Position numbers and translations under genes: made by a program. From positions 99,035-163,034 of the forward strand of contig CAKKQC010000012.1 of the NCBI GenBank assembly GCA_919901855.1: DNA of 64,000 nt. The letters are read 5' to 3'. The stretch's first letter is position 1, and each line of letters begins with the position of its first letter. This document shows positions 1 to 64,000 of this stretch, in pieces. Below the pieces are notes generated by a model. It saw nothing but the letters and a program-made list of their open reading frames with translations, made no database searches and had not been told where the DNA came from. Source of the stretch: a bacterium (lineage in GTDB: Bacteria; Oederibacteriota; CAKKQC01).

Positions 1-378
1 GGCCGGCTGGTCATGATCGAGCCCGCGCACACGCCGCTGGGGTTCGTGCTCTACCGCGCGTTCTCGCCCGAACCGTACGACCCGCGCGCGGACTGGGGAT
101 TTCCCGCCGGCGGGCGGCTGACGAGCGCCAACGTGCCCCAGGCGTGGATCGTCTTCGTCCGGGACCGCGATCGCTTCGAGCGGGAGTTCCCCGGCTGGCG
201 GGTCCGCTCGCTGCGCCGTCACACGGCGTTCCTCTTCGTCCTCGCTGGGGGATTCCGGTACTGCGGGGTCGCGCCGGGGTGGAGCTTCGGGCTCTTCGCG
301 GGACTCGAGTGGCTGCTCGCCCCCGCGATGCCGCTGCTCGCGGGACAGATGACGGTAACGCTTGAGAAGGCGTTATGA
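1..378 (+). CDS. SAM-dependent methyltransferase, C-terminal fragment
   Basis: The frame is open to the left edge, so only the last 125 or so residues are present. The visible part has the IEPAHTP stretch followed by an EPYDP segment, an FVRDRDRFE segment and a GGF-containing hydrophobic end. I recognise this as the tail of a type-11 class I methyltransferase of the kind found near polysaccharide or glycosyltransferase genes. The SAM-binding motif I lies outside the window, so activity and substrate cannot be judged. Its stop falls just before the cdaA start, and the cdaA -10 box lies inside its last codons. Confidence 0.6.
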   Translation, partial: GRLVMIEPAHTPLGFVLYRAFSPEPYDPRADWGFPAGGRLTSANVPQAWIVFVRDRDRFEREFPGWRVRSLRRHTAFLFVLAGGFRYCGVAPGWSFGLFAGLEWLLAPAMPLLAGQMTVTLEKAL

Positions 379-379
379 T
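374..379 (+). promoter_or_regulatory. -10 box (TATGAT) of cdaA
   Basis: TATGAT ends 9 bases before the cdaA ATG at 389. It fits the recurring TANNNT-start spacing in this window and overlaps the end of the preceding gene. No convincing -35 box is visible. Confidence 0.5.
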
Positions 380-388
380 GGACGCACG

Positions 389-1222
389 ATGCCACTGACG
401 GGAACGATTCCGGCCGCCGAGACCACCGGGTTGTGGGACCGCCTCGTCGGGCTCGTCGCGAACTTCGGGTGGCGCGACACCGTCGACATCGCGGTCGTGG
501 CCATCGCCGTGACCTACCTCCTGCGCGCGATCCGGGACACGCGCGCGTTCCAGATGATTCGCGGGCTCGTGATCCTGTTCGCGGCCGCCGCCGTGTGCAA
601 GTATTTCGCCCTCGCGACGACGGTCTGGCTCATCAGCGCGCTTGCCATCCTGTGGGCCATCGCGCTCATCGTCGTCCTCCAGCCCGAGCTCCGGCGGCTC
701 ATCTCCTCGCTGGGGGAACAGAAGATCCTGAAGTCGTTCTTCCCCACGGCGTCCGCGGCCGTCTACCACGAGATCGCGGAAGCCTCGGAGATGATGGGCC
801 GGCAGGGCTGGGGCGGGCTGATCGTGGTCGAGCGCGAGACGAGCCTCGCCGGGTTCGCGGAGTCGGGGACGAAGATCGACGCGGACGCGAAGGCGGAACT
901 CCTGGCCGCGATCTTCACCCCGGGCTCGCCCCTGCACGACGGGGCCGTGATCATCCGGGACGGCCGAATCTACGCCGCCGCCTGCATGCTCCCGCTCTCG
1001 GAGTCGCGGACGAAGGCCCAGTCGCTCGGGATGCGGCACCGGGCGGCGCTCGGGATCACGGAGGAGACCGACGCGCTGGCCGTCATCGTGTCGGAGGAAC
1101 AGCGGCGGACCTCGCTGGCCATGGACGGCCAGCTCACGCCGCCGCTCGAGCAGGAGACGCTCGAGGAACTCCTGACCCTGCACGGACAGGGCGCCGCGGC
1201 GGAGCCGAAGGCGCCGTCGTGA
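389..1222 (+). CDS. cdaA: Diadenylate cyclase CdaA (DisA_N domain)
   Basis: Makes cyclic di-AMP from two ATP at the membrane. The 277-residue protein has three hydrophobic segments in the first 100 residues, then the DAC domain with its DGA motif (residues 184-186, context LHDGAVII) and RHR motif (216-218, context GMRHRAA). These two motifs bind and cyclise ATP in this family. I chose ATG 389 because a TATGAT box precedes it; an in-frame TTG at 362 would add nine residues with no family similarity. The stop overlaps the GTG of the ybbR-like gene by 4 bases, which suggests translational coupling. The cdaA-ybbR order is conserved in many bacteria, where YbbR-type proteins act as CdaA partners. 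Confidence 0.95.
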   Translation: MPLTGTIPAAETTGLWDRLVGLVANFGWRDTVDIAVVAIAVTYLLRAIRDTRAFQMIRGLVILFAAAAVCKYFALATTVWLISALAILWAIALIVVLQPELRRLISSLGEQKILKSFFPTASAAVYHEIAEASEMMGRQGWGGLIVVERETSLAGFAESGTKIDADAKAELLAAIFTPGSPLHDGAVIIRDGRIYAAACMLPLSESRTKAQSLGMRHRAALGITEETDALAVIVSEEQRRTSLAMDGQLTPPLEQETLEELLTLHGQGAAAEPKAPS

Positions 1223-1626
1223 ACCGCTGGACGCGCGGCCTCCTGGCGGACTGGCAGCTCAAGCTGCTGGGTGTCGCGATCGCGGTCGCCCTCTGGGCCT
1301 ACGTCCACAGCCTCCAGTCGCTGGAGCTCACGTTGAGCGTGCCGCTCGAGCTCCGGAACATGCCGCGCGCCACGCGGCTCGCGCGTCGCCCGCCCGCCAC
1401 CGTCGAGGTGCGGCTGGAGGCGCGCTGGGACGTGATTCCGCGGCTCGCGCCCCGGTCCATCCGGGCGGTCGTGGACCTGACGAACCGGGTGACCGGGCGG
1501 TACGTGACGATCCCGCTCACCTCCGACCACATCACGCGGCCCGCGGGGGTGGAGGTCCTGAGCATCAACCCCAGCCAGCTCAACCTCGAGTTCGAGTCCG
1601 CGGGTCGCCGCGAGGAGAACCGATGA
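1219..1626 (+). CDS. YbbR-like domain protein (CdaR-type partner of CdaA)
   Basis: A 135-residue protein with an N-terminal membrane anchor (residues about 12-30, LKLLGVAIAVALWAYV) followed by a single extracytoplasmic YbbR-type beta domain (about 35-125, with VPLELRNMP and VEVRLEARWD). Family members are membrane-anchored proteins next to cdaA that modulate c-di-AMP synthesis. The GTG start overlaps the cdaA stop, and its own stop overlaps the pdxJ ATG, so three genes are coupled. It is short: many YbbR proteins carry three or four repeats, but a single repeat is common outside Firmicutes. Confidence 0.85.
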   Translation: MNRWTRGLLADWQLKLLGVAIAVALWAYVHSLQSLELTLSVPLELRNMPRATRLARRPPATVEVRLEARWDVIPRLAPRSIRAVVDLTNRVTGRYVTIPLTSDHITRPAGVEVLSINPSQLNLEFESAGRREENR

Positions 1627-2333
1627 AGCTGTCCGTCAACATCGATCACATCGCCACCCTGCGCCAGGCCCGGCACGGGCGCGACCCCGACCCCGTCGCG
1701 GCGGCCATCCTGGCCGAGCTCGCCGGTGCCCACGGCATCACCGTGCACCTGCGCGGCGACCGCCGGCACATCCAGGAGCGCGACCTCTACCTCCTGCGCG
1801 AGACCGTGCGGGGCCGGCTCAACGTCGAGGCGGCGATGACCCCCGACGCGCTCAAGGTGCTCCGGGAGGTCAAGCCGGACCAGGTCACGCTAGTGCCCGA
1901 GCGCGACGACGAGGTGACGACCGAGGGCGGGCTCGACCTCGTGGCGCGCCGCGCGGAGGCGGCCGAGTACCTGGCCCTGTATCGCGAGGCGGGGATATCG
2001 GTCTCGCTCTTCATCAACCCGGACCCGGCCACGCTCAAGGTCGCGGCGAAGCTCAAGCCCGACGTCGTCGAGCTGAACACGCTCGAATTCGGGAAGGTTA
2101 CGGGCCATCCGGAGAGATCGCCCGAGTTGACGCGAGTGGGGGAGGCGGCCCGGATTGCGGGGAAGGCCGGGATTGACGTGCACGCCGGCCACGACATCAA
2201 CTACCGCAACGCCGCCGCGCTGAAGGCTTGCCCCCTGGTCGTCGAGGCGTCGATCGGGCACGCGATCGTGGCGCGCGCGGCGCTCGTGGGGCTGGAGCGC
2301 GCCGTCCGCGAGATGCTGGAGCTGATCCGGTGA
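1623..2333 (+). CDS. pdxJ: Pyridoxine 5'-phosphate synthase
   Basis: Catalyses the last ring-closing step of DXP-dependent vitamin B6 synthesis, condensing 1-deoxyxylulose 5-phosphate with aminoacetone phosphate. At 236 residues it has the usual length for a TIM-barrel PdxJ. The N terminus MKLSVNIDHIATLRQAR is the family signature. GITVHLRGDRRHIQ, NVEAAM, VTLVPE and the HAGHDINYRN segment near residue 190 are all recognisable. The ATG overlaps the upstream ybbR stop (ATGA), and the next gene's GTG overlaps its own stop. Confidence 0.97.
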   Translation: MKLSVNIDHIATLRQARHGRDPDPVAAAILAELAGAHGITVHLRGDRRHIQERDLYLLRETVRGRLNVEAAMTPDALKVLREVKPDQVTLVPERDDEVTTEGGLDLVARRAEAAEYLALYREAGISVSLFINPDPATLKVAAKLKPDVVELNTLEFGKVTGHPERSPELTRVGEAARIAGKAGIDVHAGHDINYRNAAALKACPLVVEASIGHAIVARAALVGLERAVREMLELIR

Positions 2334-2650
2334 AGACCCTCGTCTATCTCGCGATCCTGGGCGCCCTCGCGTACGGCACGTTTGCGATGATGGTCTCCTT
2401 TTCCGGGGGCGCGAAGGGGCCGATGAACCCCGCCACTCAGCTCGCGAAGGGCCGGACCGCGGTCGACGCCGCCAAGCGCGTGACGAGCAGGGAAGTCGTG
2501 GACTCCGTGCAACGCGCGGTCAACGGCTTCCGCGACGCCGAGGGGCGGTTCCCATCCAGCCTCCAGGAGCTCGTGGAGAAGAAGTACATCGAGGCGGTCC
2601 CGGGCGGCGTCACGTACGATCCGGCCACGGGGACGGTGTCCGCGGGGTGA
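2330..2650 (+). CDS. Small membrane-anchored pseudopilin-like protein
   Basis: 106 residues. An N-terminal hydrophobic helix (residues about 3-22) is followed by a polar linker and a C-terminal stretch reading REVVDSVQRAVNGFRDAEG, then FPSSLQELVEKKYI and a YDPATGTVSA end. That end resembles the small globular tail of type II secretion or type IV pilus pseudopilins, where a short protein is checked against a PxxLxxL and YDPxTG pattern. No prepilin peptidase site (G followed by F/M and T-L-x-E) is visible, so processing as a true pilin is unlikely. The GTG start overlaps the pdxJ stop and its stop overlaps the recX GTG. Confidence 0.55.
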   Translation: MKTLVYLAILGALAYGTFAMMVSFSGGAKGPMNPATQLAKGRTAVDAAKRVTSREVVDSVQRAVNGFRDAEGRFPSSLQELVEKKYIEAVPGGVTYDPATGTVSAG

Positions 2651-3162
2651 AGCCCCGGCAGGCGCGGCATCCGGAAAGCGAGGTCGCCGCGCGCTGGTCC
2701 GCGATGCGCATGATCGAGCGCCGGCCGCACGCCGTGCGCGAGGTCGTGACCAAGCTCACGCGCAAGGGCTACGAACCCCCGGCCATCGAAGCCGCGGTGG
2801 AGCGGCTCAAGGAGCAGGGCCTCCTGGACGACGAGAAGTTCGCGGCCGCGTTCGTGCGCTCCCGGATCGCGCGCAAGCCGACCGGCCGCCGGCTGATCTC
2901 GATGCAGTTGACGGCGCACGGCGTGGACCGGGCGGTCGCCGCGGCCGCCACCGCGGGGGCGGCGACGGGGGAGGCCGAACGGGCCGTGGATGCGGCCCGC
3001 CGGTACCTGCGCCGGAAGCCGTTCAAGTACGCGGGTCAGCGTAACCTCGATGCGGCCAAGGAGCGCTCCCGGCTCATCGGCTGGCTCCTCCGCCAGGGCT
3101 TCGACTCCGACGCCGCCCGCAAGGCCCTCGCCATCGCGGGCGTGCCGGAGGAGGAGGATTGA
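2647..3162 (+). CDS. recX: RecX family regulatory protein
   Basis: 171 residues, mostly alpha-helical, with the tandem three-helix RecX repeats: RRPHAVREVVTKLTRKGY, then VERLKEQGLLDDEKFAAAFV and RGFDSDAARKAL-like segments. RecX binds RecA filaments and limits their activity in recombination and SOS induction. It starts with GTG inside the end of the upstream gene (4-base overlap). recA is not in the window, so the usual recA-recX linkage is broken here. It ends 9 bases from the convergent aspartyl protease gene. Confidence 0.85.
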   Translation: MKPRQARHPESEVAARWSAMRMIERRPHAVREVVTKLTRKGYEPPAIEAAVERLKEQGLLDDEKFAAAFVRSRIARKPTGRRLISMQLTAHGVDRAVAAAATAGAATGEAERAVDAARRYLRRKPFKYAGQRNLDAAKERSRLIGWLLRQGFDSDAARKALAIAGVPEEED

Positions 3163-3171
3163 AGCCCGGAC

Positions 3172-3534
3172 TCAGAAAAGGTTGAAGGGAGCGGGGATGA
3201 GGGTACGGTTGACCGGGTCGACGGCGAGTCCGGTTTCCTCGAGCACGGTCAACCCGAGCAGAACCATGTCACCAGCCTCGCCGAACATTACTGTCGCGGG
3301 CCTCGACCGTCCCTCGACCGTCACCCACGCGAATCCGATGGGCCGGTCCGTCGTCCGGCCGTCCGCCATCCGGACTTGGACGCTTCCCTCTGGTTTGACC
3401 CCGGCGCGCTTCAGCACGTCACCGGGGATCATGGTGAGCGTCGCGCCGGTGTCCGCGAGGGCTTCCACCCGCTGCGGCACGGCTCCGTTCGACCCAAGAG
3501 CCTTAATCTCGATACTGACTCGCACCTCACCCAT
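3172..3534 (-). CDS. Retropepsin-like clan AA aspartic protease domain protein
   Basis: 120 residues, a single pepsin/retropepsin-like domain. The catalytic motif is ALADTGATLTMIP (residues about 25-37), with the D-T-G triad intact. The second flap-side motif VMFGEAGDMVLLGLTVLEETGL fits the LLG-x-x-x-L-E pattern of bacterial retropepsin-like proteins. Such proteins presumably dimerise to build an active site; substrates are unknown. No signal peptide, so it is probably cytoplasmic. A TAGACT box ends six bases upstream of the ATG, and the gene is divergent from alaS. Confidence 0.75.
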   Translation of the reverse strand: MGEVRVSIEIKALGSNGAVPQRVEALADTGATLTMIPGDVLKRAGVKPEGSVQVRMADGRTTDRPIGFAWVTVEGRSRPATVMFGEAGDMVLLGLTVLEETGLAVDPVNRTLIPAPFNLF

Positions 3535-3540
3535 GAGTTG

Positions 3541-3546
3541 AGTCTA
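3541..3546 (-). promoter_or_regulatory. -10-like box (TAGACT) of the aspartic protease gene
   Basis: On the minus strand TAGACT ends 6 bases before the ATG, the spacing expected when transcription starts at the start codon itself. Confidence 0.4.
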
Positions 3547-3585
3547 CCACCGCCCCGGCCCTTCGTGAGATCGCCTGCGTTCCGC

Positions 3586-3591
3586 TATGAT
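3586..3591 (+). promoter_or_regulatory. -10 box (TATGAT) of alaS
   Basis: TATGAT lies 12 bases upstream of the alaS ATG at 3604, implying a leader of only a few bases. No GGAGG-like site separates the two. Confidence 0.45.
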
Positions 3592-3603
3592 GGATTCACT
3601 CCC

Positions 3604-6285
3604 ATGACCAGCACGGAACTGCGGGAAACGTATCTCAAGTTCTTCGAGGGCCGGGGGCACCGCCGGGTGCCCTCGGACTCGTTCATCCCCTCGAACGATC
3701 CCACGCTCCTGTTCACGAGCGCGGGGATGGTTCAGTTCAAGCCCTACTACGTCGCGAAGGAGAAGCCGTTCTCGACCGCGACTTCGGCCCAGCGGTGCCT
3801 GCGGACGAACGACATCGACCAGGTTGGGACCACGAACCGGCACCTGACGTTCTTCGAGATGCTCGGGAACTTCTCCTTCGGGGACTATTTCAAGGAAGGG
3901 GCGATCGAGTTCTCCTGGGAGTTCCTGACGAAGGTGCTCAAGCTCGATCCGAAACTCCTCTATATGAGCGTCTACGAGAAGGACGACGAGGCGGAGGCCA
4001 TCTGGCGGAAACTCGTGCCCGATGTGCGGATCGTCCGGTTCGGGAACGAGGACAACTACTGGCCGGCGGGGTCCGTGCTCGACACATGGGCGGGGCCCAA
4101 CGGCCCGTGCTCCGAGATCTACTACGACTTCGGGGCGCGGCACTGCGCCACCCCGGCCAGCCCGTGCGACCGTCCCGGGGCCCACGAGTGCGACCGGTGG
4201 ATCGAGATCTGGAACCTCGTCTTCCCGCAGTTCATGCGCTCGACGGCGACCGGCGAGAACCCGCCGATGGCCAAGCCCGGGATCGACACGGGGATGGGGC
4301 TGGAGCGGATCCTGACCGCCGTGCAGGGGAAGGACAGCCTCTTCGAGACCGACCTCTTCGAACCGTTGGTAGCCGCGTCCCGGGCCTCGATGAAATCGAG
4401 GACCGGCGAGGAGGCGAAAGAGGTCGTGCGCGCGCGCCGGATCGTGGCCGACCACGTCCGCGCCTCGACCTTCCTCGTTTCCGACGGCGTCATCCCGAGC
4501 AACGAGGGCCGCGGGTACATCCTGCGGCGGCTGATCCGGCGCGCCGTGCGCCAGACCGCCCTCTTCGGCGAGGCGTTCCCGGTCGTCTCCTCGCTCGTGC
4601 CCGTCGTCGTGAAGGTCATGGGGCCTGCGTACCCCGAGATCGCGGAACGGGAACGGGCCATCGCGGACACGATCCTGATCGAGGAGAAGCGGTTCATCGA
4701 GACCCTGCATCACGGCCTCGGCGAGCTCGAGAAGGAGCGCTCTGCCGCGGGGGGGAAGCCGCTCTCGGGTCTGCGCGCCTTCCGCCTCTACGACACCTTC
4801 GGGTTCCCCAAGGAGCTGACCGAGGACATCTGGGTGCGCGAGATGAAGCTTGCGCTGGCCCCCAAGTTCGCGGCCGAGTACCAGGAGGCGATGCAGGAAC
4901 AACAGGAGCGGGCCCGGGCGGCGTGGAAGGGGTCGGGCGCGCGTGCGCTCGGCGACCTCTACCACGCGCTTTCGCAGGAACTCCCCCCGACCGTGTTCAC
5001 CGGGTATGAAGAGCTGGCCGGGCCGGCCCTCGTTCTCGCGATCGTCCAGCTCGGCGGCGAGGGCGGCCGCGAGGGAGTCCGGGCGAAGACGGCCGAGACG
5101 GGCGAGACCGTGGACGTCGTGCTGAACACGACCCCCCTCTACGCCGAATCCGGCGGCCAGGTCGCGGACCGCGGGCGGCTCGTCTGGGATGGCGGCGAGG
5201 GCGAGGTCGTCGACGTCCAGAAGCCGCTCGGCAGCGTCGTCGTGCACACCGTGTACGTCGCGAAGGGCCGGCTCGCCGAGGGCGCGACCGTCGAGGCGCA
5301 GGTGGATCAGGCGCGGCGGCTCGCGACCGCGCGGCACCACACCGCCACGCACCTCCTCCATGCGGCGCTGCGCGCGCACGTGGGGAAGGGCGCCACGCAG
5401 GCGGGGTCGCTGGTCGCCCCCGACCGGTTCCGGTTCGATTTCATGAGCCAGAAGGCGGTCGAGGCGGGGGTGTTGCGGGCCATCGAGGACGAGGTGAACG
5501 CGCGCGTGCTCGAGAGCCGGGCGGTCGTGACCACGGTCCTCAGCCTCAAGGAGGCCAAGGAGCGCGGGGCCATGATGCTCTTCGGCGAGAAGTACGGTGA
5601 CAAAGTACGGCTGGTCGAGATACCGGAGGTGTCCCGCGAGCTCTGCGGCGGCACCCACGTGGCTTCGACCTCCGTGATCGGCCCGTTCGTGATCACGGAC
5701 GAGTCGTCGGTCGCCTCCGGGGTGCGGCGCATCGAGGGGCTCGCCGGGGGCCCCGCGATCGCGGCCCTGCGGGAGCGGCGCGACGCGGTCGAGCGGGCGG
5801 CGGCGCTGCTGCGGTGCGCGCCCCGTGACCTCGAGGTTCGGCTGGGGAAGCTCCTCGAGGAGCGCCGCGAGCTCGAGCAGGCCCTCCAGAATGCGCGCCG
5901 GGAGAAGGCGGCGAAGGGTCTCACCGCCCAGATGTCCACGGTCGCCGAGATCGGCGGGGTCAAGGTCCTGATGACCGAAGCCGAGGTCGAGCAGCCGGCG
6001 GCGCTCCGCGAGCTCGCGGACCGGGCGCTCGACGGCCTCAAGGAGGGCGTCGTGCTCCTGGGCGCCCGCGGCGAGGGCAAGTGCCACCTCCTCGTCCGCG
6101 TCAGCGGCGAGCTGTCGAAGCGCGTGCCGGCGTCCGAGATCGTGAAGGCCGCCGCGGCCGCCGTGGGCGGCTCCGGTGGCGGCAAGGCCGAAATGGCGCA
6201 GGCGGGCGGCAAGGAGCCCGAGAAACTTCCGGAGGCGTTCGCGCGTGCCAGGGAATTCCTCGAAAGCAGGCTCGGCCGTTCCTGA
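3604..6285 (+). CDS. alaS: Alanyl-tRNA synthetase
   Basis: Charges tRNA-Ala and edits Ser/Gly mischarging. The 893 residues match full-length bacterial AlaRS. The start MTSTELRETYLKFFEGRGH is typical. The class II catalytic core runs to about residue 360 (FTSAGMVQFKPYY, RTNDIDQVG, GPNGPCSEIYYD, GIDTGMGLERI). The editing domain has the zinc motif HHTATHLLH and the later CGGTHV, and the C-Ala domain ends in a glycine-rich SGGGK segment. ATG 3604 was chosen from the conserved N terminus and the TATGAT box; the frame remains open further upstream but without similarity. The next gene's start lies inside its 3' end. Confidence 0.98.
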   Translation: MTSTELRETYLKFFEGRGHRRVPSDSFIPSNDPTLLFTSAGMVQFKPYYVAKEKPFSTATSAQRCLRTNDIDQVGTTNRHLTFFEMLGNFSFGDYFKEGAIEFSWEFLTKVLKLDPKLLYMSVYEKDDEAEAIWRKLVPDVRIVRFGNEDNYWPAGSVLDTWAGPNGPCSEIYYDFGARHCATPASPCDRPGAHECDRWIEIWNLVFPQFMRSTATGENPPMAKPGIDTGMGLERILTAVQGKDSLFETDLFEPLVAASRASMKSRTGEEAKEVVRARRIVADHVRASTFLVSDGVIPSNEGRGYILRRLIRRAVRQTALFGEAFPVVSSLVPVVVKVMGPAYPEIAERERAIADTILIEEKRFIETLHHGLGELEKERSAAGGKPLSGLRAFRLYDTFGFPKELTEDIWVREMKLALAPKFAAEYQEAMQEQQERARAAWKGSGARALGDLYHALSQELPPTVFTGYEELAGPALVLAIVQLGGEGGREGVRAKTAETGETVDVVLNTTPLYAESGGQVADRGRLVWDGGEGEVVDVQKPLGSVVVHTVYVAKGRLAEGATVEAQVDQARRLATARHHTATHLLHAALRAHVGKGATQAGSLVAPDRFRFDFMSQKAVEAGVLRAIEDEVNARVLESRAVVTTVLSLKEAKERGAMMLFGEKYGDKVRLVEIPEVSRELCGGTHVASTSVIGPFVITDESSVASGVRRIEGLAGGPAIAALRERRDAVERAAALLRCAPRDLEVRLGKLLEERRELEQALQNARREKAAKGLTAQMSTVAEIGGVKVLMTEAEVEQPAALRELADRALDGLKEGVVLLGARGEGKCHLLVRVSGELSKRVPASEIVKAAAAAVGGSGGGKAEMAQAGGKEPEKLPEAFARAREFLESRLGRS

Positions 6286-7207
6286 CGGCCGCGCGGCTGT
6301 CCCCGAAACGCGTCCTCGCGTCCAGGATCTGCTCGACCGGTACACACTCTTCCTCGCCACCGAACGCGGCGCCGCGCTCAACACCCGGCTCGCGTACCTG
6401 CGCGATCTCCGCACCTATCTGGCGCGGCTCGACGAGTGGAAGGTCGCGCCCCGGGACGCGACCCCCGACACGGTCCAGAGCTACCTCGGCTGGATGCAGA
6501 CCGAGCGGTACCGCCGGTCGAGCATCATGCGCGCGGTCGCGTCCGTCCGGTCCTTCCACCGGTTCCTTCTTCAAGAAAAGGCTGCGGACCGGGACCCCAC
6601 CGCGCTCCTGACCTTCCCCAAGCCCGGTCGCCAGCTCCCGAACGTACTCACCCGCACCGAGGTCGCGCGCCTCCTGGAGCAGCCCAAGACGGAATCCCTG
6701 CTGGGGCTGCGCGACCGCGCGATGGTCGAGCTCCTGTACGCCAGCGGCCTCCGTGTTTCCGAACTCGTGGGGCTGAAGCGGGCGGACGTGAACCGCACCG
6801 AGGGCTGGGTCCGCGTGATCGGCAAGGGGTCGAAGGAGCGGCTCGTCCCCGTGGGAAAGGAGGCACTGACCTGGCTCGAGCGCTACCTCGAGCGCGCGCG
6901 GCCCGCCTTCGCGGCCAAGCGCCCCGACCGCGAGGAGGTCTTCCTCAACCGGCGTGGCGGCCGGCTCACGCGCGTGCGGGTTTGGATGATCATCCGCGAC
7001 TGCGCGCTGTCCGCGGGGCTGGCCAAGCGGCTCTACCCCCACGTCCTGCGCCACAGCTTCGCCACGCACCTGCTCGAGGGCGGGGCGTCGCTCCGCGACG
7101 TGCAGGAGATGCTCGGCCACGCGTCGCTCGCGACGACCCAGGTCTACACGCACGTGGACCGTCGCCGCCTCGCCCAGGTCTACCGCCAGTACCACCCCCG
7201 GGCGTGA
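6245..7207 (+). CDS. xerC: Tyrosine site-specific recombinase XerC/XerD
   Basis: Probable chromosome-dimer-resolving recombinase, 320 residues. The N-terminal SAM-like core-binding domain runs from about residue 25 (LDRYTLFLATERGAALNTRLAYLRDL is its signature region). The catalytic domain carries the conserved set: R in ASGLRVSEL, K in GKGSKERLVP, HxLR in HVLRHSFATHLL, H in MLGHAS, and the nucleophile Y in QVYTHV. I chose GTG 6245 because GGAGG sits 9 bases upstream; this makes a 41-base overlap with alaS. XerC and XerD cannot be told apart by sequence alone here. Confidence 0.9.
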   Translation: MPGNSSKAGSAVPDGRAAVPETRPRVQDLLDRYTLFLATERGAALNTRLAYLRDLRTYLARLDEWKVAPRDATPDTVQSYLGWMQTERYRRSSIMRAVASVRSFHRFLLQEKAADRDPTALLTFPKPGRQLPNVLTRTEVARLLEQPKTESLLGLRDRAMVELLYASGLRVSELVGLKRADVNRTEGWVRVIGKGSKERLVPVGKEALTWLERYLERARPAFAAKRPDREEVFLNRRGGRLTRVRVWMIIRDCALSAGLAKRLYPHVLRHSFATHLLEGGASLRDVQEMLGHASLATTQVYTHVDRRRLAQVYRQYHPRA

Positions 7208-7223
7208 TGAGGTTGGATAGCGG

Positions 7224-7229
7224 TATATT
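7224..7229 (+). promoter_or_regulatory. -10 box (TATATT) of the DUF433/DUF5615 pair
   Basis: TATATT ends 6 bases before ATG 7236, again matching a leaderless start. Confidence 0.4.
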
Positions 7230-7235
7230 GTGACC

Positions 7236-7475
7236 ATGAAGACGCGATTGCTCGGTCGCATCAAGGTGGACCCGTCCGTGTGTCACGGGACGGCCTGCAT
7301 CAGTGGCACGCGGATTCCCGTGTCGGTTGTTCTGGACTGCATGGCGGAGGGGATGACGGAAGACGAGATCATCGACGAGTATCCGAGCCTCCGGCCGGAC
7401 GACCTCAAGGCCGCCATCGAGTACGGAGCCCAGCTGGCACGGGAAGAGATCAGGCCTCTCGTCAAGCAGAGGTAG
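7236..7475 (+). CDS. DUF433 antitoxin (VapB45-type)
   Basis: 79 residues. The sequence GRIKVDPSVCHGTACISGTRIPV, then LDCMAEGMTEDEIIDEYPSL and DLKAAIEYGA, is the DUF433 helix-turn-helix family. These proteins pair with DUF5615 PIN-like toxins and bind their own promoter. ATG 7236 is preferred to GTG 7230 because the TATATT box would otherwise abut the start. The toxin gene follows after 6 bases. Confidence 0.9.
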   Translation: MKTRLLGRIKVDPSVCHGTACISGTRIPVSVVLDCMAEGMTEDEIIDEYPSLRPDDLKAAIEYGAQLAREEIRPLVKQR

Positions 7476-7481
7476 GGCGCA

Positions 7482-7859
7482 GTGCGGTTCAAGCTCGACG
7501 AGCATATCCCCCGCAGGACGATTGCCCTCCTGCACTCGCATGGGCACTCGGGCCGAACGGTGATCGACCAGAACCTGAGGGGGGCGAGCGATGACCGGCT
7601 CCTGGATGTCTGCCGGAAGACCGGGGAGCTCATGATCACGGCCGATCTGGATTTCGCCAACATCCGGCAATACCCTCCGGGGTCCTATCCCGGGATCGTG
7701 ACGCTTCGGCTGAGACGCAACGGCGCGAAGAGCGTGCTGGCTGCGCTGGAGCGGTTGTTCTCCGCGATCCCGGCCAGGGATTTCTCGGGACGGCTCCTGA
7801 TCGTGACCGAGACGGCCGTCCGAATCCGGTCCGCGAGCGGTGGGCGCCGCGCAGGTTGA
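7482..7859 (+). CDS. DUF5615 PIN-like toxin (VapC45-type)
   Basis: 125 residues with a GTG start. MRFKLDEHIPRR carries the N-terminal acidic residue typical of this PIN-like fold, and the central LMITADLDFAN segment gives the second acidic pair. Family members are predicted RNases neutralised by the DUF433 partner directly upstream. The C terminus (FSGRLLIVTETAVRIR) has the usual final strands. Target RNA is unknown. Confidence 0.88.
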   Translation: MRFKLDEHIPRRTIALLHSHGHSGRTVIDQNLRGASDDRLLDVCRKTGELMITADLDFANIRQYPPGSYPGIVTLRLRRNGAKSVLAALERLFSAIPARDFSGRLLIVTETAVRIRSASGGRRAG

Positions 7860-7971
7860 GTATGGGGCTTCCCATCCGAAGCCAAGCCCTGCGAGTGTCT
7901 GCGCCTCAGGACCGCTCCCGGTAGAATAGCCGCAGGCGTGGGGCGGTCGGCCCGCGCCAAGGGAGGGCACG

Positions 7972-8436
7972 ATGGGAAAGATTTCCGGATGGCGCGTCCT
8001 GCTCGGGGGGGTGTTCGCGGGGGCGATCCTGTTCCTGGGCGACGGGTTCCTGCACATGAAGCTCCTGGCGTCCATTGCCGACGGGCTCATCAAGGACGGG
8101 CTCCTGATCCCGCGGGACCAGTGGGGAGCGGGGGTCGCGGCGACCGCGGCCGCCGACGTGGCGACGGGGCTGCTCCTCGCCTGGCTCTACGCCGCGGTCC
8201 GGCCCCGGCTCGGACGGGGGCTCATGACTGCGATAATCGCCGGGCTCGCGGTGTGGATGCTCCTGTTCCTCCAGAACTGGCTGCCCCAGTTCGTCTGGTC
8301 GCCCCGCGCGCGCGTGTCGGCCCCGCTCGACGCCGTCGTGAACCTCGTGGTCTACCTCGTCGCGGCCTCGGCCGCGGCGTGGCTCTACAGCGAGGCCGAT
8401 GAAGGCTCCGGCACCGTTCGTCGCCGCGGCCGATAG
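7972..8436 (+). CDS. Four-helix membrane protein of unknown function
   Basis: 154 residues with four predicted membrane segments, at about residues 7-27, 55-75, 85-106 and 120-142. A short GDGFLHMKLL segment follows the first helix. I do not recognise a specific family; it resembles small uncharacterised membrane proteins of 140-160 residues found singly in many genomes. The start has a GGGAGG site 8-9 bases upstream and a TAGAAT box farther up (7922-7927), so unlike many genes here it has a real leader. Its 3' end overlaps the M23 peptidase gene by 38 bases. Confidence 0.55.
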   Translation: MGKISGWRVLLGGVFAGAILFLGDGFLHMKLLASIADGLIKDGLLIPRDQWGAGVAATAAADVATGLLLAWLYAAVRPRLGRGLMTAIIAGLAVWMLLFLQNWLPQFVWSPRARVSAPLDAVVNLVVYLVAASAAAWLYSEADEGSGTVRRRGR

Positions 8437-9265
8437 CTCCCGGACGATCCTCGCGGCCGCGGCCCTGGCCGCGGCCGTGGCATCCTCCGCGATCGCGGCG
8501 GAGCCGTCCGTCACCGTCGACCCGGCCGAGGTCCGGCCCGGGAGCTGGACCATCGTTCGTGTGACGGGGGCCAAAGGCCCCGGCGTCGTCCGCGCGCTCG
8601 GCCGCGAGATCCCGCTGTTCGCCGCCGAGGGCGGCCTGCGGGCCCTCGTACCGGTACCTCTTGGTACCGGCGCGGGCCGCAAGCCGTGCCAGGCCGTCCT
8701 GCGCGGCGGCACGCTGTCCTTCGCCGTCCGCGTCGTGGCCCGCGTCGAGCCGCCGCGGCAGTCCCTGCCCACGCTCGAGGTGACGGACAAGACCGCGAAC
8801 GCCCTCAAGTCGGGGAACGTGATCCTGGGCCGCGCCTTCCGGCAGACCGGGCCGGACGCCCTCTGGTCGTCCCCCTTGAGGTTTCCCCTCCAGGGCCGGC
8901 TGACCTCGGGCTACGGCATCACGCGGTCGTACGCCGGGACCGCCCAGTGGCCGCACCGCGGAATCGACATCGCGGCGCCCGACGGCTGGCCCGTCGTCGC
9001 CGCCGCCGCCGGCCGCGTCCTGGTTTCGCGCCGGATCGACGCCTACGGGAACGCGGTCGTCCTCGACCACGGCCAGACCGTGCACACGATCTACTTCCAC
9101 ATGAGCGCGCGCCAGGTCGTCGAGGGCCAGCGCGTCGAGGCAGGCCAGGTCATCGGGATGGTGGGGGCTACCGGGATCGCGACCGGGCCGCACCTGCATT
9201 TCGGGACCTATCTGGGGGCCGTGGCGGTCGATCCCGAGGAGATGATGAGCCGCGGGCTGCCCTGA
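8399..9265 (+). CDS. M23 family metallopeptidase (LytM domain), secreted
   Basis: 288 residues. A hydrophobic signal-like segment (about 15-34, ending in AIAAEP) leads into a beta-rich domain (about 36-130) and a LytM/M23 peptidase domain (about 160-285). The zinc ligands are visible: H186 and D190 in PHRGID, and the HxH pair at 265-267 in TGPHLHFG. Such enzymes cleave peptidoglycan peptide cross-links, or act as LytM activators when degenerate; this one looks catalytically complete. A perfect 8-bp hairpin, CCGGTACC with a TCTT loop, lies in the coding sequence at 8651-8670 and is translated as part of the linker. Confidence 0.9.
   Translation: MKAPAPFVAAADSSRTILAAAALAAAVASSAIAAEPSVTVDPAEVRPGSWTIVRVTGAKGPGVVRALGREIPLFAAEGGLRALVPVPLGTGAGRKPCQAVLRGGTLSFAVRVVARVEPPRQSLPTLEVTDKTANALKSGNVILGRAFRQTGPDALWSSPLRFPLQGRLTSGYGITRSYAGTAQWPHRGIDIAAPDGWPVVAAAAGRVLVSRRIDAYGNAVVLDHGQTVHTIYFHMSARQVVEGQRVEAGQVIGMVGATGIATGPHLHFGTYLGAVAVDPEEMMSRGLP
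8651..8670. repeat. Perfect GGTACC hairpin inside the M23 gene
   Basis: CCGGTACC and GGTACCGG flank a TCTT loop. It is read through as coding sequence. A similar GGTAC-based hairpin is at 24874-24896. Confidence 0.5.
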
Positions 9266-9270
9266 CCGGC

Positions 9271-9314
9271 GGCCCCAAGCGGCCGTCGGAGTTTCTGCGG
9301 ACGCCGAAACTCCG
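9271..9314 (-). repeat. Tandem-hairpin repeat, copy A (intergenic)
   Basis: Read on the minus strand it starts with a 9-bp stem beginning CGGAGTTTC (arms 9287-9295 and 9306-9314), whose inner part has three more pairs around a TC centre, followed by a smaller GGCC stem (9271-9284). It lies just after the M23 stop and before the htpX promoter. It shares its core and layout with copies B-D. It may also serve as a terminator here. Confidence 0.6.
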
Positions 9315-9321
9315 CTGAACG

Positions 9322-9327
9322 TATAAT
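9322..9327 (+). promoter_or_regulatory. -10 box (TATAAT) of htpX
   Basis: A consensus TATAAT, 23 bases before the htpX ATG, leaving room for the GGAGG site at 9334-9338. This is one of the few conventional leaders in the window. Confidence 0.55.
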
Positions 9328-9350
9328 GGTATCGGAGGTAACGAATTCCC

Positions 9351-10223
9351 ATGAACTACTTCAAAACGTTCCTGCTCATGCTCGCCATGATCGCGCTGTG
9401 CATGTTCGTCGGCGAACTCGTCGGCGGCCTGCGCGGGGCGGCGTTCGCCTTCATCATCGCCGCGGTCATGAACTTCGCCATGTACTGGGTCTCGGACAAG
9501 ATCGTGATCTCCATGCACGGGGCCGTCGAGGTCGGGGCCAAGGAGGCTCCCGGGCTCTACCGCGCGGTCCAGCGGCTCTCGCAGGCGGGCAACCTGCCGA
9601 TGCCGAAGATCTACGTCTTCGACTCCGACCAGCCCAACGCGTTCGCGACCGGACGCAACGTGAACCACGCGGCCGTGGCCGCGTCGCGCGGGCTCCTCGA
9701 GATGATGCCCCAGAACGAGCTCGAGGCCGTGATCGCGCACGAGCTGTCGCACATCAAGCACCGGGACATGCTGATCTCGACGATGGCGGCCGTCATGGCG
9801 GGCGCGATCATGATGCTCGGCCGGATGGCCATGTACGCCCAGATCTTCGGGGGCGGGCGGCGGAGTGACGACGACCGCGAGGGCGGCGGGATCGCGGCCC
9901 TGGCCCTGATCATCCTCGCGCCCTTCGCGGCATTCCTGATCCAGATGGCGATCTCGCGGTCGCGCGAGTACGCGGCGGACGAGGGGTCGGCGGCGCTCAC
10001 GGGCGACCCGGCGGCGCTCAAGAAGGCGCTGGCGCGGATCCACCGAACGGTGGAGGAGGTCCCCATGGACCAGGCCGCGCCCGCGACCGCGCACCTGTAC
10101 ATCATGAACCCGTTTGCCGGCGGAGGGTTCGTCTCGAACCTGTTCAGCACGCATCCGTCGCTGGACCGCCGGATCGCCCGTCTCGAGGAGATCTCGGACG
10201 GGAAGATAATCCCCGTCTTCTGA
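9351..10223 (+). CDS. htpX: Membrane zinc protease HtpX (M48)
   Basis: Cytoplasmic-membrane protease of the M48B family that degrades misfolded membrane proteins. At 290 residues it has the usual length. Two N-terminal helices (about 5-22 and 28-48) precede the zinc motif H130-E131-LS-H134 (IAHELSHIKH). Two further hydrophobic segments follow, then the third ligand in SREYAADE. The end HPSLDRRIARLEEI is typical. A GGAGGTAA-type ribosome site precedes the start. Confidence 0.95.
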   Translation: MNYFKTFLLMLAMIALCMFVGELVGGLRGAAFAFIIAAVMNFAMYWVSDKIVISMHGAVEVGAKEAPGLYRAVQRLSQAGNLPMPKIYVFDSDQPNAFATGRNVNHAAVAASRGLLEMMPQNELEAVIAHELSHIKHRDMLISTMAAVMAGAIMMLGRMAMYAQIFGGGRRSDDDREGGGIAALALIILAPFAAFLIQMAISRSREYAADEGSAALTGDPAALKKALARIHRTVEEVPMDQAAPATAHLYIMNPFAGGGFVSNLFSTHPSLDRRIARLEEISDGKIIPVF

Positions 10224-10253
10224 TATGGCCGGGGGGGCCGGCCGTGGCCCCTC

Positions 10254-10259
10254 TATACT
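10254..10259 (+). promoter_or_regulatory. -10 box (TATACT) of tilS
   Basis: Ends exactly 6 bases before ATG 10266, so the first base of the start codon would be +1. A short GC-rich inverted repeat (about 10228-10250) lies just upstream and could end htpX transcription. Confidence 0.45.
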
Positions 10260-10265
10260 GAAGGA

Positions 10266-11327
10266 ATGGCTTCACTGCCGCCGAGGGAGTTCACGGGCGC
10301 CGTGCGCGACTGGTGCGCGGCCCACGGCCTGATCCCGCGGGACGCAGCTCCGGGTGCGGCGGGGCGCCGCACCCGCATCGTTGTGGGGGTCTCGGGCGGC
10401 CCCGACTCGCTCGCCCTCCTCCAGGCGCTGCACGAGCTTTCCGGACCCCTGGGCCTCTCCCTCCACGTCGCGCACCTCGATCACGGGCTGCGGCGGGGGT
10501 CGGCCGCCGACGCCGCGTTCACTGCCGCCCGGGCGCGGGCGCTGGGCTGGCCCTGCACTACCGGCCGGACGGCCGTGGCCGCGCTCGCGCGCCGCCGCCG
10601 GATCTCGCTAGAGGAAGCGGGTCGGCTCGCCCGGTACTCGTTCTTCCACCGGGTCGCGACCCGCGGCGGGTATCGCCTCGTGGCCGTCGGCCACACCCGG
10701 GACGACCAGGCCGAGACGGTGCTCATGCGTCTGATGCGCGGGGCGTCGATGAGCGGGCTGGCCGGGATCGCGCCGCGCCGGGGGTTGATTGATCCGCTGG
10801 CCCGCGCGGCGACGCGGGGCTCCGCGGTTGAGGTAATCCGCCCCCTTCTGGCGCGCTCGCGCGGCGAAGTGGAGGCCTTTCTGCGGCTACGCAGACTGAC
10901 TCCGAGGCGGGACCCGTCGAACACTTGTCCCGACTTCCTGCGCAACCGGATCCGGCGCGAGCTCATTCCATATCTGGAGCGCCGGTACAACCCCGCGGTT
11001 CGCGCGGCGCTGGCCCGGGCCGGCGAGGTGCTGGCGGAGGAGGACGGGCTCCTCGAGGCCGGGGCCCTGGCAGCTCTGAAGCGGGTGACGCGCGGGCGCG
11101 GCGTCCCGGGGCTGGACCTGCGGGGCCTGGCCCGGCTCCCGGTCGCGACCCGGCGGCGGGTCCTGCGGCTCGCGGCGGTCGGCGCGGGGACGGATCTCAA
11201 CCGGCTGACGCAGCCGCACCTGGACGCGCTCGTGCGGCTCACCGGCGCGGGCGCGGGGGAGACCCACCTGCCGGGCCTCCGCGCGACGGCGGGAGGCCGC
11301 GTTCTGCGTCTCCGGCGCGTACACTAG
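10266..11327 (+). CDS. tilS: tRNA(Ile)-lysidine synthase
   Basis: Converts C34 of the CAU anticodon of tRNA-Ile2 to lysidine. 353 residues. The PP-loop SGGPDS is at residues 43-48, followed by AHLDHGLR, VGHTRDDQAETVLMRLMRG, a LIRPLL-type segment (here EVIRPLLARSR) and DPSN with FLRNRIRRELIPYLE, all diagnostic for TilS. The C-terminal part is short, so the TilS C-terminal substrate domain is reduced. No ribosome site is needed if the transcript is leaderless. Confidence 0.95.
   Translation: MASLPPREFTGAVRDWCAAHGLIPRDAAPGAAGRRTRIVVGVSGGPDSLALLQALHELSGPLGLSLHVAHLDHGLRRGSAADAAFTAARARALGWPCTTGRTAVAALARRRRISLEEAGRLARYSFFHRVATRGGYRLVAVGHTRDDQAETVLMRLMRGASMSGLAGIAPRRGLIDPLARAATRGSAVEVIRPLLARSRGEVEAFLRLRRLTPRRDPSNTCPDFLRNRIRRELIPYLERRYNPAVRAALARAGEVLAEEDGLLEAGALAALKRVTRGRGVPGLDLRGLARLPVATRRRVLRLAAVGAGTDLNRLTQPHLDALVRLTGAGAGETHLPGLRATAGGRVLRLRRVH
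11320..11325 (+). promoter_or_regulatory. -10 box (TACACT) of the 11.3-18.6 kb membrane-protein operon
   Basis: TACACT overlaps the tilS stop region and ends 6 bases before ATG 11332. Confidence 0.4.
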
Positions 11328-11331
11328 CCGC

Positions 11332-13827
11332 ATGCGCCGCCGGCTGCCCCGCGTCCTGGCCCTGTCCCTGCTCGGCGGCTGGGCGCTCCTCCTCCTGGTC
11401 CGCGCGGCGCCGGGCTACCTGCCCGACCTCGGGTTCATCAAGGCCCTCATCGACCGGTTCATCAAGGAGCACACGGACGACGCCGGCGTCGTCTACGCCC
11501 TCCACTATCACGGCGAGATGCTGCTCAAGACCGGCCTCCTGCACGCCGTGCTCGCCGGGTGCGGGGCGGCGGCGGCGCGCGTCCTCGTGCCCGGCGGGGC
11601 GGCGGGGCTCCTGGTGCCCTGGGGCGTCGGGTTCGGGGTCGCCGGGCTGCTCACGCTCGGGTGGGGGCTGACGGGTCTCATGTTCGCGGGCCCCGTGGTC
11701 GGGCTCTCGCTCGTGCTCGCCGCCGCCGTGTGGACCACGCGGTCCGGCGCCGGGCTCCGCCGCGCCGTCGGGGGCCTCCCGGCGGTCGCGGTGAGGTCCC
11801 TCGCGGGGGTGCCCTGGTGGACACCCGTGACGGCCGGGCTGGCGCTCGTCTTCCTCGTCGCGCTCGCCCTGCCGCCCGACACCTCGTGGGACGCCGTCGT
11901 CTACCATCTGCGAGTGCCCTCGTTCTTCGTGGCGGAGCACCGGATCTTCCATATGCCCACGCACCACTTCACCGCGTTTCCCCTGGTCACCGAGATGCAC
12001 TACGCGTGGCTCATGCTCCTGGGCGGGCTCGAGCGGATGGGGCTGGGCACGGCGCCGCGGCTCTTCCATGTGGGTTGCGCGGTCGCGGGCGCCGCGGCCG
12101 CGGGCCGGCTCGCGGGCCGGCTGGCCGGAGCCTATGCGGGCTGGCTCGCGGGCGCCCTCGTCCTGCTCTGCCCCGTGACGGGCGCGATCGCGGTTCGCGC
12201 GTACAACGACTACTCGCAGACGGCGCTGACCGGGATCGCGCTGATCCTCATGTTCGAGCGGCCGCGCGGAGCGGCGCGGCTCGCGGGCGCCGTGCTCGGC
12301 AGCGCCCTCGCGGCGAAGTACACGGCCGTCCTGCCCTTCGGCGTGCTCGCCATGCTCTGGTTCCGGCTGTCCCGGATGCCGTACGCCGTGGCGGCCGTCC
12401 TCGTCGCGCCCTGGAGCCTCAAGAACCTCCTCCTCACCGGGAACCCCGCCGCCCCCCTCCTGGGGGGATTGTTCCCGTCCGCCGGGCCCGAGACCGCGTT
12501 CCAGTTCTCGGCCTACTCGTCCCACGTCGGCGGCATGAGCTTCTCGCCCGAGGCGGCGGGGAACGCCGTCGGCGCCCTGCTCGTCCCGGGGCCCGGCGAG
12601 GCGCTCTCGGAGGTCCTGTGGATGCTCGCGCCCGCGGCCTGGCTCCTGCCCGGCCTCCCGCCGGCCGGACGCCGGCTCGGGCTGATCACCGCCGGGCTCA
12701 CGGCGGGCTGGATGATGCTCACGCCCCAGCTCCGGTTCTATATGGGAGTCCTTCCGGCGCTCGCGGCTCTTGCCGCCGTGGGCTGGTCCCGGATCGAGGC
12801 CGCAGCCCCCCGCCGGGCGGTCGCCGTGCTCGGCCCCGTCCTCGGGGTCGTGCTCGGGCTGAACCTCATCCGGATGCCGATCGACCACATCCGGCTCTTC
12901 GACCCGCTCCCGTTCGTGTTCGGCCGCGAGACCGCGTGGGACAACGCCGCGCGCGCCCTGTACCCCGCGCCCTTCTACGGCCGCATCGCGGACTGGGCGA
13001 ACGGCTCGCTGCCGCGGAACGCGCGGCTGCTGGTCATGGTGGACATCAAGGCGCACGACATCTGGCGGCGCACCTACCACGACTTCCAGTACGCGAAGCC
13101 GGGCGTGTTCCTGCGATGGCTGCGCGAGGGCGGCTCGGTCGCGGGGCTCCTCCGCAAGCTCCGGGAGGAGGGGGTCACGCACATCCTGGTCGTGCGCCAG
13201 CGGACGCGCGACGTCGGGAACCACTACTCGTGGGAGGGGCCGGAACTGGCGGAGGCGGCCGAGTTCCTGGCGGCGCACACGGTCGCGCTGGCCCAGACGC
13301 AGATGGTCGAGGTCCTGCGGGTGGACGCGCGGCCGCATCCGCGCCGCTCCCTGGACGGCTACGGCTGGATGCTCTTCACGCATCCCGAGAACCTGCTCAT
13401 CTGGGGGCGCGACGCCGAGGCGGCCCGGCTCCTCGAGACCACCGCACGGCTGGCCCCGTGGCTGAAGGGCCTCAATACGTTCCTCGGGATGTCGCTCGCC
13501 CGCGGCCGGCGGTTCGGCGAGGCGGAGCGCGTGCTCGCGGCGGCCGTGCGTGAGGGGGGCGGGGAGGCCGCGACGGCCGCGTTCCTGCTCGGCCAGGTGC
13601 GGCAGTTCCGCGGGGACCGGGCCGGGGCGGCGGCCGCCTGGCGCGAGTGCCTGCGGCTGGACCCCCGGCGGGCGGACGCGCACCACGGGCTGGCGCTCGT
13701 GCTGTTCGACCTCGGGGCCGAGACCGACGCCCTGCGCGAGGCGGAGGAGGCGTGCCGGCTCGACCCGGCAAACGCCGAGTACGCGCAGGTGCGGGCCGGG
13801 ATCGCCTCCGCGCTGGGGAAGCCATGA
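11332..13827 (+). CDS. GT-C-like polytopic membrane protein with TPR tail (paralog 1)
   Basis: 831 residues. About ten to twelve membrane helices fill residues 5-540. A long extracytoplasmic stretch follows, then TPR-like helices near the C terminus (about 700-825: ARLLETTARLAP, GEAERVLAAAV, AAAWRECLRLDPRRADAHHG). The loop near residue 183, WDAVVYHLRVP with a following FPLVTEMHYA, resembles the first-loop acidic motif of GT-C glycosyltransferases such as the PMT/ArnT group. Family assignment and donor are inferred. It is the first of three coupled paralogs; its stop overlaps the next ATG (ATGA). Confidence 0.65.
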   Translation: MRRRLPRVLALSLLGGWALLLLVRAAPGYLPDLGFIKALIDRFIKEHTDDAGVVYALHYHGEMLLKTGLLHAVLAGCGAAAARVLVPGGAAGLLVPWGVGFGVAGLLTLGWGLTGLMFAGPVVGLSLVLAAAVWTTRSGAGLRRAVGGLPAVAVRSLAGVPWWTPVTAGLALVFLVALALPPDTSWDAVVYHLRVPSFFVAEHRIFHMPTHHFTAFPLVTEMHYAWLMLLGGLERMGLGTAPRLFHVGCAVAGAAAAGRLAGRLAGAYAGWLAGALVLLCPVTGAIAVRAYNDYSQTALTGIALILMFERPRGAARLAGAVLGSALAAKYTAVLPFGVLAMLWFRLSRMPYAVAAVLVAPWSLKNLLLTGNPAAPLLGGLFPSAGPETAFQFSAYSSHVGGMSFSPEAAGNAVGALLVPGPGEALSEVLWMLAPAAWLLPGLPPAGRRLGLITAGLTAGWMMLTPQLRFYMGVLPALAALAAVGWSRIEAAAPRRAVAVLGPVLGVVLGLNLIRMPIDHIRLFDPLPFVFGRETAWDNAARALYPAPFYGRIADWANGSLPRNARLLVMVDIKAHDIWRRTYHDFQYAKPGVFLRWLREGGSVAGLLRKLREEGVTHILVVRQRTRDVGNHYSWEGPELAEAAEFLAAHTVALAQTQMVEVLRVDARPHPRRSLDGYGWMLFTHPENLLIWGRDAEAARLLETTARLAPWLKGLNTFLGMSLARGRRFGEAERVLAAAVREGGGEAATAAFLLGQVRQFRGDRAGAAAAWRECLRLDPRRADAHHGLALVLFDLGAETDALREAEEACRLDPANAEYAQVRAGIASALGKP

Positions 13828-16295
13828 GCCCGTTCCTCTCCGCCGCGGCGGCGGTCGCGTGGAGCGTCGCGCTGGTCGTCGGCTACGTCCGGGCCCGGCC
13901 GCCGGGCGCCCTCGCGCTCTTCCCGCAGGGCACGGATCCGTGGCGGCTGGACGTCTTCGCGCCCGCCGCCGGCGGCCACCTGCTCGCGATCGCGGCGGCC
14001 CTGCTCTGGGTCCTGGCCCTCGCGGCGTGGGGGGCCCCAGTGCTCGCGTGGCTCTCCCCGGGGGCGCCGACCAGCACCCGACCGCTGCGGCGCCACTTCG
14101 CCCTCGGGGCCGGGTTCGGCCTCCTCGGGCTCGCGGTCCTCGCGGCGGGCTGGACGGGGCTGATGGCGCCGGCGTCCCTGGGGCTGATCGTGCTCGTCCC
14201 CGCGATCTGCGGGGGCTGGCGCGCGAGCCGCGACCTCGCGCGGGACTCCGCGGACCTCCTGGCGTCCTGGCGGACGACGCCCGAAGGGTGGGCGCTCCGG
14301 GCCGCGGTAGCGCTCCCGATCCTGGCCGCCCTGCCGTCGATGCTCAGCCCCGAGGTGAGCTGGGACGCCATGGTCTACCACCTCCGCCTCCCGACCTTCT
14401 GGCTCATGGAGCACCGGCACTTCGCCCAGCCGGACACGCCGTTCACGGGCTACCCGTGCCTGACCGAGATCCACTACGCGCTCGTCATGGCCTTCGCCCG
14501 CAGCGACCGGCCGGCGAAGCTCATGCACGCCGCGTGCTGGCTCCTCGCCGCCCGCGCTCTCTTCCTCGCCGTGCGTCCCCATGGCCGCCTTCCCGCGTTC
14601 GGGGCGGCCCTGCTCTGGCTCGGCGCCCCCCTCGGGATCCTGCTCGCGGGAGCGGCCTATGTCGACCTCGCGACCGCGTGGCTCGTGACCCTGGCGGCGA
14701 TCGCGGCGCTCGGGGCGCCGTTCCTGGCCGGCGTCTTCTGCGGCGTCGCGTTCCTGACCAAGTTCACGGGCGGGTTCGCGTTCGTGGGGTTGCTGGCCTG
14801 CGTCGCATCCCGCGAGCCGAGGGGGCTCGTCCGCGCGATCGCCGGATTCTCGGTCCCCGCGGCCGCGTGGCTCGCGCGCGACTGGCTCGCGCTCGGGAAC
14901 CCCGTCTACCCGTTCGCCACGGGCCTCCTCGGCGGCGTCTCGTCGGCCACCGTCGACTACTGGCGGGCGCATCCGCCCGCGCCGGGGTCCGGGGAGATGC
15001 CCGGACCGCTGGCCCGGCTATGGCTCGCGCTCACGACCGAAGACGCGGGCGTCGGCGCGCCGCCGGGCTCGCTGTGGCTCGCCGCGCTCGGTCCCGCCGC
15101 GCTGGCCGGCCTTGCCGACCGCCGGTGGCGGTTCATCGCGGCCGCTGGCGCCCTGTGGCTCGCCCTCCCGCTCGACGGCCGGTTCCTCTTCCCGCTGCTC
15201 CCGGCGGCGATTCTCGCCGCGTCCCCGGCGTGGCGCTTACCGTGGTTCCGCTGGACGACCGGAGTCACGGTCGCCGTTCTGGTCCCGCTCGGGGCGTGGG
15301 ACGCGCTCCGGACCGCGACCGCCCAGTTCGACCCGCTGCCGCCCGCGCTGGGCCTCCGGGGCTTCGACCGGCACATGCGGTCCGGCCTGCCGCCCCAGCC
15401 CGAGTACTGGGAAGGGGCGATGATGGTCAACGCGCGGCTGTCGAAGCGCGCCCGCCTCCTGTTCGTTTCGGGCATCAAGAGCTACCGGTTCGACCGCCGG
15501 TGCACGGTTCCGCACCAGCATCTCGACCCGTGCCCGCTCCTGCGCGAGTGGACGCTCGCGCGGGAGCCCCGCCGGCTCGCGATCCGGCTCCGGGAGGCGG
15601 GATTCTCGCACGTGATCTACTTCCCGCGCGTGGCCGGGGTCCTGGCCGACCTCCCGTACGTGACCTTCGCGGCGTCCGACGCGGCGGGGATCGTGGCGTG
15701 GCTCCGGGGGTACACGACGTTCGATTTCCGGTGGGGCGAGATGCTCGCCTACGCCCTGACGCGCAACGTGCGTCCGCGCGCGCTCGGCCGGGTGCCTATC
15801 GTGGAGGAGTACGTGATGAAAGAGGCGACCAACTCCGCCGGCGCGCCAGGAGTTCCGGCGTCCGCCGGAACTCCAAGGGCCGCTCCTGCGGCCCCGTGGG
15901 CGATCTCCGCGCTCGAGAAGCTCGCGCCCGAATCTTCGACGCTGGGCCAGGCGCACGGGATCCGGACCCTCATGGGTCCGCCGCCCCGGCCGGCGGCGGC
16001 GTTGATTCCGCTGGGGGAGGCGACCAGGAGTCCCGAGGCGTCGCCCGCGACCTGGCGCGCCTACGCGTTCGCGCTGGGGGAGACCGGCGACGGGATGCGG
16101 GCGCTGGCCGGCTACCGGCAGGCGCTCGAGCTGCTGCCGACCGACGGCCAGGCCCACTTCGGGGCCGGCATCATACTCGCGCGCGGGGGCCGGCTCCGGG
16201 AGGCGGTCGAGGAGTTCGAGGCCGCGATCCGGATCGAGCCGGGCCGGGCCGAGTTCCGGCAGGCGCTCGCGCAGGTGTCCGCCGCGATCCGATGA
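13824..16295 (+). CDS. GT-C-like polytopic membrane protein with TPR tail (paralog 2)
   Basis: 823 residues, built like its upstream paralog: hydrophobic helices through about residue 500, the SWDAMVYHLRLP motif near residue 177 with YPCLTEIHYA after it, an extracytoplasmic domain, and a C-terminal TPR pair (MRALAGYRQALELLPTDGQAH, LREAVEEFEAAIRIEP). The linker before the TPRs (about 670-730) is unusual: it is proline/alanine-rich and encoded by at least four consecutive hairpins, including tandem-hairpin repeat copy B. That suggests a repeat element inserted in frame. ATG overlaps the upstream stop. A glycosyltransferase role is inferred only from topology and the acidic loop motif. Confidence 0.65.
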   Translation: MSPFLSAAAAVAWSVALVVGYVRARPPGALALFPQGTDPWRLDVFAPAAGGHLLAIAAALLWVLALAAWGAPVLAWLSPGAPTSTRPLRRHFALGAGFGLLGLAVLAAGWTGLMAPASLGLIVLVPAICGGWRASRDLARDSADLLASWRTTPEGWALRAAVALPILAALPSMLSPEVSWDAMVYHLRLPTFWLMEHRHFAQPDTPFTGYPCLTEIHYALVMAFARSDRPAKLMHAACWLLAARALFLAVRPHGRLPAFGAALLWLGAPLGILLAGAAYVDLATAWLVTLAAIAALGAPFLAGVFCGVAFLTKFTGGFAFVGLLACVASREPRGLVRAIAGFSVPAAAWLARDWLALGNPVYPFATGLLGGVSSATVDYWRAHPPAPGSGEMPGPLARLWLALTTEDAGVGAPPGSLWLAALGPAALAGLADRRWRFIAAAGALWLALPLDGRFLFPLLPAAILAASPAWRLPWFRWTTGVTVAVLVPLGAWDALRTATAQFDPLPPALGLRGFDRHMRSGLPPQPEYWEGAMMVNARLSKRARLLFVSGIKSYRFDRRCTVPHQHLDPCPLLREWTLAREPRRLAIRLREAGFSHVIYFPRVAGVLADLPYVTFAASDAAGIVAWLRGYTTFDFRWGEMLAYALTRNVRPRALGRVPIVEEYVMKEATNSAGAPGVPASAGTPRAAPAAPWAISALEKLAPESSTLGQAHGIRTLMGPPPRPAAALIPLGEATRSPEASPATWRAYAFALGETGDGMRALAGYRQALELLPTDGQAHFGAGIILARGGRLREAVEEFEAAIRIEPGRAEFRQALAQVSAAIR
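15849..15894 (+). repeat. Tandem-hairpin repeat, copy B (inside coding sequence)
   Basis: First hairpin: perfect 12-bp arms 15849-15860 and 15863-15874 around a TC centre. Second hairpin: perfect 7-bp GGGCCGC arms 15877-15883 and 15888-15894 with a TCCT loop. Two further hairpins follow in the same linker (15964-15979 and 15980-15997). All are translated in frame, giving a GVPASAGTPRAAPAAP-like linker. Confidence 0.7.
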
Positions 16296-18595
16296 AGGCG
16301 GTTCTGGCGGTGGCTTGGGCGGTCGTAATCCTGATCCTGGCCGAGGCCACGGCCCCGATCCCGTGCGGGCCGGCGTGGGAAAGCATGCGGGCCATGGCCG
16401 CCGTCTGCGGCGCGCCGTCCTCGGCGGCCGTGGCCGGCGTGGTCTGGGCGGTGGCGGTCTGGGCCGCGCTACAGGCCGCCTGTTTCGGCGCCGGGGCCGC
16501 GGCGATTGGGTGGACCGGCCGGCGGCGGCGGCGCCGCTCCGGGCCGCCCGCGCCCGCGACCGCGCTCCTGCTCGGCTGGCTCGCGGCGGGACTCGCGCTC
16601 CTCGGGCTGGCCGTGCTCGGGCTATTCCGTCCCGCCGTCCTCGGCCCGGTCGCGCTCCTCGCCCTCGCGGGCGCCGGTTCCGCGCGCGCCGTCGCGGTGG
16701 AGGCGTGGCGGGCCTGGACCGTGCCGGCGGCCCCCGCCGTTCGCGCGGTCCGCTGGATCACGGGCGCCGTGCTGGCCGCCGTGGCGGCCACTTTGCTGGC
16801 CCCCGAGACCCACATCGACGCGCTGATCTACCATCTCGGGATCGCGGGCCGGGCGGTGGCCACGGGCCGGCTCACGGCGCCGTCCGGCAACTTCCTCCAC
16901 CACTTCCCGCTCCTGACCGAACTGCTGCGCGGGTGGGGGCTCGCGCTCGGCGGGGAGCCCGCGGCCCGGCTCTGGACGCTCGGGGGCCTGGTGGCGGGCG
17001 CCGCCGCGGTGCGCGCCGCGCTCGCCCCGCTGTCCGGGCCGGCCTGGGGCTGGGCGGGGTTCGGGCTCTGGGCGACGTCGCCGCTCGCGGAAGGGATGGC
17101 GATGGGGGGCAAGCCCGACGTCTTCACTGCGGCCTTCGGCGTCGCGGCGCTCAGTGCTCTCGCGCGAGGCGGGCGCCGCGGGGCCCTCGTCGCCGGTCTG
17201 CTGGCCGGCGCCGCGTCAGGGAGCAAATTACAGGGCTTCGTCGTCGTCCCGATCCTGGCCGTGCTCGCGCTCCGGCGGCCGCGCGGACGCCGCGCCGTGG
17301 CGGTGGCGCTCGTCCTCGCGGGGGCGGCCGCCGCCGCCGGCCCGTGGCTGGCGAAGTCCGCGTTGCTGACCGGGGACCCCGTGTATCCGTTCGGGAAACG
17401 GGGATGGGGGATGACGGCGGCGGCCGTGGACCAGCTCGCCGAGGTCTCGGGCACGATGGCCCTCCGCGGCCGGTATGACGGGTTCCTGCGCCGTCTCGCG
17501 GCCCCGTGGACGGCGACAATGACCGACGGGCTCCCGGCGCTGTGGCTCGCGCTCGTACCGCTGGCGCTTCTCGGGGCCGGCAGGGCGGCGCGGCCGTGGT
17601 GGATCGCGGGGGCGCTCGGCTGGATCGCGTGGAGCCTGGGTCCGCCGCAGCCGCGGTACGCGATCGTGCCGCTCGCGTGGATGGCGGTGGCGCTCGTCGC
17701 AGGGCTGGCGGCATGGCGGGCGCGCCGCGCCGCCGCCATGGCGGCCGCGTTCCTGGTCTTCCAGGCCGCCCATTCCGTCACCGCATGCGCCGTCGAGGGA
17801 TCGTGGGGGGCCGGACTGGGGCTGGAGGCCCGCGACGCCTTCCGGCGCCGGACGCTCTCGACCTTCGCCGAGACCGTGGAGGGGCTCGCGGCCCTGCCCG
17901 CCGGGGCCAGGGTCATGTACGCGGGCGAGTGGCGGGCGTGGCCCGCGCCGCGGCTCCCCGTGATCCCGTCGCTCCACGAGCCCCTCCCCGCATGGCCGCT
18001 CGTCCGGGCGTCCGCGTCCCCCGAAGCGCTCGCCCGCCGGTGGCGCCAGCTCGGCGTCACGCACGTCGTGCAGAACTACGCCGCCGCCCTCTACAACCGC
18101 GGGTCGCAAACGATCTACCCGTGGACCCCGCGGGACCTCGCGGTCTGGGCCGGCTTCTGGCGGACCCACGCGAGGCTCCTCCGGGCGCCGAAGCGCATCG
18201 ACCGGAAGGCGGGAGGCTACTACCTCTACGAGCTAGGGGTGGGGGAGGGGCCGGCGCGCGCGACGCCGACGCTCCCCGGAATCGAGGGGCTCTACGCCGT
18301 CGTGGAGGGCTTCGTCCGCCGGGGGGACACCGGCCTCGCGGCCGCCGGGGTCCGCACGCTGGACCGGATCGCCGGAGACTTCGCGCAGGTCGCGTTCTTC
18401 GTCGGGTTCGTCGGGCACGGCGGTGACCCGGCGGCGGAGGCGCCGTACGTCGAGCGGGCCGCCGCCGGCGGGTACCGCGACCTCCTGCTCTGGCAGGAGC
18501 TGGCGCGGCTGGCGGAGGCCAAGGGGCGGCCGGCCGAGGCGGCCGCCTGGAGACGGCGCGCGGCGGACGCGGAACGGCCGGCGCCGCGGCGTTAG
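16292..18595 (+). CDS. GT-C-like polytopic membrane protein (paralog 3)
   Basis: 767 residues, third of the tandem set. The N-terminal two thirds is polytopic. The conserved loop reads HIDALIYHLGIAG near residue 173 with FPLLTELLRGW after it, matching paralogs 1 and 2 at D-A-hydrophobic-hydrophobic-Y-H-L and F-P-L-x-T-E. After the membrane part comes a globular region and a helical end (VERAAAGGYRDLLLWQELARL) that looks like a worn TPR-type tail. ATG 16292 overlaps the upstream stop. It probably arose by duplication; it may act on a related substrate. Confidence 0.6.
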   Translation: MKAVLAVAWAVVILILAEATAPIPCGPAWESMRAMAAVCGAPSSAAVAGVVWAVAVWAALQAACFGAGAAAIGWTGRRRRRRSGPPAPATALLLGWLAAGLALLGLAVLGLFRPAVLGPVALLALAGAGSARAVAVEAWRAWTVPAAPAVRAVRWITGAVLAAVAATLLAPETHIDALIYHLGIAGRAVATGRLTAPSGNFLHHFPLLTELLRGWGLALGGEPAARLWTLGGLVAGAAAVRAALAPLSGPAWGWAGFGLWATSPLAEGMAMGGKPDVFTAAFGVAALSALARGGRRGALVAGLLAGAASGSKLQGFVVVPILAVLALRRPRGRRAVAVALVLAGAAAAAGPWLAKSALLTGDPVYPFGKRGWGMTAAAVDQLAEVSGTMALRGRYDGFLRRLAAPWTATMTDGLPALWLALVPLALLGAGRAARPWWIAGALGWIAWSLGPPQPRYAIVPLAWMAVALVAGLAAWRARRAAAMAAAFLVFQAAHSVTACAVEGSWGAGLGLEARDAFRRRTLSTFAETVEGLAALPAGARVMYAGEWRAWPAPRLPVIPSLHEPLPAWPLVRASASPEALARRWRQLGVTHVVQNYAAALYNRGSQTIYPWTPRDLAVWAGFWRTHARLLRAPKRIDRKAGGYYLYELGVGEGPARATPTLPGIEGLYAVVEGFVRRGDTGLAAAGVRTLDRIAGDFAQVAFFVGFVGHGGDPAAEAPYVERAAAGGYRDLLLWQELARLAEAKGRPAEAAAWRRRAADAERPAPRR

Positions 18596-18609
18596 TATAG
18601 GAGGGCGCC

Positions 18610-20043
18610 GTGAAGATCCTCCGCTGGCTCCCCGTTCTGCTGCTGGCCGCCTGCACGCCCGGCGTCCAGGTGCGGCATCCCGTGGCGCCGCTGCGGCTCG
18701 ACCCCGCCGACCTGCCCCGGATCGGGCGGCTCGCGGTCATTCTCCGGGTCTCCTCGGCGAGCGCGGCGCGGGCGTCGGCCGGGGTCGGCCAGGCGGCGGT
18801 GGGCCAGTTCCTGAACGCGCTCACGGAGTCGAGGGACCCCAACCGGAAGACGATCCAGCTTTCGCCCGCGTCGGCCAACGACGCGCTCCGGCTGTCCGCG
18901 GCCCGGCTGGCCTCGCCGTGGACGCGCGTCGTCTGCTACGCCGTGCAGGGGCCGTCGACGACCGAGTTCCTGGTCGCGGCCGCCCCCGGCGCCGTGCTCT
19001 GGGTCGACGCCGGCGACGTCGAGGCGGCGCAGGCCGAGCGCGTCGTGGAGAGCAAGAACCGGAAGGGCGAGGTCACCCGCACGACGGTCTGGGACGCCGG
19101 GGCGACCTGGCGGGTGGGCTGGCAGCTCGGCCGCTGGCCCGAGGGCGGCACGATGGCCTCGGGCGTGGAGACGAGTTCGTCGGGGGATTCGTACCGGAGC
19201 CCCGTCGACCTCGACGAGTGGACGGCGCAGGCGGCTGGCTGGCGGGCGGCGTGGGCCGACGCGGTCAAGGCCCAGCTCCTGCCCAGGGCGACGTGGCGCT
19301 GGCGGCGCACGTGGAAGGACAAGGACGTGCGCGCGGATTCGGCCGGCTGCTACGCGGCGTGGAACGAGGGCGTGCGGGCCGAGCAGGCGGGGAACTGGCC
19401 GGCGGCACAGGGCGCGTACCGGCGCGCGCTGGCGGCGGCGCGCACCGACAAGGACCGCGGGGCGCTCAACGGCTACCTCTCCGAGCTTTCGCTCGTCTTC
19501 GGCGGCGGCCCCGGCGCCGGGTCGGCGGCGGATGCGTGGTTCGACGAGCCCGTGGCGGTCGTCCCGTTCGCGAACGACACGAACAACGTGGGCGCCCCCG
19601 ACGTCGCGCGGGCGATGGTGCAGAAGGAACTCCTGGCTCGCGGTTACCGGGTGCTGTCCATCGCGGACGTCGACGGGCGCCTCCACGGGATCGGGATCTC
19701 GCAGGGCGAGCATCTCCGGGCGTTCTCCGCGGACAAGATCGCCGCCGCGCTCGGGACGCGCCGCTGGATCACGGGCCGCGTGGACGAGTTCAAGGTCATC
19801 AACGTCGGCGTCTACTACCGGCGCCAGGCGCGGGTCACGCTCGGGCTCGGCGACGCCGGGGGCCGGACCGTGTGGGAGGCGGCGGGGGTCTCGGTGCGGC
19901 AGTCCGCGGGGACGAAGGACATCGGGGCCCGCCTCCTCGGCGGGCTGGCCGGGAGCCTGATCGAGAAGGCCACGAAGACCTACCTCAAGGAAGACACCGA
20001 AGCCGCCGTGGCCGAGGCGATGGCCTATCTGCCGTCGCGCTGA
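18610..20043 (+). CDS. Lipoprotein with C-terminal DUF799/GNA1162-like domain
   Basis: 477 residues. A lipoprotein signal with lipobox LLLAAC puts Cys at about residue 15. The central region (about 35-235) has a PRIGRLAVILR segment but no family I can name firmly. A short helical, TPR-like stretch (AWNEGVRAEQAGNWPAAQGAYRRAL) leads to the C-terminal domain (about 310-470), starting VAVVPFANDTNNVGAPDVARAM and containing ITGRVDEFKVINVGVYY, which resembles DUF799/GNA1162 lipoproteins. These are thought to act with CsgG-like partners at the outer membrane; no such partner is in the window. GTG start; a TAGTAT-like box lies about 11 bases upstream. Confidence 0.65.
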   Translation: MKILRWLPVLLLAACTPGVQVRHPVAPLRLDPADLPRIGRLAVILRVSSASAARASAGVGQAAVGQFLNALTESRDPNRKTIQLSPASANDALRLSAARLASPWTRVVCYAVQGPSTTEFLVAAAPGAVLWVDAGDVEAAQAERVVESKNRKGEVTRTTVWDAGATWRVGWQLGRWPEGGTMASGVETSSSGDSYRSPVDLDEWTAQAAGWRAAWADAVKAQLLPRATWRWRRTWKDKDVRADSAGCYAAWNEGVRAEQAGNWPAAQGAYRRALAAARTDKDRGALNGYLSELSLVFGGGPGAGSAADAWFDEPVAVVPFANDTNNVGAPDVARAMVQKELLARGYRVLSIADVDGRLHGIGISQGEHLRAFSADKIAAALGTRRWITGRVDEFKVINVGVYYRRQARVTLGLGDAGGRTVWEAAGVSVRQSAGTKDIGARLLGGLAGSLIEKATKTYLKEDTEAAVAEAMAYLPSR

Positions 20044-20047
20044 TTCC

Positions 20048-21901
20048 CTGATCGCGGCCGCCCTCCTGCTGGCCGCGTGCGGCACCCCGGCCGTGGAGCG
20101 CGGCGTTTCCGCGGCTCCGGCCCCGGCCGGGCCGTCGCACGGTGTTTCGCCGTCCGGCGAAACTCCTCGGGTCGCGTCCGCGACCCGATACTTCCGCGTG
20201 GTCGAGGCGGGGGGCAAGCTCTGGTTCGCCGCGCCCCCGGACGGCCGGCGGTTCTTCTCGATGGGGATCGACTGCGTCCTGCCCGGCGACTGGAGCCCCG
20301 ACCCCAAGTCCCCGAAGTACCACGGGGCCGACGTCCGGGGCGGGGAGCCCGCGTGGGCGGACTTCACGGCGAAGCGGATGACGGAATGGGGGTTCAACAC
20401 CGTCGGCGCCTGGAGCGCGCGGTCCATGGAGCAGCGCGGCATGCCGTACTGCGCGTATCTCTGGCTGGGGGTGGGGGCCACGCACCGGCTCGTGGACGTC
20501 TGGGACCCGTGGTACGAGCGGCGGGTCGACGAGGAGGCGGCCAAGCAGATGGCTTCCCGCTCGGCGGAAGATCCGGCCCTGATCGGCTGGTTCATCGACA
20601 ACGAGCTGCCCTGGTACGGCGCGGCCGGCTGGCGGACCGACGATCCCCGGACCCTCCTGGACCTCTACCTCGCGCTCTCGCGGACCGCGCCGGGCCGGAT
20701 CAGGGCGGAGGCCTTGAAGGCGGGGGGCGCGGACGAGTTCGCGGGCGAGGTGGCGCGGCGGTTCCTGGCCGTGACCGCGGAGGCGATCCGCAAGCGCGAC
20801 CCGAACCACCTCCTGCTGGGGGTCAGGTTCGCGAACGGCGCCCCGGCGCCCGTCGTGCGGGCGGTCGGGGAGGCGTGCGACGTCGTCTCCCTGAACTGGT
20901 ACGTCAAGGACGGGCGGCCCGACCCCGGGTTCCTGGACCGGTTCTGGCTCGAGGGGCGGAAGCCCGTGCTCATCACCGAGTACTCGTACCGCGCGACCGA
21001 GAACCGGTCGGGGCTCGGGAACTCGCGCGGTGCCGACGTGACCGTGCCCACGCAGGCGGAGCGGGCGCGCCGCTACACCCGGTACGTCGAAACGCTGGCC
21101 GCCCTGCCCCAGACGATCGGGTTCCACTGGTTCCAGTACGCGGACCAGCCGACGCGCGGACGGTTCGACGGCGAGGACTGCAACTACGGGCTCGTGGACC
21201 AGGAGGACGAGCCGTACGAGCCCCTGCGCTCGGCCATGGCGGCCATGAACGCCCGCGTGGCGGACCTGCACGCGAAGAGCCCGCTCGGGTTCCCGGCGGC
21301 GTCCGGCGAGCCGCGGCCGCGGCCGCCCCTGCCCGTGGCGGGGCTGGACGTCCTGCCCGAACTGGGGAAGCGGCCGTTCCCGGTGGCGGTCTGGGTGGAC
21401 TACTCCCGCGATGCCGCGGCCGGCCCGACGTGGGGGGACGAAGCGAGCCGGTGCGGGTGCGCGTTCGTGAAGCGCGGGGATGCGGCCGTCTTCTCGTTCC
21501 ACGCGGGACCGGGCTGGGGCTGCGGAGTCACGCTCGTACGACCGGTCTCCGGACCGGCCGATGTCGCCGGCGCGACCCGGCTCGTCGTCGAGGCCGAGGC
21601 GCCGGCGGGGTTCCGGTTCGGCGCGCTCCTGAGCGAGGACGGGGTGGGCCCGCGGGAGGCGACCTCGTTCACCGGGTCGGGGGGCGCCGACGGGGAGCAG
21701 TACGCGAGCCCCGACCTCGCGGGCACCGGGGCCCGCGAGCGGTACGTCGTGGAACTGGCCCGCCTCGAGCTCTCCGGCGGGTTCGGCAATCCCTCGGGCA
21801 ACGGCCGGCTGGACGCGCAGGCGCTGGCCCGTGTGGAGATTCGCGTGGGGGGCGGCCGGGGGGCGGCCGAGATCCGGCTGTTCCGGGTCAGGTTCGAGTA
21901 G
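20048..21901 (+). CDS. Lipoprotein TIM-barrel glycosidase (agarase/GH42-50-like)
   Basis: About 617 residues. The first ATG/GTG/TTG in this frame is GTG 20093, but the codons just upstream encode LIAAALLLAAC, a clear lipobox, so the true start should be near CTG 20048 or the start codon is damaged. The barrel (about 45-400) begins FFSMGIDCVLPGDW, has WGFNTVGAWS, a likely acid/base Glu in LIGWFIDNELPW and a likely nucleophile in VLITEYSYRA, then GFHWFQYADQP. A beta-rich C-terminal domain follows. It resembles agarase-like GH50/GH42-type hydrolases. Tandem-hairpin repeat copy C is translated in the linker after the lipobox. Confidence 0.6.
   Translation: MIAAALLLAACGTPAVERGVSAAPAPAGPSHGVSPSGETPRVASATRYFRVVEAGGKLWFAAPPDGRRFFSMGIDCVLPGDWSPDPKSPKYHGADVRGGEPAWADFTAKRMTEWGFNTVGAWSARSMEQRGMPYCAYLWLGVGATHRLVDVWDPWYERRVDEEAAKQMASRSAEDPALIGWFIDNELPWYGAAGWRTDDPRTLLDLYLALSRTAPGRIRAEALKAGGADEFAGEVARRFLAVTAEAIRKRDPNHLLLGVRFANGAPAPVVRAVGEACDVVSLNWYVKDGRPDPGFLDRFWLEGRKPVLITEYSYRATENRSGLGNSRGADVTVPTQAERARRYTRYVETLAALPQTIGFHWFQYADQPTRGRFDGEDCNYGLVDQEDEPYEPLRSAMAAMNARVADLHAKSPLGFPAASGEPRPRPPLPVAGLDVLPELGKRPFPVAVWVDYSRDAAAGPTWGDEASRCGCAFVKRGDAAVFSFHAGPGWGCGVTLVRPVSGPADVAGATRLVVEAEAPAGFRFGALLSEDGVGPREATSFTGSGGADGEQYASPDLAGTGARERYVVELARLELSGGFGNPSGNGRLDAQALARVEIRVGGGRGAAEIRLFRVRFE
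20144..20187 (+). repeat. Tandem-hairpin repeat, copy C (inside coding sequence)
   Basis: First hairpin: 9-bp GTTTCGCCG stem (20144-20152 and 20155-20163) around a TC centre, extended by GG/CC across one mismatch. Second hairpin: perfect 8-bp CGGGTCGC stem (20168-20175 and 20180-20187) with a GTCC loop. Translated as GVSPSGETPRVASATR, close to the copy B peptide. Confidence 0.7.
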
Positions 21902-21915
21902 GGGGGCAGTCGCCG

Positions 21916-21921
21916 TATAAT
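21916..21921 (+). promoter_or_regulatory. -10 box (TATAAT) of the 21.9-33 kb transport cluster
   Basis: A consensus TATAAT, 8 bases before ATG 21930. It is the best-looking promoter of the cluster. Confidence 0.55.
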
Positions 21922-21929
21922 GGCCGTTC

Positions 21930-23915
21930 ATGGCTAGCCGTCCGGCGCCTCTGTCTCCGGTCACCGCGCGAGCGGTCACGATCGGCTTCCTTGCGAGCCT
22001 CGCCGTCTGCCTCGTGATGGCCTACAACGACTACTACCTCCAGAACACGCTCCTGATCGGCAACCACTTCCCCGTCATCTCCATCATCCTGGTCATGGGG
22101 CTGGTGCTGACCGTGAACGTCGCGGCGCGCCGGTGGGGGGGCACCGGGCTCGCGGTGGGGGAGCTCCTCCTGATCTGGGGTATGGTCGGGGTCGCGGGCG
22201 GCATCTGCTCCGCCGGGATCATGCGCTACTTCCCGTCGTGGATGGTGAGTCCCGCCTACTACGCGAGTTCCGGGAACGACTACCAGAGCTTCATCCTCCG
22301 GCACCTGCCGGACTGGATGGTCGTGAGCCGGGACCCGGACGCGCCGGCGGTCAAGTGGTTCATGGAGGGGCTGCCGCGGGGGGCCTCGATCCCCTGGAAG
22401 GTGTGGGTCATGCCGATGCTCGCCTGGTTCGGGTTCGCGCTCCTGGTCTTCGCGTCGAACCTGGCGCTGGTCTCGCTCTTCTACCAGCAGTGGTCCGACC
22501 GCGAGCGCCTGATCTTCCCGCTCGTCCAGGTGCCCTTCGAGGTCTCGCGGGACCCCGAGCCGGGCCGCCTCGTGAACGAGTTCCTCCGGAACCGGTTCAC
22601 GTGGATCGGGGTCCTCGTCCCCGTCGTCATCCTCGGCTACAACGGCCTCCGGACGTACATGCCCGGGATGCCCGCGTTCCCGCTGAGCTGGTACGTCTGG
22701 GGGGTCTTTCCGGACCGTCCCTGGAGCGAGTTCCACCTCAACGACGTGAACATCTATTTCACCGTCATCGGGCTCACGTTCATGCTCACGACCGAGATCG
22801 CGTTCTCGATGTGGGCGTTCGTCCTGCTCTACAAGTGCGTGCCCGTTTACGTGGCCTGGCTGGGCGTCGCCGGCGGCTTCTGGGCGAACCCCGCGTCGTC
22901 GATCACGGTCTTCGAGGCCTCGGGGGCCATCCTCGCGATCGCCGGGTTCCTGTTCTGGATCGCGCGCCGGTCGCTCGCGGCGTGGTGGAACCGCGCGGTC
23001 GCGGGCCGGTCCGACGCCGTGCTCGATCCCTGGTCCCCGCGGCTCGCGCTGGCCCTGATCGCGGCCGGCCTGCTCGGCCAGGTGCTCTGGTTCCTGCTGG
23101 CCGGGGCCCAGTGGTGGGTCGCGGTCCTGAGCGTCGTGCTCTTCCTCGCGATCCTGCTCGTGCTGACCCGGATCATCGCCGAGGCCGGGATCATGTTCGT
23201 CCAGAGCAACGTCATCGCCTACGACTGGGTGACGGGGTTGTTCCCCCCGGCCTGGATCACGGGGCGGACCCTGGGGACGCTCATGATGCAGAAGGCCGTC
23301 ATCATGCTCGACCTGCGCGAGATCTTCATGCCGTACGTCATGAACGGGCTCCGGGCCTGCGGGCAGGCGAGGATGAAGCTGGGTCCCGTGCTGTGGGTGT
23401 TCGCGGCGACGGCCGTCGTCGGGCTCGGGATCTCGGGGTACGGGCGGATCGTGACGAGCCACAAGTACGGCGGCGTGAACATGGACCAGTACGCGAACGT
23501 CGGCCAGCCGATGGGGATGCTGGACCAGGTGGCCTCGTTCCAGAAGAACCCGCCCACGTACGAGTACGTGCGATGGGGGGAGCGGCGGGTGTTCCCGGTC
23601 AACGCCCTGCACTTCGTGATCGGGGGCGTGTTCGCGGCCGCGCTCCTGTGGCTGCGGGCGATGTTCCTGTGGTGGCCGCTCCACCCGTTCGGGTTCGTCC
23701 TGTGCGGGAGCTGGGCGATGACCGTCTTCTGGTTCTCCGTGTTCCTGGGCTGGGCGTTCAAGGCCGTGATCATGACCTTCGGCGGCGCCCAGGCGTACCG
23801 CCGGGCCCTGCCGCTCTTCCTCGGGCTCGCGCTGGGCGAGTCGGTCATGGCCGGGTTCTGGATGCTGGTTTCGCTCGTGACGGGGCAGCCCGGGATCGCG
23901 ATCCTGCCGCACTGA
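21930..23915 (+). CDS. DUF6785/DUF6784 OPT-like membrane transporter (first copy)
   Basis: 661 residues with about twelve to fourteen membrane helices. Features include AYNDYYLQNTLLIGNHFP after helix 1, the conserved QQWSDRERLIFPLVQVP loop near residue 190, NDVNIYFTVIGL, and FVQSNVIAYDWVTGLFPPAW near 430. This is the pattern of the DUF6785/DUF6784 proteins, which I regard as distant relatives of the OPT oligopeptide transporters; the substrate is unknown. It has a partner of the same type at 29159-31141, and the permease and ATPase genes of the same cluster follow it. Confidence 0.75.
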   Translation: MASRPAPLSPVTARAVTIGFLASLAVCLVMAYNDYYLQNTLLIGNHFPVISIILVMGLVLTVNVAARRWGGTGLAVGELLLIWGMVGVAGGICSAGIMRYFPSWMVSPAYYASSGNDYQSFILRHLPDWMVVSRDPDAPAVKWFMEGLPRGASIPWKVWVMPMLAWFGFALLVFASNLALVSLFYQQWSDRERLIFPLVQVPFEVSRDPEPGRLVNEFLRNRFTWIGVLVPVVILGYNGLRTYMPGMPAFPLSWYVWGVFPDRPWSEFHLNDVNIYFTVIGLTFMLTTEIAFSMWAFVLLYKCVPVYVAWLGVAGGFWANPASSITVFEASGAILAIAGFLFWIARRSLAAWWNRAVAGRSDAVLDPWSPRLALALIAAGLLGQVLWFLLAGAQWWVAVLSVVLFLAILLVLTRIIAEAGIMFVQSNVIAYDWVTGLFPPAWITGRTLGTLMMQKAVIMLDLREIFMPYVMNGLRACGQARMKLGPVLWVFAATAVVGLGISGYGRIVTSHKYGGVNMDQYANVGQPMGMLDQVASFQKNPPTYEYVRWGERRVFPVNALHFVIGGVFAAALLWLRAMFLWWPLHPFGFVLCGSWAMTVFWFSVFLGWAFKAVIMTFGGAQAYRRALPLFLGLALGESVMAGFWMLVSLVTGQPGIAILPH

Positions 23916-24030
23916 TGGGCATTTCCGGAGCGTTCATCCCGGGTCGCGGCGGATTTGGTCCTGACGTCGGGCCATCGTACCCTATTGGGGTGACTCGACT
24001 GGCCAAACACGGGCCGTGCGGGAGGATCGC

Positions 24031-27000
24031 GTGACGCTGGCGCGCGCTAGGGCGGGCGCCCGGGTTTCGCCGGACGGCGAACCCCGGCATCCCGCCGGTG
24101 AAGGCGGCGGTGGACACGCGCTCTGGTGGTGGATCGGCACCCTCCTCGTCACGGCCGTCACGCTCGTCTACTTCCAGCGGTGGGGCCGGCCCTACCTCAA
24201 CGTCGAGAACGAGGGCGAGATTCAGATAAGCCCCGCCGACTACGCGCGCGTCGCCGCCGAGGTGTCGCCGGCGCGGCTCGAGGCCACCGTCAAGACGCTC
24301 GCCGGATTCGGGTCGCGCCTCTCGGGCTCCGCGGGCGCGGACGCGGCCGCCGCGTACCTCAGGGAGGAGATGGTCTCGCTCCTGGGGAAGTCCAACGTCC
24401 GCGAAGAGGACTTCGACATCGACAACCCGTTCGACCTCGGCTGCGAGATGGAGGCGGGGGGGGAGACGTTCCGCGCGCACCCGATGTGGGCACCCCACCT
24501 GCGCACGTACCGGCTCCCGTCCGGCGGCCGCGACCTCGGCTCCGTCGTGCGGCTGAAGCTCTCCGAGGTCCTGCGCGGCGACGGGCGGATGGACGGGGCC
24601 GCGGTGGCCCTGCCGTGGATCGTGGACGCGGATCTGCGCTTGATCGTCCTCGCCGCGTGGCGCGGCGCCAAGTTCGACCGCAAGCTCCGCGACCCGCTGA
24701 CGAAGAGCGAGCTCGCGCTCCTGAAGCGTCTGGCCCCCGGGACCGCCAGAGTCGCCGAGGACGACCGGATGCTCGACATCCTCGCCGAAAAGCACCAGGC
24801 GATCCTGGGGGAGCTCCTGTTCGACCGGCTCGCGGCGGGCGGCGCCCGGAGCCTGCTCGTCCTCGAGCCCGCCGGTACAACAATGCGTGTTGTACCTCAC
24901 AGCTTCGCGGACCGGATCCTCAAGTACCCCTCCAGCCTCCCGCGGTACCTGGTCGGGTCGCGCCACACGGACGCGATCCGGAACGGCGCGGCGGTCCGGG
25001 TGCGCCAGGCCCGCAGCGCGCTCACTCTGGCCTCCGGCGAGGCCCTGCGCGTCTACCCCGTGTGGCCGAACCTCGTGCGGACGGCCTCGACGCCCCGGAG
25101 CGGCATCGAGGGCCGGCTCGTGTGGGCGGGCCGGGCGTCGCTGCCCGAGGTGGCGGGCAAGTCGCTCCAGGGCGCGATCGTGATGGTGGACTTCAACTGC
25201 GGGTTCCAGTGGGTCGGGCTGGTGGACCTGGGTGCGGCCGCCGTGCTCTTCCTCGAGCCGCCCGAGATCATGCGGGGCGAGTCGGAGAACAAGTACCTGT
25301 CCCTGCCCGCGAACATCCCCCGGTTCTGGGTGCCGAGGGCCGACGCCGAGCGCCTGCGCGGGCTCGAGGGGACGACGGCGCGGCTGGACGCCCAGGTCGT
25401 GTGGGAGCGGCGGGTCGGGCGCAACATCGTCGGGGTCTTGAGGGGCACGGGGAAGGCCACGGACTCCGACCCGGTGGTGATCACCGCCCAGTACGACTCG
25501 GTCTCCGTGGTGCCGGATCTGGCGCCCGGCGGGGACCAGGCCTGCGGCGCGGCCGCCGCGCTCGAGCTGATCCGGGTCCTCAAGCGCCACCCCCTCAAGA
25601 AGGACACGCTCTTCGTCCTGACGTCCGCCCACTGCCAGAACCTCAAGGGCTGGGGCGAGTTCCTCGACCGGCACTGGATCCGGCTCGAGAAGAAGAAGAA
25701 GGACCCCGACCGGATCAAGCCGGCGTTCGCCGTCGACCTCGACCTCACGACGCGGACCCGCCGCCTGGCCGTATTCTTCAAGGGGCACCGGCTGGACCAG
25801 AACGAGGGGCCCACCCGGCGCGTCTACTCCACGTTCGGCCGCAACCACGCGCAGGCCGGCGCGGCCGTGGCGGAGGCGCTCGGCTACGGCAAGACCTTCA
25901 TGGCGGACGCCGTGAACGCGGTCTCCGGGCGCACGTGGGACTCGTACATCCCGGGCCCGTTCGCGCTGGCGCAGGAGCTCACGATGAACGCGGGGCTCTA
26001 CGGCATCGCGTATGCGACGCCCGACGACGAGCGGGTCTGGGTCGACACGCCGCACGACAGCCCCGTGCGCATGGACTTCGAGTCGCTGACCCGCCAGGTC
26101 CGCGTCCTCGCGTGCGTCCTCCCGAACCAGCTCAACGTCGGCGCCGCGTTCTCGTCCAGCAACGTCGTGAACTACTGGACGACCCTCAAGGGCCGCGTCG
26201 TCGAGTGGGTCCACCGGGAGTCGTTCCTGCCGGACAAGAGCCTCAACGGCGCGATCGTGTGGAGCCACCACTGGTGGCCGGTCCGGAGCCTCAAGGGCGT
26301 GCGCGGGCACATGTTCACGATGGCGCTCGGGCCCGACCAGGGCGGGGCCAACTTCGAGCTCCGGGGCCTGGGGCATTCGAGCTGGCTGGCGACGCAGTGG
26401 AAGGCGCACACGATCTGCGATCCCTACGAGCTCGACCCCATGGACGGCGCGGTCCGGTACGCGCCGGACCGCGGCCCCGAGGGCTCCCAGCAGTACGTCG
26501 CCGAGACGGACATGGACGAGAAGGTCAAGAACCTGATGCTGGTCGCCTTCCCGTGCCGCTCGCTGCTCATGTTCGACCTCGTGGACCCCCTGCGCTACAC
26601 GGCCCTCCAGCGGATGCAGGTGTACGACGCCCGGACCGATTCCGAGCCGTCGCTCTTCGGGGCCGCCCAGCCGGAGCAGAACTACCTCGTGACCTACGTC
26701 GAGCCGCTGGCCACGGCCTTCGCCCCCGAGGGCACGTCGCTCAAGTTCACATTCTGGGCGGGCGGGTTCCTGGGCAAGCGGTGCGCGCTCGTGAACTCGT
26801 CCGAGAAGCTCCCCGAGGGGGCCGGGTTCGACCTCGAGCGCGTCGACCGCGTGAACTTCACGGCCCGCCAGGTCGCGATCGACATGTGGAGGCTGAACGA
26901 CCACCGGCTGGCGAATCTCCGGACCTACGGCATCGTGAACCACTTCCTCGAGGACTTGCACCGCCAGGCGAAGGAGCGGCTCGACCGGATGCAGGCGGCG

Positions 27001-29175
27001 GTCCGGGTCCGCGACTGGCGGGGGGCGGTGGCCGAGGCCCGGGCGGCCTGGGGCCTGGACGCCCGCGTGTACCCTGCCGTCGAGCAGTCCGCGGCCGACG
27101 TCGTCCACAGCGCCGTCCTGTACCTGGCCCTGCTCGTGCCCTTCGCGTTCCTGGCCGAGCGCCTGTTCTTCGCGTTCAATAACGTCACCAAGCAGGTGGC
27201 CGGCGCGCTCGGGGTCTTCCTCGGCATGTTCGGCATCCTCTGGTTCGTCCACCCGGCCTTCCGGATCGCGCTCACGCCCATCATGATCCTGCTCGCCTTC
27301 ATCATCCTGGCGCTGTCCGTGGTGGTGTCCGGGATCATCGCGTCCCGGTTCTTCGACTTCCTGCGCCGCGAGCGCGAGTCGCTCCAGGGCGTCCACGAGG
27401 CCGACGTCTCCAAGATCAGCGTGGCCATCGCCGCCTTCCTGCTCGGGGTGTCGAACATGCGCAAGCGGCCGTTGCGGACCGCTCTCACCTGCCTGACCCT
27501 CGTCGTCCTCACGTTCGCCGTCCTCTCGCTCACGAGCGTCCAGCAGGCCGTGAAACAGCGCAAGTACTCGATCGGGAAGACCGCGCCCTACGAGGGCCTC
27601 CTGTTCCGGCAGACGACGTGGGCCGCGCTGGCCGAGCCTGCGTTGAAGTACCTCGAGACCGAGCTTGCGAGCGTGGCGGTCCCGGTCCCGCGGGCCTGGT
27701 ACGTCAGTTACGCCGCCGACCGCCAGAACGCGGTCGAGCTCTCAAACGGGGACCGCGCCCGCGCGACCGCGGTGGCCGCGCTCGGGCTGACCTCCGCGGA
27801 GGCCGGGGTGTCCGGCATCACCTCGACCGTGGTCGCGGGGCGCTGGATCGCGAAGGGGGAGACGCGCGTGTGCCTCCTGCCGCGCCAGCTCGCGGCGACG
27901 CTCTACATCGGGGCGGGGGACCTGGGGACCGCGCAGGTCACGATCTTCGGGGTGCCGTTCACGGTCATCGGCCTCTTCGATCCTCGCAGGTTCGGCAAGC
28001 TCCGGGACCTCGACGACGAAGAGCTTTCCCCCGTGAACTTCGAGGCGACCGAGAAGAAGCGGGCGTCCCAGAACGTGACGTCGATGCAGCGGGAGGGCCA
28101 GCTTCCCCAGAAGTACGACCACCACGACGCGGGCCAGATCGTGATCCTGCCGTTCGACGACCTCATGCGGCTCAACGGCCGGCTGGCCTCGATCGCCGTG
28201 CCCCTGCCCCGCCCGCTGGACCTCAAGCACGCGATCGACCGCCTCCTGTCGCGGCTGGGCATCCTGGTCTACGTCGGGCTGAACCACAAGACCTACGCCT
28301 ACAGCGCCATCGGCGACACGCCGACGGAGGGCCTCGGCAACCTCGTCGCGCCCGTGGCCATCGCCGTCCTCATCGTGCTCTCGACCATGCTCGGCGCGGT
28401 GCAGGAGCGCCGGCGCGAGATCGCCGTGTTCTCATCCGTCGGGCTTTCGCCGACGCACGTGGCCGTGCTCTTCCTGGCCGAGTCGTTCGTCTTCGCGATC
28501 ATCGGGGTCGTGATCGGGTACCTGCTGGGGCAGATGTTTTCCCACCTCGTCGTCTCGGGGCTGGTTCTCCAGGGCCTCAACGTAAACTACTCCTCGGGGT
28601 CCGCGATCCTGTCCGTCGTGATCGTCATGGGCGTCGTCCTCCTGTCGACGCTCTACCCGGCGTACATGGCCTCGCGGCTGGCGCGGCCGTCCTCGATCGG
28701 CGGGTTCGTGCTCCCGCCGCTCGTCGGCGACAAGGTCTCCCTGCAACTGCCGTTCTCGTTCAACGCCCGGGACGCGGAGGCCGTGTGCGCGTTCCTGGCC
28801 GAGTTCTTCGACGCGCACGCCGAGGCGTCGGCGGGCGAGTTCTCCTCCGGGCTGATCCGCCTCGAGCGAATGGGTCCCGACTGCATCCTCGGGGTCCGCG
28901 TGTGGCTCGCGCCATACGACTTCGGCGTGAGCCAGGACATCCGGTTCACGACCCGCGAGGGGATCGGGGACGAGTCCTCGGCGACGATGGAGATCACGCG
29001 GTTGTCGGGCGACCAGGCCTCGTGGCGGCGCGTCAACAACCGGTTCCTGAAGACGATCCGCAAGCAGTTCCTGATCTGGCGCGCCCTGGGCGAGGTCGCG
29101 CGCATCGGTTATCAGAAGGAGGCCCGGCGGATGACCGCCCGGGCGAAGGAGGTCGCGCATGCCCCCGAAGCCTGA
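24031..29175 (+). CDS. Giant FtsX-like permease with degenerate M28 peptidase-like domain
   Basis: About 1714 residues. A membrane helix (about 30-50) anchors a large extracytoplasmic region with a PA-like insert and an M28-like domain near residues 470-540. Expected zinc-peptidase motifs are altered there: AQYDS where family members have AHYDS, GGDQACG in place of GADDNASG, and TSAHCQNLKGW in place of an EE-containing segment, so hydrolysis is doubtful. The C-terminal third has two blocks of membrane helices (from about 1030 and 1145, and from about 1437) ending in an FtsX domain (AVQERRREIAVFSSVGL, LSTLYPAYMASRLAR). GTG 24031 has GGAGG 5 bases upstream. Likely partner of the downstream ATPase. 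It overlaps the next gene by 17 bases. Confidence 0.75.
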   Translation: MTLARARAGARVSPDGEPRHPAGEGGGGHALWWWIGTLLVTAVTLVYFQRWGRPYLNVENEGEIQISPADYARVAAEVSPARLEATVKTLAGFGSRLSGSAGADAAAAYLREEMVSLLGKSNVREEDFDIDNPFDLGCEMEAGGETFRAHPMWAPHLRTYRLPSGGRDLGSVVRLKLSEVLRGDGRMDGAAVALPWIVDADLRLIVLAAWRGAKFDRKLRDPLTKSELALLKRLAPGTARVAEDDRMLDILAEKHQAILGELLFDRLAAGGARSLLVLEPAGTTMRVVPHSFADRILKYPSSLPRYLVGSRHTDAIRNGAAVRVRQARSALTLASGEALRVYPVWPNLVRTASTPRSGIEGRLVWAGRASLPEVAGKSLQGAIVMVDFNCGFQWVGLVDLGAAAVLFLEPPEIMRGESENKYLSLPANIPRFWVPRADAERLRGLEGTTARLDAQVVWERRVGRNIVGVLRGTGKATDSDPVVITAQYDSVSVVPDLAPGGDQACGAAAALELIRVLKRHPLKKDTLFVLTSAHCQNLKGWGEFLDRHWIRLEKKKKDPDRIKPAFAVDLDLTTRTRRLAVFFKGHRLDQNEGPTRRVYSTFGRNHAQAGAAVAEALGYGKTFMADAVNAVSGRTWDSYIPGPFALAQELTMNAGLYGIAYATPDDERVWVDTPHDSPVRMDFESLTRQVRVLACVLPNQLNVGAAFSSSNVVNYWTTLKGRVVEWVHRESFLPDKSLNGAIVWSHHWWPVRSLKGVRGHMFTMALGPDQGGANFELRGLGHSSWLATQWKAHTICDPYELDPMDGAVRYAPDRGPEGSQQYVAETDMDEKVKNLMLVAFPCRSLLMFDLVDPLRYTALQRMQVYDARTDSEPSLFGAAQPEQNYLVTYVEPLATAFAPEGTSLKFTFWAGGFLGKRCALVNSSEKLPEGAGFDLERVDRVNFTARQVAIDMWRLNDHRLANLRTYGIVNHFLEDLHRQAKERLDRMQAAVRVRDWRGAVAEARAAWGLDARVYPAVEQSAADVVHSAVLYLALLVPFAFLAERLFFAFNNVTKQVAGALGVFLGMFGILWFVHPAFRIALTPIMILLAFIILALSVVVSGIIASRFFDFLRRERESLQGVHEADVSKISVAIAAFLLGVSNMRKRPLRTALTCLTLVVLTFAVLSLTSVQQAVKQRKYSIGKTAPYEGLLFRQTTWAALAEPALKYLETELASVAVPVPRAWYVSYAADRQNAVELSNGDRARATAVAALGLTSAEAGVSGITSTVVAGRWIAKGETRVCLLPRQLAATLYIGAGDLGTAQVTIFGVPFTVIGLFDPRRFGKLRDLDDEELSPVNFEATEKKRASQNVTSMQREGQLPQKYDHHDAGQIVILPFDDLMRLNGRLASIAVPLPRPLDLKHAIDRLLSRLGILVYVGLNHKTYAYSAIGDTPTEGLGNLVAPVAIAVLIVLSTMLGAVQERRREIAVFSSVGLSPTHVAVLFLAESFVFAIIGVVIGYLLGQMFSHLVVSGLVLQGLNVNYSSGSAILSVVIVMGVVLLSTLYPAYMASRLARPSSIGGFVLPPLVGDKVSLQLPFSFNARDAEAVCAFLAEFFDAHAEASAGEFSSGLIRLERMGPDCILGVRVWLAPYDFGVSQDIRFTTREGIGDESSATMEITRLSGDQASWRRVNNRFLKTIRKQFLIWRALGEVARIGYQKEARRMTARAKEVAHAPEA
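24061..24086 (-). repeat. Tandem-hairpin repeat, copy D (inside coding sequence, inverted)
   Basis: A 7-bp TTCGCCG stem (24066-24072 and 24075-24081), one mismatch, then four more pairs to 24061 and 24086. On the minus strand the centre is TC as in the other copies. A short GGGC stem lies on the expected side. It encodes an RVSPDGEPRHP-like N-terminal stretch of the giant permease. Confidence 0.6.
24874..24896. repeat. GGTACAACA hairpin inside the giant permease gene
   Basis: Perfect 9-bp stem with an ATGCG loop, translated as PAGTTMRVVPH. It is AT-rich against its surroundings and resembles the GGTACC hairpin at 8651-8670. Confidence 0.5.
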
Positions 29176-31141
29176 ACCGGAGGGCGAGTACGTCGACGCA
29201 TTCGACTGGAAGACCGTAGTCGGGGCGTTCTTCGTCGGACTCGTCATGATGCCCGCGGCCATCTACGTCTCCCTGTTCGCGGGCCAGGGCCTCGACCAGG
29301 CCGCGATCTGGGTCACGATCATCCTCTTCGCCGAGCTGGCGCGCCGGTCGGTCAGCGCGCTCAAGAAGCAGGAGATGTACCTGCTCTACTACGTGGCCGC
29401 CGGGCTGTCGGGCGGCGGCGTCTTCGCCGGGCTCGTCTGGAACCAGTTCCTGCGCCAGTCCCGCGAGGCCGCGGCGTTCGGGGTGGCGCAGAACATGCCC
29501 ACCTGGGCGGCGCCGCTGGCGGATTCGCCCGCCCTGCTCGAGCGCAAGCTGTGGCACCCCGACTGGCTGCCCGCGATCGGGCTCGTGCTCGTGGGCCAGG
29601 TCCTCTCGCGGTTCAACTGGTTCGGGATCGGGTACGCGCTCTTCCGGCTCACCTCCGACGTCGAGCGGCTGCCGTTCCCGATGGCCACCGTCGCGGCCGA
29701 GGGCGCCGTCGCCCTCGCGGAGTCCCCGGAGAAGAAGGAGAGCTGGCGCTGGCGGGTCTTCTCGATCGGGAGCATGCTGGGCCTGGGTTTCGGAATGGTC
29801 TACGTCGGGATCCCGGCGATCACGTACCTGATCTTCGCCTCGCCGCTCGCGCTGCTCCCGATCCCGTGGAAGGACTTCACCCCGGCGCTCCAGAACATAC
29901 TGCCGGCGACGCCCCTCGCGATCTCGTTCGACCTGGGGTCCGTCCTCTGGGGGATGGTCGTGCCCTTCTGGGCCGTGGTCGGCACGTTCGTCATGAGCGT
30001 GGTCTCGACGCTGGTCGCGAACCCGATCCTCTACAATCTCGGGTTCTTCCCGACGTGGCGCAAGGGCATGAGCGTCCTGGACACCCAGTTCGCGACATCC
30101 TTCGACTTCTGGCTCCCCGTCGGCTTCGGGGTGGCGCTCGCGGTCGCCGGCGTCGGCGTCTGGCAGCTCGTCCGGATGCTCAAGCGCAAGGAGGCCGCCG
30201 TCATGGCGGCCGACATGGAACTGCTCCTGGGCAAGGAGGGGATCCTGCGGTTCGGCAAGCCCCAGACCGGCCCGCGCGTGATCCCCAAGGGCCGCGGCGA
30301 CTTCCCGGTCTGGATCGCGATCGCGATGTTCCTCGTCTCGACGGCCGGGTACGTCTGGGTCTGCCACATCCTGGTGCCGCGGTTCCCGCTCTGGATCCTG
30401 ATCTTCTTCGGGTTCATCTGGACCCCGATCACGTCGTATATCTCGGCGCGCATGATCGGGCTCACGGGCAACGGGGTCTGGTTCCCGTACGTCAAGGAAG
30501 GGTCGTTCGTGCTCTCCGGCTACAAGGGCGTGGACATCTGGTTCGCGCCGATCCCGCTCAACGACTTCGGGGGCGTGGCCGCGTTCTTCAAGCAGCTCGA
30601 GCTGACGAAGACGAAGTTCACGTCGATCATCAAGGCCGAGATTCTCATGTTCCCGATCAGCATCGGGTTCAGCTTCCTGTTCTGGGCCTTCATCTGGCAC
30701 CTGACCACGATCCCGTCGTACGCGTTCCCGTTCGCGAACAAGGTCTGGCCGTTCAACGCCCGCACCAGCAGCCTGTGGATGACCGCGACGAGCGAGGGCC
30801 GGGCGTGGCTCCTCGAGGCCCTGCTGAAGCCGAACTGGATCGGTGTCGGGTTCGGGTTCGGGTGGGTCCTCTACTGGATCGTGGACATCATGAAGTGGCC
30901 GATCTTCCTGTTCTACGGCGCCGTCGGCGGGATCAACAACCAGATCGGCGGCTGGCCCATGCTGTCCATGATCGGGGCGCTGCTGGGCAAGTTCTGGCTG
31001 GCGCCGCGGTACGGCGAGGAGCGCTGGTACCGGTGGGTGCCCGTGCTGTGCGCCGGGTTCGCGTGCGGCATGGGGCTCGTCTCGATGCTCGCGGTGGGAA
31101 TCACGATCGTCCAAGGGACGGTTGTGACTAAGCCTTTCTAG
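29159..31141 (+). CDS. DUF6785/DUF6784 OPT-like membrane transporter (second copy)
   Basis: 660 residues and about fourteen membrane helices. It shares the general OPT-like topology with the protein at 21930 but is divergent. Recognisable pieces are FGIGYALFRLTSDVERLPFPMATVAAEG near residue 160, SFDLGSVLWGMVVPFWAVVG, and an ISARMIGLTGNGVWFPYVKE segment near 430. The ATG lies inside the end of the upstream permease gene, and the next gene's GTG shares the last base of its TAG stop, so the three are tightly coupled. Substrate unknown; oligopeptide-like compounds would be the family-based guess. Confidence 0.75.
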   Translation: MPPKPEPEGEYVDAFDWKTVVGAFFVGLVMMPAAIYVSLFAGQGLDQAAIWVTIILFAELARRSVSALKKQEMYLLYYVAAGLSGGGVFAGLVWNQFLRQSREAAAFGVAQNMPTWAAPLADSPALLERKLWHPDWLPAIGLVLVGQVLSRFNWFGIGYALFRLTSDVERLPFPMATVAAEGAVALAESPEKKESWRWRVFSIGSMLGLGFGMVYVGIPAITYLIFASPLALLPIPWKDFTPALQNILPATPLAISFDLGSVLWGMVVPFWAVVGTFVMSVVSTLVANPILYNLGFFPTWRKGMSVLDTQFATSFDFWLPVGFGVALAVAGVGVWQLVRMLKRKEAAVMAADMELLLGKEGILRFGKPQTGPRVIPKGRGDFPVWIAIAMFLVSTAGYVWVCHILVPRFPLWILIFFGFIWTPITSYISARMIGLTGNGVWFPYVKEGSFVLSGYKGVDIWFAPIPLNDFGGVAAFFKQLELTKTKFTSIIKAEILMFPISIGFSFLFWAFIWHLTTIPSYAFPFANKVWPFNARTSSLWMTATSEGRAWLLEALLKPNWIGVGFGFGWVLYWIVDIMKWPIFLFYGAVGGINNQIGGWPMLSMIGALLGKFWLAPRYGEERWYRWVPVLCAGFACGMGLVSMLAVGITIVQGTVVTKPF

Positions 31142-32199
31142 TGGCTGCCAGGGCTCCCTCCCGGAACCGGCGGATTGCGCCGGCGCTGCGGCACGTGCCG
31201 GCGCCGTACAACGGCCCCGAGCGCCGCGCCAACGGCCGGTACTCGCTCACGCTCCACGGGCGCGGGACCTTCCTCTCCGTGCCCACGCGCTGGCTCCACG
31301 AGAAGGAGGCCTTCGAGGTCGTGGCCGAGGACGTGAGCCTCGGCGGCATGCAGGTCCACTTCAACGAGCCCGTGCGGGCCGGCGACGCCGTGCGGCTCAA
31401 GTTCACGGTGCCCGGGCGCGGCGCGATCGAGCTCGACACGGTCGTGCGCTGGGTGCACCGCGAGCCGGGCAGCCGGCTCGCCGACACCTCCGCCGGGCTC
31501 GCGTTCAACGACGACGCGCCGCACAAGGACATCGAGGCCCTCCTGCACGCGTCGGACTACAGCCGGGGCGGGGCCTCTTCCGGGACCGGCGGCGTGACCG
31601 CGATGACGCGCCAGGTCAACCTGCCCCTGCGCCGGGCGATCGAGATCAGCATCAGGAGCCTGCGCATCCGCACCACGCGCACGCTCGCGACCTCGGCCGT
31701 GGTCATGTTCGCGATCTGGTTCCTGACGCTCATGCTCTGCTCGGGGCCCGTGAGCGCGGCCCTCGAGATCGGCGAGATCATCACGAAGGAGAGCCGGGCC
31801 CAGGACCTCTGGGTCGTGATCGTGTCCATGCTCGTGGCCGTGGTCGGGATCACGAACACGCTCCACATGTCGGTGGCCGAGCGCTACCGCGAGATCGGGA
31901 CGATGAAGTGCCTGGGCGCGCTCGACCGGTTCGTGGTCGAGCTGTTCCTGCTCGAGTCGCTCGCGCTCGGCGCCGTCGGCTCCGTCGCGGGCGCGTTCTG
32001 CGGCATGGTCCACGCGATCTATCCCTGGCTCACGCGGGCCAAGGAGCTCGACCACGTCGCCCTGCCGGTCAAGGCCCTGCTCGAGAACTTCGGGTTGGGC
32101 GTCGCCGCGGGCCTCGCGCTCACGATTCTGGGCTCCCTGTACCCGGCCTTCCGGGCGGCGCGCATGGCGCCGGCGGAAGCCATGCGGACCGAAGTCTGA
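31141..32199 (+). CDS. PilZ domain-FtsX permease fusion
   Basis: 352 residues. Residues about 24-135 are a PilZ domain with both c-di-GMP-binding motifs intact: RRxxxR at 28-33 (ERRANGRY) and DxSxGG at 64-69 (EDVSLGGMQV). After a glycine/serine linker, residues about 160-352 form a minimal FtsX permease with four helices, at about 184-205, 222-242, 265-292 and 313-336, and the signature ERYREIGTMKCLGA. The usual large periplasmic domain between helices 1 and 2 is almost absent. The combination suggests an ABC permease gated by c-di-GMP. A single-base overlap couples it to the OPT-like gene; the ATPase follows. Confidence 0.85.
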   Translation: MAARAPSRNRRIAPALRHVPAPYNGPERRANGRYSLTLHGRGTFLSVPTRWLHEKEAFEVVAEDVSLGGMQVHFNEPVRAGDAVRLKFTVPGRGAIELDTVVRWVHREPGSRLADTSAGLAFNDDAPHKDIEALLHASDYSRGGASSGTGGVTAMTRQVNLPLRRAIEISIRSLRIRTTRTLATSAVVMFAIWFLTLMLCSGPVSAALEIGEIITKESRAQDLWVVIVSMLVAVVGITNTLHMSVAERYREIGTMKCLGALDRFVVELFLLESLALGAVGSVAGAFCGMVHAIYPWLTRAKELDHVALPVKALLENFGLGVAAGLALTILGSLYPAFRAARMAPAEAMRTEV

Positions 32200-32226
32200 T
32201 GAACACTATGAAGGAGGTGATTTCCA

Positions 32227-32997
<771 letters not shown>

Positions 32998-33020
32998 TCT
33001 TCTCTCTCCGTTCCGTCGCC

Positions 33021-33050
33021 ACGGGGCTTCCGCACCTGCGGAAGCCCCGT
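33021..33050 (+). terminator. Terminator-like hairpin after the ABC cluster
   Basis: Perfect 13-bp arms (33021-33033, 33038-33050) with an ACCT loop, between the convergent ATPase and ParE-like genes. It lacks a T-run and could serve both strands. Confidence 0.6.
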
Positions 33051-33057
33051 TCGCGAT

Positions 33058-33342
33058 TCAGTATGCGTCCTTGCGCGGTCGGATCGTGAGGAGCGAGACG
33101 ACGTGCGCGGCGTCGTCAATCGCGTAGAAGAGTCTCCAACTTCCGAGCCGGTACCTCCACGTGTCCGGTACGATACCTTTCAGCTTCTTGATCCCCGGCC
33201 CATAATGCGGCTGTGCTGAGAGACGGGGGTAGATGCGGTCACGGAGCGTCTCCTCGAGGCGCTCACGCAAGCCGGGAGGGGTGATCCGTCCAAAGACGTC
33301 CTCGAATCGGGACGTCTCGAAGATCCGGTAGCCTTCTGGCAT
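33058..33342 (-). CDS. RelE/ParE-type toxin
   Basis: 94 residues. The core [26 protein letters not shown] followed by [13 protein letters not shown] is the RelE/ParE fold's central strand region and basic end. Such toxins cut ribosome-bound mRNA (RelE) or block gyrase (ParE); the class cannot be separated here. The antitoxin is encoded directly upstream on the same strand, 6 bases away. Confidence 0.85.
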
Positions 33343-33348
33343 GGTTGG

Positions 33349-33594
33349 TCAGGCGACGAGCCGGCCATGGCGCTTCTTGGCGGCGCGATGACCCGCCCGG
33401 ATGTCCGCCATGAGTTTGCGGTCCGACAGGATCTCGCGCATCTCGGCGGGGGAGGCGTAGACCACCTCGTCCTTGAGGCGGCGCTTGGCCGCGGTCTCGA
33501 TCAGGTTCGCGATCGATCGGTTGTCGGCCTGCGCCCGCGACCGGAACAGCTCGTAGTCGGCGTCGCTCAACCTCAGTGTGATCGTTTTGGGCAT
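33349..33594 (-). CDS. Antitoxin of the RelE/ParE pair (RHH-like)
   Basis: 81 residues from ATG 33594, chosen because GGAGG lies about 7 bases upstream and because MPKTITLRLSDADYELFRSRA is a ribbon-helix-helix type N terminus. The frame is open further upstream but without recognisable sequence. The C-terminal half (VVYASPAEMREILSDRKLMADI) is the toxin-neutralising part. It should autoregulate this operon. Confidence 0.75.
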   Translation of the reverse strand: MPKTITLRLSDADYELFRSRAQADNRSIANLIETAAKRRLKDEVVYASPAEMREILSDRKLMADIRAGHRAAKKRHGRLVA

Positions 33595-33710
33595 CCCGTC
33601 CCCTCCTGCTTCACTTTGCTTCCTTTTCATTCTACGGCTCGCCGTTTCCCGCCGCAACCCCGCGGTCAGGACGCTTGACGGGCCTCGCCGCCTTGCCAAT
33701 AATGGCGGAC

Positions 33711-34052
33711 ATGAAGACGCCGGTCGTCTACTGGGTGGTGCAGGTCTGGGCCGCGCTCCTGTTCGTGGGGCTCTCGATCCCGTTCATCCTCGGCAAGATC
33801 CCGCCCAACGCCGTCGCCGGCTTCCGCACCGCGAAAACCATGTCCAACCCCGGGGTCTGGTACGAAGCCAACCGCATCATGGGCTGGGACCTCCTCTGGG
33901 CCGGCTCCGCCATGCTCGCCGCCCTCGTCACCACCTGGTTCTTCCGTGGCTCCATCCCGTTCCTCACCATCACCTTCATCCACGTCGGCGTCACCCTCAC
34001 CGCCATCACCGCCATGGTCGTCCACGGCCTCTGGCGCCTCTCGAAGCTGTGA
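33711..34052 (+). CDS. SdpI-like small membrane protein
   Basis: 113 residues with three membrane helices, at about 6-22, 54-74 and 80-102. Segments GKIPPNAVAGFRTAKTMSNPGVWYEANR and GWDLLWAG match the SdpI/YhfL family, known from immunity to the SdpC toxin but widespread as stand-alone proteins. ATG 33711 is preferred because an AATAAT box ends 7 bases upstream; ATG 33702 is an alternative. No sdp toxin genes are near. Confidence 0.7.
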   Translation: MKTPVVYWVVQVWAALLFVGLSIPFILGKIPPNAVAGFRTAKTMSNPGVWYEANRIMGWDLLWAGSAMLAALVTTWFFRGSIPFLTITFIHVGVTLTAITAMVVHGLWRLSKL

Positions 34053-34094
34053 CGAAATAAGATATCTGCCATTGATATCTGTCCTCCCCGGCGC

Positions 34095-34100
34095 TAGCAT
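34095..34100 (+). promoter_or_regulatory. -10-like box (TAGCAT) of the CopG-VapC pair
   Basis: Ends 6 bases before ATG 34107, consistent with the leaderless pattern. Confidence 0.4.
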
Positions 34101-34106
34101 GAAGTC

Positions 34107-34388
34107 ATGACACGCATTCTCGTGAACGTGAAGGAGGATGAGCTGGCCGCGGCGGATGCCGCCGCCAAGCGTCTCGGCGTGTCCCGGTCCGAGGTGGTCC
34201 GCCGGGCCCTGGCGCGGTTTGTGTCCGGCAAGGAAGCCCCCGTCGAGTCGGTCGAGGAGCGGCTTCGGAGGGTGAACCGGGTGCTGGAGGAGATGAAGGA
34301 GTCCGGGAGGCAGATGAAGAAGATCGACCCGACGTGGGACCCGGTCGCGCTCATCCGGGCGCACCGGGACGGGAAGATCCGGCTCTGA
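34107..34388 (+). CDS. CopG/RHH-type antitoxin
   Basis: 93 residues. The N terminus RILVNVKEDELAAADAAAKRLGVSRSEVVRRALARFV is a ribbon-helix-helix DNA-binding domain. The helical C terminus ends in TWDPVALIRAHRDGKIRL, likely the region that inserts into the PIN toxin. It precedes the VapC-like gene. Confidence 0.8.
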   Translation: MTRILVNVKEDELAAADAAAKRLGVSRSEVVRRALARFVSGKEAPVESVEERLRRVNRVLEEMKESGRQMKKIDPTWDPVALIRAHRDGKIRL

Positions 34389-34447
34389 AACGCCGCGTTT
34401 GCCGGTTCGCGGCGGCGGAGTCCTCCGCCCCCTGGGGCTCGCGTTTC

Positions 34448-34855
34448 GTGCTCGACGCCTCGGTCGCGGTGAAGATCTATCTGGAGGAAGTGGGCAGCGA
34501 CCTCGCCCGTCAGCTTCCTCGCCGCATCGTCACCGGGGAGACCGTCCTCCTGGCGCCGGAGCTGGTGCGCGTCGAGCTCGCTGGTGCCCTGCTCCGCGTC
34601 CGGGGCCCGGATTGGCGAAGCGTGCAGGCGGACATGGCCCGGTTCGAGGTGCTCGGGATCACGCTCCATCCGCTGACGGCGGAGTTGGCGTCGTCCGCCG
34701 TCCGCATTGCCGGCGAGCACAATCTCAGGGTCGCCGATGCCGTGTATGCGGCGCTGGCCGAGCGGTCCGGGTGCGCCGTGGTCTCGGCGGACGCCGACTT
34801 CGTCCGCCGGCTGGCCGGCACCGGACTCGCAGTCTCCCTCTCGTCTCTGCGATAA
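34448..34855 (+). CDS. VapC-like PIN domain toxin
   Basis: 135 residues. Acidic residues of the PIN active site are in LDASVAVKIYLEE (first Asp), PELVRVELAGALL (Glu), VADAVYAALAE (Asp) and VVSADADFVRRL (Asp). Predicted RNase toxin of the CopG-type antitoxin upstream. The start is uncertain: GTG 34448 is the only in-frame start close to the domain, 59 bases after the antitoxin stop, and it leaves a very short first strand. The frame is open upstream to GTG 34334, which would overlap the antitoxin. Confidence 0.8.
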   Translation: MLDASVAVKIYLEEVGSDLARQLPRRIVTGETVLLAPELVRVELAGALLRVRGPDWRSVQADMARFEVLGITLHPLTAELASSAVRIAGEHNLRVADAVYAALAERSGCAVVSADADFVRRLAGTGLAVSLSSLR

Positions 34856-34863
34856 TCCCCGGG

Positions 34864-37347
34864 ATGATCTCCTCGAGCTCCCTCGACGGCGCCTGGAAGC
34901 TCTGCTGGCGCAGCGGCCAGCGCGGCCGGACCCGGTTCGTCGTCGACGGCCGCATCGTCGCGGACCGCTACCTCGACGCCACCGTGCCCGGCGAGGTCCA
35001 CCTCGACCTCCTCAAGGCCGGCTGGATCGCGGACCCGTATGTCGGGACGAACGTCCTCGCCGCCCGCTGGGTCGAGGAGATGGTCTGGACGTACCGGCGG
35101 GAGCTGTCCGTGCCTGCGGCGGCCCGAAGGGGCAGGATGTGGTTGGTCTTTGATCGGTTGGACTTGGCTGCGAAGATCATGCTCAACGGCGAGACGGTGG
35201 GCGAGCACCACAACACCTTCTACCTCTGCCGCGTCGAGGTCACGGGGAAGCTGAAGCCCGGCCGCAACGTCCTCGAGGTCGAGATCGAGTCCGGGCTCTT
35301 CTCCGTCTCCGACAAGCTCAACGGTGGGTACGAGTACACGCGCGACCAGGCCCTCCACAAGCGCCACTGGCTCCGGAAGCCCCAGAGCCAGTTCGAGTGG
35401 GACTGGTCCCCGCGGCTCCTGAACGTCGGGATCACGGGGTCCGTCCGGCTCGAGTGGACGACCGCTCCCGTCCGCGTGGACCAGCTCGTGCCGCTCGTGA
35501 CCGTGGCCGAGGACCTGCGCTCCGCGGCCGTCCGGACCCGGGTCTTCGTCGAGGGGCTCGGCCCCAAGCCCGTGCAGGGGACCCTCTCGGTCTCCGTCGC
35601 CGGCCGGACCGCGACGTTGCCCGTCACGATCCAGTCGGGTCTGCACCCGGTCGAGGTCGTGGTCGATGTGCCCCACCCCAAGCTCTGGTGGCCCGTGGGC
35701 CACGGCGACCAGCCGCTCTACCCCCTCCGTGCGGAGCTCAAGGTGGGCGGCCGGTCCGTGGGCGTGCGCACGGCCAAGGTCGGGTTCCGCCACGTCCGGG
35801 TCAACCAGGAGCTCCACCCCCAGGGCGGCCGGTACTTCGTGATCGAGGTCAACCACCGCCCGATCTTCGTCAAGGGCGGGAACCTCGTCCCGGCTGACAT
35901 GATCACGGCGGCGCTGGACGCCAAGCGGTACCAGGGACTCGTCGATCGCGCCCTCGAGGCGAACTTCAACATGCTCCGGGTCTGGGGTGGCGGGCTGTAC
36001 GAGGCCGACGAGCTATTCGCCCTCTGCGACGAGAAGGGGATCCTGGTCTGGCAGGAGTTCATCTACGCCTGCGCCAAGTACCCGATGACCGACGGCGCGT
36101 TCTTCGAGGACGTGAAGCGGGAAGCCCGGTACCAGGTCCGGCGGCTGGCCTCCCACCCCAGCCTCGTCGTCTGGTGCGGCAACAACGAGATGGAGGCCGG
36201 GAACTGGGAGTGGGGGTACGACACCGGCCCGACCCCGATGCCCGACCACGCCTTCTTCCACAACGCGCTCCCGCGGCTCCTCCACGAGGAGGACCCCACC
36301 CGCTATTACCAGCCCTCGTCCCCGTTCTCGCCGGACGGCCAGATTCCCAACAAGCCGGACAGGGGGGACCAGCACCCGTGGTCGATCGGGTTCAACGAGA
36401 CCGACTTCCGGGGCTATCGAAAGATGATCGACCGGTTCCCGAACGAGGGCGGGATCATGGGCCCCTGTGCGCGCCCGACCGTGGCCGCCTGCCTGCCGGG
36501 GGGCAAGCTCACGCACCCGGACTCGCCGGGCTGGCAGGTGCACGAGAACGCGATCTCGGATTGGGAGACCCCCAAGCCCGTGGACCGGATGCTGGAGCAG
36601 TGGCTGGGCAAGCGAAGGGCCGCCATGACCCTCGACGACTGGGTCTACTGGGGCGGCGTCGTGCAGGGCGAGGGGCTCTCGGAGTACATCCGCAACTTCC
36701 GCCGGCGCATGTTCTCCTCCGCCTCCGCGATCTTCTGGATGTACAACGACTGCTGGCCCGCGGTCCGGAGCTGGACGATCCTGGACTACTACCAGCGCCG
36801 GACGCCCTCGTTCCACCCCGTCCGCCGCGCCTTCGCCCCCGTGGCCGTGGCCGTGACCCGCGAGGACGACTGTGTCCGCGTCTGGGGCATCAACGAGACC
36901 CAGGCAATAGCCGGCGGCACGCTCCGGTACGGAATCATGTCGCTCAAGGGCAAGTACCCGATGGACGAGTCCCGGCCGTTCCTCCTCAAGCCCAACGCCT
37001 CCACGCTCCTCGCCGAGTTCGACGGCAAGCGCTGGGACCGGCTGGGCGTGAAGTCCCATATTGCTTTTGCCCGTCTTTCCGACGGTGACCGCGAAGTCGC
37101 CCGCGACCGCCTCTTCCTCCCGTTCTTCCGCGAGATGTCATGGTCCCGCCCCCGCGTCTCCGTCCGTCTTGCCGGTGGCAAGGCCATCTTCTCCTGTTCT
37201 TCGTTCGCCTGGCGCGTCTGCCTTGATCTCGACGGCGAGACGCGCCTCCCCGACAACTTCTTCGACATCTGGCCCGGCATCCCCGTGGTTCTCCCCTGGC
37301 CCCGCTCCCTCGGTCGCCCCAAGATCCTCCGTGTGGGTAATCTCTAG
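34864..37347 (+). CDS. Glycoside hydrolase family 2 beta-mannosidase
   Basis: 827 residues, no signal peptide, so probably cytoplasmic. GH2 layout: sugar-binding domain (about 1-180; SLDGAWKL, VPGEVHLDLL, WVEEMVWTYRRE), immunoglobulin-like domains, then a TIM barrel from about 330 with GFRHVRVNQE and NMLRVWGGGLYEADELF, and acid/base Glu in VVWCGNNEMEAG near residue 440. The likely nucleophile is in FPNEGGIMGP near 525. The WGGGLYE and GNNE motifs favour beta-mannosidase over beta-galactosidase. A GATAAT box ends 7 bases before ATG 34864. With the GH26-like gene at 55-56 kb it points to mannan use. Confidence 0.88.
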   Translation: MISSSSLDGAWKLCWRSGQRGRTRFVVDGRIVADRYLDATVPGEVHLDLLKAGWIADPYVGTNVLAARWVEEMVWTYRRELSVPAAARRGRMWLVFDRLDLAAKIMLNGETVGEHHNTFYLCRVEVTGKLKPGRNVLEVEIESGLFSVSDKLNGGYEYTRDQALHKRHWLRKPQSQFEWDWSPRLLNVGITGSVRLEWTTAPVRVDQLVPLVTVAEDLRSAAVRTRVFVEGLGPKPVQGTLSVSVAGRTATLPVTIQSGLHPVEVVVDVPHPKLWWPVGHGDQPLYPLRAELKVGGRSVGVRTAKVGFRHVRVNQELHPQGGRYFVIEVNHRPIFVKGGNLVPADMITAALDAKRYQGLVDRALEANFNMLRVWGGGLYEADELFALCDEKGILVWQEFIYACAKYPMTDGAFFEDVKREARYQVRRLASHPSLVVWCGNNEMEAGNWEWGYDTGPTPMPDHAFFHNALPRLLHEEDPTRYYQPSSPFSPDGQIPNKPDRGDQHPWSIGFNETDFRGYRKMIDRFPNEGGIMGPCARPTVAACLPGGKLTHPDSPGWQVHENAISDWETPKPVDRMLEQWLGKRRAAMTLDDWVYWGGVVQGEGLSEYIRNFRRRMFSSASAIFWMYNDCWPAVRSWTILDYYQRRTPSFHPVRRAFAPVAVAVTREDDCVRVWGINETQAIAGGTLRYGIMSLKGKYPMDESRPFLLKPNASTLLAEFDGKRWDRLGVKSHIAFARLSDGDREVARDRLFLPFFREMSWSRPRVSVRLAGGKAIFSCSSFAWRVCLDLDGETRLPDNFFDIWPGIPVVLPWPRSLGRPKILRVGNL

Positions 37348-37370
37348 GCGGAATCGTGATTTCGGTGTGA

Positions 37371-37376
37371 TACGAT
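37371..37376 (+). promoter_or_regulatory. -10-like box (TACGAT) of hicBA
   Basis: Ends 7 bases before the second of two tandem ATG codons (37384), so MHEYLIP may be the real N terminus. Confidence 0.35.
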
Positions 37377-37380
37377 CGAG

Positions 37381-37638
37381 ATGATGCACGAGTACCTCAT
37401 CCCCATCACGATCAAGGAGCTAGAAGAGGGCGGCTTCTTGGCCACCAGCGATGTCCTGCAGGGGCTGGTCGCGCAAGGCCGCACCATCGCGGAGACCATG
37501 GAGATCGCGCAGGATGTCGCCCGCAAGCTCATCGAGTCCTGCCTCGAGCACGGCGATCCGCTGCCTCGCGGACTGCCACGCAACGGGTCCCGGAAGGCAT
37601 CCGTCAAACTCGTCATCCCGGTGGCCGCGGGAGGGTGA
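37381..37638 (+). CDS. hicB: HicB family antitoxin
   Basis: 85 residues, a single HicB fold: YLIPITIKELEEGGFLATSDVLQGLVAQGRTIAETMEIAQDVARKLIESCLEHGDPLP. The partial-RNase-H-like pattern (GG-x-L/F-A-x-x-P/D, then helix and DPLP) is typical. No C-terminal DNA-binding domain is obvious, which is common in short HicB. Its stop overlaps the hicA GTG by 4 bases, giving the less common order antitoxin first. Confidence 0.85.
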   Translation: MMHEYLIPITIKELEEGGFLATSDVLQGLVAQGRTIAETMEIAQDVARKLIESCLEHGDPLPRGLPRNGSRKASVKLVIPVAAGG

Positions 37639-37862
37639 GCCGGCTTCCGGCCCTCACCGCTTCCCAGGTCCTGAGGAAGCTGCGGCGGGCTGGATTCGTG
37701 TTCGACCGTCAGGCCAAGGGCAGCCACGAGATCTGGTACCATCCCGCCAGCAAGCGTCGCACCGTCGTACCCAACCACCCGGGCCGGACTCTACCCAAAG
37801 GCACGCTCTCCGCGATCATCGAACAGGCCGGTCTCGCTCTGGACGAGTTCCTCAAGCTCTGA
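37635..37862 (+). CDS. hicA: HicA mRNA interferase toxin
   Basis: 75 residues with a double-stranded RNA-binding-like fold: SRLPALTASQVLRKLRRAGFVFDRQAKGSHEIW, where the His of GSH is the catalytic residue of HicA, then VVPNHPGRTLPKGTLSAIIEQAGL. GTG start coupled to hicB. Confidence 0.92.
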   Translation: MSRLPALTASQVLRKLRRAGFVFDRQAKGSHEIWYHPASKRRTVVPNHPGRTLPKGTLSAIIEQAGLALDEFLKL

Positions 37863-37879
37863 GTTGGCAGGTGAGACGA

Positions 37880-38122
37880 ATGACGACCGTGACGGCAACC
37901 CAGGCTCGCGCAAGCCTTCCCGAACTCCTCGACCAGGTTGGCGACTCCCACCAGCCGGTCCTGATCACGGGTCGCCGTCGCAACGCTGTCCTGCTTTCAC
38001 GGGAACATTACCGAGCCCTCCAGGACACGGCCTTCCTCCTGGGTGCTCCGGGAATGCGGAAGTCACTTCTCGCCGCCAAGAAGGCACCCCTGAGGAGTTA
38101 CACGAAGACCCGACCCCGGTGA
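37880..38122 (+). CDS. Phd/YefM antitoxin without an adjacent toxin
   Basis: 80 residues. TVTATQARASLPELLDQV then PVLITGRRRNAVLLSREHYRALQ is the Phd/YefM DNA-binding domain; the C-terminal helix ends RSYTKTRPR. A RelE/Txe-type toxin normally follows, but the next 300 bases hold only the fold-back element at 38153-38398. It is therefore an orphan antitoxin whose partner was probably lost or displaced. Confidence 0.8.
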   Translation: MTTVTATQARASLPELLDQVGDSHQPVLITGRRRNAVLLSREHYRALQDTAFLLGAPGMRKSLLAAKKAPLRSYTKTRPR

Positions 38123-38152
38123 GATGGCCGACATCGCGGCGGCGTAGGTGGA

Positions 38153-38398
38153 CCTGTCGGGCCGGAGAGAGGTCGTGAGGGAGTTGCGCCGACCGATTCG
38201 GAGTCGCCGGGCGGCCCGGTCGCGGACGGCCGACATGGGCCCACTGGCAGGCAGGGACTGCCCATCGGCGGCCGGACGCGACTGTCTGCGGGACGCCCTG
38301 GCGACGGAGAATGGCCGCTAGCCAAGGTCGGCGCCACAGCGAGGCAGCTTGGGCGTGACGCCGAGCGATCCCGAACGACCTCTCTCCGGCCCGACAGG
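38153..38398. mobile_element. 246-bp fold-back element (MITE-like or structured RNA)
   Basis: Bounded by perfect 24-bp inverted repeats (38153-38176 and 38375-38398, starting CCTGTCGGGCCG). Nested inside are a 9-bp pair GCGCCGACC (38186-38194) with 38326-38334, and a three-part inner hairpin: GTCGCG 38219-38224 with 38277-38282, GGCCG 38228-38232 with 38269-38273, ATGGGC 38235-38240 with 38260-38265. No ORF or target duplication is evident. It fills the gap between the orphan antitoxin and the DUF4091 gene. It could be a non-autonomous transposable element or a structured noncoding RNA; the sequence alone does not decide. Confidence 0.6.
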
Positions 38399-38401
38399 GG
38401 G

Positions 38402-38407
38402 TATGAT
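38402..38407 (+). promoter_or_regulatory. -10 box (TATGAT) of the DUF4091 gene
   Basis: Lies 3 bases after the fold-back element, with a GGAGGTGA ribosome site between it and ATG 38430, so here a normal short leader is expected. Confidence 0.45.
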
Positions 38408-38429
38408 CATGGCCTGGAGGTGATCCAAC

Positions 38430-40133
38430 ATGCCTAGTCCCTGGTGGGTGACCGACAACCTCGACAAGGTGTTCCCCGACTCCTCCCGCCCCGTCGACGC
38501 CCCGGCCGCCATCGAGCTCTGGGCTGGCCGCAACGAAACCGAGGACGCCCAGGTCGCCATCGCGGTTCCCAAGGACCGCCGGGTGAACCGGGCCACCTTC
38601 GCGTTCACGCCCCTCAAGGGCCCGCGGGGCCACTCGATTCCGGCTTCGTCCTGCCGCGCCTTCTGGGAGTGGTTCATCTACGTCCACGCGAACCCGCCCG
38701 CCAACACGGACCCCTCCACGTATTTGCGCAAGGCCCCCGCCTTCTTCCCCGACGCCTTCCAGGAGGACCCGGCCCCCACGCTCCAGGGCGGCGTGACCCA
38801 GCCGCTCTGGGTCTCGGTCCAGGTCCCCGAGGACGCCGCCGCCGGCGAGTACCGCGGCACGCTCACGATCTCCATGGACTTCCGCTACGGCTCCACCGAG
38901 ACCATCCGGATCCCGCTCCTCATCCACGTCTGGCCCTTCGCCCTCCCCTCCAAGCCCATGATGCACCAGACCGAGTGGTTCGACACGGGCGCGCTCGCCG
39001 ACTGGTACCACATCGCCCCGTGGAGCGAGGCGCACTGGGAGTGGATCGCGAAGGTCGCCAAGGACATGGCCGCGCACAAGCAGGACATGATCGGGACCTC
39101 TTTCCCCGACCTCGTGGGGGTGACCCGGACCCGGGCGGGCTCGCTCGAGTTCAACTTCCAGAAGCTCGACCGCTGGCTCGACATCTTCACCGCGGAGGGC
39201 ATCGACTGGATCGAAGGCATGCACGTGGCCGGACGCGTCGGCGACTGGACCTCCCAGATCGGGCTCGGCCGCTGGAGCCCGCGGGACGAGCACGGCGCCG
39301 CTATCGACACCTCCCGCCGGAAGATGTCCGACCGCCAGTTCGCCTTCTACGCCGAGGGCCTCCTCAAGGCCGTCCACCGGCACCTGAAGGAACGCGGCCT
39401 CGGGAAGACGTTCGTCCAGCATGTCGCCGACGAGCCGATCCCGGCGAACGAGAAGTCCTGGAAGGCCATCGCCTCCCAGGTCCGGCGCTGGATCCCGGGC
39501 GTCCGGACGATTGATGCCATTGAGAGCGAAGGCCTCCGCGGCTACTGCGACATCCAGGTGCCCCAGATCCAGGAGATCCACAAGCGCTCCACCCGCCCGT
39601 ATCCGGAAGAGCTCTGGAGCTACGTCTGCCTCTTCCCCCAGACCATCTACCCGAACCGGTTCCTGGACTACCCCTCGGTCCGGCACCGGATGATCTGGTG
39701 GCTCTCGTACTCGCTCAATCTCAAGGGCTTCCTGCACTGGGCCTACAGCGCGTGGAAAGTCTGGGGCTTCCCGAGCGAGGTCCCGCTCTCGCCCTGGTTC
39801 GACCTGACCGGCTCCTCTCATTACAGCGTCGACGTCCAGCCGCTCCCGGCGGGGGACACGCACATCGTCTATCCGGGTAGGCATTCGATCTGCTCCTCCA
39901 TCCGCTGGGAGGTCATCCGCAAGGGGTACGAGGACCACGCCCTGCTGACGATGCTCGACGCGGCCTGCCGGCATCCGAAGCGCAAGTCCGCTTCTGCCCT
40001 GCTTCCTGCGAGAGAGTTACTGCGGCAGATCCGTGACGACGTCGCCCGCGACCCCGCCCGCCACACGCGGAACCCGGTCGTCATGCTCAACGTCCGCCGT
40101 GCCGCGGGGGACTTGCTCTCGCGCCTGCAATGA
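38430..40133 (+). CDS. DUF4091 domain protein (glycosidase-like)
   Basis: 567 residues, no signal peptide. An N-terminal beta domain (about 20-165; IELWAGRNETEDAQVAI, PLWVSVQVPEDAAAGEYRGTLTI) precedes a TIM-barrel-like region (about 185-440; FVQHVADEPIPANEKSWKAI, YVCLFPQTIYPNRFLDYPSVRHRMIWWLSY) and a helical end. The order of a Ig-like domain, barrel and the WKVWGFPS stretch fits DUF4091 proteins, presumed carbohydrate-active. The DEP motif could hold a catalytic Glu. Neighbouring GH2 and GH26-like genes support a polysaccharide role. Confidence 0.8.
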   Translation: MPSPWWVTDNLDKVFPDSSRPVDAPAAIELWAGRNETEDAQVAIAVPKDRRVNRATFAFTPLKGPRGHSIPASSCRAFWEWFIYVHANPPANTDPSTYLRKAPAFFPDAFQEDPAPTLQGGVTQPLWVSVQVPEDAAAGEYRGTLTISMDFRYGSTETIRIPLLIHVWPFALPSKPMMHQTEWFDTGALADWYHIAPWSEAHWEWIAKVAKDMAAHKQDMIGTSFPDLVGVTRTRAGSLEFNFQKLDRWLDIFTAEGIDWIEGMHVAGRVGDWTSQIGLGRWSPRDEHGAAIDTSRRKMSDRQFAFYAEGLLKAVHRHLKERGLGKTFVQHVADEPIPANEKSWKAIASQVRRWIPGVRTIDAIESEGLRGYCDIQVPQIQEIHKRSTRPYPEELWSYVCLFPQTIYPNRFLDYPSVRHRMIWWLSYSLNLKGFLHWAYSAWKVWGFPSEVPLSPWFDLTGSSHYSVDVQPLPAGDTHIVYPGRHSICSSIRWEVIRKGYEDHALLTMLDAACRHPKRKSASALLPARELLRQIRDDVARDPARHTRNPVVMLNVRRAAGDLLSRLQ

Positions 40134-40159
40134 CGTGAGAGTTCGGCGGGGACACGCAA

Positions 40160-41428
40160 GTGCTTGACCGCAGACTCACGGCACTGATTCCGGCGGCGTC
40201 AGCCCTCTTGGTCATGTTCTCTGCCCCTGCATGGGCCTTGGACAAGGAACTGGAGGAGGCTGAGCGGATGGTCGGTGAGGGCAGGTACTGCCGTGCCCTC
40301 GAGCTGATTGGCAAGGCGCCGATGAACATGGAACGAGACAACGCCATGGCCGTATCTCGCCTGGTGTCCCAGATGGCGCGAGACAGGGCCTTCCCCGCCA
40401 GGCTTCTCGCTGACACCACGTACTCTTCCACTGGCAAGGCAGTCGTTCTCGCGGACGCGTTGACGAACATGAGCTGTGTGGGTCAGTACGCAGAGGCGAG
40501 GATTCCGTGGGACCACCTCTACCGCATCCTCTACCTCACGGAGAAGCACTTCGGCCAGTTGGTTGTTCCCATCAACAGCAGTGCCGAGTGCAGCCTGGGC
40601 GGATCGGTCCTACTCACCATTGCGCACTATGCGGGCGTCTACGGTGGCGAAGGCGTGATCTCCCAGAACGAGAGTATCCGGATCGCCGAGGAGTGCCTCC
40701 AAGCCGTCTGCTCACGCTATGGGAAGCAGAAGGTGCGAGTGTGCTCGATATACATCTACGGCTCGGGTAGAGGCGACTCCCATGGCGCGCTGTACGACAT
40801 TGAGCTCCAGTTCAAGAAGGGCGACATTGCGTCGGGATGTAGGCGGGCGCAGCGGGCGTTGCACAGATACGCGAAGGACAAAGACTATGCTTTCGCCGCG
40901 GGCAAACACTTCGAAGTGGGGGTTGCGGATATCCTTTCCCGCCACGACACGCCAAGAGTCCTTCCGTTGTTGCGCGAGATCTACCGAACGAGCAGGCAGG
41001 AGGAATCGCGAGCGTATGCCCTAATGTCCATGGGAGACGTCCAGTGGAAGCTCGCTCAAGGGCCGAGGTTCAGGAACCTGAAGTGCATTCTCCGTGGAAG
41101 GTACTGGTACGGTCAGTGCAAAAGCACGATGGAGAAGCTTCTCGTGGAATTCAGGTACACATGCCAGTACTGCAATGAGCACGACGGCATAAGGTACTAC
41201 GGCCAGAGCGCGTTCAACCGGCTTCTCAGTGTGAACGGTGATTGGGGATGGCTCACATGGAACGAGCACACCGACCAGAAGGAGAGGCAAGCGCTTCTCG
41301 ACCGCGCGCATCAATACGTGAAGGACGTGTGCGATCATGCGAAGGCGCACTATCCTCACATGGTGGCATCGTCCGGGGCATATGATCGGTTGATGAGGGA
41401 GATGCTGAATGAACTGGGGATGCATTGA
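40160..41428 (+). CDS. Secreted protein of unknown function
   Basis: 422 residues, GTG start. A signal peptide is clear (residues about 5-26, cleavage likely after SAPAWA). The mature part is helical, with short TPR-like pieces (LEEAERMVGEGRYCRALELIGKA; QFKKGDIASGCRRAQRALHRYA), and holds many cysteines, including a CQYC pair near residue 335. I recognise no family. Base composition is clearly lower in GC than the genes before it, suggesting acquisition. Confidence 0.6.
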   Translation: MLDRRLTALIPAASALLVMFSAPAWALDKELEEAERMVGEGRYCRALELIGKAPMNMERDNAMAVSRLVSQMARDRAFPARLLADTTYSSTGKAVVLADALTNMSCVGQYAEARIPWDHLYRILYLTEKHFGQLVVPINSSAECSLGGSVLLTIAHYAGVYGGEGVISQNESIRIAEECLQAVCSRYGKQKVRVCSIYIYGSGRGDSHGALYDIELQFKKGDIASGCRRAQRALHRYAKDKDYAFAAGKHFEVGVADILSRHDTPRVLPLLREIYRTSRQEESRAYALMSMGDVQWKLAQGPRFRNLKCILRGRYWYGQCKSTMEKLLVEFRYTCQYCNEHDGIRYYGQSAFNRLLSVNGDWGWLTWNEHTDQKERQALLDRAHQYVKDVCDHAKAHYPHMVASSGAYDRLMREMLNELGMH

Positions 41429-41470
41429 CCTTTCGTTTCTGGGAAGCCGAGAGGACGATTAGCTAGAAGA

Positions 41471-41500
41471 AGAGGGACACTCTTTCGATCGTGTGATTCG
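41471..41500 (+). repeat. Truncated GGGACA palindrome (left arm only)
   Basis: AGAGGGACACTCTTT at 41471-41485 matches the left arm of the palindromes at 47784 and 49003, and the bases after it diverge. The complementary right arm is missing, so this is a half copy. Confidence 0.5.
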
Positions 41501-41543
41501 TGAGGGCAAGCATGCGGTTCCCGTCCCGTTCCCGGGGATGTGT

Positions 41544-41549
41544 GATAAT
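41544..41549 (+). promoter_or_regulatory. -10-like box (GATAAT) of the TfoX gene
   Basis: Ends 6 bases before ATG 41556. Confidence 0.4.
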
Positions 41550-41555
41550 CCTGCC

Positions 41556-41897
41556 ATGGCGAAGATAGACGAGCAGTTGGCGGGATTCGTGGAGGCGGCG
41601 CTCAAGGGAAACGGGACGGTCACCCGGAAGAAGATGTTCGGGGGGCTCTGCGTGCTCCTGAACGGGAACATGGTGGGGGGGATCATCGGCACTCGGCTCA
41701 TGCTGCGGGTCGGACCCGAAGCCTACGAAGCGGTCCTGAAGATGAAGGGGGCCGCCCCGATGACCTTCACCGGGCGACCCCTGAAGGGCATGGTCTACGC
41801 GGATTCCGGCGGGAAGTGGACGGCGGCGTCCGTCAGGCGCTGGATGTCCCCGGCCATTGCGTTCGTCAAGGCCCTGCCGAAGAAGAGGGCGAAGTAG
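41556..41897 (+). CDS. TfoX N-terminal domain protein
   Basis: 113 residues, single domain. RKKMFGGLCVLLNGNMVGGIIGTRLMLRVG then PMTFTGRPLKGMVYAD is the TfoX/Sxy N-terminal pattern. Full TfoX proteins regulate competence in Gammaproteobacteria, but single-domain versions like this are widespread and uncharacterised. ATG 41556 is supported by the box 6 bases upstream and by MAKIDEQLAGFV aligning with family N termini. Confidence 0.85.
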   Translation: MAKIDEQLAGFVEAALKGNGTVTRKKMFGGLCVLLNGNMVGGIIGTRLMLRVGPEAYEAVLKMKGAAPMTFTGRPLKGMVYADSGGKWTAASVRRWMSPAIAFVKALPKKRAK

Positions 41898-41934
41898 CCC
41901 GTCACCCGGGGAACGCGAGGGGATGGGGTTGACG

Positions 41935-41980
41935 GTTTGCTCGGTATTGTGAGCAAATGTACTCAGGATCCTGAGCAAAC
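41935..41980. promoter_or_regulatory. Operator-like cluster of GAGCAAA repeats
   Basis: GTTTGCTC (41935-41942), GAGCAAAT (41951-41958) and GAGCAAAC (41973-41980) form three half-sites, the first inverted, with a perfect 14-bp CTCAGGATCCTGAG palindrome (41962-41975) overlapping the third. It lies 117 bases before the ParE-type module and may bind a regulator of it. Confidence 0.35.
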
Positions 41981-42096
41981 GGGAGGCACGCCCCGGCAGT
42001 CCGTCCTGGGGAAGGGAGCGATCGCGCGGTTCCGCGGGTTGGCAGGAGCTCAGACGGTGTCCTAGAATGATGGACAGCGTTGATTGAAGGAGGCGG

Positions 42097-42288
42097 ATGA
42101 TGCCGACGGCGAAGCAGGCGGTGGTGAAGATCCTCGCGGGGGTTCCTTCCGGCGCGTCGTTCGAGGAGATCCAGTACCGGATTTACGTCCGGGAGAAGAT
42201 TGAGAACCGCCTCGCGGTCAAGCGGAACGGCAACGTGGTCAGTCAAGAGGAAGTCGAGCGGCGGATGAGGAGATGGCTCGGAAAGTAG
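42097..42288 (+). CDS. Antitoxin of a ParE/RelE module
   Basis: 63 residues. KQAVVKILAGVPSGASFEEIQYRIYVREKIENRL then SQEEVERRMRRWLGK is a small helical protein with a helix-turn-helix-like N terminus, of the kind that precedes ParE toxins (addiction module component or PHD-related). GGAGG lies 4-7 bases before the tandem ATGs. Overlaps the toxin gene by 16 bases. Confidence 0.75.
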   Translation: MMPTAKQAVVKILAGVPSGASFEEIQYRIYVREKIENRLAVKRNGNVVSQEEVERRMRRWLGK

Positions 42289-42602
42289 CCTGGCTGACAG
42301 CGGCTTGGGAGGATCTTGAGAGCGTGGCCGAGTATGTCGCCAAGGACTCCCCGGTCTATGCTGCGGCAATCGTCCGTGAGGCCCGAGATGCGGCACGTTC
42401 GCTCTCCCGGTTCCCGATGAGGGGGCGCGTCGTTCCAGAGCTGAGCCGGAAGGATGTCCGCGAACTCATCGTGGGTAGCTATCGAATGATCTACAGGGTC
42501 GGCGCGGGCGAGTCGCTGATCCTGGCATTCATCCACGGCGCGCGCGACGTGGGCGAGATCACGCGCGAGCAGTCCTGGCGTCGCGGTCGGAACCTGAACT
42601 AA
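42273..42602 (+). CDS. ParE/RelE-type toxin
   Basis: 109 residues. VAWLTAAWEDLESVAEYVAKDSPVYAAAIVREARDAARSLSRFP, then GRVVPELSRKDVRELIVGSYRMIYRVG and LILAFIHGARD, is the ParE/RelE plasmid-stabilisation fold with the usual R-E-L-I-V-G-S-Y-R-M-I-Y core. Paired with the small antitoxin upstream. Confidence 0.9.
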   Translation: MARKVAWLTAAWEDLESVAEYVAKDSPVYAAAIVREARDAARSLSRFPMRGRVVPELSRKDVRELIVGSYRMIYRVGAGESLILAFIHGARDVGEITREQSWRRGRNLN

Positions 42603-42689
42603 CCGGGCCAGAAGCGCCTTCGTGCCGTGGGGGACTTGCTGGCCAGGCTCGGATAGGGAGGACGAAACGAAGACCGCCAAGGAGGATTC

Positions 42690-43199
42690 ATGACCGTCTT
42701 CGAGGCGATACGCAGGCGCAGGTCGATCAGGAAGTACCGGGACCGGAAGATCCCGGCCGCGGCCCTGCGGCGGGTGCTGGAGGCGGCGCGGCTGGCGCCC
42801 AGCGCGAACAACCAGCAGGCGTGGCGGTTCATCGTCGTGCGCGACCGGGCGAAGCTCCGGAAGATCGCCAGGGCCTGCCGGTGGGGATCGTTCGTCGACC
42901 AGGCGCCGGTCGCCCTCGTCTTCTGCGGCACCGACGGCCGGGGGGTGATGACGAACGGCCAGCGGGCCGCCACCGTGGACGTCACCATCGCGATGTCCTA
43001 CGTGACACTGGCGGCCACGGAGCTCGGGCTGGGGACCTGCTGGTTGGCGTCGTATCGGGAGGCCCCGGTGAAGCGCCTGCTGGGCATCCCGCGGAAGGCG
43101 ACCGTGGTGGGCATCACGCCTCTCGGCTACCCGGCGGAGCATCCCGGCCCGCGTCCGCGGAAGAAGCCGGGCGAGGTGGTCCGGCTCGACCGGTGGTGA
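42690..43199 (+). CDS. Nitroreductase family protein
   Basis: 169 residues, an FMN-dependent NAD(P)H oxidoreductase fold. FEAIRRRRSIRKYRDRKIP is the FMN-binding N terminus, APSANNQQAWRFIVV the second motif, and ATELGLGTCWLAS followed by VVGITPLGYPAE the third. At 169 residues it is of the short class. Substrate cannot be inferred. AAGGAGGA precedes the ATG. Confidence 0.9.
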   Translation: MTVFEAIRRRRSIRKYRDRKIPAAALRRVLEAARLAPSANNQQAWRFIVVRDRAKLRKIARACRWGSFVDQAPVALVFCGTDGRGVMTNGQRAATVDVTIAMSYVTLAATELGLGTCWLASYREAPVKRLLGIPRKATVVGITPLGYPAEHPGPRPRKKPGEVVRLDRW

Positions 43200-43267
43200 A
43201 CGGCGCGAACGGACGCAGAGCGTTCCCCACCGGCTGACAAAGGGATGACCCCTGCACTCGCGTTGGC

Positions 43268-43273
43268 TATGAT
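43268..43273 (+). promoter_or_regulatory. -10 box (TATGAT) of the GHKL ATPase gene
   Basis: Ends 8 bases before ATG 43282. Confidence 0.45.
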
Positions 43274-43281
43274 GGGGCTCG

Positions 43282-44781
43282 ATGGGTGAGACCCGGATCG
43301 AACTCCGGCACCTCCTCGAGGACCTGCGGGACGCCTACCCGTGGTCCGAAGAGGAGATCGTGGTCACCGAGCTGATCGCGAACGCGCTCGACTCCAGGGC
43401 GTCGGTGCTCGCCTTCACCGTGGACGTCGCGGCGCAGACGTTCGCGCTCGCGGACAACGGCCGGGGGATGACGGCCAAGGGGCTCAAGGGCTACCACGAC
43501 ATCGCGGCCACCACGAAGACGCGCGGCCGCGGGATCGGGTTCGCGGGCGTCGGGGCGAAGCTCGCGCTCCTCTCGGCGGACCACGTGGTGACCGAGACCC
43601 GGCACGGCGCCTACCACCGCGCGACGCGCTGGAAGCTCGAGAACCCGCGGCGCGCGCCGTGGAGCTACGTGCCGCCGCGGGGGCTCGTCGCGGGGCCCAA
43701 CGGCACCGCCGTCGTGATCGCGCTCAAGGAGCGCGCGTCCCCCCTGCTCAAGGCTTCGTTCGTCGAGCGGACCGTCCAGGAGCATTTCCAGGCGCTCCTG
43801 ATCCCGCAGATGAACGAGATCCTCAAGATCGTGTACCCACAGGGCGTCACGATCTCGGTCAACGGGAGGACGTTGACTCCCCCCGAGACCGGCGAGCTCG
43901 CGGACCGCAAGCCGCTGTGGGTGCGGGCTCCGGGCATCCGGGGCCTGGCGGGGTACGGGTTCGTCGGTAGGGTGGCCGCGCCCCTGCCGGACGCGCTCGC
44001 CGGCATCGCGGTTTCCGCGTACGGCAAGACGATCAAGCGGGGCTGGGAGTGGCTCGGGATCTCGCTTCGTAACCCCGGCCTCGTGACGGGGCTCGTCGAG
44101 GTGCCCCAGCTCGTGGAACTGCTCAACACGAGCAAGTCCGACTTCCTCAAGGACAGCCGGAACCTGCCCCGGTACTACCGCCTGCGCAAGGGAATCCAGA
44201 CGGCGGTGGAGCCGGTCCTCAAGGAGTTGGGGGAGCTCGCCGTGTCCGCGGCCCCGCGTGAGCGGGGAGCGGGCGACCTCGGACGACGGTTCGAGCGCGT
44301 GCTCGACAACCTCCTCCCCGAGTTCCCGGAACTCTCGCCCCTCCTGGGGCGGCGGCTCGCGGGCCGCCCGGGGGCGGTGGCGGTGCGGGGCGAGCAGGGG
44401 GACGCCTTCGGGGAGCGGGTCCCGCTCGAACTGGGGGCGCCTCCGGCCGATCCGGAGGGGCCGCCGGAGGTGACCGGGAAGCCGGAGCCGCCGCCAGACG
44501 GACCCGAGGATCCCTCCGCCTCCGCGCCGCGGTCGCGCCGGCCGACGATGAAGGTCGCGTTCGCCGACGACGCCGGCCGCGAGGAACTGGCCCGGCTCGA
44601 GGAGGACACGCTCATCGTGAACCGCGCCCACCCGGCGTTCCAGCGCGCGCACGACACCGGCGAGGGCGACTACCACCTCGCGCTCTGCCTGGCGTGGGTG
44701 CTCGCGGGCTACCTCCCTCCCGAGAAACCCTCCCGGCAGTTCATCGGCCGGTTCCTCGCCCGGTGGGGCGACGAGCGGTAA
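43282..44781 (+). CDS. GHKL ATPase (HATPase_c_3), stand-alone
   Basis: 499 residues. The Bergerat ATP-binding fold is in the first 170 residues: N box ELIANALDS (Asn34), G1 box DNGRGM (58-63), G2 box GIGFAGVGAKLA. It resembles MutL/Hsp90/MORC-type ATPases rather than histidine kinases, as no dimerisation or phosphoacceptor region precedes it. A transducer-like domain (about 180-320; VEVPQLVELLNTSKSDFLKD) and a proline-rich linker (about 390-420) lead to a helical C terminus with VNRAHPAFQRA. The function is unknown; such proteins occur in defence and DNA-repair contexts, which its neighbours make possible. Confidence 0.7.
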   Translation: MGETRIELRHLLEDLRDAYPWSEEEIVVTELIANALDSRASVLAFTVDVAAQTFALADNGRGMTAKGLKGYHDIAATTKTRGRGIGFAGVGAKLALLSADHVVTETRHGAYHRATRWKLENPRRAPWSYVPPRGLVAGPNGTAVVIALKERASPLLKASFVERTVQEHFQALLIPQMNEILKIVYPQGVTISVNGRTLTPPETGELADRKPLWVRAPGIRGLAGYGFVGRVAAPLPDALAGIAVSAYGKTIKRGWEWLGISLRNPGLVTGLVEVPQLVELLNTSKSDFLKDSRNLPRYYRLRKGIQTAVEPVLKELGELAVSAAPRERGAGDLGRRFERVLDNLLPEFPELSPLLGRRLAGRPGAVAVRGEQGDAFGERVPLELGAPPADPEGPPEVTGKPEPPPDGPEDPSASAPRSRRPTMKVAFADDAGREELARLEEDTLIVNRAHPAFQRAHDTGEGDYHLALCLAWVLAGYLPPEKPSRQFIGRFLARWGDER

Positions 44782-44871
44782 CGAGGCAGTTGAGCCGGAT
44801 TCCCGTGCGCATCCGCATATGGAGGATGTCTGCATCCCATTTCACGGGCTCGGCAGGGCCTTGGAGTGCGG

Positions 44872-44877
44872 TATTAT
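44872..44877 (+). promoter_or_regulatory. -10 box (TATTAT) of the Uma2 gene
   Basis: Ends 9 bases before ATG 44887. Confidence 0.4.
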
Positions 44878-44886
44878 GGGAATGCC

Positions 44887-45438
44887 ATGAGCCAGCTCAA
44901 GACCAGGCCCCGCCGGACCGTTGACGACTACCTCAAGCTTCCCGAAGGAACCCGGGCCGAGCTGATCGAGGGGGAAATCCTGATGACGCCATCGCCGAAG
45001 TTGTCGCACCAAGTCGTTTCCAGGAATCTGTTCGTGCATCTGGACTCGTTCGTGCGCACGCGCGGGCTCGGCGAGGCCTTGTACGCGCCCATGGACGTCC
45101 ACTTGCCTTCTGGCGACATCGTTCAACCGGACGTGCTGTTCGTGGCGACGGCCAACGCCGGCATCATGCAGGACTGGATCCGGGGAGCTCCCGACCTCCT
45201 CGTCGAGATTCTCTCGCCCGAGGGCGTCGAGCGCGACCGGATGGTCAAGCGGGACCTGTATGCCCGAAATGGGGTCAAGGAGTATTGGCTCGTCGATCCG
45301 GAAGCCCGCAGCGTGGAGGTTTTGGGGTTGAACGCCTCCGGCCGCTACGAGCCTTCCGGGTACTTCGAGGAGCGGGACACGGTGGTTTCTCCCCTGCTGG
45401 CCGGACTGAGCCTGCCCGTCGCCAAGCTATTCCAGTAA
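44887..45438 (+). CDS. Uma2/DUF820 family PD-(D/E)XK nuclease-like protein
   Basis: 183 residues. VDDYLKLPEGTRAELIEGEILMTPSPKLSHQ, then DIVQPDVLFVA, LLVEILSPEG and GVKEYWLVDPEAR give the Uma2 pattern, with the E-x(n)-D-x(n)-E-x-L residues of the PD-(D/E)XK fold intact. These proteins are abundant in cyanobacteria and other lineages, and are presumed nucleases. An upstream in-frame ATG is unlikely because it overlaps the TATTAT box. Confidence 0.88.
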   Translation: MSQLKTRPRRTVDDYLKLPEGTRAELIEGEILMTPSPKLSHQVVSRNLFVHLDSFVRTRGLGEALYAPMDVHLPSGDIVQPDVLFVATANAGIMQDWIRGAPDLLVEILSPEGVERDRMVKRDLYARNGVKEYWLVDPEARSVEVLGLNASGRYEPSGYFEERDTVVSPLLAGLSLPVAKLFQ

Positions 45439-45449
45439 CCTCTCGGGTT

Positions 45450-45875
45450 ATCATTGCCGCGCTGGGGGCCTTGTGCCTCCTGGGATGCCGGCATGGTACA
45501 GTCCGGGACATGAGCACCACCGCGGATGGAGCCCGCTCATACGCCACCACGTTCCCGAAGACGGAAGCCCGGCTCTCCGTCGAACAACCCCTACCTCCAC
45601 ATCGCGAGCTGGGGCGGCACCCTTTCATCACCATGTACATCAACGGCGTCCAGGTCCTCCAGGTCGAGGACCGGGGGGTCTTCAAGTTCAGCGACGGCAA
45701 GTCCTACGGCCCGTGGCCGACCGGCGCCCCCGGCATCGGCTTCTACAGGCAATGCGATTCAACAACCGTCCGCTGCCTGCAGAGGCCGTTGGGGCTTCAC
45801 AACGGCCTCTACGACGACGTCGACAACGAGTGGAGTGCCTTCGGCATCTCCGCATTCTCCGCTACGGGGAGGTAG
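45450..45875 (+). pseudogene. Decayed lipoprotein with lectin-like (LamG-type) fragment
   Basis: Frame 3 starts with a lipobox-like stretch IIAALGALCLLGC (from about 45450) but no ATG/GTG/TTG precedes it. The conserved-looking piece NNPYLHIASWGG is in frame 1 (about 45585-45620), while its continuation ITMYINGVQVLQVEDRG and YGPWPTGAPGIGFYR is back in frame 3. A one-base shift near 45618-45621 would join them. The pieces recall concanavalin/LamG-like domains. An intact ORF from ATG 45510 (121 residues) also exists, so a real small gene cannot be excluded. Confidence 0.4.
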
Positions 45876-45938
45876 GTGGGGGGATGGGTCCATTGGATCC
45901 TGAGGCGAATCCAACGGGCTAGGGATGACCTCGGCGGG

Positions 45939-46778
45939 CTACAGTAGTTCGCAGAAGGCTTCTACGCCGATGATCTTCTTGTCGGGGAAGATGATGCCAC
46001 CTATCTGTTGCAGTCTCTGATCCTCCGTCACCATTAGGTCCAGGCCAGCCATGTAGACAAGTTGTTCGTCATCGCAGAGATCTCCAGAATCCACTCTGCG
46101 ATTCATGACCCAGTTCCAGAACATCCTTGCCGTGGTGATTCGGAACAGTGTCTTGGTGTAGGGGAAGTCATCGAGATGCTCATGGAGTGTCTCGAGCCTC
46201 CTTCGTGCAAGGGGACGCGTCTCAGCCTTCAGGTAGTCCTGTGCGAGATCTCGGGAGACCAAAGGCAGCATGAAAGCCTCAAATGCTTCGTAGACGCTGT
46301 ACTTCTCCTGCAGATCACCATGCAGACCGCGCTCCTCCAGTTCCCTTCTGAGACGATCCTGATGAACGTGGCGATGGGCAAAGGCCTTCCGCTTCTTCTC
46401 GGCCGCGGCGTCCACAAATGCTCTGAGGTCACCGAGCGAGCCGGTCGCAGACACCGTTCCCAGATGCTCCTTTAGCAACGTGACCTCTCCGGAATCGGCA
46501 AACAGGCGACTCTCCGCCTCCAGTTCTCCTTGGATGATCTGTCCGTAGTGGTTGAGGACCCTACCGGACGCGAGCAGGCGCAACAGGAGGCCTGTCCGCC
46601 GCGACAAGAGTGCCCGACTAGTGCTCGCATCCATAGCGAGAACTTCTGTCGCAAGCTCGTTCGTTGCGTAGAAGGAATGCTTCCTGGTGGAGAAGGATTG
46701 GAGCAGTACTGCCCGCGTCTCGTCGTTGAGCGAGGAATCGATCCTCGCCAGCGCGCTATTGTCGATTGCTGTCTTCAC
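45939..46778 (-). CDS. PIN-like domain protein
   Basis: 279 residues, GTG start. The first acidic residue is in MKTAIDNSAL (Asp6), and the C-terminal DLCDDEQLVYMAGLDLMVTEDQRL has the remaining acidic cluster of a PIN-like nuclease. The long helical middle (about 40-215) is unlike small VapC toxins. GC is much lower than the chromosome average. It is the first of a low-GC trio; no antitoxin-like gene is next to it, so its role may be defence rather than TA. Confidence 0.55.
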   Translation of the reverse strand: MKTAIDNSALARIDSSLNDETRAVLLQSFSTRKHSFYATNELATEVLAMDASTSRALLSRRTGLLLRLLASGRVLNHYGQIIQGELEAESRLFADSGEVTLLKEHLGTVSATGSLGDLRAFVDAAAEKKRKAFAHRHVHQDRLRRELEERGLHGDLQEKYSVYEAFEAFMLPLVSRDLAQDYLKAETRPLARRRLETLHEHLDDFPYTKTLFRITTARMFWNWVMNRRVDSGDLCDDEQLVYMAGLDLMVTEDQRLQQIGGIIFPDKKIIGVEAFCELL

Positions 46779-46897
46779 GTCCGGTTCCTTGGGGATGATA
46801 ACACTGGAACCCCGTGGAGGTGAGGGTCATCCTTGGGATCATGTCGTGCCGTGAAGAATCCAATGAACCTATAGGTGACCTCGGTCTTCCCCAAGAG

Positions 46898-46903
46898 TAA
46901 GAT
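46898..46903 (+). promoter_or_regulatory. -10-like box (TAAGAT) of the trypsin-like protease gene
   Basis: Ends 6 bases before ATG 46910, so even this acquired, low-GC gene shows the leaderless spacing. Confidence 0.4.
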
Positions 46904-46909
46904 AGGCCC

Positions 46910-47776
46910 ATGGCCCTTCTGCCGCCTGAGTTCTTGAATGCAGTGGTTGCGATTGAGCAGAAGGTAGAGGATGCCAGCTTGAGGGAGCCTGCCTACGTTG
47001 TTCTTGGAACGGGTTTCATGGTCATCTTTCCCACAGAACCAGAGGTCGCAGGGCGGACGGTGAGCGGAAGGGTCTATCTGGTAACCGCACGCCATGTGCT
47101 GTTGGCGGCACTGCAGAGCGGTCGGCGTGTGGTTCATCTCCGATTCAACAGGGGTTCCCTCAGGAACCCTCTTGAGATGGCGATTCAGGATGCCGCGGGC
47201 AACAACCTATGGTTGGAGAGCAAGGATAGGAACGCCGATATCGTCCTGATCCCCGTCAACACTAGGGTGCTGGAGCGGGCCGGCGTGCATGTGGAGAGGA
47301 TAGGGCCGCACAAGATGGCGGAAGTGCGCGGCCCGCCCAGAACTCCGGTTGCAGAAGGTGACGCTGTCTTCGTGGTTGGGTTTCCAGCGTTCATCCAGGG
47401 GATTTCTACCAAGCGCGTCATCGTTCGCTCTGGCACGATATCCTGCTTGGACTCCGACATGATTGACGGTGCTGGAGGATTTCTCATCGAGTCCTTTTCC
47501 TTTGGGGGCAGTAGCGGAGCGCCAGTATTCGTCAGGCCGACAATGGAGAGCGTGGGGGAGACGGAAGCCATTACCGATTGCATCCTTCTGGGGATCGTGA
47601 CTCAAAAGTTCCAGTATCAAGAGTATGCTCCTGTCGTGGGAGGGGGCAAGACACCAACCTTTCAGCCGGTAGCGCCAGTACCACTGACCGGTGAGAACTC
47701 CGGAATCTCGCTGGTTGTGCCCGCAGACTTCATCAAGGAGATAGCCGAAAGGGACATTGGGAAGAAGTGCTGGTAG
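46910..47776 (+). CDS. Trypsin-like serine protease
   Basis: 288 residues, no signal peptide, so probably intracellular. The chymotrypsin-fold triad is visible: His62 in LVTARHVLL, Asp110 in RNADIVLIPV, and Ser202 in FGGSSGAPVFV. It is like HtrA-type and stand-alone bacterial trypsins but has no PDZ domain. Neighbours are a PIN-like protein (divergent) and an unknown protein (convergent), and the stop is followed by a 77-bp palindrome copy. Intracellular trypsin-like proteases in such settings are often part of immune modules; that is inference. Confidence 0.8.
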   Translation: MALLPPEFLNAVVAIEQKVEDASLREPAYVVLGTGFMVIFPTEPEVAGRTVSGRVYLVTARHVLLAALQSGRRVVHLRFNRGSLRNPLEMAIQDAAGNNLWLESKDRNADIVLIPVNTRVLERAGVHVERIGPHKMAEVRGPPRTPVAEGDAVFVVGFPAFIQGISTKRVIVRSGTISCLDSDMIDGAGGFLIESFSFGGSSGAPVFVRPTMESVGETEAITDCILLGIVTQKFQYQEYAPVVGGGKTPTFQPVAPVPLTGENSGISLVVPADFIKEIAERDIGKKCW

Positions 47777-47852
47777 GAGGAGAGGGACACTCTTTGGATC
47801 ATTGGATTATCCGGAGCATTCAATGATCCCAAGAGTGTCCCCGGGCCCGGAG
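47776..47852. repeat. GGGACA palindrome family, copy 1
   Basis: 77-bp unit with 25-base arms (47784-47808 and 47817-47841) that match at 22 of 25 positions around an 8-base TCCGGAG-type loop. Flanks GGAGGAGA and CGGGCCCGGAG are shared with copy 2. It starts at the stop codon of the protease gene and may act as its terminator. Confidence 0.75.
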
Positions 47853-48012
47853 CTCCTTCTCAGGAACGGTCTTCGGGCCTCTGTCCCTTCTCTGCTACGG
47901 ACAGGACGGCGCGAGCTTCCTGAGGAGACTGGTCCCAGTTGGAAGGAGACGATTGCGACTGCCTAGCCCACTGCGTCCTTTGATTGGTCTCACCGCAACG
48001 TTCGGAACACCA

Positions 48013-48984
48013 TCAGTCAACCGGCAGGGTGTCGAAGAGCTGTTCGAGCTCTTCGTCATCCGCGTCCTGCGGTTCGTCGTCGTAGGGATCAGGATCATAT
48101 CCGTACTCTGGCTCATCGGGCACATCATCGCCTTCTTCGTGACGTGTCCTTGCCCGTTCTGCCTCACGTTCAACCGCGACTGTATATTCCTTCTGAAGAG
48201 AGAGGAGTTGCTCGAGGACGAGAGGCATTGCCGTTCCAAGGGCCGAGGTAATCCGCAAGACGTTCTCTCCAAACCGGCCCATGAATCGCGCTCCACTCTC
48301 CGGGTCATCGAATGGAAGGCTCGACAATTCGGGGAGCGCATTGACCAGATACTGTTCCAGCCGTGTCCGAGCCACAAGAACGTCATGGTTCGACAATGCG
48401 TCAGGGAACGCTTCGATGTACTCAGCAAGAGAGAGGAAGTCGCGAATCCCGGTGCGCTCTCCCTGAAGAACCTGCGCCAATACGAAGCTCTTCCACGCTG
48501 TTGTGGTAAACAGCTGTGCTGTGGGCTTCCGGTGTTCCGCAAAGTAGAGGGTGGCAAGTTCCCCCAGGACGCTCTCGCGGCTCGTCAAGTTGGTCATCCA
48601 AGGGCGAGTGAGCAGAGCGTCGAGCAACTGGTCCCGAATGTGCGAGATGAAAGGAGTCACGGCGGTCGAGCCTATCGCGCAATCCACCGAGAGGAGGTTG
48701 CCAAAACGGGAAATGCAGTGCCGCGGCAGTCCTTCGATCGCATCCCGCTTGAGCTCAACGTGATCCGCCGTGATCTCATCAGAGAGGATCGTGCGCTCAA
48801 CCGCCGCCTCCCAGCTCTTTCGAACGGCTCGGTTCGCGAAAGTCGGGACTTCGGGGGCGCCAGCGAATACCACACGTGCGGACAAGCACTGGTTGAAGAA
48901 GAGTATGCCGTCTAGGAGTCTGCAGAGGCGTTCCGAGTGACCGAGTATGTACATCGTGAGATAGTCGCGGACGGATGGGTTCAC
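48013..48984 (-). CDS. Unknown protein with acidic C-terminal tail
   Basis: 323 residues, GTG start. The body is helical, with no motif I recognise. The last 50 residues are strongly acidic (EEGDDVPDEPEYGYDPDP, then DADDEELEQLF). Low GC. It lies between palindrome copies 1 and 2, with copy 2 ending 11 bases from its start. Function unknown; the acidic tail may mimic DNA or bind a basic partner. Confidence 0.55.
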   Translation of the reverse strand: MNPSVRDYLTMYILGHSERLCRLLDGILFFNQCLSARVVFAGAPEVPTFANRAVRKSWEAAVERTILSDEITADHVELKRDAIEGLPRHCISRFGNLLSVDCAIGSTAVTPFISHIRDQLLDALLTRPWMTNLTSRESVLGELATLYFAEHRKPTAQLFTTTAWKSFVLAQVLQGERTGIRDFLSLAEYIEAFPDALSNHDVLVARTRLEQYLVNALPELSSLPFDDPESGARFMGRFGENVLRITSALGTAMPLVLEQLLSLQKEYTVAVEREAERARTRHEEGDDVPDEPEYGYDPDPYDDEPQDADDEELEQLFDTLPVD

Positions 48985-48994
48985 GAAGCTAAGA

Positions 48995-49071
48995 GGAGGA
49001 GAGGGACACTCTTTGGATCATTGGATTGTCCGGAGAATCCAATGATCCAAAGAGTGTCCCCGGGCCCGGAG
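48995..49071. repeat. GGGACA palindrome family, copy 2 (perfect)
   Basis: Perfect 25-bp arms (49003-49027 and 49036-49060) around an 8-base loop. It matches copy 1 at 73 of 77 positions, including the flanks. It sits just upstream of the unknown gene on the other strand and about 60 bases before the methyltransferase gene. Confidence 0.8.
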
Positions 49072-49136
49072 TGGCTCCCCGGGGGAAGAGCCAACGGCAT
49101 GAAGGGTGCCCCGCACTTCCATGCTAGCCTATGAAC

Positions 49137-49976
49137 ATGCAAGTGGATTTCGACCGTGAACGGGCGTGGTGGGACGCGAAGGCGCCGAAGGAGAATGTCG
49201 ACTTCGGCGGCAGTGATATCAACCGCGCGCTCCGGTGGCGGGAACTGGAACGGCACCTGAAGGGGGTGCGGTCGATCCTGGATGTGGGGGGAGGGACGGG
49301 AGCGTTCTCGATTCCGCTGGCCCGTCGCGGATTCAAGGTGGTCCACGTCGACTTCTCGCCGGAGATGATCCGGATTGCCCGGCGCAAGGCGGCCGGGGTC
49401 AGGAACCTCAGCTTTGTCGAGGCGAACTCGACGGACCTGTCCATGTTCCCGGACCGGTCCTTCGACCTCGTGCTGAACATGGACGGCGCGATCACGTTCT
49501 GCGGATCGATGGCGGGCCGGGCGATCCGCGAGAGTTGCCGGGTCACGCGCAAGACGCTCATCGCCGCGGTCGCCAACCGGCTGCTGATGATACCGATCAT
49601 GGCCGTCGCTGGCCTTCCACGGAAGATGTACAAGGCTCTCGGGCCGATGGTGAAGGAGGGTCTCTGGCACCAGGACCAGTTTGCCGAGAACCGGAAGCTG
49701 GGGAAGGGGTCTACCCAGGACTACTTCGGCGCATTCAAGGCGTTCCTCCCGGACGAGCTCGAGAAGGCGATCTCGGCGTGCGGCCTGCGGGTTCTTCGCT
49801 GTGGCGGGCTGGGGTCCCTGGCATATCTCTGCCAACAGCAGAAGGTGGAGTCACTACCCGACAAAGGGCGGATCTACAGGAGATTCCTCGATCTCTGCGA
49901 GGAGTTCGACCGGTTGATGCCCGGCGGTCCCGGAACCAGACAGCGGGCCGGCCTCATCGCGGTGGCCCGCCGGTAG
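49137..49976 (+). CDS. Class I SAM-dependent methyltransferase
   Basis: 279 residues. VRSILDVGGGTGAFSIPLARRGFKVVHVDFSPEMI contains motif I (DVGGGTG) and the acidic end of strand 2. Then RSFDLVLNMDGAITFCG is the motif II region. Start ATG 49137 is preferred over 49131 because a TAGCCT box ends 6 bases upstream. It resembles methyltransferases of ubiquinone-like or small-molecule type; substrate unknown. Its 3' end overlaps the convergent acetyltransferase gene by 123 bases. Confidence 0.85.
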   Translation: MQVDFDRERAWWDAKAPKENVDFGGSDINRALRWRELERHLKGVRSILDVGGGTGAFSIPLARRGFKVVHVDFSPEMIRIARRKAAGVRNLSFVEANSTDLSMFPDRSFDLVLNMDGAITFCGSMAGRAIRESCRVTRKTLIAAVANRLLMIPIMAVAGLPRKMYKALGPMVKEGLWHQDQFAENRKLGKGSTQDYFGAFKAFLPDELEKAISACGLRVLRCGGLGSLAYLCQQQKVESLPDKGRIYRRFLDLCEEFDRLMPGGPGTRQRAGLIAVARR

Positions 49977-50681
49977 AGGGGGAAGCGGTGGGCCGTCGCC
50001 TAAGGCGCGGTCGTAGGTGATGAAGCAGATCGTGTTGCCAGTCTTCGTGAATCCAGCAGATTCGTAGGAATGGGCGGCCCAGGGGGTATCAGACACCAGC
50101 CAAAGATTGACCTCTTTTACCTGGGACTCCGCCAGGTGGCGAATGAGGCAGTCGAGAACGCGCCTGCCGAATCCGCGGCCCTGGTGCTCCGGCCTCACGC
50201 AGACCCAGTTGATCTCGCCGGCATCCTCCTCCACCATTGCATGACCGAACGCAACGTCCTGTCCGTCCGATCGCAGGAGGACACCGTAGCAGCCTGGGTT
50301 GAAGAGATCGTCCTTGACCGAGGCGAGGGAGACGCGGAGGTCGGGAATGCCCGCGCGTGCATCGTTGATCAGAGCCTGAACCTTCGGCGCATCCGAGGGA
50401 TCTGCGATGCGGAGCTCATCCGCGAGAGGTGCGGGCTGGGGTACGCGTACGTCTGACATCGAGGCCGCGTATTCGTAGCCGGTCCAGAGGAGTTTCCATC
50501 CGGGGCTGGACAACAGCTCGGCGCCAAGTTCCGGACTGCATCCGCTCACGATCGCCCGCCGAAGGTCGTGGAGGCGAACGTACTCCCGAAGCGCCTCCGC
50601 CTCGCCCCGGACGTCCGGCCGGGGACCCTTCCAGCCGAACTCATGCCGCCCGGTGACTTCATTCAGTTCCGTGTAGACCAT
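49854..50681 (-). CDS. GNAT family N-acetyltransferase
   Basis: 275 residues. The GNAT core spans about 90-225: LRIADPSDAPKVQALI, then EINWVCVRPEHQGRGFGRRVLDCLIRHL, whose QGRGFG is the acetyl-CoA-binding motif A, and WAAHSYESAGF. The N-terminal 85 residues are a second, unassigned domain. The last 50 residues (GPPLPPLPAGHRDEAG and on) are proline-rich and encoded antisense to the methyltransferase, so they may be read-through rather than conserved sequence. Confidence 0.8.
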   Translation of the reverse strand: MVYTELNEVTGRHEFGWKGPRPDVRGEAEALREYVRLHDLRRAIVSGCSPELGAELLSSPGWKLLWTGYEYAASMSDVRVPQPAPLADELRIADPSDAPKVQALINDARAGIPDLRVSLASVKDDLFNPGCYGVLLRSDGQDVAFGHAMVEEDAGEINWVCVRPEHQGRGFGRRVLDCLIRHLAESQVKEVNLWLVSDTPWAAHSYESAGFTKTGNTICFITYDRALGDGPPLPPLPAGHRDEAGPLSGSGTAGHQPVELLAEIEESPVDPPFVG

Positions 50682-50874
50682 TGCGAGATTCCCTGCCCAT
50701 CTTAGGCCGGATCGGGGACGGTTGACGTCCGTGGTATCTTGAGAACAGGTCGTCGGGCGACCTCCAGTCCACGGAAAGGGTAGAAGCCCCCCGCAGTCGA
50801 CCGCACAACTTGCCTCGGACCTTCTTCCAGCCTATGCGTTGTGGACCGCAGGGCAAACCACTAAGGAGGCCGAG

Positions 50875-51351
50875 ATGAAGATGATTACCCTCGCGGTTCT
50901 GGTCGTATTCTGCATGGCGTGCAACTCCGGCAATGGCAATTCGCCTGCTTCCCAGGCGGGCGGCGAGATCGGGGGCGCCGGCTGGTGGCAAGGCTTCGGC
51001 GCGGTCAAGCACCTGCGGGTCGTCAAGGACCTGCGGGCGGACGCGATCCTGGACTCGCTCCAGGCCCTCGACACGTACGTGGGGAGCCTCGGGAATCTCC
51101 CCGAGAACCAGACCGACCTGGTGAATGAGATTCGGGGGACCCGCGCGCTGGTGGCGCAGGCCCTCGGCGAGGCGTTCGAAGCGGCCGGCAAGGAAGCCCT
51201 GGCCGGGTCCGGCGGCAAGGAGTCGGCCCGTCTCCGGAAGGAGGCGGCCGCCTTGCGCGACGCGGCGTCCCGGACGGTCCTCGAGATCAGGAAGCGCACC
51301 GAGGAGGTGCGCCGGCTCGGCGAACAGTTCCGGAAGGCAGCGCGGGGCTAG
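50875..51351 (+). CDS. Lipoprotein with WWxGFGAVK domain (first of tandem pair)
   Basis: 158 residues. Lipobox VFCMAC puts the lipidated Cys at about 15. The mature part begins with a glycine-rich linker and GAGWWQGFGAVKHLRVVKDL, then helical stretches (DSLQALDTYVGSLG, TRALVAQALGEAFEAAGKEA, VLEIRKRTEEVRRLGEQF). The same domain, without a signal peptide, is the C-terminal part of the next gene. I know no named family for it. Confidence 0.65.
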   Translation: MKMITLAVLVVFCMACNSGNGNSPASQAGGEIGGAGWWQGFGAVKHLRVVKDLRADAILDSLQALDTYVGSLGNLPENQTDLVNEIRGTRALVAQALGEAFEAAGKEALAGSGGKESARLRKEAAALRDAASRTVLEIRKRTEEVRRLGEQFRKAARG

Positions 51352-51352
51352 G

Positions 51353-52294
51353 GTGCAACCGGCCAAGCGGCTCCCGGACCGGCCCAATCTCCGGCAACTC
51401 AAGGACCAGGCCGCCGATCTGCGGCGCGACTTCGCCTACGGGGAACCCGGGGCCGAGGAACGCGTTAAGGCGGTTCGTCCGGCCGGTTTGGCGCCGGCCA
51501 CCGGTCCCCGGGATCTCAAGGTCGCGATCGCGCTCTTCGTGATCGCGCGCGAATACGGATTCGAGAGCTGGTCGGCCCTCAAGCGGCAGGTGGACACCGC
51601 CGCCAACGGCCCGACCGGACACCAGGAGGACATCATGGCGACCCCTCAGGAGATCGAGACGATCAAGCAGAGCATCCGCCGCGCCGCCGCGGAGGACAAG
51701 ACCAACCCGGGCTACCTCGCCAAGTGCCTGCTGGCCTGCGAGGCGGCCGAGGCGCCGGGGTTCACGCTCGAGGACTACCAGCGGTTCCAGCAGGAATTCG
51801 ACTTCGACATCAAGGACATGGTGCCGCCGCCGGGCTCGGGGCGGAAGGTGGACTGGGACAAGGTTTGGGCGGGCGTCCAGGAGTACATGGAGCTCGCCGC
51901 CCGGGTGGCGGGTGACGGCTGGTGGTCGGGGTTCGGGGCGGTGAAGAGCCTAAGGGTCGTGGAGGGGCTGAACGCGGGAGGCGTGCTCGACGCCCTTCAG
52001 ACTCTCGATTCGTACGTGGTGCGGCTCAAGCCCCTGACCACGGAACACGCGGAGCTCGTGCAGGCCATCACGGCGGCGCGGGGACTGGTCGCGGTCGCGC
52101 TGGGCAAGGTGCTGGAGGCGACCGGCAAGCTGGCGATGACGAAGACCTCGGAAGGGGCGCGGACGGCGAAGCTCCAGCAGGAGGCGGGCGCGCTGATGCA
52201 GGAGGCGAACGACCTCGTCCGTGAGATCAAGGAGCGGGTGGCCGCCATCAAGAAGATGGGCCAACCGCATGAACTGCCGCTGGCCAGGGCCTGA
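51353..52294 (+). CDS. Cytoplasmic protein with N-terminal helical domain and WWxGFGAVK domain
   Basis: 313 residues, GTG start two bases after the upstream stop. The N terminus (LPDRPNLRQLKDQAADLRRDFAYGEPGA, then FVIAREYGFESWSALKRQV) matches the short helical region seen N-terminal to many ankyrin-type proteins. The middle (about 92-180) is a second domain starting MATPQEIETIKQSIRR. The C-terminal third repeats the WWxGFGAVK-LRVV domain of the preceding lipoprotein. The pair therefore shares a domain in two cellular locations. A 10-bp hairpin terminator-like site follows at 52302-52328. Confidence 0.65.
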   Translation: MQPAKRLPDRPNLRQLKDQAADLRRDFAYGEPGAEERVKAVRPAGLAPATGPRDLKVAIALFVIAREYGFESWSALKRQVDTAANGPTGHQEDIMATPQEIETIKQSIRRAAAEDKTNPGYLAKCLLACEAAEAPGFTLEDYQRFQQEFDFDIKDMVPPPGSGRKVDWDKVWAGVQEYMELAARVAGDGWWSGFGAVKSLRVVEGLNAGGVLDALQTLDSYVVRLKPLTTEHAELVQAITAARGLVAVALGKVLEATGKLAMTKTSEGARTAKLQQEAGALMQEANDLVREIKERVAAIKKMGQPHELPLARA

Positions 52295-52301
52295 GGCAAC
52301 C

Positions 52302-52328
52302 GCGGGAGGGCGCCCTCGGCCCTCCCGC
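52302..52328 (+). terminator. Terminator-like hairpin
   Basis: GCGGGAGGGC and its complement (52302-52311, 52319-52328) with a 7-base loop, right after the tandem-pair operon. No long T-run. Confidence 0.6.
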
Positions 52329-52413
52329 TTGCCCAGCATCTGGCAAAGGAGCCCGTGGGGGGATTCCCGCCTTGGCCGAAGGCGAGTAGAACGAAGGTAG
52401 GAGGACCTTCGGA

Positions 52414-54162
52414 ATGGAAAGCGAAACAAGTAGAATAGACCCGCAAATGGGACGCAAAGGCCCTGATGAGGCTCTGACGGCTCCGATCGGCCTGCCCTTG
52501 GTGGGAACCGTCACGGCCACTAGGAACAAGGCCATCCTCCGGCCGCGGCCCGCTGAGACGGGCCCGTCTGCCTTGGACGTGCATCCACGGGAGGGAGAAT
52601 ATCCTGCTGACTATGCCGGGCGCCTCGCCGCGCGGTACTCGGCGACGGCGCCAGAGGAAGGCCGGCAGGCTCTGGCTCAGTACTTCACCCCGGTGAAGAT
52701 CGCGCGGTATATGACATCGCTCGCCTGGCTGCCTGCGGGTAGCCTGTGCCTGTTGGATCCTGGTGCGGGAACGGGGGTACTGGCTTGCGCGCTCAGTGAG
52801 CTTCTAGGCAAAGGGGGGGGCCCCCACCGAATCGTGGCCTACGAAGTGGACCCCAACCTGGTACCGCTCTGCAAAGCGGCCCTGGCGTATGCCAGGAAGT
52901 GGCTTGAGGGGCGCGGTGTCGAGCTCGATTTCGAGGTTCGGCAGGAGGACTTCGTGCTCGCTAACACGTGGGCGGTCAGCCCGGACCTCTTCAGCCGGGA
53001 GGATGCCGAGCGATTCGACTTTGCGATCTTGAATCCCCCCTATTTCAAGCTCTCGGGATCCGATGAGCGGGTCGTGGCGCTCTCGAAGGTCGTGCATGGC
53101 CAACCGAACATCTATGCCCTGTTCATGGCGGTCGCGGCAGGTCTTCTGAAGCCCGGTGGGGGAATGGTCTCGATCACGCCGCGCAGTTTCGCTGCCGGAG
53201 AGTACTTCCGGCACTTCCGCCGGTTCCTGCTTGCAGAAATGAAGCCCGAGCACATCCACGTCTTTGGAGCTCGTGACGAGGCGTTTCGGGAAGACAGTGT
53301 GCTTCAGGAGAACGTGATCCTGCGGCTTCGGAAGGCGTGTCCTTCGAAGCGGGCAAGTGTCGTTGTGACCAAGAGCGTGGGGGCGGATGATCTGGGGGAT
53401 GCCAAGAAGAGGACTTACAAGCTCTCCTCTATCGTGGATTGGGAATCGCGCGACGCGGTAATGAAGATCCCGACGCAGGATCTTGACGATCAGATATCGC
53501 GATTCGTCAGCTCCTGGCCCGGCACCTTGATGGCGTTGGGGGTGAGAGTGTCGACCGGACCGGTGGTGGCATTCAGGGCGACCGGGTATCTAAGGCGCGC
53601 GCCGGTTGATCGGGAGGAGTGCGTGCCGCTCCTCTGGCTGCAGAACGTCCGGTCCATGAAGTTGTCCTGGCCCGTTGACGCTCGTGGGAAGCCGCAATAC
53701 ATAGTCAGGAGTCCGGATTCGGCACGATTGCTTGTGCCTAATGGGACTTGCGTGGTCATGCGGCGCTTCACGGCCAAAGAAGAACCGCACCGCCTTGTGG
53801 CGGCGCCGCTGCGTCGGGGTCAGTTCCCGGGGGAGGTCATTGGACTGGAGAATCACCTGAACTACCTCTACCGCCTTGGGGGCGAACTGAGCGAGGCAGA
53901 GGCAATGGGGATTTCAGCCGTCCTCGACAGTGAGCTTCTGGATCAGTACTTCCGTATCTCAAACGGGCACACCCAGGTCAATGCGACCGAACTGCGTTCA
54001 CTGCGCTTTCCAAGCAGCGAGATGATCTTGCGGCTGGGCCGCGAGTTGCTGAAGAGCAACCCGGGAAGCCAGGATCTGGACCGGCTGGTAATGGAAACGC
54101 TCGAAGTCCCCAAGTCCATCAGGCGCTCGTTGGAGAGGAGGAATGATGCACAGACTGGCTGA
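52414..54162 (+). CDS. Type II N6-adenine DNA methyltransferase (M.BsuBI/PstI partner)
   Basis: 582 residues. Motif X/FTP: QYFTPVKIARYM (about 90-100). SAM motif I: LLDPGAGTGVLA (113-124). Catalytic motif IV: NPPY at 207-210 (AILNPPYFKL). The C-terminal half is the target-recognition domain. AGGAGG at 52399-52404 supports ATG 52414; ATG 52447, preceded by a TAGAAT box 10 bases away, is an alternative. It overlaps the restriction gene by 20 bases, and together they should modify and cut the same site, by family CTGCAG. Confidence 0.9.
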   Translation: MESETSRIDPQMGRKGPDEALTAPIGLPLVGTVTATRNKAILRPRPAETGPSALDVHPREGEYPADYAGRLAARYSATAPEEGRQALAQYFTPVKIARYMTSLAWLPAGSLCLLDPGAGTGVLACALSELLGKGGGPHRIVAYEVDPNLVPLCKAALAYARKWLEGRGVELDFEVRQEDFVLANTWAVSPDLFSREDAERFDFAILNPPYFKLSGSDERVVALSKVVHGQPNIYALFMAVAAGLLKPGGGMVSITPRSFAAGEYFRHFRRFLLAEMKPEHIHVFGARDEAFREDSVLQENVILRLRKACPSKRASVVVTKSVGADDLGDAKKRTYKLSSIVDWESRDAVMKIPTQDLDDQISRFVSSWPGTLMALGVRVSTGPVVAFRATGYLRRAPVDREECVPLLWLQNVRSMKLSWPVDARGKPQYIVRSPDSARLLVPNGTCVVMRRFTAKEEPHRLVAAPLRRGQFPGEVIGLENHLNYLYRLGGELSEAEAMGISAVLDSELLDQYFRISNGHTQVNATELRSLRFPSSEMILRLGRELLKSNPGSQDLDRLVMETLEVPKSIRRSLERRNDAQTG

Positions 54163-55078
54163 GGCCAAGGCGGTTCTCTGCTCGCTGGGATTGCCGGAGG
54201 GGCAACAGAACGACATCGCTGCGTACACGCTTCTGGCACTCGCGGGAATGGAGAAGCGATCGAGGTGGGCGGAGGCGAAGTCCGAGCCCATCCGCATACA
54301 CGAGATCATAGTCTTTGTGAAGCAGTACTACCGCAAGACCTACGCGGAGAATACGCGCGAGACGTTTCGCCGGCAAGTCTTGCACCAGTTCGAACAGGCG
54401 AACGTCGTGTTGCGCAACCCCGGTAATCCATCGCTGCCGACCAACAGCCCACGAACCTGCTACGCGCTCGGCAAGGATGCCCTCGCGGTTGTCCGGACAT
54501 TCGGGAGCACGCACTTCGAGGCTGAGGTCAGGGCGTTTCAAAAGAGCCACGGCAGGCTCGCGGATGTCTACAGAGCCGAAAGGAAGATGCAGGCAATCCG
54601 TGTGCGAACGCCTTCAGGGCTGGTTGCCCTCTCTCCGGGGAAGCACAATCTCTTGCAGAAGCGTATCGTTGAGGATTTCCGCGGGCACTTTGCACCCGGG
54701 GCGAGGTTGCTCTACCTGGGAGACGCCGCGAAGAAGAGCCTGCAGGTAGATGAAGAAGGGCTGAGGGCGATCGGGATGAAGATCACCGAGCATGACAAGC
54801 TCCCGGATATCTTGCTCCACTGGGAAGAGAGGAATTGGGTGTTTCTCATTGAGGCGGTCACATCGCATGGTCCGGTGTCTCCGAAGAGGCTGCATGAGTT
54901 GGAGACATTCTTCAAGAATTGCCGAGCCAAGAGGGTGTATGTCAGCGCCTTTCCCGACTTCGGGGAATTCAAGAGGCATCTGGGGAGCATCGCCTGGGAA
55001 ACCGAGGTGTGGATTGCCGAGCGACCCGACCACATGATCCACTACAACGGAGAGAAGTTTCTCGGCCCCAGTAAGTGA
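54143..55078 (+). CDS. BsuBI/PstI-type restriction endonuclease
   Basis: 311 residues, helical N-terminal half and a C-terminal PD-(D/E)XK-like nuclease half. Diagnostic segments are ARLLYLGDAAKKSLQVDEEG, MKITEHDKLPDILLHWEERN, WVFLIEAVTSHGPVSPKRLHE, VYVSAFPDFGEFKRHL and IAWETEVWIAERPDHMIHYNG. This family (PstI, BsuBI) recognises CTGCAG. The gene follows and overlaps the methyltransferase gene. Confidence 0.93.
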   Translation: MMHRLAEAKAVLCSLGLPEGQQNDIAAYTLLALAGMEKRSRWAEAKSEPIRIHEIIVFVKQYYRKTYAENTRETFRRQVLHQFEQANVVLRNPGNPSLPTNSPRTCYALGKDALAVVRTFGSTHFEAEVRAFQKSHGRLADVYRAERKMQAIRVRTPSGLVALSPGKHNLLQKRIVEDFRGHFAPGARLLYLGDAAKKSLQVDEEGLRAIGMKITEHDKLPDILLHWEERNWVFLIEAVTSHGPVSPKRLHELETFFKNCRAKRVYVSAFPDFGEFKRHLGSIAWETEVWIAERPDHMIHYNGEKFLGPSK

Positions 55079-55103
55079 CAGGCACGGAAAGGTCACGCAC
55101 GGC

Positions 55104-56066
55104 CTACGCCCCCTCGACACCCCACCCAAGCAGGCGGTAGAGCCCGGGTTCACCGTGCAGGAACCGGGGGTCCAGCATCCGGGCGCGCCAGCGGCGGAGG
55201 ACTTCGGGGTCGGCGTGGATGCGGGCATCGCCCCAGCCGAGTTTCTTCCAGCCCGGGCTCGAGTCCCAGTCGTAGTTGATGATCGAGAAGGCGCGCACCT
55301 CGGGGGTGGCCTCGATGAAGGCGAACAGCGGCGCGTACCAGCCGTCCCAGATGTCGGCGCCCGACTGGCCGGCCCGGTCGCCATGGCGGGTGCCACTGCA
55401 CTCGCAGATCGTGACCGGCTTGGACCGCTCCCGGGCGATCTCGACCATGCGGCCGGCATTGAGCTGGTTCGGCGCCGGCGTGAAGATCGAGACGCCGACC
55501 CAGTCGACGAGATCGTCGCCGGGGTACCAGTCGAACGGGTCCCGGTCCTGGTGCGTGGGCCGCCAGGCGAACGAATGCCAGACAAAGGCCGTGCCGCCCG
55601 CATCATGGGCGCGGATCACATCCACGATTCGCTGCCACGCCGCCTTGAAGGCGTCCGGCGGGAAGGCGTGGCTTGGGTGGTCGAACTCGTACCCCGGGCG
55701 GAGGTAGACGGGGCGGCGCGCGGCGGCAATGCCGGCGCCCAGCCGTGCCAGCGCGGGGTCGAACTCGCCGCGCGCGATGGGCTCGAGCTGGTCCGCGCCC
55801 AGCCACAGGGCGAGATTCAGCGCGATAGGCCAGGGGCGCGCTAGGAGCCAGGGAACCTCGCCGCACTCGCGACGCGAGTCGGGGGAGGCTTCGTTGAACG
55901 AGTCCCAGGTCAGCGACGTGTAGGCGGCGCCTCCGGCGGGCCGGGGGCACGCGGCGCCATCTTCGGTTACCAGCCGGATGTAGTCGCTGAACTGCGCCTC
56001 CGACTGGCCGGCCATGTGCAGGACCCGTCCAGCGGGTGGCATGAATCGAGCGGGCGGCGGCATCAA
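55104..56066 (-). CDS. GH26-like glycoside hydrolase
   Basis: 320 residues as drawn; the true start may be ATG 56015 (MAGQSEAQFSDYIRL). A TIM barrel with acid/base Glu in PVYLRPGYEFDHPSHAF, a WHSFAW strand, and a candidate nucleophile Glu in KPVTICECSGTRHGD. These fit the GH26-type (beta-mannanase) layout. No signal peptide. Together with the GH2 mannosidase at 34.9 kb it suggests intracellular processing of mannan-like oligosaccharides. Confidence 0.6.
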   Translation of the reverse strand: MMPPPARFMPPAGRVLHMAGQSEAQFSDYIRLVTEDGAACPRPAGGAAYTSLTWDSFNEASPDSRRECGEVPWLLARPWPIALNLALWLGADQLEPIARGEFDPALARLGAGIAAARRPVYLRPGYEFDHPSHAFPPDAFKAAWQRIVDVIRAHDAGGTAFVWHSFAWRPTHQDRDPFDWYPGDDLVDWVGVSIFTPAPNQLNAGRMVEIARERSKPVTICECSGTRHGDRAGQSGADIWDGWYAPLFAFIEATPEVRAFSIINYDWDSSPGWKKLGWGDARIHADPEVLRRWRARMLDPRFLHGEPGLYRLLGWGVEGA

Positions 56067-56121
56067 TCCAGCATACCCGGTTGTCCGGAAGCCGACGGGA
56101 CGATTAGATGCATCGGGAAGA

Positions 56122-56179
56122 GGGACATCCTTCGGATCAACGGATTCGGGCCAGGATCCGTTGATCCGAAGGATGTCCC
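56122..56179. repeat. GGGACA palindrome family, copy 3
   Basis: 24-bp perfect arms (56122-56145 and 56156-56179) around a 10-base loop. The arm sequence differs from copies 1-2 at several places, but each change is matched in the opposite arm, keeping the pairing. It precedes the AXE-like esterase gene. Confidence 0.75.
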
Positions 56180-56198
56180 CATCTCCATACCGCGGAGC

Positions 56199-56204
56199 TA
56201 TGAT
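56199..56204 (+). promoter_or_regulatory. -10 box (TATGAT) of the esterase gene
   Basis: Ends 7 bases before GTG 56212; the two in-frame ATGs at 56200 and 56203 lie inside the box. Confidence 0.4.
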
Positions 56205-56211
56205 GAGGCTC

Positions 56212-57153
56212 GTGCAACACGACTTTCCGTTTGACCCGACGCACGGCTATACGCTCGAAACACTGCTTCAGGTAACCCCACCCATTGGACCGGAGGATTT
56301 CGCCCGGTTCTGGCTGGACACGCGCGAGCAGACCATCCGGATTCCCGTGGCAATCGAGCGGCGGAGGATCGAGTCAGCAGAAGCCGGACAGGACCTCTAC
56401 GAGATCGAGTTCTCATCGCTCGCCGGCCGGTGCGGAGGCTGGCTGTCGGTTCCCGCGGGCGGCTCGCCAACCGGCCTGATGGTCATGGGCCACGGATACG
56501 GCGGACGGGCCAGCGCAGGCACGTTCCCGCAGGATCGCTCGGTGGCCGTGCTCTCCCCGTGCGCCAGAGGCTTCCACCGGTCCGCCCAGCCGGACGTGCC
56601 GTCCAAAGCCGGCCAACACGTCCTGCATGGGATCGGGGCCCGGGAGACCTATATCCACCGATTCAACGTCGCCGAGATCTGGTCGGCGGCCACCGTCCTC
56701 CGGGAGCTCTTCCCGGCCGCCGGATCACGCCTCTTCTACTACGGCGCCAGCTTCGGCGGTGGGCTCGGGGCCCTCGCGCTTCCGTGGGACCCGCGGTTCA
56801 CGCGCGCCTGCCTCGAGGTCCCGAGCTTTGGCCACCACCCGCTTCGCCTGACGCTCCGGTGCAAGGGAGCCGGCGAGGCGGTGCGGCAATGGCACGAGGA
56901 ACACGGCGACGTCCTGCCCGTCCTCCGCTACTTCGACGCGGCAACCGCCGCGACGCACCTGGTCCAGCCGACGATGGTCGCGTGCGCGCTGTTTGATCCC
57001 ACCGTCCCGCCGGCCGGCCAGTTCGCGATCTACAACGCGCTGCCGGGGGTGAAGCGCCTGCACGTCGCGACCGCCGGGCATTTCGAGTACCCGGAGAGGG
57101 CGGAGGACATGCGGAAGTGGCAGCAGGAAGTCGGAGCGTGGTTCGCCGGTTGA
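56212..57153 (+). CDS. Alpha/beta hydrolase of the acetyl xylan esterase (AXE1) type
   Basis: 313 residues. N terminus HDFPFDPTHGYTLETLLQV is characteristic. The oxyanion-region segment is VMGHGYGGRA, the nucleophile Ser is in FYYGASFGGGLGAL (near 185), and the acid and His are in CALFDPTVPP and ATAGHFEYP. Family members deacetylate xylan-type or cephalosporin substrates; the substrate here is unknown. GTG 56212 is chosen from the TATGAT spacing; ATG 56203 would add three residues. Confidence 0.8.
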   Translation: MQHDFPFDPTHGYTLETLLQVTPPIGPEDFARFWLDTREQTIRIPVAIERRRIESAEAGQDLYEIEFSSLAGRCGGWLSVPAGGSPTGLMVMGHGYGGRASAGTFPQDRSVAVLSPCARGFHRSAQPDVPSKAGQHVLHGIGARETYIHRFNVAEIWSAATVLRELFPAAGSRLFYYGASFGGGLGALALPWDPRFTRACLEVPSFGHHPLRLTLRCKGAGEAVRQWHEEHGDVLPVLRYFDAATAATHLVQPTMVACALFDPTVPPAGQFAIYNALPGVKRLHVATAGHFEYPERAEDMRKWQQEVGAWFAG

Positions 57154-57257
57154 GACGAGGGTCATGTCTTGACATTTGACGACTCAGGCCGTGGCGACCC
57201 GGCGGGGCTTGTCCCGGGGAAAGGCGTTGCTGTAGGATGATCGTAGGACAAAGAAAC

Positions 57258-57548
57258 ATGCAATTCGTGAGCGTGCGCGAGTTCAGACTGGGGCCGGGCC
57301 GGGTATGGGCGCGGCTCAGGCGGGAACGGGACCTCGTGGTCACGTCCCGCGGCAAGCCCGTGGCCATTCTCTCCAGCGCGGGCGAATCGAGCATCGAGGA
57401 CGATCTGGCGGCGCTCAGACGGGCCAGGGCACTGGCCGCGGTCGACGCCGTTCAGAAGCGGTCGGCCGAGACCGGCCGGGCCCGTCTCACACCGGCAGAG
57501 ATCGGCGCGGAAATCAGGGCGGCCAGACGGCGGCTCCGCCGGGCGTGA
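57258..57548 (+). CDS. Phd-type antitoxin
   Basis: 96 residues from ATG 57258 (MQFVSVREFRL); ATG 57237 is an alternative. VWARLRRERDLVVTSRGKPVAILSS is the Phd/YefM DNA-binding core, followed by a long helical C terminus. Its stop overlaps the GTG of the PIN toxin. Confidence 0.8.
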   Translation: MQFVSVREFRLGPGRVWARLRRERDLVVTSRGKPVAILSSAGESSIEDDLAALRRARALAAVDAVQKRSAETGRARLTPAEIGAEIRAARRRLRRA

Positions 57549-57940
57549 TCGTTCTCGACACGAACGTGCTGGTGTCGGGTCTGCTCCGGCACGATGGTCC
57601 GCCGGGAAGGATCGTACGCATGGTGGCGGCGGGCGCGATCCGCCTGGCGCACGACAGGAGAATCCTGGACGAATACCGGGAAGTGCTGGCGCGGCCCCGG
57701 CTGGGCATTCACCCCGAGGAAAGTCGGGCCATCCTGGAAGTGATCGAGCGGGACGGCTTTCAGGCCGCCCCGGCGCGGCTGGCGGTTCGTCTACCCGACC
57801 CCGACGATGCGCCATTCTTCGAGGTGGCCGCATCCGTCAAGGCCGAGGCGCTAGTGACCGGCAACCTGAATCACTACCCTCCGGAGGCGTGCCGCAGGCA
57901 CGGGGTCAAAGTCCTCTCGCCCGCAGCTTACCTCTCATGA
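57545..57940 (+). CDS. PIN domain toxin (PIN_3/COG1569-like)
   Basis: 131 residues. IVLDTNVLVSGLL has the first Asp, ILDEYREVLARPR the Glu, and LPDPDDAPFFEVAASVKAEALVTGNLNHYP the final acidic cluster. This is the COG1569-type PIN family, whose partner is usually an RHH or Phd antitoxin. GTG overlaps the antitoxin stop by 4 bases. Confidence 0.88.
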   Translation: MIVLDTNVLVSGLLRHDGPPGRIVRMVAAGAIRLAHDRRILDEYREVLARPRLGIHPEESRAILEVIERDGFQAAPARLAVRLPDPDDAPFFEVAASVKAEALVTGNLNHYPPEACRRHGVKVLSPAAYLS

Positions 57941-57955
57941 TCTGACACCTTCCCC

Positions 57956-59170
57956 TCAGCGGCTGGTGTCCAGCGCCTGTTCCAGATCGGCCCAGAGGTC
58001 TTCGGCCTCCTCGAGCCCGACCGAGAGGCGCACCATGCCGTCCACGATGCCCCGGCGTGCCCGCTCCTCCGGGGTGAGGCCGTGGTGCGTGGTCGTTACG
58101 GGCTGGGTGACCAGGCTTTCGACGCCGCCCAGGCTCGGCGCGATCGAGAAGAGCTTGAGGCGGTCCACGACCGCGACCGCCGCCTTCATATCACCGTTGA
58201 CTACGAAGCTGAGCATCCCCCCGAATCCGCTCATCTGGGACTTGGCGAGCGCGTGCCCGGGGAAGCCCGTAAGCCCGGGGTAGTTCACCTTCCCGACGCG
58301 GGGGTGCCGGGCGAGGCGTTCGGCGAGCAGGGCGGCGGATGCGTTCTGCGCGCGCACGCGGACGACGAGCGAGCGCAGGCTCCGCGCGAGGAGGAATGCC
58401 ACCTCCGGCGCCATCATCTGGCCCAGGTTCTTGCGCCAGGCCGAGATCGGTTCGAGGAGCTTCGCCGCACCGATCACGGCGCCCCCCGTGAGGTCGCTGT
58501 GCCCGCCCAGGTACTTGGTCGTGCTGTGGATCACGAGATCCGCACCGAGCGCGAGCGGGTTCTGGTTGACCGGCGTCGCGAACGTGTTGTCGACGACGGT
58601 GAGCGCTCCCCGCCGCCTAGCCGCGGCGGCGATGGCGGCGATATCGAAGATCTCCATGCTGGGGTTGGTGGGGGTCTCGAAGAAGACGATACGCGTGTTC
58701 TGCTTCAGCGCGTCATCGAGGCGGCCGAGCTCGCTGCCGAGCAGGAACGTCGTCGAGATGCCCAGGTTCGGCAGGTTCGTCGCGAGCAGGTCATAGGTCC
58801 CCCCGTAGACGTCTCCGATGCAGACCACGTGGTCCCCGGACTTGCAGTGCGCGAGCAGCGTCGCCGACTCGGCTGCCATTCCCGATCCGAACACCCAGGC
58901 TTGTTCGCCCCCCTCGATGCTCGCGAGCTTCTCCTCGACGGAACGGATGGTGGGATTGAGTCCGTACCGCGTGTACAGATTGCCCTTCGCCCGGCCCTCG
59001 ACCACGTCCAGCAGGTCCTGCGTGCTCCGGAAGGCGAAGGTCGAGTGGTTGTAGAGCGGAGTGTGGATGCCGCCGCGTTCGTCGAGATGATCCCCGGCGT
59101 GGATGCAGCGCGTGGACAGGCCCGGCTTGCCGGTCTTCCAGTGGTCGCGACGGGATGGTGGCTCGCTCAT
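57956..59170 (-). CDS. Cystathionine gamma-synthase/lyase-type PLP enzyme
   Basis: 404 residues. GIHTPLYNHSTF, YTRYGLNPT, GSGMAAESATLLAH, VFFETPTNPSMEIFDI, VVDNTFATPVNQNPL and the PLP Lys in HSTTKYLGGHSD show a Cys/Met metabolism fold-type I enzyme. Synthase, gamma-lyase and homoserine sulfhydrylase activity cannot be separated without key-residue alignment. A TATCGT box (59177-59182) ends 6 bases upstream of the ATG. Confidence 0.9.
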   Translation of the reverse strand: MSEPPSRRDHWKTGKPGLSTRCIHAGDHLDERGGIHTPLYNHSTFAFRSTQDLLDVVEGRAKGNLYTRYGLNPTIRSVEEKLASIEGGEQAWVFGSGMAAESATLLAHCKSGDHVVCIGDVYGGTYDLLATNLPNLGISTTFLLGSELGRLDDALKQNTRIVFFETPTNPSMEIFDIAAIAAAARRRGALTVVDNTFATPVNQNPLALGADLVIHSTTKYLGGHSDLTGGAVIGAAKLLEPISAWRKNLGQMMAPEVAFLLARSLRSLVVRVRAQNASAALLAERLARHPRVGKVNYPGLTGFPGHALAKSQMSGFGGMLSFVVNGDMKAAVAVVDRLKLFSIAPSLGGVESLVTQPVTTTHHGLTPEERARRGIVDGMVRLSVGLEEAEDLWADLEQALDTSR

Positions 59171-59176
59171 ATGAAT

Positions 59177-59182
59177 ACGATA
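59177..59182 (-). promoter_or_regulatory. -10-like box (TATCGT) of the PLP enzyme gene
   Basis: On the minus strand it ends 6 bases before the ATG at 59170. Confidence 0.4.
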
Positions 59183-59216
59183 CAGGGAAGCGGGGGGACG
59201 TATCCCCGGCTTCGAC

Positions 59217-60164
59217 CTACGCGATCCGCCCGAACAGGGCGCGGGCCTTGGCCAGGGCCTGGCGGCCGTAGGGCCTCAAGTCGCTGACGGCCGCGTTCTC
59301 GCGGATGTGGGCGGGGTCGTTGGTGCCACAGCACACGGTCGACACGGCCGGGAACGAGAGGCAGAACCGGAGCGCCGCCCCCGCGATCGTGGTCGTCTTG
59401 CCGTCGAGCAGGAAATCGAGGACGTCGGCGCGCCGGTACCGGGGCTGGTCGGGGAGCTTCTTCTTTTTGATCAGGGCCTTCATGGAGTCCACGAGATACG
59501 TGCGGTCGCGGAGCCCGTACCCCCACGCCGCCTGGCCGAGGGGGATGATCGTGATTACGCCGACGCGGCGCCGGCGGCAGACGGGGAAGAGGGTCTTCAC
59601 CGGGCGCTGGCGGAAGAGCAGGAACTCGGGCATGACCGTGTCGAACCAGCCGCTCCGGGCGGCTTCCTGGAGCCGGTCGTCGTTCTTGTCCCACTCGCCG
59701 GAGTTGCTGATCCCGGTGAACCGGATCTTGCCCGCGCGCTTGAGCCGGTTGACCTCCCCGCGCAGGGGTCCCGTGAGGATGGCCTCGGTGTCGCCCGGGC
59801 CGGTCACGGAATGGAACTGGAAGACGTCGAGGCGGTCGGTGCGCAGGCGCTTGAGGGAGCCCTCGACCGACCGGCGCAGGGCGGCGGGGTCCTGGAGGAT
59901 CTTCTTGCCCGTCGAGTCGTACGGCCACCACTTGGTGGCGACAATGAACTTCTTGCGGAGCCTGGTCTTTCGGAAGGCCCGGCCGAGGTCGAGTTCACTG
60001 TCCGTGTAGCCGGCGGCGGTGTCGATGAGGTTGATCCCGGCGTCGGCGGCGGCGGCGATCGTGGCCGCGGTGTCGCGGCCCTTCGCGAGCTTGCCGAAGA
60101 ACAGCCCGCCGAGGCTGATCTCGGAGACCCGGAGTCCCGTCCGCCCCAGCTTCCGGTATTTCAT
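59217..60164 (-). CDS. Aldo/keto reductase
   Basis: 315 residues. MKYRKLGRTGLRVSEISLGGLFFG is the common start. Catalytic tetrad: Asp and Tyr in NLIDTAAGYTDSE, Lys in FIVATKWW, His in VFQFHSVTG. NADPH-dependent reduction of carbonyls is expected; the substrate is unknown. It is closest in feel to the COG0667/YdhF-like group. A TAGCAT box lies 12 bases upstream. Confidence 0.9.
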   Translation of the reverse strand: MKYRKLGRTGLRVSEISLGGLFFGKLAKGRDTAATIAAAADAGINLIDTAAGYTDSELDLGRAFRKTRLRKKFIVATKWWPYDSTGKKILQDPAALRRSVEGSLKRLRTDRLDVFQFHSVTGPGDTEAILTGPLRGEVNRLKRAGKIRFTGISNSGEWDKNDDRLQEAARSGWFDTVMPEFLLFRQRPVKTLFPVCRRRRVGVITIIPLGQAAWGYGLRDRTYLVDSMKALIKKKKLPDQPRYRRADVLDFLLDGKTTTIAGAALRFCLSFPAVSTVCCGTNDPAHIRENAAVSDLRPYGRQALAKARALFGRIA

Positions 60165-60201
60165 GTTCCGGCTCCCATGCTAACCCGCGATTCATAGCCA
60201 G

Positions 60202-60207
60202 TACAAT
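60202..60207 (+). promoter_or_regulatory. -10-like box (TACAAT) of the P-loop kinase gene
   Basis: Ends 6 bases before GTG 60214. Confidence 0.4.
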
Positions 60208-60213
60208 GCAGGG

Positions 60214-60702
60214 GTGTCCAAGGCGGATCCCGCGGCGGGCCGGGGCCCGAGGTTGATCATCGTGTGCGGCCTGCCGGGGTCGGGCAAGACCACGCTAGCC
60301 AAGCGGCTGGAGGCCAAGCTCCACGCCATCCGGTTCGCGCCCGACGAGTGGATGGAAGCCCTGGCCGTGAATCTCTACGACGAACCCATGCGCGCCCGGA
60401 TCGAGGCCCTGCAGTGGAAGCTGGCCCAGGACCTGCTCGCGCAGGGCCACATCGCCATCATCGAGTGGGGGACGTGGGGGCGCTCCGAGCGGGACATCCT
60501 GCGCGTCGGCGCCCGCGCGCTGGGCGCGGCCGTGGAACTGCACTATCTCTCCGCGTCGGCGGATGTCCTGTTCGACCGGATCCAGCGCCGGGGGATGGAG
60601 ACCCCGCCCATCTCGCGGGAGATGGTGTCGCAGTGGTTCGAGAAGTTCCAGGCGCCGACCCCCGAGGAGTTCGCCCTCTATGACGAGCCGACAACTGCAT
60701 AA
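60214..60702 (+). CDS. P-loop kinase (AAA_33-type)
   Basis: 162 residues. Walker A GLPGSGKTTLAKRL near residue 20, then a APDEWMEAL region with a DxD/E-type acidic pair, and IAIIEWGTWGRSERD in the Walker-B-like position. It belongs to the small-molecule kinase group that includes chloramphenicol phosphotransferase-like and zeta-toxin-like proteins. A resistance or modification role is possible but not shown. Confidence 0.8.
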   Translation: MSKADPAAGRGPRLIIVCGLPGSGKTTLAKRLEAKLHAIRFAPDEWMEALAVNLYDEPMRARIEALQWKLAQDLLAQGHIAIIEWGTWGRSERDILRVGARALGAAVELHYLSASADVLFDRIQRRGMETPPISREMVSQWFEKFQAPTPEEFALYDEPTTA

Positions 60703-60716
60703 GGAGTGAATACCAC

Positions 60717-61700
60717 ATGAAAGCCATTGTGTACGACCGGTACGGTTCGGCGGACGTCCTGCATCTCGAGGAGGTCGAACGGCCGAGCCCCAAGGGGGAC
60801 CAGGTCCTGGTCAGGGTCTGCGCTGTGTCCGTGAATGCCCCGGATTGGCGGCTCATGCTGGCCATGCCGTTCCCGATCCGCCTGCACTCGGGCCTGCGCA
60901 GGCCGAAGTTCCGGATCCTGGGGTGCGACATCGCCGGGGTGGTCGAGGCGGCCGGTCCGGACGCCCGGCAGTTCCGCGCCGGGGACGAGGTCTTCGGCGA
61001 CCTCGCGCACTTCGGCTACGGCGGGTTCGCCGAATACGTCTGTCCCAGCGAGAAGGGGCTGGCCCGCAAGCCGGCCGGCGTCACGTTCGAGGTCGCCGCG
61101 GCCACCCCGATGGCCGGGACGACCGCCCTGCAGGGCCTGCGCGACCATGGCAAGGTCCGGCCGGGCCAGCAGGTCCTGATCGCCGGCGCCTCGGGCGGGG
61201 TCGGCACCTTCGCGGTGCAGGTCGCCAAGGTGCTCGGGGCCGAGGTCACCGCCGTGTGCCGGACGGACAAGGTGGAGATGATCCGGTCGCTCGGGGCGGA
61301 CCATGTCATCGACTACACGAAGGAGGACTTCGCAACGAGTGGCCAGCGGTACGACCTGATCCTGGGCGTCAACGGCTTCCGGTCCATCTGGGACTACCGG
61401 CGCGCGCTCGCGCCGAAGGGCACGTACCTGATGGCCGGCGGCGAGTGGCCGCAGATCCGGCAGGCCATCCTCTGGGGCCCGCTCCTCTCGCTCTTCGGGT
61501 CGCGGAAGCTGGGCCTCGCGCCCGCCGCCGCCACGCAGAAGGACCTGGCGTGCCTGGGCGAGTGGCTCGAGGCCGGGAAGCTGAAGCCCGTGATCGATCG
61601 CCGGTATCCGCTGAGCGGCGTCCCCGACGCCATGCGCTACGTCCTGGAAGGCCACGTCCGGGGGAAGGTCGTCATCAACGTCGCAGGTTACGACCGATAG
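60717..61700 (+). CDS. MDR family NAD(P)-dependent alcohol dehydrogenase (quinone oxidoreductase-like)
   Basis: 327 residues. MKAIVYDRYGSADVLHLEEVERP, SVNAPDWRLMLAMPFP, LGCDIAGVVEAAG and the Rossmann motif GASGGVGTFAVQVAK are typical of the zinc-free quinone oxidoreductase group. No zinc-binding Cys cluster is visible. AAGGAGTG lies 9-10 bases before the ATG. Confidence 0.9.
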   Translation: MKAIVYDRYGSADVLHLEEVERPSPKGDQVLVRVCAVSVNAPDWRLMLAMPFPIRLHSGLRRPKFRILGCDIAGVVEAAGPDARQFRAGDEVFGDLAHFGYGGFAEYVCPSEKGLARKPAGVTFEVAAATPMAGTTALQGLRDHGKVRPGQQVLIAGASGGVGTFAVQVAKVLGAEVTAVCRTDKVEMIRSLGADHVIDYTKEDFATSGQRYDLILGVNGFRSIWDYRRALAPKGTYLMAGGEWPQIRQAILWGPLLSLFGSRKLGLAPAAATQKDLACLGEWLEAGKLKPVIDRRYPLSGVPDAMRYVLEGHVRGKVVINVAGYDR

Positions 61701-61762
61701 CGACGCTGGTGGCCGTGCGGGAGGGTCCAACCCGCATCATTCCCAATGAGTCACATATGTGG

Positions 61763-61768
61763 TAGCAT
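61763..61768 (+). promoter_or_regulatory. -10-like box (TAGCAT) of the NHL/IPT protein gene
   Basis: Ends 6 bases before ATG 61775. A CACATATGTG palindrome lies just upstream. Confidence 0.4.
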
Positions 61769-61774
61769 CTGCCA

Positions 61775-64000
61775 ATGAAGGGCCGGGCACGGAACGCAGC
61801 CTTGACGCTCATCCTGGCGCTTCTTCCGGTCGCCGTGCACGCGGTTCAGCCCGATACCCCGTCGCAGCCGGTCGGCCCGGGGGGGGAGTGCCTTGCGAGA
61901 ACCTCACCTACTCCGCGTCAACGACCGACGCCGATGGCGACCAGGTGAGATACGGATGGGACTGGAATGCGGATGGCACGGTGGATGAGTGGTCCGGGCT
62001 GGTGGACAGCGGGGTGGGGGACAGCCGGGTTCATTCGTGGATGGCTGAAGGGTCCTGCTCATTGCAGGTAAAGGCGGAGGATTCAGGCGGCTCGCAGTCG
62101 GGGTGGTCGACGGCGAAGGCCGTGGTGATAACGCATCCGTCGGCGCCGATAATCACGTCATTGGACACAACGTGCGGGCCGGAGGCGGATGGAGCGGCCG
62201 GCGTCGTGATCAACGGGGTAAACCTGGCGGGGTTGATGGGAGTGCTGGTCGGCGGTGCGCCGGTGACGGTGACGGGGAACACGGCGACGACGGTGACGGT
62301 GACGATTCCGGCGGGGACCGCGGGCCCGCGGGACGTGGTGGTTATCACGTGCGGAGGCTCGGGGACGCTGGTCGGCGGGTTCACGTATACCGCGGTGCCG
62401 ACGATCACGACCCTGGGCACGACCTGCGGTCCGGCGGCCGGCGGGACGACGGGGGTGGTGATCAACGGGACGAACCTGGCGAATGCAGCGGGGGTTACGA
62501 TCGGCGGTGCGCCGGCGACGATCACGAGGAACCCGGCGAAGGAGCTGATCAGCACGGTGGCGGGAACGGGGACGGGTGGCTACAACGGGGACGGCATCGC
62601 GGCGACGAAGGCGCAGATCAACGCCTCCTACGGGGTGGCCGTGGACGGGGCGGGTAATGCCTACATCGCGGATTCCGCCAACAACCGCATCCGGAAGGTG
62701 ACCGTGGCGACGGGCCAGATCAGCACGGTGGCGGGGACGGGGACGGCGGGCTACAACGGGGAAGGCACGGCGACGTCGGCGCAGATCAACACCCCCTTCG
62801 GGTTGGCGGTGGACGGGGCGGGGAACCTCTACATCGCCGACAGGACCAATGCCCGCATCCGGAAGGTGACTGCGGGGGGGGGGATCAGCACGGTGGCGGG
62901 GACGGGGACGGCGGGCTACAACGGGGACGACATCGCGGCGACGAAGGCGCAGATCGATATGCCCTGCGGTGTGGCCGTGGACCTGGCCGGCAACATCTAT
63001 TTCGCGGACAGGAACAACAACCGCATCCGGAAGGTGACCGTGGCGACGGGCCAGATCAGCACTGTGGCGGGGACGGGGACGGCGGGCTACAACGGGGACG
63101 GCATCGCGGCGACGACGGCGCAGCTCAACTGGCCCTACGGGGTGGCGCTGGACCCGGCGGGCAACCTCTATCTCACGGACAGGGATAACCAGCGCATCCG
63201 GAAGGTGGACGTCTCGTCGAGCCTGATCAGCACGGTGGCGGGGACAGGGACGGCGGGGTACAACGGGGATGGCATCGCGGCGACGACGGCGCAGGTCAAC
63301 TTGCCCTTCGGGGTGGCGGTGGACAGGGCAGGGAACCTCTATATCGCGGACTCCTCCAACTATCGCACCCGAAAGGTGGATGTCGCGACAGGCCTGATCA
63401 GCACGGTGGCGGGAACGGGCGTGAGCGGCTACAACGGGGACGGCATCGCGGCGACGATGGCGCGGATCGGCACCAGCTATTCCGTTGCGGTGGACGGGGC
63501 AGGGAATATGTATATCGGAGACAGCTTCAGCTACCGCGTCCGGAAGGTGAGCGTTCCGACGACGTCGGTGACGGTGACGACGCCGGCGGGGACGGCCGGG
63601 GCGCAGGACGTGGTGGTGACGACGTGCGGCGGCTCGGGCACGAAAGCGGGCGGATTCACGTATGCGGACGTGCCGACGATCACGGTCCTGGACACGAACT
63701 GCGGCCCGCTTGCGGGCGGGACGACGGGGGTGGTGATCAACGGGACGAACCTCTCGGCGGTCACGGCGGTGACGATCGGGGGTGCGGCGGCGGCGATCAC
63801 GGGGAACACGGCTACAACGGTGACCGTGACGACCCCCGCGGGCACTGTCGGACCGAAGGACGTGGTGGTGACCACGTGCGGCGGCGTGGCGACCCAGGCG
63901 GGTGGATTCACGTATTCCTCGGCAGCGGCGCCGGCGATCACGACGCTGGGAACGACGTGCGGGCCGGTGGCGGGCGGGACGGCGGGGGTCGTGATCAACG
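61775..64000 (+). CDS. Secreted IPT/TIG and NHL-repeat protein, frameshifted and 3'-partial
   Basis: ATG 61775 starts a signal peptide (RARNAALTLILALLPVAVHAV). At the 8-G run (61879-61886) the frame breaks: the downstream protein (VPCENLTYSASTTDADGDQ onward) is in another frame and stays open to the window end. A nine-G run would join them. After a PKD-like region come IPT/TIG domains, then six NHL repeats of about 55 residues (ISTVAGTGTAGYNGDG, GVAVDGAGNLYIADSSN, RIRKV) from 62548 to about 63555, a full six-bladed propeller, then more IPT domains. The propeller sits between two halves of one IPT domain. Probably a surface adhesin-like protein. Confidence 0.7.
61879..61886 (+). repeat. Poly-G tract (8 G) at the frame break
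   Basis: Homopolymer between the signal peptide and the mature protein; its length sets the reading frame. Confidence 0.7.
62548..63555 (+). repeat. Six tandem NHL-propeller repeats (DNA level)
   Basis: About 165-170 bp units beginning ATCAGCACGGTGGCGGG, highly similar to each other. They encode one six-bladed propeller. The DNA similarity suggests recent or homogenised duplication. Confidence 0.75.

Follow-up and report, generated by a model that had tools for sequence, protein, structure and literature searches.

A PilZ domain fused to an FtsX permease

The window, by which we mean the whole 64,000-nucleotide stretch of bacterial DNA that was analysed, carries an operon that encodes two FtsX permeases, a separate ABC ATPase and two DUF6785-type membrane proteins (called OPT1 and OPT2). 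One of the permeases is minimal in form and is fused in frame to a PilZ domain. The genes and features of the locus are as follows.

21930–23915, + strand: OPT1, a DUF6785/DUF6784 protein of 661 amino acids with about 12 transmembrane (TM) helices (PF20581, 380 bits; PF20580, 110 bits)
24016–29175, + strand: giant permease of up to 1719 amino acids, whose true start may be further in (PF04389, M28-like; PF12704, MacB_PCD; PF02687, FtsX)
29159–31141, + strand: OPT2, a multi-TM protein of 660 amino acids; the gene overlaps those of the giant permease and the PilZ–FtsX fusion
31141–32199, + strand: PilZ–FtsX fusion gene, 352 amino acids, GTG start, one frame without an internal stop
31222–31542, + strand: PilZ domain of the fusion, amino acids 28–134 (PF07238, 42 bits; cut-off 22.5)
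31222–31239, + strand: RRxxxR motif, R28–R33, with R29 and R33 invariant across 32 PilZ sequences
31330–31347, + strand: DxSxGG motif, D64–G69, with S66 and G69 invariant across the same 32 sequences
31609–32196, + strand: minimal FtsX permease, amino acids 157–352 (PF02687, 66.7 bits), modelled with a Type VII ABC fold
32227–32997, + strand: LolD/MacB/YbbA-like ABC ATPase of 256 amino acids, GTG start with an upstream ribosome-binding site

Just downstream lie two toxin–antitoxin-like pairs, one consisting of a ParE-like toxin and its partner (33058–33699, − strand) and the other of a ribbon–helix–helix protein and a PIN domain (34107–34855, + strand).

The PilZ–FtsX fusion is a real single gene. 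Its GTG start codon overlaps the stop codon of the OPT2 gene by one base, and the GC content of third codon positions is alike (0.97–0.98) across the PilZ, linker and FtsX portions. The Pfam FtsX match covers amino acids 225–344 at 66.7 bits, relative to a cut-off of 25.5. In the PilZ portion, the motif letters read R28-R29-A-N-G-R33 and D64-V-S66-L-G-G69, and thus both the RxxxR and the (D/N)xSxxG motifs are present, with R29, R33, D64, S66 and G69 in place. The original prediction, which had both c-di-GMP motifs intact at residues 28–33 and 64–69, was exact in these positions, and an alignment of the fused PilZ with 31 other PilZ domains reveals that the key residues are invariant. On sequence and on the modelled fold described below, the fused PilZ looks able to bind c-di-GMP.

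The fusion is conserved in a second genus

The same PilZ–FtsX fusion is carried by another genus of the same family (locus L118 in genome G001, on a contig that also bears the label L038), which is the only other genome found of this family. The two fusion proteins share about 55–56% identity over matched residues 18–352 of the window protein, and their PilZ domains are 44% identical, with the invariant motif residues intact in both. In both genomes, moreover, the fusion gene begins where its upstream neighbour ends, at the latter's stop codon.

These observations bear on whether two separate genes were joined by a sequencing or assembly error, which is scarcely credible. Other genomes do have separate PilZ genes beside a related permease, but these sit after the ATPase gene and not ahead of the permease gene, a genome of another genus, assembled independently, has the fusion as well, and the coding signal runs unbroken across the domains. 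The frameshift artefact that the original prediction had raised against itself was rejected because the stop-free frame is conserved in two genera.

It is also very unlikely that the fused frame gives two products, namely the full fusion together with a free permease that begins at M155 of the window protein. The ATG at position 155 coincides with the beginning of stand-alone relatives, but no clear ribosome-binding site precedes it. The L118 fusion has no in-frame start codon after residue 112 until residue 157, a position beyond the conserved RQVNLP with which stand-alone relatives begin, and a free permease of full length could therefore not be produced there.

Relatives of the permease across phyla

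Relatives were collected by a scan of contigs from 85,000 species genomes, which used short peptide patterns, and by whole-genome searches. Minimal FtsX permeases occur in many phyla, including Latescibacterota, Hydrogenedentota, Armatimonadota, Planctomycetota, Verrucomicrobiota, archaea and others. The stand-alone relatives begin at a position that corresponds approximately to residue 155, without a PilZ domain. The fullest common gene order is giant permease, OPT2, a protein of about 300 amino acids, a PqqD-like protein (PF05402), minimal FtsX and ATPase. Phyla were counted by GTDB, in which the genomes of L052, L061, L063 and L065 belong to one nine-genome phylum; GenBank titles are not fully reliable in this regard, as L052 is entered as Nitrospirota and the other three as Omnitrophota.

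PilZ is absent from nearly all of these relatives, which indicates that the core machine works without it. No further PilZ–FtsX fusion was found in 384 diverse genomes, 84 genomes of one other phylum or 45 genomes of the window's own phylum, and the contig scan yielded none beyond the known pair, although others could escape its short peptide patterns. The architecture on which the original prediction rests therefore recurs in a second genus and, among the genomes examined, is seen in one bacterial family only, with two members. Judging by sequence, control by c-di-GMP in cis would be a lineage-specific elaboration of a permease that otherwise lacks PilZ.

Several other features were noted among the relatives. 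The conserved protein of about 300 amino acids (L113:8417–9397, L063:3838–4719 and others) has a GW.GI...P..W pattern near its start and often a CH end; it usually adjoins the PqqD-like gene, and it matches no Pfam family above cut-off. A paralogue in the window's own genome (L111, G000:C40:77863–78504) and its relative L112 have a PqqD-like gene ahead of minimal FtsX, two GGDEF genes nearby and no adjoining ATPase gene, and a similar pair exists in G001. Archaeal loci with minimal FtsX and an ATPase, mostly from Bathyarchaeota (L077–L080, L082, L084, L086, L091, L094, L097, L099 and L103), adjoin a convergent gene for an FtsX protein of about 950 amino acids that is weakly similar to the giant permease.

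Predicted structure of the fusion

The permease part is predicted to form four TM helices (residues 178–208, 216–246, 262–299 and 310–341), mostly with pLDDT values of about 90 or more, joined by short loops, of which that between TM1 and TM2, on the extracytoplasmic side, is very short. This model, along with the Pfam score, bears out the earlier description of a four-helix FtsX permease that lacks the usual large periplasmic domain. The model matches MacB (Z of 18.7 over 186 residues, rmsd 2.6), as well as HrtB (17.7), LolCDE (17.5–17.7), FtsX (about 15.9) and YbbP (15.5); YtrF is matched also.

Because the PilZ part had low confidence in the full-length model, where alignment depth was too small, it was modelled separately. 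The resulting model (pLDDT of 76) has a beta-barrel fold and resembles the c-di-GMP-bound PilZ structures of BcsA, VCA0042 and Alg44, with Z values of about 10–12.6 (12.6 for BcsA and 11.7 for VCA0042). The linker between the two parts, residues 140–155, has pLDDT values under 50 in the full-length model. In MacB, a cytoplasmic N-terminal ATPase domain precedes TM1 (PMC5985334), and thus the N terminus of the fusion and its PilZ domain should likewise be cytoplasmic, where c-di-GMP is located. By this analogy, PilZ should take the position that the ATPase domain holds in MacB.

The operon suggests a heteromeric complex

The ATPase gene that follows the fusion encodes intact motifs, comprising the Walker motifs and the signature LSGGQQQR. 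Upstream, OPT2 yields no match in Pfam or NCBIfam and none in a sequence search of the PDB, and it is kept in the operon across many phyla. The giant permease includes a MacB_PCD domain (PF12704, 33.8 bits), and the minimal FtsX subunit has no such extracytoplasmic MacB-like domain. That a single operon encodes two FtsX permeases, of which just one has an extracytoplasmic domain, suggests a heterodimer such as that of LolC and LolE. By analogy, minimal FtsX is probably half of a heteromeric Type VII ABC complex, with the giant permease as its likely partner.

The giant permease also carries an M28-like part. When this part is aligned to the aminopeptidase YwaD, TAHYDS is replaced by TAQYDS (H to Q) and GAEE by SAHC (EE to HC), and comparable losses of metal-binding or catalytic residues are found across the operon homologues. 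An active M28 peptidase was rejected because the canonical metal ligands and the catalytic glutamate are replaced; from its sequence, the domain looks like a catalytically dead pseudo-peptidase.

The giant permease and the conserved operon are context that was absent from the original prediction, which had treated the fusion as an ABC exporter served by the adjacent ATPase. A stand-alone exporter is judged unlikely given this context, in which a pseudo-M28/MacB_PCD/FtsX partner is encoded two genes upstream. Type VII systems often transmit force instead of carrying cargo, as for FtsEX and MacB, and the group of MacB, LolCDE, FtsEX and YbbAP includes mechanotransmission machines, which carry no substrate through the inner membrane. 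Thus, the function of an exporter should not be assumed for this complex.

Genes for c-di-GMP signalling recur at the locus

Separate PilZ genes are located directly after the ATPase gene in three genomes: L113, which belongs to the window's own phylum and another family, and L052/L212 and L063/L214 of the nine-genome phylum. These genes, found in two GTDB phyla, are confirmed by Pfam for L113, L063 and L052; in the second PilZ motif of L113, the first position (D/N) is S. PilZ genes occur at 3 of 16 loci compared with 0.25 expected (P = 0.0016), a count that includes the two starting fusions and is weak alone.

Diguanylate cyclase genes adjoin the cluster in L113, L114, L059, L069, L196, L197, L199/L073 and L212–L216, and are also found beside L111 and L112. 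The GGEEF active site is intact in all ten of the neighbouring cyclases whose sites were inspected. A canonical GGDEF gene lies within 3 kb of 7 of 21 clusters, where 0.30 would be expected (P = 6 × 10−9), and within 3 kb of 5 of 17 clusters after genus and family duplicates are dropped, where 0.26 would be expected (P = 3 × 10−6). This statistic covers 18 genomes in which GGDEF genes were counted, which are uncultured and incomplete. No GGDEF gene adjoins the operon in the window, and the contig's sole GGDEF gene lies at a distance of about 108 kb; the genome as a whole has 9 GGDEF and 7 PilZ domains.

The fused PilZ shares 15–19% identity with the separate PilZ proteins of the operon, and is not visibly closer to them than to other PilZ domains, which suggests that this locus may have become linked to c-di-GMP on more than one occasion. 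In a tree whose deep branches are poorly supported, the fusions are not grouped with the PilZ-adjacent loci. The recurrence of these genes supports control of the complex by c-di-GMP.

The same evidence weighs on the idea that the PilZ domain is vestigial and does not bind ligand, in which case the fusion would be a chance, neutral event of one lineage and the complex would behave like its PilZ-less relatives. Such an accident would fit the lack of PilZ in most relatives and the restriction of the fusion to one family. We consider it improbable, in that both genera retain every invariant motif residue despite divergence to 44% identity, and other lineages repeatedly have c-di-GMP genes at this locus.

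The neighbouring cyclases of L052, L063, L065, L073/L199 and L113 have GHxxGN where the canonical sequence is GHxxGD. In Hypr cyclases, one residue in this region sets base specificity (PMC6456294). The nucleotide product of the GHxxGN cyclases is uncertain, and the equivalence of this residue to the Hypr specificity position is putative.

A possible mechanism for control by c-di-GMP

We lean towards the reading that the fusion contributes one half of a Type VII ABC complex, of the MacB/LolCDE/FtsEX type, with a built-in c-di-GMP receptor, and the complex is probably a signal-controlled envelope machine. More tentatively, and at somewhat less than even likelihood, we propose that this Type VII machine is gated in cis by the permease-fused PilZ, and that it belongs to a widespread, uncharacterized operon which, in uncultured bacteria, has been wired to c-di-GMP at least twice.

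From the fusion, its motifs, the predicted fold and topology, the operon and the recurrent c-di-GMP genes, we infer how pairing, ligand binding, gating and envelope function might be connected. Minimal FtsX would pair with the giant FtsX (24016–29175), which would provide the pseudo-M28 and MacB-like domains outside the cytoplasm, and the pair would be powered by two copies of the LolD-like ATPase. PilZ would sit at the cytoplasmic N terminus, with a short linker running to the elbow helix ahead of TM1, near the place where the ATPase docks. Binding of c-di-GMP would then alter how the elbow and TM1 engage the ATPase, and might thereby switch ATP-driven movement of the partner's extracytoplasmic domains either on or off. 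Candidates for the work done outside are the movement or presentation of lipid-like or peptide cargo, or the control of an envelope enzyme.

PilZ domains frequently work via protein contacts, and the domain might instead be a localization or docking module, so that c-di-GMP or a partner protein would bring about recruitment or assembly of the complex without gating the ATP cycle. Consistent with such a role, the low pLDDT of the linker does not predict tight coupling, and the separate PilZ genes of other lineages would act in trans. These separate genes, however, fit docking and gating equally, and an N-terminal fusion beside the elbow helix in two genera is how cis coupling would be expected to look. 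We therefore regard a docking role as unlikely, though less so than a vestigial domain.

Synthases, motors and transcription factors are known targets of c-di-GMP; if the gating proposal is true, its direct effect on a Type VII ABC machine would tie this second messenger to ATP-driven envelope work. The fusion also offers a handle on a large cross-phylum operon that has no known function, since its sequence suggests a signal, likely partners and an assay.

Comparison with known systems

The fusion is conserved, mechanistically plausible and undescribed in the open-access literature searched. Nothing relevant was found there on PilZ with FtsX, DUF6785, MlaF or LolCDE, which agrees with the earlier statement that no ABC exporter is known to be gated directly by c-di-GMP in cis.

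Membership in LolCDE, FtsEX and MacB was rejected because curated NCBIfam cut-offs are missed. The adjacent ATPase, predicted to be of LolD/MacB type, is indeed LolD-like (225.5 bits) but falls below the LolD equivalog cut-off of 307.75, and the score for LolC/E is 58.3 against 362.45. For FtsEX, the values are 40.8 against 255 (FtsX_Gneg) and 204.4 against 264.85 (FtsE). The MacB equivalog is missed (34.9 against 966), with ATPase and permease in separate chains here, and the ATPase also misses YbbA (206 bits against 336). By sequence and model, the complex would work like a Type VII system while scoring below the curated cut-off of every named one.

What it appears to share with the Type VII group of MacB, LolCDE and FtsEX is the four-TM FtsX fold, a cytoplasmic N terminus, a separate LolD-like ATPase and a MacB-like extracytoplasmic domain on the proposed partner. 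Unlike these systems, one half is nearly without an extracytoplasmic domain and has PilZ at the position of the MacB ATPase, the other half bears a pseudo-M28 domain, and there are accessory DUF6785-type membrane proteins. YbbAP–TesA likewise combines a Type VII ABC system with an enzyme-like extracytoplasmic module, and resembles the present complex in its ATPase and in the YbbP fold (Z of 15.5); YbbAP has been proposed to present hydrophobic compounds to an esterase (PMC12646458). Here, in contrast, the enzyme-like module is fused, is of M28 type and looks catalytically dead, and PilZ is present.

A second kind of PilZ fusion to an ABC system was observed a few kilobases from the studied cluster in L216 (14576–15709, − strand) and L196 (11722–12879, − strand), where an N-terminal PilZ (PF07238, 41.7 and 43.9 bits) precedes an MlaF-type ATPase, and the operon also encodes MlaE, MlaD and two LptF/LptG-type permeases. 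As in the window, PilZ is in cis and its motifs are kept (ERRRYSR in both), but the transporter whose ATPase bears it is of the MCE/Mla lipid type, a different ABC class.

PilZ is also fused to a membrane machine in BcsA and Alg44, which are synthesis or secretion proteins whose activity needs c-di-GMP (PMC4594306) and which rank among the structures that the PilZ model fits best; unlike the complex proposed here, they are not ABC transporters. The nearest precedent in principle is the control of the ABC importers OpuA/BusA and OpuC by c-di-AMP, through CBS domains fused to the ATPase (PMC10243994). In those importers, as proposed for the PilZ–FtsX complex, the effector of the ABC transporter is a cyclic dinucleotide, which works via a domain fused to a transporter subunit, although the nucleotide, the receptor domain, the subunit that carries it and the transporter class (an importer, not Type VII) all differ.
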